Shown: piece by piece, positions 1 through 26,012 of the stretch
How positions within the stretch are numbered: position 1 is the stretch's first letter
Layout: each line of letters starts with the position of its first letter
Assembly (NCBI GenBank): GCA_031288005.1
Contig: JAITSE010000037.1
Span: 1-26,012 of the forward strand
Length of the DNA stretch: 26,012 nt
Direction: 5' to 3'
Source of the DNA: Treponema sp.
GTDB taxonomy: Bacteria; Spirochaetota; Spirochaetia; Treponematales; Breznakiellaceae
The notes under the pieces: model-generated
The model's input: only the letters and a program-made list of their open reading frames with translations
Databases searched by the model: none
Told to the model about the DNA's origin: nothing
Made by a program: the position numbers and the translations under genes

Positions 1-468
1 AGGTTTCCCTGGGGTCAGCGCGATGTGTTTCTCGCTTTGCAAGGAGAAACGATTTTCACCATGGATAAGTTTAAATTTCTTGATGAGGAGAGGGAAAACA
101 TTATTCCCTCCATAATGGCGCCTCTGCTCTTAAAGGTTAATTACAAGCCTGGTCCTTTTGCGTTGAGTCTCTACGGAGGGATGTACTATATTGGGTATAT
201 TCCTGTGAGCGCCGATGCGGAAGCGGGACAGCCGGCCATACGCGGGGGAGACCCTCCCAGTTTTCTTGATTTTCTGGGTTACAGTATGGGTTTTAAATTC
301 GGGGTTAAGGCCGGGAAACGGGGAACGATTTTTTTCGATCTGCGATACTCAAGCGATCTTGGCGTTACAGAAATTAGAGACCTTGCATCATCGGCGGGTT
401 ACCGGCGGAATGGCCTTTCTCTTGCCTTGGGGTATGAACTGGGCCTGTTTAATCGGAAGCAGCAATAG
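1..468 (+). CDS. C-terminal part of an outer-membrane beta-barrel-like protein (5' truncated by window edge)
   Basis: The reading frame is open from base 1, so the true start lies outside the window; an internal ATG at 25 is not a convincing start. About 155 residues are visible, ending in a TAG/TAA-type stop at 466-468. The sequence alternates hydrophobic and polar residues with many Gly, Tyr and Phe (for example LYGGMYYIGYIP, YSMGFKFGVKAG, TIFFDLRYSSDLG), and its last strand is LSLALGYELGLF. This alternation is typical of transmembrane beta strands of an outer-membrane barrel. No specific family was recognised. A GC-rich repeat begins 25 bases after the stop. The call as a barrel is inference from residue pattern only. 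Confidence 0.55.
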   Translation, partial: RFPWGQRDVFLALQGETIFTMDKFKFLDEERENIIPSIMAPLLLKVNYKPGPFALSLYGGMYYIGYIPVSADAEAGQPAIRGGDPPSFLDFLGYSMGFKFGVKAGKRGTIFFDLRYSSDLGVTEIRDLASSAGYRRNGLSLALGYELGLFNRKQQ

Positions 469-492
469 GCGTCGGCCTTGGCGGAATTTGAT

Positions 493-591
493 GTTGTTAA
501 AGGGGGGCCGGGGGGTCTTGGGCCCCCCCTCAGCGGAGCAGAGCCCCGCCGAGGGGGGCGCCGGACTAAAGTCCGCGACTTCCCCCTCCTG
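493..591 (+). repeat. GC-rich modular palindromic element, copy A (intergenic)
   Basis: Starts GTTGTTAAAGGGGGGCCGG and ends ACTTCCCCCTCCTG. It is the same family as the copies at 2576-2695 and 5743-5886 (reverse strand). Shared blocks in order are a G-run with CCGGGGGG, a GGGCCCCCC arm, GCAGAGCCCCGC, GGGGGGCGCCGG and the ACTTCCCCCTCCTG end. Between the last two blocks sits a private palindrome CGGACT-AA-AGTCCG (562-575). That palindrome recurs alone at 21848-21859 in reverse orientation. This copy lies just downstream of a gene, so it does not disturb coding sequence. Confidence 0.8.
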
Positions 592-632
592 AATATTTCC
601 AGGCGTTTATCCTGGGAATATACGTGAACCTC

Positions 633-660
633 TTGACTAATTCATAAGGTTTCAGATAAA
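633..660 (+). promoter_or_regulatory. Possible sigma-70 promoter upstream of tRNA-Lys
   Basis: TTGACT at 633-638 and GATAAA at 655-660 are separated by 16 bp. The expected start near 667 would give a leader of about 58 nt before the tRNA. TATAAC at 662-667 is another -10 candidate but with a poor spacing of 23. Read by eye only. Confidence 0.4.
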
Positions 661-724
661 GTATAACAATACCATCAACAAGATGGGGGGTCTTCCAGAG
701 CCGGATTTGGTCTTGAGAGGACGC

Positions 725-797
725 GGGCCGCTAGCTCAGTAGGTAGAGCAACGCCCTTTTAAGGCGTGGGTCACACGTTCGAATCGTGTGCGGCTCA
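725..797 (+). tRNA. tRNA-Lys (anticodon UUU)
   Basis: A complete cloverleaf can be drawn. The acceptor stem GGGCCGC (725-731) pairs with GCGGCTC (790-796) with one G-U pair. The D stem is GCTC/GAGC. The anticodon stem ACGCC/GGCGT encloses loop CTTTTAA, giving anticodon TTT. The T stem is ACACG/CGTGT with loop TTCGAAT. The discriminator base is A at 797. The 3' CCA is not encoded, so it must be added after transcription. No other tRNA is adjacent. Confidence 0.96.
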
Positions 798-941
798 TAA
801 CGTATCCTTATTATATTTGGGTCAGCCCTTGAAAATCGAGGTGTTCCAACACTTCATCCTGTTGGGCGTTCTCCGACAGCAACCGGGCTTACCTCCTTGT
901 TTATCCTGCCGCTATGTCCTACAATGTATTTGGAGTTATGT

Positions 942-2225
942 ATGAAGCAGGTACTAGTTATAGATGAATCGCCTGTATTCCGCGAGTATCTGCGGGAAAA
1001 ATTCGCGCAAAATAAAAACGAAGTAGAAGTTGCCGTTGTAACGAATGTGGCGGAGGCTATATCCAAGATGCGGACCATGATCCCGCACCTCATCATCATG
1101 GATTACCAGTTAGCCTGCCAGGAAAACAGGAAGCTGTTGATGAGGAAACGGGAAAGCCCTTCCACCGCGGGAATCCCGGTGATAATCACCGCTCAAAAGC
1201 TGGATCAGAAGCGGATCCTCGAACTCGTTTCTTTTAATGTAAAGAAGGTATTCACCAAACCGGTAAAGATCGATGCCTTTTTTGAGACCCTTACAGAGAT
1301 GCTGGATATCAACTTCTCCCTGGATGATACGCCGGGAATAGTGGATGTTCATGTAAACGATAATATCATTTTTATCGAAGCGGCTCAGGGGCTGAATCGG
1401 GATAAGCTGGACCTGCTTAAGTTTAAAATCATCGAACTGGTAGAACTCTATGACATCAAGATCCCCAAGGTTATTATCATGATAAGTGATATGCAGCTCA
1501 ACTTCGCCGATGCTCCTAATCTGGAGAAGCTTATAGAGACGGCGCTGGGGGCCAGCGGGGCGCGTAATTCCGACGTGCGGGTGCTGACCATGGATAATTT
1601 TGTGCAGAAGTTTATCGCCGGGCAGAAGCAGTATGCGGGGATCAAGGCGGTGGATAATCTTCAGGCTGCCATAGCCGACTTTTTTAGGGATGAGAACGGC
1701 CAAAGCGCCGACAATGGAAATTCCAGCATCCCCGCGGATATGGTGCTCCAGTCAAATCCGGTGACGCCAAAAGAATCGGTCCTGTTCAGGTTTAGTACGG
1801 AACACAATACCCTCCATTACTTCACCATAGATGAAATCAAGGAATCCCTGGGAAATCTCAACCTGAAGATTGCCGTGGTGGATGATGATTTTGTCATCCA
1901 GGAATTGATCCGGAACACCTTTCGGAGTATCAACGCGTCGGTCGGTATCTATAACGATGGCGGAGAATTCCTGGCGGCGGCGGAAAAGGAAGTTTTTTCC
2001 TTGGTTTTTCTGGACCTCTTGATGCCCAAGATGGACGGGTTTGCGGTTTTACGAGTCTTGCAGGTGAACCGGATAGAGCAGCCGGTGATTGTGCTGTCCT
2101 CGGTAAGCCAGAGGGAGTCGGTGATCCGGGCGTTCCGTATGGGGGTGAAGAGTTACCTCATCAAGCCCTTGAAGCCGGAGGATATCTTCCGGAAATCTCT
2201 TGAGATACTCAAATCGATTTTTTAA
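942..2225 (+). CDS. Two-receiver response regulator
   Basis: A 427-residue protein that would receive phosphate from a histidine kinase. The start is ATG at 942, preceded by GGAG at 932-935. An in-frame ATG at 897 exists but adds an unrelated leader. The N-terminal receiver covers about residues 1-120 (VLVIDESP acid pocket, IIMDYQ phosphoacceptor, IITA, FTKP). The middle, about 125-250, is a STAS-like or unclassified alpha/beta region. The C-terminal receiver covers about 305-427 (VVDDD, FLDLLMPKMDG with the acceptor Asp, VLSS, LIKP). No DNA-binding or enzymatic output domain is present, so it likely works by protein contact or as a phosphate relay. It lies 11 bp before the hybrid kinase, which suggests one operon and a shared pathway. 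Domain calls are firm; the role is inference. Confidence 0.88.
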   Translation: MKQVLVIDESPVFREYLREKFAQNKNEVEVAVVTNVAEAISKMRTMIPHLIIMDYQLACQENRKLLMRKRESPSTAGIPVIITAQKLDQKRILELVSFNVKKVFTKPVKIDAFFETLTEMLDINFSLDDTPGIVDVHVNDNIIFIEAAQGLNRDKLDLLKFKIIELVELYDIKIPKVIIMISDMQLNFADAPNLEKLIETALGASGARNSDVRVLTMDNFVQKFIAGQKQYAGIKAVDNLQAAIADFFRDENGQSADNGNSSIPADMVLQSNPVTPKESVLFRFSTEHNTLHYFTIDEIKESLGNLNLKIAVVDDDFVIQELIRNTFRSINASVGIYNDGGEFLAAAEKEVFSLVFLDLLMPKMDGFAVLRVLQVNRIEQPVIVLSSVSQRESVIRAFRMGVKSYLIKPLKPEDIFRKSLEILKSIF

Positions 2226-2236
2226 CCCAATGAAAA

Positions 2237-4876
2237 ATGAAAGCAGAATTCCTTTCCTGTCTTTTTAGCGGTTCCCCGGCTGCGGTGGTTCTGGCTTCCG
2301 CGTCGGGGGCTCTCCTTTCGGCGAATCGCCGGGGAGAGGTCCTCCTCGCGTCCCTTGTGGGGGACTTCCGGGACGGCGTTTCTTCCGAAGGCTGTCTTTT
2401 GGAACAGGCCCTGTGGAATTCCAGGGACTACGTCCGTCTTATCGCCGGAGAAATAGGATCGGTGGTTTTTTCCCTGGCGGTTAAGGATTCCCGGGACGGG
2501 GTCCGGTGGTTCAAGATTGGCGCCTGGGCTGTTGACGGACTAGCAGGCGGTCAACATAGGAATTGCGAGATGGATATGGTGGGTCCGGGGGGTTCTAAAC
2601 CCCCCGGCGGGGGCATTACGGGGGCAGCGCCTCCGTTGAGGGGGGCGCCGGAAGCCCGTAGGGCTGTAGGCAGGGGGGAGACTTCCCCCCTCCTGAGTAC
2701 GCCTCGCATTTTCTTTGCTGACTGCCTACTAGAAAGATACGGGGTTGTGGCGGAGGAAGGGGACGCTCGGTTTGTTCTCATCCTCCGGGACGAAACCTGG
2801 GAACGCCAGAAGGAAGCCCGGCTCCAGGAAGCCCGGAGGAACGCGGAGCAGGCTATGGAGACCAAAAGCCGGTTTCTAGCCAACATGAGCCATGAGATTC
2901 GTACCCCCATTCAGACTATCATAGGCATGACCGAATTGCTGCGGGACACCAATTTGGACCAGGAGCAGGCCGAATATTCCCGGCAGGTTAAATTTTCCGC
3001 GGAAGTTCTGCTTTCCCTCATCAACGACATCCTGGACTACTCCAAGATAGAAGCCGGAAAGATGGTCCTGGAATATATTGATTTCGATCTGGAACAGACT
3101 ATCGAACAGGCTGTGGAGATGATCTCCCTGGAGGCTCACAAGAAGGGCCTGGAGATAGCCCTGGATATACCTCCCGACGCGGCAATTTGTATCAAGGGAG
3201 ACCCGAACAAATACCGGCAGATCGTGATCAACCTGGTTAAAAACGCGGTGAAGTTCACCCAGAAAGGGGGAGTCACCATCGCCGCCCTTCTTACCGAATG
3301 GAAGGGGAGGGAGGCGATACGGGTGTCCGTGGCGGATACGGGCATAGGGGTCCCTGAAGAGATACGAGACCGGTTATTCACCACCTTTTTCCAGGGAGAC
3401 CCTTCCAACACCCGGCAGTTCGGTGGTACAGGCTTGGGACTTTCCATTTCCCAGAACCTGGTGGAACTCATGGGCGGCTCGATAAACATGATTCCCAACG
3501 AGGGGGGCGGCTCGATTTTCCGGTTCACCATTCCCATTGAGCGGTCAGGCGCGGCCGTCGAAGTCCCGCCGGTCTTCCTGGGGCGGGATCTGCGTATCCT
3601 GGTCGTGGACGACCGGCCTGAATCCCGGCGTATCCTGGTCTCCTACCTCCAGGACATAGGCTGCGTGGAAGTGGATGTGGCGGTCTGCGGCGAGGAAGCC
3701 CTGGTGGCCATGCGGGCCGCCGCCGCCCGGAAGCGCCCCTTCGGCGTCTGCTTCCTGGACATGATTATGCCCCAGATGGACGGATGGCGCCTTGCCGCCG
3801 AGATAAACGGTGATGAAGAAATCAACAGCGCCCGGCTTATTCTGATGGTTCCCCAGGGACTCTTGGGCGCTGAGGCCAAGATGACCCTTCTCAAGTGGTT
3901 CAAGGCATACATCAACAAACCCATTATGCGCAAGGACCTGATTCGTACTCTTGGAGAAGCCCTGACCGATCCCGCCGAAGAATCGGAAGTTGTTGAGGAA
4001 TTGGAAGCCCTCGATGAGATAGAAACTTCAGGATGTGAGACGTCCGGGCCGGGGGACGTTGAGGCGGAGGGAGGGAAGCCCCTTATTCTGGTAGTGGAAG
4101 ATCATCTGGTCAACCAAAAACTTTTCTCTATTATTCTGAAAAAATTGGACTACCCGGTCATCCTTGCGGAGGACGGCCTGGACGCTCTGGAGAAAACCGC
4201 CGCGTACCCCGTGTCCTTCGTCTTTATGGACATCCAGATGCCCAGGATGAACGGCTACGATGCCGCAGACCAACTGAGGCGGCGGGGCTTTGGAAAGCCG
4301 ATAATCGCCGTTACCGCCAGCGCCTTCCCGGAGGAGCGGGATCGGTGCATGAGCGTGGGTTTTAACGACATCCTCATCAAACCCTTTGGGCGGAAGGATG
4401 TAGAAAAGATGCTTCTTGTCTGGCCTCCGGGGGCAAGCCTTTCCGTCTGTACCGTGGCGGTGGAGCCTCCCCTAATGCAAGAACCGGCCTCCGTATCTGA
4501 TGAGCCGTGGACCCATATCTTCAACCACGACGAGATAAGAGAGACCTTCCTCAAGGACGAGGAGACGATCCGTTCCCTGCTGATACGGTTTATCGCCAGG
4601 ACCCGGGAACAGGTTGTGGTGGAGATCCCCCGTTGCATGGAGGTCGGGGATTTGGAAGAGGCCCGGCAGGAGGCTCACACCATTAAGGGAGGCGCCCTGA
4701 CCCTGGCGGCCAGGGAACTTGGGCAGATCGCCGCCCGGATGGAAGCGGCCTTTAAGAACCGCGACCATGCCGAGATGAGTTCCGCCTTCCCGCTTTTAAA
4801 GGCCGCCTTTACCCGGTTTGAAGCGAAAGCCTGGCGATACCTGGGTGAAAGGCCCGCCATGGGCAAGGAGGTTTGA
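2237..4876 (+). CDS. Hybrid sensor histidine kinase with two receivers and an HPt domain
   Basis: An 879-residue phosphorelay kinase. Residues 1-200 look PAS-like, with no membrane segment seen, and are interrupted at about 114-153 by a Gly/Pro-rich stretch encoded by repeat copy B. A short coiled coil (about 180-210) leads to the HisKA domain with phosphoacceptor His219 in NMSHEIRTP. The ATPase domain shows [17 protein letters not shown] and GGTGLGLS. Receiver 1 has its acceptor at Asp508 ([12 protein letters not shown]) and a Lys in INKP. Receiver 2 has Asp665 ([12 protein letters not shown]) and LIKP. The C-terminal HPt domain has His814 in AHTIKGGA. Thus a full His-Asp-His chain is encoded. 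The start ATG at 2237 lacks a clear ribosome-binding site, and an out-of-frame ATG at 2230 competes. It is probably cytoplasmic and coupled to the response regulator upstream. Confidence 0.93.
2540..2732. repeat. Imperfect 14-bp inverted repeat flanking repeat copy B inside the kinase gene
   Basis: CTAGCAGGCGGTCA at 2540-2553 and TGACTGCCTACTAG at 2719-2732 are inverted repeats matching at 12 of 14 positions. They bracket the GC-rich element copy B with spacers of about 22 bp on each side. This could be the edge of a larger inserted unit or chance. The other two copies do not show the same flanks. Confidence 0.45.
2576..2695 (+). repeat. GC-rich modular palindromic element, copy B (in frame inside kinase gene)
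   Basis: The same block order as copy A: GTGGGTCCGGGGGG, then CCCCCCGGCGGGGGC, then GGGGGGCGCCGG and the end ACTTCCCCCCTCCTG. Its private palindrome is AGCCC-GTA-GGGCT (2653-2665). The stretch is about 120 bp, equal to 40 codons. It contains no stop in the kinase frame and encodes a Gly/Pro/Arg-rich segment ([13 protein letters not shown]...). It sits in what looks like a loop between the strands [11 protein letters not shown] and RFVLILRDE of a PAS-like domain. Confidence 0.82.
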
Positions 4877-4878
4877 TT

Positions 4879-6825
4879 TTGCGGTTTTCCTCTCTTCATG
4901 TACACACCGTCTTCTGCGATGGGGAGGATGAGGTTGAAACCTATTGTCGCGCCGCCTGGGAAGGGGGATTTGCCTCCCTGGGGTTCAGCGCCCACGCGCC
5001 GATACAGGCGAAGACCGGCATCGTTTCGGACTGGCACCTTCGGGAAGATCGGCTGGCCGAATATGTGGACGCGGTCAGGAAGGCTGCGTTGCGCTGGGCC
5101 GGGAGGCTCCCGGTGTACCTGGGCCTGGAGGTGGATTATATTCAGGACCATATGGGGCCAGCCGACGCGGATTACCGGGACATGGGCTTGGACTACATCA
5201 TAGGATCAGTGCACTATGTTTTCCCCCCCAATGGCGGGGAGCCTTTTGCCGTGGACGGTCCCGCCGACGAGTTTGCCCGGGACCTCCATTCCCGTTTCGG
5301 CGGAGACGGTGAAGCCTTCATGGAAACCTATTGGGAAACTGTGGAAAAGATGATTCTATCAGGGGGGGTTGACATTCTGGGACACCTCGATTTGATAAAG
5401 AAGAACAACCTCCGGGAAAACTGGTTCTCCCCTGCGGGCGAGCGGTACCGCCTGAGGGTGCGTTCTGTTGCGGCCTATATCGCCCGGTCCGGGATCGTGG
5501 TAGAGGTCAACACCGGGGGCATTAACCGGGGAAAAACAACGGACACCTATCCCTCACGGGAAATCCTCACCCTTCTCCGGGAAGGGCATGTTCCAGTCAT
5601 CATCACCGCCGACGCCCACCGGGTTGCGGATATAGGGGGGCACTACGACGACGCCCGCCAAACATTGCGGGAAGCGGGCTACACCCACGCGGTACTTTTC
5701 GCGGGGAAAGGGATATGGGTGGAAGAAAGCCTATGCCCAAAGCAGGAGGGGGAAGTCTCCCCCCTGGCTCCGGCCCAGAGACTTGCTCCGCAAGTCTCCC
5801 GGGCCTCCGCCACCCCCCACAGCGGGGCTCTGCCCCGCAACGCCCCGCCGGGGGGCCCAAGGCCCCCCGGACCCCCCATTAACAACGGGAGTTCAGCGGG
5901 ATCCCATCCGGCTTTAGTCTGGATACTGACGGCATATCTCATCATCGTCCTAGCCGCCTGCGCCTCAGCGCCCCGGACCCTCACAGAAGCCTTAGCCGTG
6001 GGGGACGATTTCGCTCTATTGGACCCCGGCGGCCTTGCCTACCTCTCCCTCGACATACCCCAATCGCGGCCCGTCCTGGACCTGATTTCCATAGGGGGAC
6101 TTGGGAGGGGCCAGGCGGCCCAGACGCTGGACATGACGGATACGGCGGCGGCGGCGGTGTATCCCCCCGAAGACGGCAGGAGCTTTCTCCTAGCCGCCCG
6201 GGGCCGCTACCCAAGTTCCCGCCTGCGCTTTTCCCTGGGCCTAAGTTCATCCTGGAAAAAGACGCGCTCCAAAACCGGCGGACGCTATTGGCGCTCCGAG
6301 GAAAATAAACTTTCGCTCTACGTTGAGCCTCAGTACGCATTGATCTCCGACGGAGACCCCTTTCCCCACACCGGCGGGGTCAGACCCCCGGAAAAGTTCG
6401 CGGAGCTTAGTGAAGGGGCGGTCCTTGCCGGCTGGCTCCCGGACGCGGAGTCCCTGATAAACCGGTTTCTGTCAGGTATGCAGATTCCCTTAGCGATACC
6501 GGCGGATATCCTCATCTTCGGAGTATATCCCGGCCCGGCAGGGGCTGAGGAAACGGACGCCGCGAATCCCAAGTCCCGCTTTTTTGCGAAACTCAGGCTT
6601 GAACTGCCCTCGCCAAGCCACGTCAGCGCCCTTGTTTCCATGATTTCGTTAATCCAATCTTTCATTGCAATGGACGCCGCGGGAGAAGAGCGGCTTCCGC
6701 TTGCGAAAATCCTTTTCGCCAATGCCCCGATCCCGGAGAATTCGTCCCTGATCCTGGCAAGCTCCGCTTTGGCCGCCGAAGAAATCGCTTTACTTTTTAA
6801 TATGTTCTCGATATATTCTAGATAA
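4879..6825 (+). CDS. PHP-family histidinol-phosphatase-like enzyme fused in frame to a lipoprotein-like domain
   Basis: One open frame of 648 residues. TTG at 4879 is chosen because AAGGAGG (4865-4871) ends 7 bp before it; TTG at 4873 would be too close. Residues 1-287 are a PHP metallophosphatase domain: HVHTVFCDG, GFSAHAP, GLEVDYI, GSVHYV, DILGHLDLI, VEVNTGG and ITADAHR supply the metal ligands. The family dephosphorylates histidinol phosphate or related substrates. Residues about 288-335 are encoded by repeat copy C on the opposite strand. Residues 345-361 form a hydrophobic segment with lipobox LAAC (Cys361), followed by an unrecognised about 285-residue domain. A cytoplasmic enzyme followed by a lipoprotein signal makes little sense as one protein. 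No ATG, GTG or TTG start lies just before the lipobox, so the repeat appears to have fused two former genes. It may instead be translated as separate products. Confidence 0.82.
   Translation: MRFSSLHVHTVFCDGEDEVETYCRAAWEGGFASLGFSAHAPIQAKTGIVSDWHLREDRLAEYVDAVRKAALRWAGRLPVYLGLEVDYIQDHMGPADADYRDMGLDYIIGSVHYVFPPNGGEPFAVDGPADEFARDLHSRFGGDGEAFMETYWETVEKMILSGGVDILGHLDLIKKNNLRENWFSPAGERYRLRVRSVAAYIARSGIVVEVNTGGINRGKTTDTYPSREILTLLREGHVPVIITADAHRVADIGGHYDDARQTLREAGYTHAVLFAGKGIWVEESLCPKQEGEVSPLAPAQRLAPQVSRASATPHSGALPRNAPPGGPRPPGPPINNGSSAGSHPALVWILTAYLIIVLAACASAPRTLTEALAVGDDFALLDPGGLAYLSLDIPQSRPVLDLISIGGLGRGQAAQTLDMTDTAAAAVYPPEDGRSFLLAARGRYPSSRLRFSLGLSSSWKKTRSKTGGRYWRSEENKLSLYVEPQYALISDGDPFPHTGGVRPPEKFAELSEGAVLAGWLPDAESLINRFLSGMQIPLAIPADILIFGVYPGPAGAEETDAANPKSRFFAKLRLELPSPSHVSALVSMISLIQSFIAMDAAGEERLPLAKILFANAPIPENSSLILASSALAAEEIALLFNMFSIYSR
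5743..5886 (-). repeat. GC-rich modular palindromic element, copy C (at the junction of two gene halves)
   Basis: Read on the minus strand it begins GTTGTTAATGGGGGGTCCGG, nearly identical to the start of copy A. It ends AGACTTCCCCCTCCTG, as copies A and B do. Its private palindrome is GAGACTTGC-TCC-GCAAGTCTC (5778-5798 on the plus strand). About 144 bp, open in the host frame, encoding a Pro/Ala/Arg-rich linker. It lies exactly between the phosphatase domain and the lipoprotein signal. Confidence 0.83.
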
Positions 6826-6847
6826 AAATTTTTGCGGGGAATTATAT

Positions 6848-7156
6848 ATGCCGACGTATGAATACGAATGTAAAAGCTGCGCTTATACCTTTGATGCTTT
6901 TCAGAGCATGAACGACGAACCTCTTAAAACCTGTCCCCAATGCGGCAAAGATGTACGCCGTCTTATAAACGGCGGAAGCGGGGTTATCTTTAAGGGATCC
7001 GGTTTTTATGTTACAGACAAAAAAGGGAAAGGCGCTGCCGCTCAAGCGCCGGCGGCAAAATCCCAGGAAGCCGCGCCTGAGTCCGCCGCAAAAACCGAGG
7101 CTCCGGCGAAAACCGGAGAAGGAAGCAAAACCGGCGGAGAAAAGACTGCGAGTTAA
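6848..7156 (+). CDS. FmdB-type zinc-ribbon protein
   Basis: A 102-residue protein. The first 60 residues match the small FmdB zinc-ribbon family: MPTYEYECKSC, then CPQCG, giving two CxxC-type pairs for one zinc, followed by RRLINGGSGVIFKGSGFY. The tail from about residue 60 is low complexity, rich in Ala, Lys, Pro and Glu, and likely disordered. It starts 22 bp after the preceding stop behind GGGGA, so it is probably the same transcript as the genes upstream. The family is named for a putative regulator in formamide metabolism, but the biochemical role of most members is not established. Confidence 0.9.
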   Translation: MPTYEYECKSCAYTFDAFQSMNDEPLKTCPQCGKDVRRLINGGSGVIFKGSGFYVTDKKGKGAAAQAPAAKSQEAAPESAAKTEAPAKTGEGSKTGGEKTAS

Positions 7157-7211
7157 AGCGGCGGCGGATCGTGAAACATGGAGAATGGGCGGGCCGTGCA
7201 GCCTGGAGACC

Positions 7212-7523
7212 ATGAGCAATCCCTCTTTTTTCTGTGAAAACTGCGGCGCCGAAGTTCCTCTCCGGGCAAAAGACTGTCCCCGCTGCGGCAGGACCTTCCT
7301 TTCTGTCCGCTGCCCTTCTTGCGGCTTTACCGGGGAGGAAACGCTGTTTGACCAAGGCTGTCCAGCCTGTGGGTATAAGGTCCCTTCCGGGGCAGAACGC
7401 AAAGGCGGGGGCGGCAAGAAAAAAAAGGCCGCTCCGGAGGCGCTGCCAATGTGGGTATACCTATTTGCCTCCGTGGTTTTCACCGGCATCTGCGTGATCC
7501 TCCTCGCCCTTCTTAATAGTTAA
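7212..7523 (+). CDS. Small double zinc-ribbon membrane protein
   Basis: A 103-residue protein. The start ATG 7212 gives MSNPSFFCENCG; in-frame upstream codons overlap the FmdB gene and encode no recognisable sequence. Four Cys pairs (CENC, CPRC, CPSC, CPAC) form two rubredoxin-like zinc knuckles in residues 8-60. A Lys/Gly-rich linker follows, then one C-terminal membrane helix (WVYLFASVVFTGICVILLAL). The layout predicts zinc ribbons in the cytoplasm anchored to the inner membrane. It follows the FmdB-type gene by 55 bp. No specific function is known to me. Confidence 0.75.
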   Translation: MSNPSFFCENCGAEVPLRAKDCPRCGRTFLSVRCPSCGFTGEETLFDQGCPACGYKVPSGAERKGGGGKKKKAAPEALPMWVYLFASVVFTGICVILLALLNS

Positions 7524-7533
7524 ACTGTTATTA

Positions 7534-7590
7534 GACTTGTTCATCGGAAACGCGGAAATGAAGTTTCCGATGTTTCCGCTCGAACAAGTC
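7534..7590. repeat. Palindromic repeat with GACTTGTTC / GAACAAGTC ends
   Basis: The outer arms GACTTGTTC (7534-7542) and GAACAAGTC (7582-7590) are perfect 9-bp inverted repeats. An inner hairpin pairs CGGAAAC with GTTTCCG. The block TTGTTCATCGGAAAC recurs at 22754. It lies just after the zinc-ribbon gene and could also act as an RNA hairpin, but no U-run follows. Confidence 0.7.
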
Positions 7591-7619
7591 CAACAAAGGC
7601 AGGGAAGGCGGCGATATTA

Positions 7620-7783
7620 TTATCTTACGTAAGTTCCGGTCTTCTTCGCGGTTTTATCGAAAATCCAATCATGGTCCATTTTTATACTCTCCAGAAAACC
7701 CCGGCAATGCCAAGGGCCAAAACACGGCATCAGATTACAAAGCGTCAAGATGCAATCTTTCGTCTGGGACGCTTCACAATTTT
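7620..7783 (-). pseudogene. Unidentified gene fragment
   Basis: On the minus strand a frame of about 52 codons without a good start runs to a TAA at 7620-7622. It contains ILTLCNLMPCFGPWHCRGF and ends FDKTAKKTGTYVR. Its dense Cys/Trp composition looks like real protein sequence, but I do not recognise the family. It lies between a palindromic repeat and a broken lipoprotein gene, consistent with gene debris. It could be chance. Confidence 0.3.
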
Positions 7784-7803
7784 ATACGCTTGGTGTTTTT
7801 GGA

Positions 7804-8087
7804 TCAGATTTTGGTCCACTTAACATAATACCAGTCTAGTTTTCCATAAGAAAGGGTTCCGTCAATGGAGGTTGTACCTAACTTTATCGAAATACTATTC
7901 CCTGAATATGTATATGTTAAGAAACTTCTCGAATAAGAACCTGTTCCATCTTCCTTGATGATGAGATTTGTGGTGTAAACTTTCCAGGCGCCTACGAAGG
8001 GATTCCCCTCATCACGCCGGTTGTTTTTTGCAGCCGGCTATGGCAAGGGTGAATGTCAACACCGCAGCCAGCAGTGCCGCGGTTCAT
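7804..8087 (-). pseudogene. Frameshifted lipoprotein, paralogue of the neighbouring gene
   Basis: Read leftward, one frame encodes a lipoprotein signal (ALLAAVLTFTLAIAGC, then a stop seven codons after the Cys). A different frame encodes a complete beta-rich unit, GNPFVGAWKVYTTNLIIKED through TYTYSGNSISIKL to LDWYYVKWTKI and a TGA at 7804. This unit closely resembles the three NPF-x-G-x-W units of the lipoprotein at 8213-9328. The ATG at 8085-8087 is in yet another frame. At least two frameshifts are therefore needed to restore the gene, so it is broken. A 13-bp-arm hairpin (8092-8125) lies immediately upstream of the start. Confidence 0.7.
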
Positions 8088-8091
8088 CTAG

Positions 8092-8125
8092 ATACGAAGC
8101 ATCCCAGGCGATGGATGCTTCGTAT
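8092..8125. repeat. Perfect 13-bp-arm hairpin
   Basis: ATACGAAGCATCC (8092-8104) and GGATGCTTCGTAT (8113-8125) with an 8-nt loop. It sits directly before the start codon of the broken lipoprotein gene and may have displaced its normal leader. Confidence 0.65.
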
Positions 8126-8139
8126 TCTTAAAATTAGTT

Positions 8140-8210
8140 GACTTGGTTTAACAACCTGTTTATTGAACCCTGGAACCTGCGTCTCCTATCGGGTTCGGGT
8201 TGTTGAACAA
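8140..8210. repeat. Palindromic repeat related to the one at 23931-23988
   Basis: It shares, in order, GACTTG-GTTTAACAA, TGAACCCTG, GGTTCGGGTTGT and AACAA with the element at 23931, which has GACTTGTTCGACAA, TGAACCCTG, GGTTCGGGTTGT and AACAAGTCT. The middle stem is GAACC/GGTTC. It lies 2 bp after the lipoprotein stop and may shape the 3' end of that mRNA. Confidence 0.65.
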
Positions 8211-8212
8211 TT

Positions 8213-9328
8213 TTAATATTTGGTCCACGTAGAACCAGACCAGGTAAGCGTTCCGGTGGAAGCGTTGTAAGTTCCGCTTGTGGAAGTGAGGCCGCCGGAT
8301 AACGTTATATAGATCGTGTTCCCTGTAACTGTATACGTCAGAGCTGAGGCGCCATAAACACCTGTTCCACCTGTAAATAATGAGAGGAAGTAAGGCGTAC
8401 CATTAGACCACGTACCCACAAACTGATTGCTTGGGGTCTGCGACGAGCCTGTTGCTGTCGCGGAAGCTGCCCCGGATTGGACGCCTTCTCCGGCGATGTT
8501 ATATGCGCTGACCTTGTACCAGTATGTTTTCCCCGCAGTGACGCTCGTGTCTGTGTAGTAGCTTGATGAGGAGGAGTTCACAAGAGCATAAGGGCCCGAC
8601 TCGCTTTCACTGCGGTACACGTAGTAGCCTGCCGCCCCTGTTATCGCATTCCAGGACACACTGATCGTACTATTATAGTAGCTGCCGAATTCTGCCACAG
8701 CGCTAACGTTTGCGGGCGCGGCCGGGACGCTTATATTTTGCCTGGTATATGTATAACTGTCCCAGGTAAGCTGCGCTCCGTCATCGCTGAGGGTTCCTGT
8801 TGTGGTTTTGCTGCCGTTGGTTATTGCGATGGTCTTGCCCGTATATAAATAGCTTATGTTCGCTGCCGGCGAACTGCTGCCTCTGGGGTAAATATACGAA
8901 CCCGTTAAATCGGCGTCAATTTTGAGCATATAAACGGCGCCTGGAACTGCCCATATACCGGTAAAGGGATTTCCGCCGCTTCCCTTGGTGTAGTAAACGC
9001 TGCCCCATAAAAGTCTTCCGTCATAATTGAGGGTTCCTATTGTAGCCGAAGCGGAAAAGCTCCCATTGCGTTCCGTTATGGCGATAGCTTTTCCCGTCCA
9101 TACATACGTCAGGGGGCTTCCCTCATAGAAACCTGTTAAATCGTCATTGAGGATGAGCTTTTCGCCGTAAGCCGTCCATTCGCCGGCAAAAGGATTGCCG
9201 TTTTCTTGCCCGCCGCTGGTTGTGCCGTTATCGCAGGCGGCTATTAGCATAGCTGACATCAGCGTTATGAGCAGGGCCGCTTTGACTCCGAAAGCCGCTG
9301 ATTTCAGAAGGGAACAAACATTTTTCAT
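8213..9328 (-). CDS. Lipoprotein with three NPFxGxW beta units and a fibronectin type III domain
   Basis: A 371-residue exported protein. The start ATG at 9328 is preceded by AAGGAG 7 bp upstream; the open frame extends further but without a signal peptide. A basic N-terminus, a hydrophobic core and MLIAAC with Cys32 form a lipoprotein signal. Unit 1 (NPFAGEWTAYG...) covers about residues 43-115 and unit 2 (NPFTGIWAVPG...) about 118-195. A fibronectin III-like domain covers about 200-295 (PAAPANVSA, ISVSWNAITGAAGYYVYRS, YWYKVSAYN). Unit 3 (NQFVGTWSNG...) runs to the end, TWTKY. The units resemble small lipocalin-like barrels common in treponemal lipoproteins. It is likely anchored in a membrane facing the periplasm or surface; the ligand is unknown. 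A broken single-unit paralogue lies downstream. Confidence 0.85.
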   Translation of the reverse strand: MKNVCSLLKSAAFGVKAALLITLMSAMLIAACDNGTTSGGQENGNPFAGEWTAYGEKLILNDDLTGFYEGSPLTYVWTGKAIAITERNGSFSASATIGTLNYDGRLLWGSVYYTKGSGGNPFTGIWAVPGAVYMLKIDADLTGSYIYPRGSSSPAANISYLYTGKTIAITNGSKTTTGTLSDDGAQLTWDSYTYTRQNISVPAAPANVSAVAEFGSYYNSTISVSWNAITGAAGYYVYRSESESGPYALVNSSSSSYYTDTSVTAGKTYWYKVSAYNIAGEGVQSGAASATATGSSQTPSNQFVGTWSNGTPYFLSLFTGGTGVYGASALTYTVTGNTIYITLSGGLTSTSGTYNASTGTLTWSGSTWTKY

Positions 9329-9368
9329 TATAAAACTCCTTAATGCAGGAAGCGGAGAGCGGAGTTTA

Positions 9369-9411
9369 GGCGGTATTCGAACCAAGGGTTCGCTCTGACG
9401 CAAGCGCCGCC
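9369..9411. repeat. Nested palindrome in the lipoprotein 5' leader
   Basis: The inner micro-palindrome is CGAACC-AAG-GGTTCG (9378-9392). It lies between outer arms GGCGG (9369-9373) and CCGCC (9407-9411), flanked by TTTA and AAAA. It falls in the predicted 5' untranslated region of the lipoprotein gene and matches the nested design seen at 25878-25987. Confidence 0.5.
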
Positions 9412-9819
9412 AAAAACTACCTTTCCCCGACTTCCGTAGAAAAAATTTACCTGCCTAAAGGCAAGGCCGGAATATTACAATCAACGATTATATATATTCC
9501 ATTTAGGCATATTTTATTCCTTTAAGATATATACGTCAATCAGTATATTGACAAAATTCCGCTTAATGACAAGTTTTTTCGTTATGAAACGGCTGAATTC
9601 ACGCCTGCGGACTTGAACGTGAGACCTTTAGGCGGGTCAAAACCGCAATACCTCGTAAACCGCCAGGTTCGGGTGAGGCGGATTGGATACCTTGAAAAAC
9701 GGGAATGTTCAGGAATCTGCGGTTCCTGGGTGTTTAGCCTGGAGGATGGATGTCCGCAACGGGGGAAAGTGGAAAAAGAGGAAGAGAAAAAGCGGTTTCT
9801 TCATAAACAAGGGTCTGAC
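9412..9819. other. Gene-poor spacer upstream of the lipoprotein
   Basis: Apart from the promoter at 9511-9539 I see no supported gene. Short open frames on the plus strand (for example 9613-9921) lack ribosome-binding sites and read like noise. The stretch around 9709-9819 may still belong to the decayed transposase, because its third frame stays open to a TGA at 9709-9711. Confidence 0.5.
9511..9539 (-). promoter_or_regulatory. Predicted sigma-70 promoter of the lipoprotein gene
   Basis: On the minus strand TTGACG (9539-9534), a 17-bp A/T-rich spacer and TAAAAT (9516-9511) form a near-consensus pair. The start would fall near 9504, leaving a leader of about 175 nt that contains the nested palindrome at 9369-9411. 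Confidence 0.6.
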
Positions 9820-10248
9820 CCTGTTTTTTTCCTTATCCTCAGCCGGCTCACCTTCCAGTATCTCATAGCAATACCTTGCAACCCCTCGGGTTGCTTAGCA
9901 GTTTTTGGCACGGAACTGTAAGTTTCACATTTTTACAGGTAAAAAACTGCAATCCGCCCATCCATCTCGTTAAACCGCTGTGCAAAACCTGTTTTACCCA
10001 CTTCATAATCACAGGAAGTTCGAATCCGTTTTCTGGTATTTTCTGGTATCTGGTATAATGAAGAATACAAGCCAATCGCTGTCTAGCCGCAGGGATCGAA
10101 TCCGGAAAGCAAACCGTTCTTGAGCTTGCCGGAATACCAAGACTAAAAGCGCTGCTGCCTCCCTCCGTCTGAACAAAGATTCCCGGTTGTTGATGCGGGA
10201 ACGTACGGCATACCAAACGCCCTGTTCAAGGGAACGTAACTTTCTCAT
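9820..10248 (-). pseudogene. Decayed RAYT / IS200-like (Y1) transposase relic
   Basis: Three minus-strand frames together resemble a REP-associated tyrosine transposase-like protein. From ATG 10248 the first reads MRKLRSLEQGVWYAVRSRIN, NNRESLFRRREA and RFAFRIRSLRLDSDWLVFFI. After a short duplication (TACCAGA repeats near 10030-10060) a second frame continues NGFELPVIMKWVKQV. A third frame near 9867 gives YEILEGEPAEDKEKN. A nested palindrome (9878-9950) separates the last two. RAYT proteins mobilise or maintain REP-type palindromes. The usual HUH motif is not visible, so even the parent may have been divergent. The identification is from memory of family sequence patterns and is moderately confident; inactivation is clear. 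Confidence 0.55.
9878..9950. repeat. Micro-palindrome plus nested palindrome inside the transposase relic
   Basis: GCAACCC-CTC-GGGTTGC (9878-9894) has 7-bp arms and a 3-nt loop. Next to it GCAGTTTTT (9898-9906) pairs with AAAAACTGC (9942-9950), and its loop holds CTGTAA (9916-9921) pairing with TTACAG (9933-9938). The block replaces the segment expected between the middle and end of the transposase. Confidence 0.65.
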
Positions 10249-10457
10249 ACGTTATATATGGGGATCAACCGGTGTTTTGCTTTAATCAACCAACTTTGCC
10301 GTAAGGTACGAAACAAAGGTCACGCTGGATTATGCTGTTCGTTAGGGTGGCTAGATTCATGGTTTATTACCCTACACGCCAAAAATTGCGGCCTGCTCCT
10401 TTAACAAAGTTGATTGCCGGGATTGATAAAAACGCTTCGCCGGGGGCCATATAAACG
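10249..10457. other. Intergenic spacer
   Basis: No supported gene, RNA or clear repeat. It separates the transposase relic from the metal-regulator gene. AT-rich stretches give no convincing promoter except the one just before 10493. Confidence 0.4.
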
Positions 10458-10487
10458 TTGACAAGGTCGAAAAAATCCCCCAATATA
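10458..10487 (+). promoter_or_regulatory. Predicted promoter of the DtxR/MntR-like gene
   Basis: TTGACA (10458-10463) and AATATA (10482-10487) are 18 bp apart; CAATAT (10481-10486) would give 17 bp. The -10 box ends only 5 bases before the ATG, so the transcript would have almost no leader. No Shine-Dalgarno sequence precedes the ATG, which fits leaderless translation. Autoregulation by the encoded repressor is plausible but not shown. Confidence 0.5.
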
Positions 10488-10492
10488 AGAAC

Positions 10493-10873
10493 ATGACGCA
10501 ATCGTTGGAAGATTATCTTGAGATGGTCAGCTTCCTATCCGATGACGGGGATGTGCGGGTAACGGATATCGCTTCCCGCCTGGGAGTGTCCAAGCCTTCC
10601 GTGTTGACGGCCCTTAAAGTACTGGAAGAAGAGGGACTTCTTGAGCATCAGCGCTATGGCAATGTTACTCTGACTTCCAGCGGAGAGAAGCAGGCGACGG
10701 AGATACGAAAACGGCATTATTTTCTTACCTCCTTTCTACATGGCGTTCTTGGGGTAGATCCTGAAACTGCTGAAAAAGACGCCTGCAAGATGGAGCATAT
10801 TCTCTCGGAAACAACTCTGGAAAAAATGAAAGAGCTGATTAAAAGCTCCTGGAAAGGTCCTGGCGCTTTGTAG
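10493..10873 (+). CDS. DtxR/MntR-family metal-dependent transcriptional regulator
   Basis: A 126-residue protein. Residues 1-65 form the winged helix (EDYLEMVSFLS, VRVTDIASRLGVSKPSVLTA, LEEEGLLEHQRYGNVTLTSSG). Residues 70-126 form the dimerisation helices (KRHYFLTSFLHGVLGVD, EKDACKMEHILS). Asp7/Glu10, His in RHYF and Glu/His in MEHILS stand where MntR-type proteins bind Mn or Fe. There is no SH3-like third domain, so it is the short MntR type. Members repress metal uptake genes when loaded with metal; no transporter gene is nearby. An upstream in-frame extension to 10430 contains no start codon, so ATG 10493 is chosen. Confidence 0.85.
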   Translation: MTQSLEDYLEMVSFLSDDGDVRVTDIASRLGVSKPSVLTALKVLEEEGLLEHQRYGNVTLTSSGEKQATEIRKRHYFLTSFLHGVLGVDPETAEKDACKMEHILSETTLEKMKELIKSSWKGPGAL

Positions 10874-10896
10874 TTTCCGGTTGCACAATTTACACT

Positions 10897-11709
10897 GTGT
10901 GTTTTAACAAGTCATTTGACGAATACTATCAGGACTGTTTTGGCGAGCGCTGGACTTCCCTACGGCAGAGCCTCCTGGAGGAAAGTTGCGCTGTCTCATA
11001 CGCGGGGGGGCGCGCAGTCGCGCTTCTTTCGCCTTACTTTCTTAACCGCGCTTCCGTTCTTGCGGCTTTGACTCTCCGCCTTCCCGAAAAGGGTCTCGTC
11101 CTGGACGCCTGCGCCGCTCCGGGAGGCAAATCGCTAGTGATAGCTTCCAATATGACTGCGGAAACCCGGCTTCTTTCCAACGAACTTTCCAATGAAAGAC
11201 GGCGGCGGCTTGCGAAGGTCTTGGATGGACGGCTTGAGGCTTCTATCCGGGGGAGGGTAACGGTTTCCGGCTTTGACGCCGCGGCACTGGCCAGCAGGGA
11301 AAGCGAGCGAGGGCGCTTTGACGCGATACTCCTGGACGCGCCATGTTCTTGCGAAGCCCACACGCTTCAAAATCCGGCGGCTCTTGCCCGCTGGACACGG
11401 GCCCGCCCTGCTTTTCTTGCCCGGCGGCAGTGGGCATTGCTCTCGGCAGCTTTTCTGCTGCTTCGTCCCGGTGGTTCCCTGGTCTACGCTACCTGCGCCC
11501 TCTCCCCGGTAGAAAATGACGGCGTGGCTTCCCACCTTCAAAAAAAATATGGGAGCGCCGCCCTTCTTGACGTTCCGGATTTCACAGAGGGAAAAAGGAC
11601 CGCATTTGGGCGACTTATCCTTCCTGACAGAGATGGAGGCATGGGGCCGATGTATATCGCCCGCTTTCAGAAGGCTCCTGTCAGTCCCGGTAGTAATCCA
11701 CCTGTCTGA
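10897..11709 (+). CDS. RNA (cytosine-5)-methyltransferase, RsmB/NOL1-NOP2-sun family
   Basis: A 270-residue SAM-dependent enzyme that methylates cytosine in rRNA or tRNA. Motifs in order are VLDACAAPGGKS (SAM binding), LSNELSNERRRRL, FDAILLDAPCSCE (motif IV Cys that releases the product) and LVYATCALSPVEN (motif VI Cys, the nucleophile). The N-terminal RNA-binding NusB-like domain of RsmB is absent, so the exact substrate cannot be named. The start is GTG at 10897 with a weak ribosome-binding site, 23 bp after the metal regulator. The last 29 bp overlap the 3' end of truA on the other strand. Confidence 0.85.
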   Translation: MCFNKSFDEYYQDCFGERWTSLRQSLLEESCAVSYAGGRAVALLSPYFLNRASVLAALTLRLPEKGLVLDACAAPGGKSLVIASNMTAETRLLSNELSNERRRRLAKVLDGRLEASIRGRVTVSGFDAAALASRESERGRFDAILLDAPCSCEAHTLQNPAALARWTRARPAFLARRQWALLSAAFLLLRPGGSLVYATCALSPVENDGVASHLQKKYGSAALLDVPDFTEGKRTAFGRLILPDRDGGMGPMYIARFQKAPVSPGSNPPV

Positions 11710-12478
11710 GGAAAAGTCCCTGGGGAGGCAGGGTAGGACCAACGCGGCTCCGCTCGCCGGAATGGAATATGTCCGCCGCTTCTTTTATGGAAAGTCCCCG
11801 TTCCTCGCAATGAAGCAGAGTTCCCGCTATGGAGCGTACCATTTTCCACAGGAAGGCGTTGGCCTTTATCTCGAACACCAAAGCGTCCCCTTCGATAAAA
11901 AACCATGCTTGGCTTATATGTCGGCTTTTGGATTTGCTCGCGTCCCTGGGACGTGCGAAGACGGAGCAATCTGTTTCTCCCAGGAGGTGGCGGGCGTAGC
12001 CGTTGAGGATGGAGACTTGCGGGCGGCGTCTGAGGGGAAGAGCGTAGCGCGTTTCCTGCGGGAGGGGGGGGCGGCCAGGTATGAAGCGGTAGTGGTAAGT
12101 ACGGGATTTCGCGTCAAACCGGGCGTGGAAATCGCTCCGGGTTTCCCGACTTTCTAGGATTCGGATTTCCCGGGGAAGCAGGCTGTTTAGAGCGGGAACA
12201 AAGCTGCGGGCTTCCATACCGGAAATATTGGTGTGGAAATTTGCAACCTGGCCCGTCGCGTGGACCCCCGCGTCTGTGCGGCCCGATCCCGTGAGGCTTA
12301 CGGGCTTTCCGTGAAGTTTTTTCAGGGCTGCCTCGATAATTCCCTGTACAGTGGGCGGGCCGCATCCGTCCGGCTCAACGCCTTTCCCCTGTCCCTGGCG
12401 CTGCCATCCGGAGAACCCTCCGCCGTCATAGGCTATGAGGAGTCTTATGTTCCGTGATAATTCCCTGGCCTCATTCAT
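11681..12478 (-). CDS. truA: tRNA pseudouridine(38-40) synthase TruA
   Basis: A 265-residue enzyme that converts uridines 38-40 of the tRNA anticodon arm to pseudouridine. The catalytic Asp69 lies in GSGRTDAGVHATGQ. Other family signatures are RLLIAYDGGGFSGWQRQ, TVQGIIEAAL, SRTYHYRF, NAFLWKMVRSIAGTLL. An insertion of about 12 residues (GKGVEPDGCGPP) separates the first motif from TVQG, where most TruA proteins have a short turn. ATG 12478 is chosen because it overlaps the stop of the upstream DUF2225 gene by 8 bp, a usual sign of translational coupling; the open frame continues upstream without a better start. Convergent with the RNA methyltransferase. Confidence 0.95.
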   Translation of the reverse strand: MNEARELSRNIRLLIAYDGGGFSGWQRQGQGKGVEPDGCGPPTVQGIIEAALKKLHGKPVSLTGSGRTDAGVHATGQVANFHTNISGMEARSFVPALNSLLPREIRILESRETRSDFHARFDAKSRTYHYRFIPGRPPLPQETRYALPLRRRPQVSILNGYARHLLGETDCSVFARPRDASKSKSRHISQAWFFIEGDALVFEIKANAFLWKMVRSIAGTLLHCEERGLSIKEAADIFHSGERSRVGPTLPPQGLFLRQVDYYRD

Positions 12479-13331
12479 CGATCTCGTTGAGTTCGCTGCT
12501 GATGCTGTTGTAAAGATTCCGGGCGAGTTCAAGGAGAGGGCCCGGCCTGCTTTTGGAGGACTTGCCCAGCCCGAATATTTTGGCGATTGTGCGTTTTATG
12601 TCTCCCAGGGAAGTACGCCATTGTTCCGCATCTTCCCTTGCGCCGTACCTGAGTTTGAGAAGCCCGGAGATATAGAGCGCCCCTTCATAGGCATAATTTT
12701 TGTCCGTATCCGGACCAAAATTTTTCAGTCCCGACAGGGTTTCTGTGCCATTCTGTTCCCGCAGTATTGCTTCTGAATAGAAAAACTGCGCTTTCCTTTT
12801 GAAGAGCTGGGCGGCCCAGTCATAATGCTGGCCGGGATATTTTTTATTCATTTCATCCAAAAGCCAGCCGGCCCGCAGCACAGCGATGCCTTGTTTGATC
12901 GTGGGGGAAAATTCTTTGGGGTAGAAATCGTAGCACCGGACCACGAGGTATAAAGCCGCCGCCCCGCTGACAAGATTCCGCTGCTCATAAAAATCAACTC
13001 CTGGAAAGATACGGCTTGCTTCGACTTTACGTTTTTTTTCATCGCTCAGCAGGCGGTCCTTTGCCGCTCCGGGGAGGTCAAAAAAATCTTTTTCCATTGA
13101 AGCGAACCAGCAGTCAGGGCATACAGTTGCCGCGTATGCCAGGGGATAAACTTCGCCGAATTTTGCGGAAGGCTGGTAAAGACGGTGAAGCTCCTCGGTA
13201 AGTTCTCCGGCAATAAGCCTGCCGCTGCCTGAAAGGAGTTCTTCCCGGCGGAAAGCCGTCCCGCAGACAGGGCAGTCGTACTCCTCTTTTGACATAAACG
13301 ATAATTTTAGTTCCTTTTCTTCTCCAGCCAT
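12471..13331 (-). CDS. DUF2225 family protein
   Basis: A 286-residue protein of a family found in spirochaetes and firmicutes with no established function. The N-terminus carries CPVCGTAF (residues about 20-27) and a second pair, CPDCWF (about 72-77), together likely one zinc site. The rest is predicted helical with TPR-like spacing (RNLVSGAAALYLVVRCYDFY, YEGALYISGLLKLRYG). The start ATG 13331 has GGAG at a good distance. It sits between acpS (63 bp gap) and truA (8 bp overlap), all on the minus strand. Confidence 0.8.
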   Translation of the reverse strand: MAGEEKELKLSFMSKEEYDCPVCGTAFRREELLSGSGRLIAGELTEELHRLYQPSAKFGEVYPLAYAATVCPDCWFASMEKDFFDLPGAAKDRLLSDEKKRKVEASRIFPGVDFYEQRNLVSGAAALYLVVRCYDFYPKEFSPTIKQGIAVLRAGWLLDEMNKKYPGQHYDWAAQLFKRKAQFFYSEAILREQNGTETLSGLKNFGPDTDKNYAYEGALYISGLLKLRYGAREDAEQWRTSLGDIKRTIAKIFGLGKSSKSRPGPLLELARNLYNSISSELNEIDE

Positions 13332-13394
13332 CTAAAACTCCGGTCAAATTGATTGAAGGCGGGGTATATACCCCGGAATCTGCTCCTGGGTTCT

Positions 13395-13790
13395 TCATTC
13401 GCAGCGAAGCAGGCTTTCAGCCCCTTCAAGGACGATCATTGCCACAGCGTTGTCCCTTTCATGGGTCAGGGAGACATAGATCCTGACAGCCCCGCTTTTT
13501 TTTAGCGCCTCAAGGGCGGTCCCGAAAACCTCTATTTCTGGCCTGCCGTTATGCCGGTTTGCTACCATTATGTCTTTAAGGTCTATCCCGGCAAGGCCCG
13601 TCCCAAGGGCCTTGCCGAAAGCTTCTTTTGCCGCAAATCGGGCTGCCAGGGATAGTTCTGCGCCCTCGCCTTTGGCAAGGGCCGATTCCAGTTCTTCCGG
13701 GTGAAAATACCGTTCAGGCAGGCCAGGTATGTTGAGCCACCGCTTTAAACGCTCAATATGTACTATGTCTATCCCTATGCCTACTATCAC
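13395..13790 (-). CDS. acpS: Holo-[acyl-carrier-protein] synthase AcpS
   Basis: A 131-residue enzyme that transfers 4'-phosphopantetheine from CoA to a serine of acyl carrier protein, activating fatty acid synthesis. Metal-binding Asp8 (GIGIDIVHIERL) and Glu56 (RFAAKEAFGKALGTG) are present, as are the substrate loop and the C-terminal VSLTHERDNAVAMIVL strand. Length is typical. Its ATG overlaps the cdaR stop by 4 bp (ATGA), so translation is likely coupled. Confidence 0.95.
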   Translation of the reverse strand: MIVGIGIDIVHIERLKRWLNIPGLPERYFHPEELESALAKGEGAELSLAARFAAKEAFGKALGTGLAGIDLKDIMVANRHNGRPEIEVFGTALEALKKSGAVRIYVSLTHERDNAVAMIVLEGAESLLRCE

Positions 13791-14794
13791 GGCTGTCCAG
13801 CCTTCCCAGCGGTTTTTCTCAGGCCGTCGTCACTGTCTCCGGGATAGGCCCTGACGGTTACATAAGAGGGATCGCTCCGGATCAAAGTGAAGGACGAAGG
13901 GATATCGGCCTGAATATGCAGTGTATAAACACCGGCTTCAGCGATCTCGGAACAATCCAGAAACAGCGTATCTGGTCCCGGCTCGAAGGCGTCAAGCTCG
14001 CTTTGGGGTCCCTCAATGCGTATGCTTCCGGTTTCCACAGATGGGACTCCTTCGAAATCATCCCCGAGACCGCGAAGCCTAATTGGTAAATTTTCAAAGC
14101 TTCGGATCATGATGAATCTTCTCACCATACCCTGAAATTCGGTCATTCCGTCACCCCGGATAAGCAAAAGAGGGTCCCTGTTCATTATGCGTATTGTGGC
14201 GGTAAAATCATCGCTCCGTCCGCTGAGTTCGATAAGATCCGTAGATAATTTGGAAAGGCTATTCATAAGCCGGAGAGGACCGTCAACTATCACCTGGGTA
14301 GGGGTCAATGTGTAAGATACAAGTTCATATCCTTCCGCAAGGTCTCCTTGAAAATTGGGAATCAGGGGAACGTACTTGCTGATTTTTTGATCCAGTTCAA
14401 CCGAGACCTCCGGTGGATCCACACTGATTTCCAGCGGTTCAACTCCCAGAGCGGTTCCCTTTTTCCGAAACAATACAGGCATCCGGTAAATTCCTTCCGA
14501 TGTGTACTTTGTTATGTCTAGATAAATTTCTATATCATCCTCAAGAATAGGATAGATACTGTTTGCTTCTCCCCGCAGAGAAACCCGAACCATACGGGGA
14601 TACGAATTCGCGGGAACCAGGTTTTCGTTTGTCTCTATGTGCAAGGGAGCGGAAAAAAACCGGTTTTCCAGAAGGCTCATTCGATGGAACATAAAGAGGA
14701 TAATTGCTAGAACTATTGAAAGGACCTTGATATGCCAGTTTGCGGCAATACGGGCAAGGAATTTTCCGCCACCCCAAGAAGGATTTTTTTTCAT
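13787..14794 (-). CDS. cdaR: CdaR / YbbR-domain regulator of diadenylate cyclase
   Basis: A 335-residue membrane-anchored protein. One N-terminal helix (WHIKVLSIVLAIILFMF, residues about 21-37) is followed by extracytoplasmic YbbR repeats; repeated patterns are PRMVRVSLRGEANSIYPILE, TPTQVIVDGP and SIRIEGPQSEL. The family contacts CdaA and tunes its activity. It lies 5 bp downstream of cdaA and overlaps acpS, the order known from many bacteria except that glmM is missing here. No enzyme motif is expected. Confidence 0.9.
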   Translation of the reverse strand: MKKNPSWGGGKFLARIAANWHIKVLSIVLAIILFMFHRMSLLENRFFSAPLHIETNENLVPANSYPRMVRVSLRGEANSIYPILEDDIEIYLDITKYTSEGIYRMPVLFRKKGTALGVEPLEISVDPPEVSVELDQKISKYVPLIPNFQGDLAEGYELVSYTLTPTQVIVDGPLRLMNSLSKLSTDLIELSGRSDDFTATIRIMNRDPLLLIRGDGMTEFQGMVRRFIMIRSFENLPIRLRGLGDDFEGVPSVETGSIRIEGPQSELDAFEPGPDTLFLDCSEIAEAGVYTLHIQADIPSSFTLIRSDPSYVTVRAYPGDSDDGLRKTAGKAGQP

Positions 14795-14799
14795 TATTA

Positions 14800-15672
14800 C
14801 TATTCCGCCGATACGGCATCCAAAGCCGCAGCCGGTAAGCCGGAAGCATCGTTTTCACCAGAGGATATGCCGCCGCCGGACGCTCCGATTTCGGTATTGC
14901 CGCCCCTGGCGCCTTTGTCCAGAAGTTCCCTCAGTTTCCGGCTTGCCTCAATGGGGGATAGGTCATAGTATAGTTTTGCATCGTAAGCTAGGGAAATGGC
15001 TCCGGTTTCTTCGGAAACCACCAAGACCACCGCATCGCTCTGCTCTGAAATTCCCAAAGAAGCCCTGTGCCGGGTCCCAAAGCTCTTTCTTATGTCCTGT
15101 TGCTCAGACAGGGGAAGGAAGCAGCCGGCTGCAACTATGCGCCCGTGTTGTATGATCATTGCGCCGTCATGGAGGGGGGTGTCGAATTCAAAAACCGTAA
15201 TAATTAGACTGGAAGAAATTTCAGCATTTAGCCTGGTCCCTGTATCAGCGATATTTTTGAGACTGCCGCTCCTTGGAAAAACCACCAGAGCGCCCCTGCG
15301 CTGCCGGGAAAGGATTTCCGCTGCGGTGATTACCGCATCGAGCTGGCCTATGTTGGGCTTGCTGCCAGGTCTGAAAAAATCTCCCTGCCCCAGCCGCATG
15401 ATGATTTTTCGAAGTTCAGGCTGAAATACAATGGCTATAGCGATAAAAAGCCCTGGCGCCATCATAGTTAAAATCCACTGGAGGGTGGTCAGTTTGAATA
15501 AAAACGCGACTCCGTAGATCAGGGCAAGGAATCCCGCCCCTTTAATCAACTGGGCGGCCTGGGTTTTTGTTAAAAGCTCGTATGCTTTATAGAGCAAAAA
15601 CGCCAGAATCGCAACATCCAGGGCAGGACGAAACAAATCATAAATTGTTTGAAGGCGCTGAAACCATTCCAA
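14800..15672 (-). CDS. cdaA: Diadenylate cyclase CdaA (c-di-AMP synthase)
   Basis: A 290-residue enzyme that joins two ATP into c-di-AMP. Three membrane helices occupy about residues 10-85 (DVAILAFLLYKAYELL, GAGFLALIYGVAFLF, LFIAIAIVF). The DAC domain carries DGA in FDTPLHDGAMII and RHR in GTRHRASLG, the two catalytic motifs. The C-terminal 35 residues (from about 255) are a Gly/Ser-rich extension not needed by the family. Translation starts at ATG 15672. A perfect inverted repeat lies at 15696-15721. c-di-AMP usually controls potassium and osmolyte transport and wall stress. Confidence 0.95.
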   Translation of the reverse strand: MEWFQRLQTIYDLFRPALDVAILAFLLYKAYELLTKTQAAQLIKGAGFLALIYGVAFLFKLTTLQWILTMMAPGLFIAIAIVFQPELRKIIMRLGQGDFFRPGSKPNIGQLDAVITAAEILSRQRRGALVVFPRSGSLKNIADTGTRLNAEISSSLIITVFEFDTPLHDGAMIIQHGRIVAAGCFLPLSEQQDIRKSFGTRHRASLGISEQSDAVVLVVSEETGAISLAYDAKLYYDLSPIEASRKLRELLDKGARGGNTEIGASGGGISSGENDASGLPAAALDAVSAE

Positions 15673-15695
15673 GTATTTAATCCCGCTATTCAGGC

Positions 15696-15721
15696 TTTTA
15701 TAGGAGCCTTATCCTATAAAA
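15696..15721. promoter_or_regulatory. Perfect 10-bp-arm inverted repeat upstream of cdaA
   Basis: TTTTATAGGA (15696-15705) and TCCTATAAAA (15712-15721) with a 6-nt loop, 24 bp before the cdaA start. It could be an operator, a leader hairpin or a processing site in the dxs-cdaA gap. No U-run follows in the direction of transcription, so it is not an obvious terminator. Confidence 0.45.
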
Positions 15722-15793
15722 TAACCGGAATCGTTGTTTTCCGCAAGGCGGCGCACAGACGGCGTATTGCAAAATTCAATCCATCCCGGGACT

Positions 15794-17785
15794 CTATGAC
15801 GGAAACACAATGTCTTTCTTGTGAAAGTCAATACCGCTGCCACAAAAGCGGCTCTCCGTCTGTTCTACGGCTTTTAAGACCTGTGAAGCTACGCCTTGAC
15901 CGTCAAGTCCGTTAAAACTTAAGAGTTCTTCCCGGCTGCCCAGAGCCATGCCCCTGGCGCTGAAATCTTCCTCCACCCCTAAAACCAGGATGCGGGCGGG
16001 AGAGTTCCTGCGGAGCGAGAGGCTCGCGGCGTATTCACCAAAACCACCCTGCCGCATTCCCTCCTCAATAAAGACGGCTGTTTCATAACGGAGGAGTGTG
16101 TCAGCAAGATAGTTTTCGTCCACCGGCTTGAGGAAACGAAGGTTGTAGAGGTCAGCTTCTATTCCATGGCGGGAAAGGAGTTCCGCCGCTTCAAGAGCCT
16201 GGGGATACAAGCTTCCGGTAAAGGCAAGGCAGATCGGGACTTCTTTCCTGCGGACAAAGACCCCGCGGCCTTTTTCCAGCGGCAAGGAAAAAGCCGCATC
16301 CTCCGGGGGGCAGGAGGCTTTGGGGTAGCGGATTGCTGCCGGCCCATCTCCGGCTAAGGCCCAGTGCAGCATAGCCCTGAGTTCTCCGCCGCTTGCCGGG
16401 GCCAGCATGGTCATGTTTGGAACGGAACGGAAAAGGCTTATGTCAAAGAGGCCCTGATGCGTTTCCCCATCTTCGCCGACAAAGCCCGATCGGTCCAGCG
16501 CAAATATCACCGGAAGTTTTTGGAGGCTTGTGTCGTGAATAACCTGATCCACCGCACGTTGAATGAAAGTGGAATAAACGGCCGCCACTGGACACAGGCC
16601 CCGGGCGGCCAGCCCTGCCGCAAAGGTAACCGCGTGTTCTTCGGCTATGCCCACATCAAAAAAACGTCCTGGGAACCGGGCCTTAAAGGGGGAGAGTCCC
16701 GTTCCCTTTTCCATAGCGGCGGTAATCGCTACAATCCTGTCGTCTCTGTCGGCAGCTTCCTGCAATGCCGCGCTGAAGGAGGCGGTAAAAGAAACCTCCC
16801 CGCCGCCAGCCTTGTCCCTCAGGCCGGGACTGATCGGGGCCATGCCTGGAACAAGCCCCTCTGACATGGAAAAAGAAGAAACCCCATGGTAGCTTCCTGG
16901 ATCATTCTCGGCAAAGCCACAGCCCTTGCCTTTCCGGCTTATTACATGGATAACCACAGGCCGGTCAAGTTTCCTGACATTACGGAAGACCTGTTCCATC
17001 TGCTGTATATTGTGGCCGTCAATAGGGCCGGCATACTCGAATCCCAAATCCACAAAAAAATTGTCGATGTAAAAAACAGCTTTCACCGCCCGCTTCATGC
17101 GGAGTACGAGGCCATAAAAAGCTTCTCCTATGAAGGGCAGGCCTTTGGCTATGGCGTCGAATTTCCGGCGAAAACTTTGATATCTGGCCTGCATACTCAG
17201 ACGGCTTAGATATTTTGAGAGGCCGCCTACATTGGGACCTATGGACATCTTGTTATCGTTGAGTACTACTATCAATGGTAGGCCGATTTGCCCTGCATGG
17301 GACAGAGCTTCGTAGGCAAGGCCGCCTGTCAGGGCTCCATCTCCAATGACCGCCACGGCCAGGCCATCGCCGCCGCAGATACGCTCTCCCGCAAGAAAGC
17401 CCAAAGCGGCTGAAATAGAAGTGGAGGCGTGGCCTGTGTTGAAGACATCGTGGGGACTTTCGGAATGTTTAGGGAACCCGGCAATCCCACCCGCCTGCCG
17501 GAGCGTCTCAAAAGACACGAATCGTCCGGTTAAAAGTTTATGGGTATAGCACTGGTGTCCTACATCCCAGATGATTTTATCATACGGGGACAGAAAGACC
17601 CGGTGCAGGGCGATGGTCAGTTCCACGACTCCCAGATTTGAGGCTAAATGTCCTCCATTCCGGCTTACTGTGGACACGATTACACTTCGAATTTCGGCGG
17701 CCAGCCGGTTCAATTCGGCATAATTAAAATTTCTGATGTCCTCCGGTCCTCTGATGCCGGATAAAAGCAGCCCGCCTTGATCCAT
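15794..17785 (-). CDS. dxs: 1-deoxy-D-xylulose-5-phosphate synthase
   Basis: A 663-residue, thiamine-diphosphate-dependent enzyme that condenses pyruvate with glyceraldehyde 3-phosphate, the first step of the MEP isoprenoid pathway. Signatures are SRNGGHLASNLGVVEL, GDGALTGGLAYEAL with NDNKMSIGPN (cofactor binding), GFEYAGPIDGHN, GIAEEHAVTFAAGLA (catalytic Glu) and a transketolase C-terminal domain. It is slightly longer than typical (about 620-640) through the C-terminal tail. The start ATG 17785 has only a weak ribosome-binding site. Its cofactor would be supplied by the thiamine operon at 18.4-21.5 kb. It lies 121 bp before cdaA in the same direction. Confidence 0.96.
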   Translation of the reverse strand: MDQGGLLLSGIRGPEDIRNFNYAELNRLAAEIRSVIVSTVSRNGGHLASNLGVVELTIALHRVFLSPYDKIIWDVGHQCYTHKLLTGRFVSFETLRQAGGIAGFPKHSESPHDVFNTGHASTSISAALGFLAGERICGGDGLAVAVIGDGALTGGLAYEALSHAGQIGLPLIVVLNDNKMSIGPNVGGLSKYLSRLSMQARYQSFRRKFDAIAKGLPFIGEAFYGLVLRMKRAVKAVFYIDNFFVDLGFEYAGPIDGHNIQQMEQVFRNVRKLDRPVVIHVISRKGKGCGFAENDPGSYHGVSSFSMSEGLVPGMAPISPGLRDKAGGGEVSFTASFSAALQEAADRDDRIVAITAAMEKGTGLSPFKARFPGRFFDVGIAEEHAVTFAAGLAARGLCPVAAVYSTFIQRAVDQVIHDTSLQKLPVIFALDRSGFVGEDGETHQGLFDISLFRSVPNMTMLAPASGGELRAMLHWALAGDGPAAIRYPKASCPPEDAAFSLPLEKGRGVFVRRKEVPICLAFTGSLYPQALEAAELLSRHGIEADLYNLRFLKPVDENYLADTLLRYETAVFIEEGMRQGGFGEYAASLSLRRNSPARILVLGVEEDFSARGMALGSREELLSFNGLDGQGVASQVLKAVEQTESRFCGSGIDFHKKDIVFPS

Positions 17786-17821
17786 AACAACTGTAAATCC
17801 TGATTTTGCCGTGCTTTCACG

Positions 17822-17852
17822 AAAAAATAAAACCGCGGTACAAGCCGCGGTT
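17822..17852 (-). terminator. Rho-independent terminator after the small basic protein gene
   Basis: On the minus strand AACCGCGG, a 6-nt loop and CCGCGGTT form a perfect 8-bp GC-rich stem (17831-17852), followed by TTATTTTTTC. It lies 15 bp after the stop of the 29-aa gene and before dxs. Either dxs has its own promoter in the 36 bp that remain, or it is expressed by read-through. Confidence 0.8.
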
Positions 17853-17866
17853 CTCCAAAAAGAACA

Positions 17867-17956
17867 CTATTTATTCTTGTGCCGGTTTTTTCTGAGTTTC
17901 TTTTTACGTTTGTGGGTTGCAATCTTTCTGAGTTTGCGCTTTCTTCCGCAGGGCAC
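17867..17956 (-). CDS. Tiny basic AURKAIP1/COX24-domain-like protein (29 aa)
   Basis: GTG at 17956 is preceded by AAAGGAGGGG at ideal distance, one of the strongest ribosome-binding sites in the window. The 29 residues are nearly all basic: VPCGRKRKLRKIATHKRKKK followed by LRKNRHKNK. The pattern KxRKxxxHKRKKxxRKxRHK matches the short COX24/AURKAIP1 C-terminal domain found in mitochondrial ribosome-associated proteins and in tiny bacterial proteins. It is likely a small ribosomal-subunit-associated protein; this is inference. It has its own terminator downstream. Confidence 0.8.
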   Translation of the reverse strand: MPCGRKRKLRKIATHKRKKKLRKNRHKNK

Positions 17957-18387
17957 CTCAACCCCTCCTTTCTGCTTATCAGCAGGAAACTTAATTCCCG
18001 GGCGGGTTCATGCCAAAGAGCCGGTTTGCGCCGGGAAACTTCAGGACGATTCGAACCCGTTAAAGATTTGTTTGCCGGGATATGGACCCGCATAAAATCC
18101 ATATATTGCAGAACAATAGATTTGTCCATCGTAACCGCCGAAAACATCGAAAATAGAAATCTCCGCAGTTTCCACACCAAGGATTACTGAACAACTCTAA
18201 TATACCTCGTCTTAGGACGAGGTAATTGTCTCAGTATGAACGGAGCATAAAAAAAGATCAAGGGGGCGCATTGAGCCGCAATTCTTTCAGCCGAAGGTCT
18301 ATGACAAACTCAAAGCCAGCGTCAACGGATTGTTCCCTCTGAGCTGTCTTGAAAAATCAGGCAAAACTGAAGCGGCGCCGGCGGCGG
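17957..18387. other. Spacer with palindromic repeat and possible gene debris
   Basis: It must hold the promoter for the small basic protein on the minus strand, though no clear boxes were found. TTACTGAACAACTCTAAT (18184-18201) recurs with one or a few changes at 23712 and 24044. It is followed by a hairpin ACCTCGTC-TTAG-GACGAGGT (18204-18223). On the plus strand about 18270-18360 one frame reads EPQFFQPKVYDKLKASVNG without a start, possibly a gene remnant of unknown kind. Confidence 0.45.
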
Positions 18388-19062
18388 TCAATAGAAGACC
18401 CCGATATTCGGTGCTGCCGCCAGGCTGAAATCCGCTTTGGCGCTGAAAGTTTCCCAGTCCTTACAGGACGGATCGTAGACTGCGGTAAAGGCCATGCCCG
18501 CGGCTCTGACCCCAGGCAGGCTATAGGGGGAATCTTCAAATACCACGCAGTCCTCCGGCTTCACACGAAGCCGCCTGGCCGCCTCAAGCCAGACGCCACT
18601 TTGACTTTTGTCTCCTCCGGCTTCACCTGTGTATACGAGGGCGGAAAACCAGCGCCGCATCCCCTGCCGGTCAAGGAAGGCTTCGCAGGCTGCCGGGAAA
18701 CAGGAGCTGACCAGCGCCAGCTTGAGACCCATCCTGAAAAGTTCCAAGACGATGGCGGCGTTCTCTTCTTTCAGGGCTATGCCGTCCCGGTACTGATCCA
18801 GCGCCATTCCCTCCCACTGTTTTATTATGTCCCCGGGAGAAAGATCGATCCGGTAAGCCCGGCGTACATATTCAGCCGATTGTTCCACCGTCATGGGAGC
18901 GATGCGCTCCTCAAGGCCCGGTTCAGCTTTCCTGCCCTGAGCTTTAAGCCAGTTCCGGCAGATGGGATACCAAACCCACAGGGAATCCGCCAGTACGCCG
19001 TCCAGATCGAAGAGAGCGCCCCGGAATCCCCGGAGCTTCCCCGGCAGTTCCGCGCCGGTCAT
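18388..19062 (-). CDS. HAD-superfamily hydrolase, candidate thiamine-phosphate phosphatase
   Basis: A 224-residue subfamily IA phosphatase. Motif I is FDLDGVLADS with nucleophile Asp19 and acid/base Asp21. A helical cap (about 30-95) follows, then motif II LALVSS, motif III Lys in GGDKSQSG and motif IV VVFEDSPYSLPG. It resembles beta-phosphoglucomutase-like proteins. The start lies 1 bp after the thiE stop, so it is the last gene of the thiamine operon. From context it may remove phosphate from thiamine phosphate or from a damaged intermediate. Sugar-phosphate substrates remain possible, and nothing in the sequence fixes the substrate. Confidence 0.85.
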   Translation of the reverse strand: MTGAELPGKLRGFRGALFDLDGVLADSLWVWYPICRNWLKAQGRKAEPGLEERIAPMTVEQSAEYVRRAYRIDLSPGDIIKQWEGMALDQYRDGIALKEENAAIVLELFRMGLKLALVSSCFPAACEAFLDRQGMRRWFSALVYTGEAGGDKSQSGVWLEAARRLRVKPEDCVVFEDSPYSLPGVRAAGMAFTAVYDPSCKDWETFSAKADFSLAAAPNIGVFY

Positions 19063-19063
19063 A

Positions 19064-19765
19064 TCAACTGCCCGCCGCCGGGATACGGGCTTTATCGAGG
19101 ACTTCCCGCAAGCGCCGGGCCGCGGCTTCTATGTCAGGCTGGGATAGGATGGCGGAGATCACGGCGATTCCCGAGGCTCCGGCGTCAATAGCGGCTCCGG
19201 CGTTCCCTGCATTAATGCCGCCGATAGCTGCCACCGGGATACGGACAGCGGCGCATATATCCGAGAGGCCCTTTACCCCGATGGCTTCCCCCGCGTTGGC
19301 CTTGCTTCCCGTGGGATACACCGCGCCAGCGCCGAGGTAGTCCGCCCCGTCCCGTTCCGCGGCCAGGGCTTCTTCCACCCGGCTTACGGAGACCCCGATA
19401 AGCAGGCCGCGCCCGGCAAGCCGCCGGGCCTTTTTCAGGGGAAGATCCGATTGGCCTATGTGGAGGCCGTCCGCGCCCGCTGCCAGGGCTATGTCCAGCC
19501 GGTCGTTTACAAGCAGGGGAATACCCAGGCGCCGGGTAAGGGCTCTAATTTCCAGGGCAATTTCGTAAAATTCCCGGCTTGAGGCGTCCTTTTCCCGAAG
19601 CTGGACCATAGTGACCCCGCCTGAAACAGCGGCGGCGACGCTTTCCCCGATGGGCCGCCCAAAGGAAAGGAGGCGGTCGGTACAGAGGTACAGACCAAGG
19701 GCCCGGCGGAGCCGCGCCTTGTTCCTGAAGCCGCCTGAGATACTGAGACAGCGGCTTATTGACAT
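19064..19765 (-). CDS. thiE: Thiamine-phosphate synthase
   Basis: A 233-residue TIM-barrel enzyme that couples HMP diphosphate with thiazole phosphate to give thiamine phosphate. Motifs are GLYLCTDRLL, TMVQLREKDASSREFYEIA, LLVNDRLDIALAAGADGLHIGQSDLP, LIGVSVS, YLGAGAVYPTGSK and VAAIGGINAGNAGAAIDAGA. An N-terminal extension of about 22 residues (MSISRCLSISGGF...) precedes the usual start; translation may begin later. The ATG at 19765 overlaps the thiM stop by 10 bp, indicating coupling. Confidence 0.95.
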   Translation of the reverse strand: MSISRCLSISGGFRNKARLRRALGLYLCTDRLLSFGRPIGESVAAAVSGGVTMVQLREKDASSREFYEIALEIRALTRRLGIPLLVNDRLDIALAAGADGLHIGQSDLPLKKARRLAGRGLLIGVSVSRVEEALAAERDGADYLGAGAVYPTGSKANAGEAIGVKGLSDICAAVRIPVAAIGGINAGNAGAAIDAGASGIAVISAILSQPDIEAAARRLREVLDKARIPAAGS

Positions 19766-20583
19766 TCCAGTTTCCCCCGTTCCAGTAGTGTGTCCCCGGT
19801 AACGGTATAGATGCTGTCTATCAGGGCGATTCGGAAGGAGCCGGGAAGCCGGGCCTTTTCAAAGGCCAGTTCCCCCGCGGCGCCCATTACGGCAAGGGCT
19901 GTAAGCGCCGCGCTGAACATATCTCCGCCGGCTTGCGCGGCCGCCGCGGCCGCCGCCCCGCAAAGCGCGCCGGCCATACAACCCGCCCCGGTAATTTTAG
20001 TGAGCATTTCCACCCCGTTGTAAATACGGGCGAGACGTTTTCCATCGCTCACGATATCCACTTTCCCTGTGGCGGCTGCCACGCAGTGATACTGCCGGGC
20101 CAGTTCTATTACCGCTTCTTCTATCCCCTCAATTTGCCCATCCGAGTCCACGCCTTTTACTGCCGCCTCTTTTCCCGCCAGGGTCATAATTTCCCCGCCG
20201 TTCCCCTTGATGATATCTATCCCGCCGATCTCGTGCAAATGGGCCAGGATGCCGATCCGCCCTCTGATCGCGCCGCAGCCTACCGGGTCAACAACAACAG
20301 GCCGCTTAGCCGCCTTTGCGCCCAGCACAGCTTCCACGGCGGAAATCTCCTGATCCCGGATATAAGTGCCGAAGTTTATGTACAAGGCCCCGGAGATACG
20401 GGCGAAATTGTAGGCTTCACCCGCTACATCCAGCATTGCGGGCGAGGCTCCGAAGGCCAGCAGGATATTCGCGCAGTCATTGACGGTAATGTAGTTGGTG
20501 ATGCAGTCCACCAGGGGATTCAAGTCCCTTACCGCATCAACAATACGCGCCGCTTCGTTAATCAGCTTTGTTTCTTCTTTCAT
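19756..20583 (-). CDS. thiM: Hydroxyethylthiazole kinase
   Basis: A 275-residue ribokinase-fold enzyme that phosphorylates salvaged thiazole alcohol. Motifs are PLVDCITNYITVNDCANILLA, SPAMLDVAGEA, RPVVVDPVGCGA, KGNGGEIMTLAG and KITGAGCMAGAL with the catalytic Cys. The start ATG 20583 has AAAGGAC upstream. A 101-bp gap with a small palindrome (CCGGTATACCGG near 20597) separates it from thiD. Presence of thiM without thiG or thiC in the window indicates salvage rather than complete de novo synthesis. Confidence 0.95.
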   Translation of the reverse strand: MKEETKLINEAARIVDAVRDLNPLVDCITNYITVNDCANILLAFGASPAMLDVAGEAYNFARISGALYINFGTYIRDQEISAVEAVLGAKAAKRPVVVDPVGCGAIRGRIGILAHLHEIGGIDIIKGNGGEIMTLAGKEAAVKGVDSDGQIEGIEEAVIELARQYHCVAAATGKVDIVSDGKRLARIYNGVEMLTKITGAGCMAGALCGAAAAAAAQAGGDMFSAALTALAVMGAAGELAFEKARLPGSFRIALIDSIYTVTGDTLLERGKLECQ

Positions 20584-20684
20584 TTTGAAAGTCCTTTCCG
20601 GTATACCGGTTTTATAATAAGGCCCCGCGCCAGAGCTATGCTCAAAAGCGATGGAATATCCGGCTCATGCCGGGTGAAGAAGGC

Positions 20685-21497
20685 TTAAGCCAAAACCTCT
20701 TCCATACCCGCCCGGCGGTAGAGGGCCGCCAGGTGTCCAACAGGCCCGTAACCGCCTCCCAGGGCGTAGGAATCGGCGAGGGCCTGGGTAATGTATGCCT
20801 TGGCCGCCCGAACCGCGTCCTCCAGGCTGTCCCCAAAGGCAAGGCGACTGGCAATGGCGGCGGAAAGGGTACATCCGGTTCCGTGGGTATGTTTGGTGTT
20901 GACGCGCTTTGAGGGAAGCCACAGCGCCTTTCCGTTACGGAAGAAGAGGTCGTCCGCCCCGTCTCCAAGGCTGTGGCCACCTTTGATCAGCACAGCCTTA
21001 GCTCCCAGGCAGGCGATCCGCTCCGCCGCCTTCAGCGCATCTTCCGCGCTCCCGATTTTTATACCCGCCAGAATCTCCGCCTCAGGAATATTCGGGGTGA
21101 TTATATCCGCCATACCGGCAAGCTCGCGCAGCGCGGCCTCCGCATCCTTCTTCAACAGGGAACAGCCGCTCTTGGATGTCATCACAGGGTCAAGGACGAT
21201 ATTCCGCGCCCCAAACCGTGTAAGCCCATCCGTCACCGCCCCGGCAATCTCCGCGCTGGACAGCATCCCTATCTTCACCGCGTCCACCCGGATATCCTGA
21301 TAGACCGCCTCAATCTGGGCCAGCACCATGTCAGGTTCGATTTCCCGCACTCCGTAGACCCCCCGGGTGTTCTGGGCCGTAAGCGCGGTAATCGCCGTCA
21401 TGCCGTATACCCCCAGGGCGCACATGGTTTTCAGGTCAGCCTGGACGCCCGCGCCGCCTCCAGAATCGGATCCCGCGATACTCAGAGCATTTTTCAT
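20685..21497 (-). CDS. thiD: Hydroxymethylpyrimidine/phosphomethylpyrimidine kinase
   Basis: A 270-residue ribokinase-family enzyme that phosphorylates HMP twice to HMP diphosphate. Motifs are [70 protein letters not shown] and [15 protein letters not shown]. The strong ribosome-binding site GAGGAGGAAAC precedes ATG 21497. It is the first gene after the TPP riboswitch and its terminator. Confidence 0.96.
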
Positions 21498-21518
21498 GTT
21501 TCCTCCTCGCCTTTGAGA

Positions 21519-21557
21519 TAAAAAAACGCCTTCCCGGAAAATCCGGCGAAGGCGTTT
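21519..21557 (-). terminator. Intrinsic terminator of the TPP riboswitch
   Basis: On the minus strand AAACGCCTTC-GCCGG, loop, CCGG-GAAGGCGTTT forms a long stem followed by TTTTTTTAT. It lies between the aptamer and the thiD start, 22 bp before the ATG. This is a standard transcriptional attenuator. GAAGGC near 21595-21590 could pair with GCCTTC of the terminator's 5' arm as antiterminator; that pairing is inference. Confidence 0.88.
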
Positions 21558-21599
21558 ATACGGTCATACCGATTCGGCGGAAAGGCAAAGCCTTCAGCG

Positions 21600-21702
21600 C
21601 CGTAAAACTTCCCTACGCCGGCATTATCCGGATCAGGTAATAAGGGTTAAAAGCGTCGCGCCGCTTTCTCTCAGCCGGAACTATCCGGCACCCCTGCTTG
21701 AA
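21600..21702 (-). promoter_or_regulatory. TPP riboswitch (THI element)
   Basis: The minus strand carries the conserved core blocks in order: AGGGGTGCC (about 21695-21687), GGCTGAGA (about 21677-21670), ACCCTTATTACCTGATCCGG and ATAATGCCGGCGTAGGGAAG. These are the invariant aptamer segments of the thiamine diphosphate riboswitch. With the terminator at 21519-21557 it should shut off thiD-thiM-thiE-HAD when thiamine diphosphate is abundant. Confidence 0.96.
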
Positions 21703-21720
21703 TGTAAAAGAACCGCCTCT

Positions 21721-21750
21721 ATTGTCGCCCGGACTCAAGCGGACTGTCAA
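21721..21750 (-). promoter_or_regulatory. Predicted promoter of the thiamine operon
   Basis: On the minus strand TTGACA (21750-21745) is followed after 18 bp by GACAAT (21726-21721). Transcription would begin near 21714, just ahead of the riboswitch aptamer. Confidence 0.6.
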
Positions 21751-21780
21751 GGGACGCAGAACAGATCCCGGAGAACCAGT

Positions 21781-21920
21781 GCAAGCCTACGGCTTGCTTA
21801 GGAACCCGCAGGGTTCCAAGGTCTCAGGTCTCAAGGGACGCAGTGATGGACTTTAGTCCTCAATCCGTGTAATCTGTGGACCAGAGACCCGTGGGACCTG
21901 CGGTTCCAGATATCCGGTCC
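21781..21920. repeat. Cluster of short-loop micro-palindromes
   Basis: Within 140 bp of non-coding DNA: GCAAGCC-TAC-GGCTTGC (21781-21797), GGAACCC-GCA-GGGTTCC (21801-21817), GGACT-TT-AGTCC (21848-21859) and GGGACC-TGC-GGTTCC (about 21893-21907, one mismatch). The sequence AAGGGACGCAG occurs at 21749 and again near 21833. The third palindrome is the reverse complement of the one inside repeat copy A. The rest of 21751-21994 contains no gene. Confidence 0.7.
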
Positions 21921-21994
21921 CTTGCGGGGGGCCGCACAGAACATTAGCGGCAAAAGAGTCCCTGGATTTGGACTCGTTAAACAAGGAGGGCTTT

Positions 21995-22222
21995 ATGTCT
22001 GACATCACCTTTGATATTTTAAAACATTACGGCAGCATATCCCAGGACAGAACCGGCTGGAAAACGGAACTCAACCTGGTCTCCTGGAACGGACGGACTC
22101 CTAAATTCGATTTGAGGAGTTGGTCGCCGGATCATGAGAAAATGGGCAAGGGCCTTACGCTCACCCAGGAAGAAGCCGCGGTTTTGACGGAACTGCTGAA
22201 AGCCGCCCTCATGCCGGCCTGA
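21995..22222 (+). CDS. YdbC/PC4-like single-stranded nucleic-acid-binding protein
   Basis: A 75-residue protein. The start ATG 21995 has AAGGAGG 4-5 bp upstream; an earlier in-frame ATG at 21968 lacks one. The sequence (ITFDILKHYGSISQDRTGWK, ELNLVSWNGRTPKFDLRSW, GLTLTQEEAAVLTELLK) matches the YdbC family, bacterial relatives of the PC4 coactivator that form dimers and bind single-stranded DNA. Its cellular role in bacteria is not well established. It converges with rnhA, with 7 bp between stops. Confidence 0.85.
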   Translation: MSDITFDILKHYGSISQDRTGWKTELNLVSWNGRTPKFDLRSWSPDHEKMGKGLTLTQEEAAVLTELLKAALMPA

Positions 22223-22229
22223 ACCGGAC

Positions 22230-22697
22230 TTAGCTGTCAGACTGTATGCAGGCTATCGCTTTTTGAGTCAATCTGTCGCAGCGCTCGTTGAAGCGGTTGC
22301 CCAGGTGTCCTTTAACCCATTTCCATCGAATTGGATAGGCGGAAGCCGCCGCATCAAGACGCTGCCACAGATCCTGGTTTTTCACTGCCTTTTTATCACT
22401 GGTCAGCCAGCCGTTCCGTTTCCACGAAACGATCCATTCTGACATCCCTTTTTGAACATACTGGGAGTCTGTGTAAACCATAACTTGATCCGGGGCAATG
22501 TTCAGATTTGAAAGCGCCTCAAGAGCCTGGATTACCGCGCTTAGTTCCATCCGGTTGTTGGTGGCGTTTTTTTCCGCGCCCCACTTCTCCACGATGATTT
22601 CCGGTTCTTCCGCCCACTTCCGGATGATCAGATAGGCCCAGCCTCCCGGCCCGGGATTCCCCGAACAACCGCCGTCAGTGTAAATATGTATATCCAT
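22230..22697 (-). CDS. rnhA: Ribonuclease HI
   Basis: A 155-residue endonuclease that cuts RNA in RNA-DNA hybrids. Catalytic acids are Asp8 (YTDGGCSGNPG), Glu51 (NNRMELSAVIQAL), Asp77 (VYTDSQYV) and Asp141 (ERCDRL); His131 in WVKGHLGN is the flexible-loop His. Length matches E. coli RNase HI. The start ATG 22697 has AGGAAC upstream. Confidence 0.97.
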   Translation of the reverse strand: MDIHIYTDGGCSGNPGPGGWAYLIIRKWAEEPEIIVEKWGAEKNATNNRMELSAVIQALEALSNLNIAPDQVMVYTDSQYVQKGMSEWIVSWKRNGWLTSDKKAVKNQDLWQRLDAAASAYPIRWKWVKGHLGNRFNERCDRLTQKAIACIQSDS

Positions 22698-22753
22698 CGC
22701 TGTTCCTGCCTTTGATCCGACGCTCCGCCTGACGCTGGGAATTTATAATAGCG

Positions 22754-22776
22754 TTGTTCATCGGAAACAAGTTTCC
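22754..22776. repeat. Partial copy of the TTGTTC palindromic repeat
   Basis: TTGTTCATCGGAAAC (22754-22768) is identical to the left part of the element at 7534-7590 and is followed by AA-GTTTCC, closing a 6-bp hairpin. The right end GAACAAGTC is missing. The remaining spacer 22698-22975 has no gene; it must hold the rnhA promoter and the one for the gene at 22976. Confidence 0.55.
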
Positions 22777-22975
22777 AGGGTAGTAAACCCTTCGCTGCGA
22801 ATAAAAATACTCTATTAGAAAAAAAAGTAACAGTCTGTGGGCCGTCTTGCTCATGGGAAATCCAACTAAAAGGGAGAGGGAGAAACCTTCATATACGGCG
22901 GGCGGGAAATCCTTCGGGAATGTGGGGCTTGTTGATTGCGGCCTTTTTTAATGCTATTCTCATTTCGGATTGCTT

Positions 22976-23554
22976 ATGAAGATAACGGAACTTGTCTCTG
23001 ACCATTTCGGCGATGTCTGGAAGCTCTTGTCCGAGACAAACCTCTTTATCAGCAGGATCGGAGAGATGCCCCAGTACGAAGCGCAGATGCAGGATATGCG
23101 AAGGGAACTGCAAAGCGCCGGGAATGACCGGGACAGGGTCCTTGAAGTGCGGACCGGTCTGATAGAACTTCGCAGGAATCTCAGGCTGCTGGGCTACGAC
23201 CTCAGCCTTGGAAGGATAAATCTGGTCTTTGACGGTTTCAGGCACGACGACAGCATGAGGGAAGGCTTCAAGCGGCTGGTCCTGTTTCTGGGCGACAGGG
23301 ATCTTTACTGGCTGACAGGCACGGATAATCATATCGCACTGGAATCCTATTTGGAGCGTAAGCTGCTCAATTCCGATTTTGCGCGAAAATCTTTAAGAAT
23401 TCTGGGCAAGCACTACCTCTGGTATCTGCGGCGCGGGACGGATTTGATTCTCTGCGGCGCAGCCACGGAAACCAAAGAAGACTATGAGCGGCTGAAGGCC
23501 ATAGGCGAGGCGAAGCCTCTGCTGTTTCTGAGCAAACTTAAAGGACTGACTTAA
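22976..23554 (+). CDS. Unrecognised protein of 192 residues
   Basis: ATG 22976 is preferred over a TTG two codons earlier; both have weak ribosome-binding sites. The first 80 residues are helical with heptad-like spacing (FISRIGEMPQYEAQMQDMRR, VRTGLIELRRNLRLLGYDL). The C-terminal half has RINLVFDGFRHDDSMREGFK, RDLYWLTGTDNHIALESYLE, LGKHYLWYLRRGTDLILCGA and ends LLFLSKLKGLT. No signal peptide or membrane helix is visible. Normal codon usage and length support a real gene. I do not recognise the family; it may be specific to treponemes. Confidence 0.75.
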   Translation: MKITELVSDHFGDVWKLLSETNLFISRIGEMPQYEAQMQDMRRELQSAGNDRDRVLEVRTGLIELRRNLRLLGYDLSLGRINLVFDGFRHDDSMREGFKRLVLFLGDRDLYWLTGTDNHIALESYLERKLLNSDFARKSLRILGKHYLWYLRRGTDLILCGAATETKEDYERLKAIGEAKPLLFLSKLKGLT

Positions 23555-23930
23555 TTAAACGCCAGCAGCATTTCTCTCATAAAACTTCACCGCAGTTTAG
23601 CCGTCTGGAAAAACAATGCTGCGCCTTTAAAAATTACTTGTTCAAGGATCAAATTGAATTGTGACATATTTAACTTGGCAGTTGGAAACGAAGTTTCTGT
23701 ACCAACAGTATTACTGAACAGCTCTATTATATGTGTATAAAATTAGTTATGTACCATTTGTCCTAAAATTATTTGGAAAATATATGGAATAATACAATTG
23801 CTGGAAAACGAATTGATAAAAAATAAATTTTGATGAGTGATGCTGAAAGTAGAAGATAAAAATTTTAGCAGTTTGACACAAAGGAGATTTTTTGATATAC
23901 TGAAATATTAAAAAGTGTAACTCATTAATG
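23555..23930. other. AT-rich spacer without a supported gene
   Basis: Composition shifts to clearly AT-rich here. A minus-strand frame of 65 codons (23747-23944) has no ribosome-binding site and Phe/Tyr/Ile-rich content expected of AT-rich noise. GGAAACGAAGTTTC (23687-23700) and TTACTGAACAGCTCTATTAT (23712) echo blocks of the palindromic repeats elsewhere. Confidence 0.5.
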
Positions 23931-23988
23931 GACTTGTTCGACAATCCATCTTACTGAACCCTGCCTGGTTCGGGTTGTCAAACAAGTC
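23931..23988. repeat. Palindromic repeat with GACTTGTT / AACAAGTC ends
   Basis: Outer arms GACTTGTT (23931-23938) and AACAAGTC (23981-23988), second arms GACAA (23940-23944) and TTGTC (23975-23979), inner stem GAACC/GGTTC. Same termini as the element at 7534-7590 and the same interior as that at 8140-8210, which links the two sub-types. Confidence 0.7.
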
Positions 23989-23990
23989 TC

Positions 23991-24011
23991 GCAAAATGCT
24001 TCGCATTTTGC
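23991..24011. repeat. Micro-palindrome with 3-nt loop
   Basis: GCAAAATGC-TTC-GCATTTTGC: 9-bp perfect arms, located 2 bp after the palindromic repeat. Resembles GCAATGC-TAC-GCATTGC at 25953-25969. Confidence 0.65.
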
Positions 24012-24026
24012 TGATTTATAAGGAAT

Positions 24027-24054
24027 TTGTTCAATAACTGAAGTTATTGAACAA
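24027..24054. repeat. Palindromic hairpin TTGTTCAATAAC / GTTATTGAACAA
   Basis: Perfect 12-bp arms with loop TGAA. It is followed by CTCTAATG, overlapping the first codon of the broken methyltransferase gene, whose normal N-terminus appears to be missing. The right arm plus CTCTAAT recurs at 18184-18201. Confidence 0.7.
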
Positions 24055-24059
24055 CTCTA

Positions 24060-24409
24060 ATGTTTTCTCATGATAGAACTGAAGTTCTGGGAAAATATAG
24101 TGTTACCTATTGTTTTTGTAAAAATTACGGTTTTATCCAGACAGAAGCCCCTTGTTGGCTTAATGAATCATACTCAAAGGTAATAACAACAGCCGATATC
24201 GGCATTATGATGAAAAATTTACAAAAAATGATATGTCTCTTGATTTCAGCGGCGGGCATGGGATTTTGACCCGCATTATGCGAGGTTATGGTTTCAATTT
24301 TTTTCATTATGATGAATCTACAGAAAATTTATTTGCGAGTGGATTTGATAGAAACTTATCAAAAAATACGATTTTGTTACAGCCTTTAAAATTTTTGGAG
24401 AGAAAATAA
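24060..24409 (+). pseudogene. Broken class I SAM-dependent methyltransferase
   Basis: The first frame (ATG 24060 to TGA 24269) reads YSVTYCFCKNYGFIQTEAPC, WLNESYSKVITTADIG and MMKNL. A second frame, from about 24211 to TAA 24409, continues FTKNDMSLDFSGGHGILTRI, MRGYGFNFFHYDE, NLFASGFDRN. LDFSGGHG is a degenerate glycine-rich SAM-binding motif. The zinc-finger-like leader expected before CGFIQTE is missing on the left, and the catalytic C-terminal half is missing on the right. A frameshift lies near 24210. The gene therefore cannot make an active enzyme. It resembles methyltransferases of sugar or surface polysaccharide loci. Confidence 0.65.
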
Positions 24410-24448
24410 TGCCGCACGGAAACGCCGGAAAAGCGGAGCCGGGAGACC

Positions 24449-24704
24449 ATGAATGAGCGGAGTTATAAACGTTTAATGCAGGCAATTCTTATTTATGCTC
24501 TTTACGATATAAAAAAACAATTCCCGCCCTAGGGCTTTTAGGTGGCTCAGCGGCCGCGACTGTGAGGGATACTGTTATATTTTAAACATAGACTATGCTG
24601 CCGTCCGGGATTACACCGCGAAATACTACAGCGCCTTCCTGGAAAGAAAGGCCCGGAAAGCGGAGAGGGAAAAGGCAAAAAGGATAAACAGCCATGACAC
24701 CTAA
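24449..24704 (+). pseudogene. Frameshifted small unrecognised gene
   Basis: ATG 24449, preceded by GGGAG, opens MNERSYKRLMQAILIYALYD and stops after 27 codons (TAG 24530-24532). Another frame then continues WLSGRDCEGYCYILNIDYAA, VRDYTAKYYSAFLERKARK up to TAA 24702-24704. The two parts together look like one small protein of about 85 residues with a basic coiled tail, broken near 24510-24535. I do not recognise the family; similar proteins in mobile-element regions are plausible. Confidence 0.5.
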
Positions 24705-24867
24705 GAAACAATTTATAAAAAGGTTTATCTACGAATTTGTAGGTTTGTCTGTCTCAGCGTGTATTTGTATGACATTTTTCTTTGTTTTGGGATACCTTGA
24801 GATAAGTGAAACTGTCTACTTTGTGTGCGGTATTTTTTTTTTGGTGTTTTTAATAAAAATGTATTAA
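24694..24867 (+). CDS. Small membrane protein (57 aa)
   Basis: ATG 24694 overlaps the end of the preceding broken gene. The protein has a basic start (MTPKKQFIKRF) and two hydrophobic segments: VGLSVSACICMTFFFVLGYL and TVYFVCGIFFLVFLIKMY. Upstream AAGGA lies somewhat far (about 11 bp). Two-helix topology with a short loop is predicted. No family recognised; AT-rich coding sequence fits the accessory tail. Confidence 0.5.
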   Translation: MTPKKQFIKRFIYEFVGLSVSACICMTFFFVLGYLEISETVYFVCGIFFLVFLIKMY

Positions 24868-24909
24868 GAATATTCGATGGAGATGACAGAGAGACGGAGG
24901 ATGCAAGTG

Positions 24910-25104
24910 ATGATAATTGATTTCAAGTATGACCTTGGAGAGACGGTTAACGTTTTGGAAGAAAGAAAAAACAGCCATTATAAAACAGGCGTAATTACCG
25001 AATGTTTCTTTAACAAAGACGGGAAACAATACTGGGTAAAAAGAGACTCCGGTATAAGCTGGTTTAAAGAAAACGAATTGAAAAGGAGAATTAAAGATGA
25101 TTAA
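24910..25104 (+). CDS. Small unrecognised protein (64 aa), possibly SH3-like
   Basis: ATG 24910 is 9 bp after GGAGG (24896-24900), better spaced than ATG 24901. The protein (MIIDFKYDLGETVNVLEERK, KTGVITECFFNKDGKQYWVK, SWFKENELKR) is rich in beta strands and charged residues, with a pattern found in small SH3/Tudor-like barrels (LGETVNV... GVIT... YWVK... WFKENEL). No membrane segment. Its stop overlaps the next ATG, suggesting a two-gene unit with the frameshifted gene that follows. Confidence 0.6.
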   Translation: MIIDFKYDLGETVNVLEERKNSHYKTGVITECFFNKDGKQYWVKRDSGISWFKENELKRRIKDD

Positions 25105-25380
25105 AACAGCTGCTGTTGACCTGGGCCGTATGCCGGCCTTTGCGGAAGACTGCAAGAAACATGGGATTACGGATATAAAATATATCCTCAAACTTGAGGG
25201 CGGTATGTATAAGGATAACGGCGTATTTACCCTCTGCCTTTTGCGTCTCCCGTTCCGGGGGAATCCGTTCCAATAATCGCGGACAAAAAATCTATATTTG
25301 TTAATGCTGGCTCCACAGACCGCAGCGCTTTTACTGGGATTGCCACGGTAACTTATGAAGCGTTTGAGTTGGACGATTAG
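25097..25380 (+). pseudogene. Small gene frameshifted at a G tract
   Basis: ATG 25097 follows AAGGAG by 9 bp and encodes MIKTAAVDLGRMPAFAEDCK, HGITDIKYILKLEGG, LCLLRLPFRG before TAA at 25274. At GGGGG (25257-25261) one additional G would join a second frame: ESVPIIADKKSIFVNAGSTD, FTGIATVTYEAFELDD and TAG 25380. The restored protein would be about 94 residues. The break at a homopolymer could be a pseudogene, a phase-variable switch or a sequencing error. No family recognised. Its 3' end overlaps the antitoxin gene on the other strand by 50 bp. Confidence 0.55.
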
Positions 25381-25642
25381 AAGTCGGGGCGGCCCGTAAA
25401 TCGAAGCCCAGCGAGGACAGAACTTTCAAGATTGTTTCAAACGAGGGATTGCCGTTTTGTGAAAGGGTCTTATAGAGGCTTTCCCGGCTCCGTCCAGCGT
25501 CCTCGGCACTTTTTGACATTCCGCGGGCGCGGGCAACATCCCCGGTTGCAGCAACAACAAGATCGGGATCGCCTGTTTTGAAAATATCATCCAGATAGGC
25601 GCTTATTTGTTTTTCCGTTTTCAGATATTGCGCCGGGTCCAA
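25331..25642 (-). CDS. HI1420-family addiction-module antitoxin (orphan)
   Basis: A 103-residue helix-turn-helix protein. AQYLKTEKQISAYLDDIF, GDPDLVVAATGDVARARGMS, SRESLYKTLSQNGNPSFETI and LKVLSSLGFDL match the putative antidote family that partners RelE/HI1419-type toxins and represses their operon. The HTH lies at about residues 45-85. The toxin gene is normally next to it in the same direction; none is visible upstream to the window end or downstream. The start is uncertain: TTG 25642 is used, but homologous starts would fall four to five codons earlier, where AAT-AAA-ATT stands instead of an ATG. No ribosome-binding site is evident, so expression is doubtful. Confidence 0.75.
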   Translation of the reverse strand: MDPAQYLKTEKQISAYLDDIFKTGDPDLVVAATGDVARARGMSKSAEDAGRSRESLYKTLSQNGNPSFETILKVLSSLGFDLRAAPTSNRPTQTLHKLPWQSQ

Positions 25643-25877
25643 TTCGGAAATTTTATTTTCGATTCAGGAGGGTTTTTAGATTTTTTGCAATATTTTTTTT
25701 ACAAACTGGTTTTAGGCGGTCTGTCCCTGCCGTGTCTTGTCTCAATTAGAAGGTCAAGAAACGTGTATATATAGGTATATATGCAGATAAAAAGAGATGA
25801 TTTTCTTCTATGATATATGATACAGGCATATAAAAGCTGTGTTGTCCAGCAGGTCTGTTTACGCTTCGCCACCTTTG
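25643..25877. other. AT-rich spacer without a supported gene
   Basis: No open frame with a ribosome-binding site and no toxin partner for the antitoxin. AGGAGGG occurs at 25666-25672 but is not followed by a supported reading frame on the plus strand. Direct short repeats of TATATA lie near 25766-25780. Confidence 0.4.
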
Positions 25878-25937
25878 GCGGATCGGGCTACGAAAAACCG
25901 CAGTCGGCCTACGGCCTTTGTGCGGTTTTTCTCCGCC
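25878..25937. repeat. Triple nested palindrome
   Basis: Outer arms GGCGGA (25878-25883) and TCCGCC (25932-25937), middle arms GAAAAACCGCA (25892-25902) and TGCGGTTTTTC (25921-25931), inner GGCC-TAC-GGCC (25906-25916). All arms are perfect. Confidence 0.75.
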
Positions 25938-25940
25938 ACA

Positions 25941-25987
25941 TTTTGGCCCGCCGCAATGCTACGCATTGCTTTATAGGCGGGCCAAAA
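25941..25987. repeat. Nested palindrome with TAC-loop core
   Basis: Outer 12-bp perfect arms TTTTGGCCCGCC (25941-25952) and GGCGGGCCAAAA (25976-25987) enclose GCAATGC-TAC-GCATTGC (25953-25969) and the remainder TTTATA. The core has the same plan as GCAAGCC-TAC-GGCTTGC at 21781. Confidence 0.78.
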
Positions 25988-26012
25988 CATCGTAAACAGC
26001 CGGAACGTTATG

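Follow-up and report, generated by a model that had tools for sequence, protein, structure and literature searches.

The GC-rich segment that interrupts the sensor half of a hybrid histidine kinase in the Treponema DNA analysed here (a stretch of 26012 bases, below called the window) is very probably one copy of a family of non-autonomous mobile hairpin repeats that has in-frame copies inside genes, that would be moved in trans by a DDE (IS4-type) transposase, and that in this kinase would likely form a neutral loop. The kinase, the inserted segment with its parts, and the relatives of the segment within the window are the following.

2237..4876, + strand: hybrid histidine kinase open reading frame (ORF), 879 aa, with PAS-like N-terminus, HisKA, HATPase_c, receivers and Hpt
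2540..2728, + strand: inserted segment, 189 bp, codons 102-164; orthologues L001, L002 and L003 are without it
2540..2569, + strand: left inverted-repeat arm, begins with CTAG; 24/30 positions matched to the right arm
2579..2606, + strand: module A hairpin (G-run, C-run)
2609..2692, + strand: repeat core with hairpin 1, variable hairpin 2 and hairpin 3; covariance model R1, 83.1 bits, the block being also among the R1 training sequences
2703..2732, - strand: right inverted-repeat arm, ends with CTAG (2729-2732); up to CTAG 44/48 identical to L119 (genome G024), 1/20 beyond
about 501..591, + strand: copy 1, intergenic; module A and end module, without the middle module
725-797: tRNA-Lys gene downstream of copy 1
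4873..6825, + strand: read-through ORF comprising a PHP-type phosphatase, copy 3 and a lipoprotein without its usual start region
5743..5876, - strand: copy 3; module A and core (5745-5847, R1 44.5 bits) at the joint of the PHP and lipoprotein reading frames

An insertion in the kinase gene

The kinase segment is an insertion missing from the orthologous kinases of three Treponema metagenome-assembled genomes (MAGs), L001 (Iy174_bin49), L002 (Cc175_bin43) and L003 (Ct408_bin23), and the names suggest a termite-gut origin for these MAGs and for the window. When the DNA is compared, the gap at the kinase site measures 214 bp in the window versus 25 bp in L001, and 213 versus 24 bp for both L002 and L003, a length difference of 189 bp in 3/3 orthologues, and the kinase flanks, once joined, align gap-free with all three. 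The insert thus spans 2540-2728, which is wider than the 2576-2695 (about 40 codons) given in the initial annotation; the bounds move outward, and the size becomes 189 bp, or 63 codons. At the protein level, 120 kinase homologues were listed, of which P0002-P0021 were aligned (P0001, 85 cuttable and 14 not cuttable sequences lay outside the alignment), and the block between residues 101 and 165 is missing in 20/20 of the aligned proteins. Together with the DNA of L001, L002 and L003 this agrees with the expectation that homologues lack the segment, and the notion that all of them contain it fails. The insert is positioned ahead of HisKA, so no catalytic motif is lost, and the original description of a GC-rich repeat lying in frame within the kinase, with the frame kept and the catalytic motifs intact, holds.

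Anatomy of the window copies

Three related GC-rich blocks occur in the window, at about 501-591 (+), 2579-2695 (+) and 5743-5876 (-); the relatives of the kinase copy had been placed at 493-591 and 5743-5886, and both are real, with bounds that now read about 501-591 and 5743-5876. The kinase insert consists of arms of ~30 bp each, with CTAG at both outer ends, around a GC-rich hairpin core. The match between the arms (14/17, 24/30) is found at a single place among 25,819 window positions at that spacing, and the 14/17 level is met 9 times in 2,323,575 tests when all spacings of 150-239 are tried over the window. The right arm is common to the window and L119 up to CTAG, with almost nothing shared beyond, and this fixes the right edge; the left arm of L119 is only partly like that of the window. 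CTAG flanks the window copy on both sides and may be a target-site duplication or, as L119 suggests, part of the arm; L001, L002 and L003 have no CTAG at this place.

Extraction of copies by pattern yielded 34 matches that included a few unrelated ones, and a covariance model (R1) took its place, trained on 19 cores that include window 2608-2696 itself. R1 does not match copy 1 (501-591), whose middle module is missing. The pairs that RNAalifold finds over the 19 cores all belong to hairpin 1 or hairpin 3, and 3/16 of them show changes on both sides; hairpin 2 is too divergent among copies to be aligned. The cores have a mean GC content of 72% and a length of about 80 bp.

Copy 3 is also in frame, as a read-through joint of two genes. 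The frame is open through copy 3 and the lipoprotein frame holds no ATG, GTG or TTG in window 5719-5998, and on these grounds copy 3 appears to have fused the PHP and lipoprotein genes, or the lipoprotein gene to have lost its usual start. The PHP gene ends exactly at the copy 3 start in L002, a few codons later in L003 and about a dozen codons later in L001. Lipoprotein homologues (64 listed, 228-370 residues) have a start residue and a leader before the lipobox in 12/13 of those whose starts were inspected, the thirteenth being a fragment. Elsewhere in the window, a TPP riboswitch lies at 21592-21705 (-), beside frames that by eye resemble thiamine genes.

Spread of the repeat family

The initial annotation held that its reading would fall if no further copies existed; searches of related genomes recovered many more. 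With copy 3 as DNA query at E<=1, matches number 14 in G001, 51 in G002, 1 in G003 (E 0.15), 3 in G006 (E 0.6) and 0 in two other genomes, some of these being pieces of one copy. Copy 2, that in the kinase, is matched at E<=0.01 in 22/58 relatives of G001, the weakest possibly by chance. R1 at E<=1e-3 finds the repeat in 3/9 genomes (Treponema, Spirochaetaceae and Gracilinema MAGs); the remaining six, namely Breznakiella homolactica, a further two spirochaete MAGs and three genomes from outside the spirochaetes, give no match. At E<=1e-4, matches occur in 86/194 genomes of the order of G001, which we take to be Treponematales, and in 38/296 genomes of the phylum; copy numbers per genome are lower bounds, based on the best 23 candidates per genome for the order and the best 15 for the phylum. 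Similar GC-rich repeats occur in the phylum of the Desulfovibrionaceae, and R1 was for this reason searched there as well, with 0/148 genomes matched in the phylum of a Desulfovibrionaceae genome, an empty answer that alone shows little. Plasmid and phage records gave no match. As far as tested, then, the family is restricted to spirochaetes of the order of G001, and a description of this repeat in treponemes was not found in the literature searched, which was covered in part.

Copies inside genes

About a quarter of the high-scoring copies studied lie in frame within conserved genes. We studied 146 copies, no two of which share a place: 66 of 77 R1 matches from 73 sources (two in the window), and 80 others taken roughly by score from the 194-genome R1 list, their location not known beforehand. 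The 11 matches dropped from the 77 comprise 5 same-place records (L146, L150, L174 and L172 twice) and 6 weak or partial ones (the second of L132, L138 twice, L180, L141 and L130). The 146 are high-scoring matches and not a random genome-wide sample. Of these, 43 lie in ORFs that stay open for 60 codons or more beyond each end, and 38 of the 43 are in recognisable genes belonging to about 21 families: IleRS, Lnt, a 4Fe-4S membrane protein, PriA, GltB, MMPL exporters, isopropylmalate synthase (IPMS) type, ABC-F, PolA, CopA type, XPB-type helicase, RimO/MiaB type, MCP, PurF type, ABC exporter, two histidine kinases, CarB, IF-2, NFACT and BcrA type (names after Pfam, the finer ones being our reading). 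One copy, L310, sits within the HATPase domain of another histidine kinase.

Homology flanks the repeat on both sides in 36/38 recognisable genes, and by Pfam on one side only in L296 and L331. The 5 read-through copies not counted as recognisable are L147, L131 and L286, which have no Pfam family, L159, whose only domain follows the repeat directly, and copy 3 of the window. In L124 a HEPN domain (Pfam) is found in another frame, and the IleRS frame of the same gene was read in L358. In IleRS, IPMS and PriA the alignments to PDB entries are interrupted where the repeat lies, and in GltB they have a gap at that point; the match table of the CopA type breaks at the repeat too, and the alignment of the first part of Lnt falls short of significance.

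Genic copies were picked by the in-frame criterion, so that frame-keeping by all of them is not independently proved, and broken genes were for the same reason also looked for. Under narrow criteria, the search for frame-broken genic copies gave 2/146. Loose criteria give 17 candidates among the 103 copies not read through, with a stop <=10 nt before the repeat in 12/17, and in the remaining 5 no domain is split by the repeat, the two sides having different domains or none. As to orientation, antisense copies make up 28/39 of the non-window genic set (p 0.07 when compared with the fraction of frames free of stops), the 39 being 37/38 of the recognisable copies together with two that have <60 codons upstream, Dus L143 and SufS L122. 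Several reading frames of the repeat are used among the genic copies.

Two host genes allow sites with and without the repeat to be set side by side. For IleRS, 36/39 genomes matched, and the 30 loci obtained comprise 5 with the repeat, 24 without and 1 unread, the query itself having carried the repeat, which may favour repeat-bearing loci; the repeat is also present in IleRS of 5 more genomes found earlier. Loops without it measure 14-31 residues between fixed motifs. The IleRS copies are not all read in the same frame of the repeat, which makes two or more events, or changes of frame, likely. The CarB linker (15 loci) has the repeat in 5, lacks it in 8 and is not comparable in 2, and the linker copies, among them L385, L387, L390 and L394, are in frame, with several of them eroded.

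How the repeat may move

Our best guess for the mover is a transposase of the IS4 type that recognises inverted repeats in trans. Genome G002 holds a 1345-bp insertion sequence (IS; L221) with ends ACTGTCAACAAGTTAAG and a DDE_Tnp_1 ORF, a family that we take to be IS4-type. Its end motif (<=2 mismatches) is found 116 times in G035, 57 times in G017, 11 times in G002, once in G001 and 0 times in G024, and the reversed control gives 0. In G035, 3/4 of the pairs of 17-bp repeats have a GC core between them (L217, L226 and L235; 12 pairs inspected in all), and the ends bounding these cores are nearly the same as those of the L221 IS. The arms in the window match the IS ends only in part (C-GTCAACA) and G024, with the nearest copy, has no IS end, for which reasons we infer the link to the L221 IS rather than observe it. 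Four loci of G017 (L216, L219, L222 and L231) carry ~130-bp elements whose ACTGTCAACAACTTAAG-like ends are those of the IS, located in hairpin 3 of GC cores, with ~12-bp duplications.

In the mechanism that we propose, a DDE (IS4-type) transposase in trans would move the repeat via inverted repeats, the window copy via its own arms, and genic insertions would survive only with a length that is a multiple of three, a stop-free frame and a flexible-loop site. Arms were not seen at genic cores elsewhere, in the stretches read, so two movement routes may be mixed here. Another repeat, GGCTGTTCCAAAACTTC with its inverse, is abundant in G001, G002, G003, G017 and G024 and often forms palindromes, with 49 to 247 matches per genome at <=3 mismatches versus 11 to 25 for the reversed control.

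Structure and effect on the kinase

An AlphaFold model of kinase residues 1-288 (48 rows) has a mean pLDDT of 76 and strands at 75-83, 89-99 and 178-185. The insert region, residues 101-170, has block-mean pLDDT values of 38-58 and lies between strands 89-99 and 178-185. Foldseek matches the model to LOV/PAS histidine kinases (best E 6.7e-8; rmsd 8-10 and TM 0.3-0.4 for the whole model). This low-pLDDT stretch between strands and these fold matches make it probable that the insert forms a loop of a PAS-like fold, and its location in the sensor (PAS-like) domain, as first annotated, is backed by the same matches at modest TM-scores. Its predicted translation would be a disordered 63-residue loop between two PAS-like strands, whose effect on the kinase would most likely be neutral or a mildly altered sensing; a neutral loop is our default reading of the model.

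It is rather improbable that the insert instead decapitates the kinase, in which case it would be an inactivating sensor insertion, with a restart at the GTG after it and a 709-residue kinase devoid of the sensor half as the product. This is what the public gene call for the window kinase would imply, P0001 being 709 aa long with its GTG start downstream of the insert, and the N-terminal dN/dS of the window versus L001, at 0.72, points the same way. Residues 1-101 and the insert, however, form an open frame with neither stop nor frameshift, and homology resumes exactly after the insert. Across the relatives, the window gives N-terminal dN/dS values of 0.40-0.72, so that relaxed constraint on the sensor half is possible, yet the lowest, versus L003 (0.40), is similar to the 0.43-0.52 found among the relatives themselves. 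In addition, conserved genes hold 37 other genic copies in frames that stay open, although an open frame was how they were picked. Highly improbable is an assembly artefact: the window does appear to be a metagenome contig, but the insert has a codon-multiple length, arms and an edge common to another assembly, and the repeat behaves alike in many other genomes.

Known systems and alternative identities

Rickettsia palindromic elements (RPEs) are described, in passages of PMC10969869 and PMC2229807, as small many-copy hairpin repeats in frame within unrelated conserved genes. The present repeat is like them in that it forms hairpins, is present in many copies and lies in frame in about 21 unrelated gene families, and differs in its host, a spirochaete and thus of another phylum, in its GC-rich core of about 80 bp, and in the several reading frames used. 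The resemblance to RPEs raised at the outset is upheld by the in-frame copies in many unrelated conserved genes of other treponemes, inserted without loss of frame. Membership in the RPE family itself is not supported: RPE-4 and RPE-6 have a CGTC tag at one end, according to part of PMC3733652, whereas CGTC or its complement lies within 8 nt of a core end in 1/146 copies, and the host is different. On this comparison the repeat works like an RPE and probably belongs to a different family. Coding palindromes outside Rickettsia are also indicated by a reference title in PMC2229807, on Wolbachia protein-coding palindromic repeats (WPE), to which the likeness is one of description. Miniature inverted-repeat elements (MITEs) share the inverted-repeat arms of the window copy and the G035 arrangement, where cores lie within inverted repeats close to those of the DDE_Tnp_1 IS, and differ from the genic cores elsewhere, which in the stretches read have no arms.

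Another identity would be a repetitive extragenic palindrome (REP) that carries hairpins and GTAG tags and owes its movement to a RAYT (Y1 transposase), the genic copies then being ordinary intragenic REPs. The repeat shares with REPs and BIMEs its hairpins and the intragenic cases, and a GTAG is often present as well, but internally, before hairpin 2 (GGTAG[CG] in 86/146 cores), the REP tag being terminal; intragenic REPs are already on record, including in DNA polymerase I and tRNA synthetases, as are CGTC repeats in Spirochaetes, in the relevant parts of PMC3733652. We nonetheless regard this identity as unlikely, for the present unit is longer and has three hairpins, 129/146 cores falling within 75-89 bp bins and not at 20-40 bp, and an association with a Y1 transposase is not seen: Y1_Tnp (PF01797) and R1 occur together in 33/194 genomes versus 37 expected (Fisher p 0.24, co-occurrence at genome level), and the R1-rich G129, G159, G161, G171 and G192 all lie outside the set of 84 genomes in which Y1 is matched. 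The stability of hairpin 2, which folds better than shuffles (mean z -1.9; 127/146 copies parsed, 116 distinct sequences), might alternatively speak for an RNA element, regulatory or structured, that is retained because it functions at the mRNA level, with genic copies as by-products. We think this improbable, as Rfam leaves the repeat unmatched at gathering in the window and gives nothing credible in five loci, and the 103 non-read-through copies lie between convergent (21), same-direction (49) or divergent (25) genes in the 95 that could be classified (8 could not), an arrangement devoid of preference that does not suggest a terminator.

Implications

By analogy, spirochaetes seem to possess elements of their own that correspond to those of Rickettsia. 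Going further, and tentatively, since we consider it possible rather than probable, the repeat may be a recurrent donor of protein loops that has colonised IleRS, the CarB linker, CopA-type proteins, Lnt and ABC-F loops in several species, keeping the frame and eroding to ordinary-looking linkers as in CarB. High-frequency gain of protein segments from selfish DNA has been described mainly from Rickettsia, as part of PMC10969869 has it, and if the loop-donor reading is true, mobile DNA would feed new protein segments in spirochaetes at a scale so far described mainly for that genus. The same behaviour in remote spirochaetes, with presence and absence at the IleRS and CarB sites, would make the transition from repeat to protein testable, and natural proteins with a fresh, an eroded or no insert would provide the comparison set for that question.
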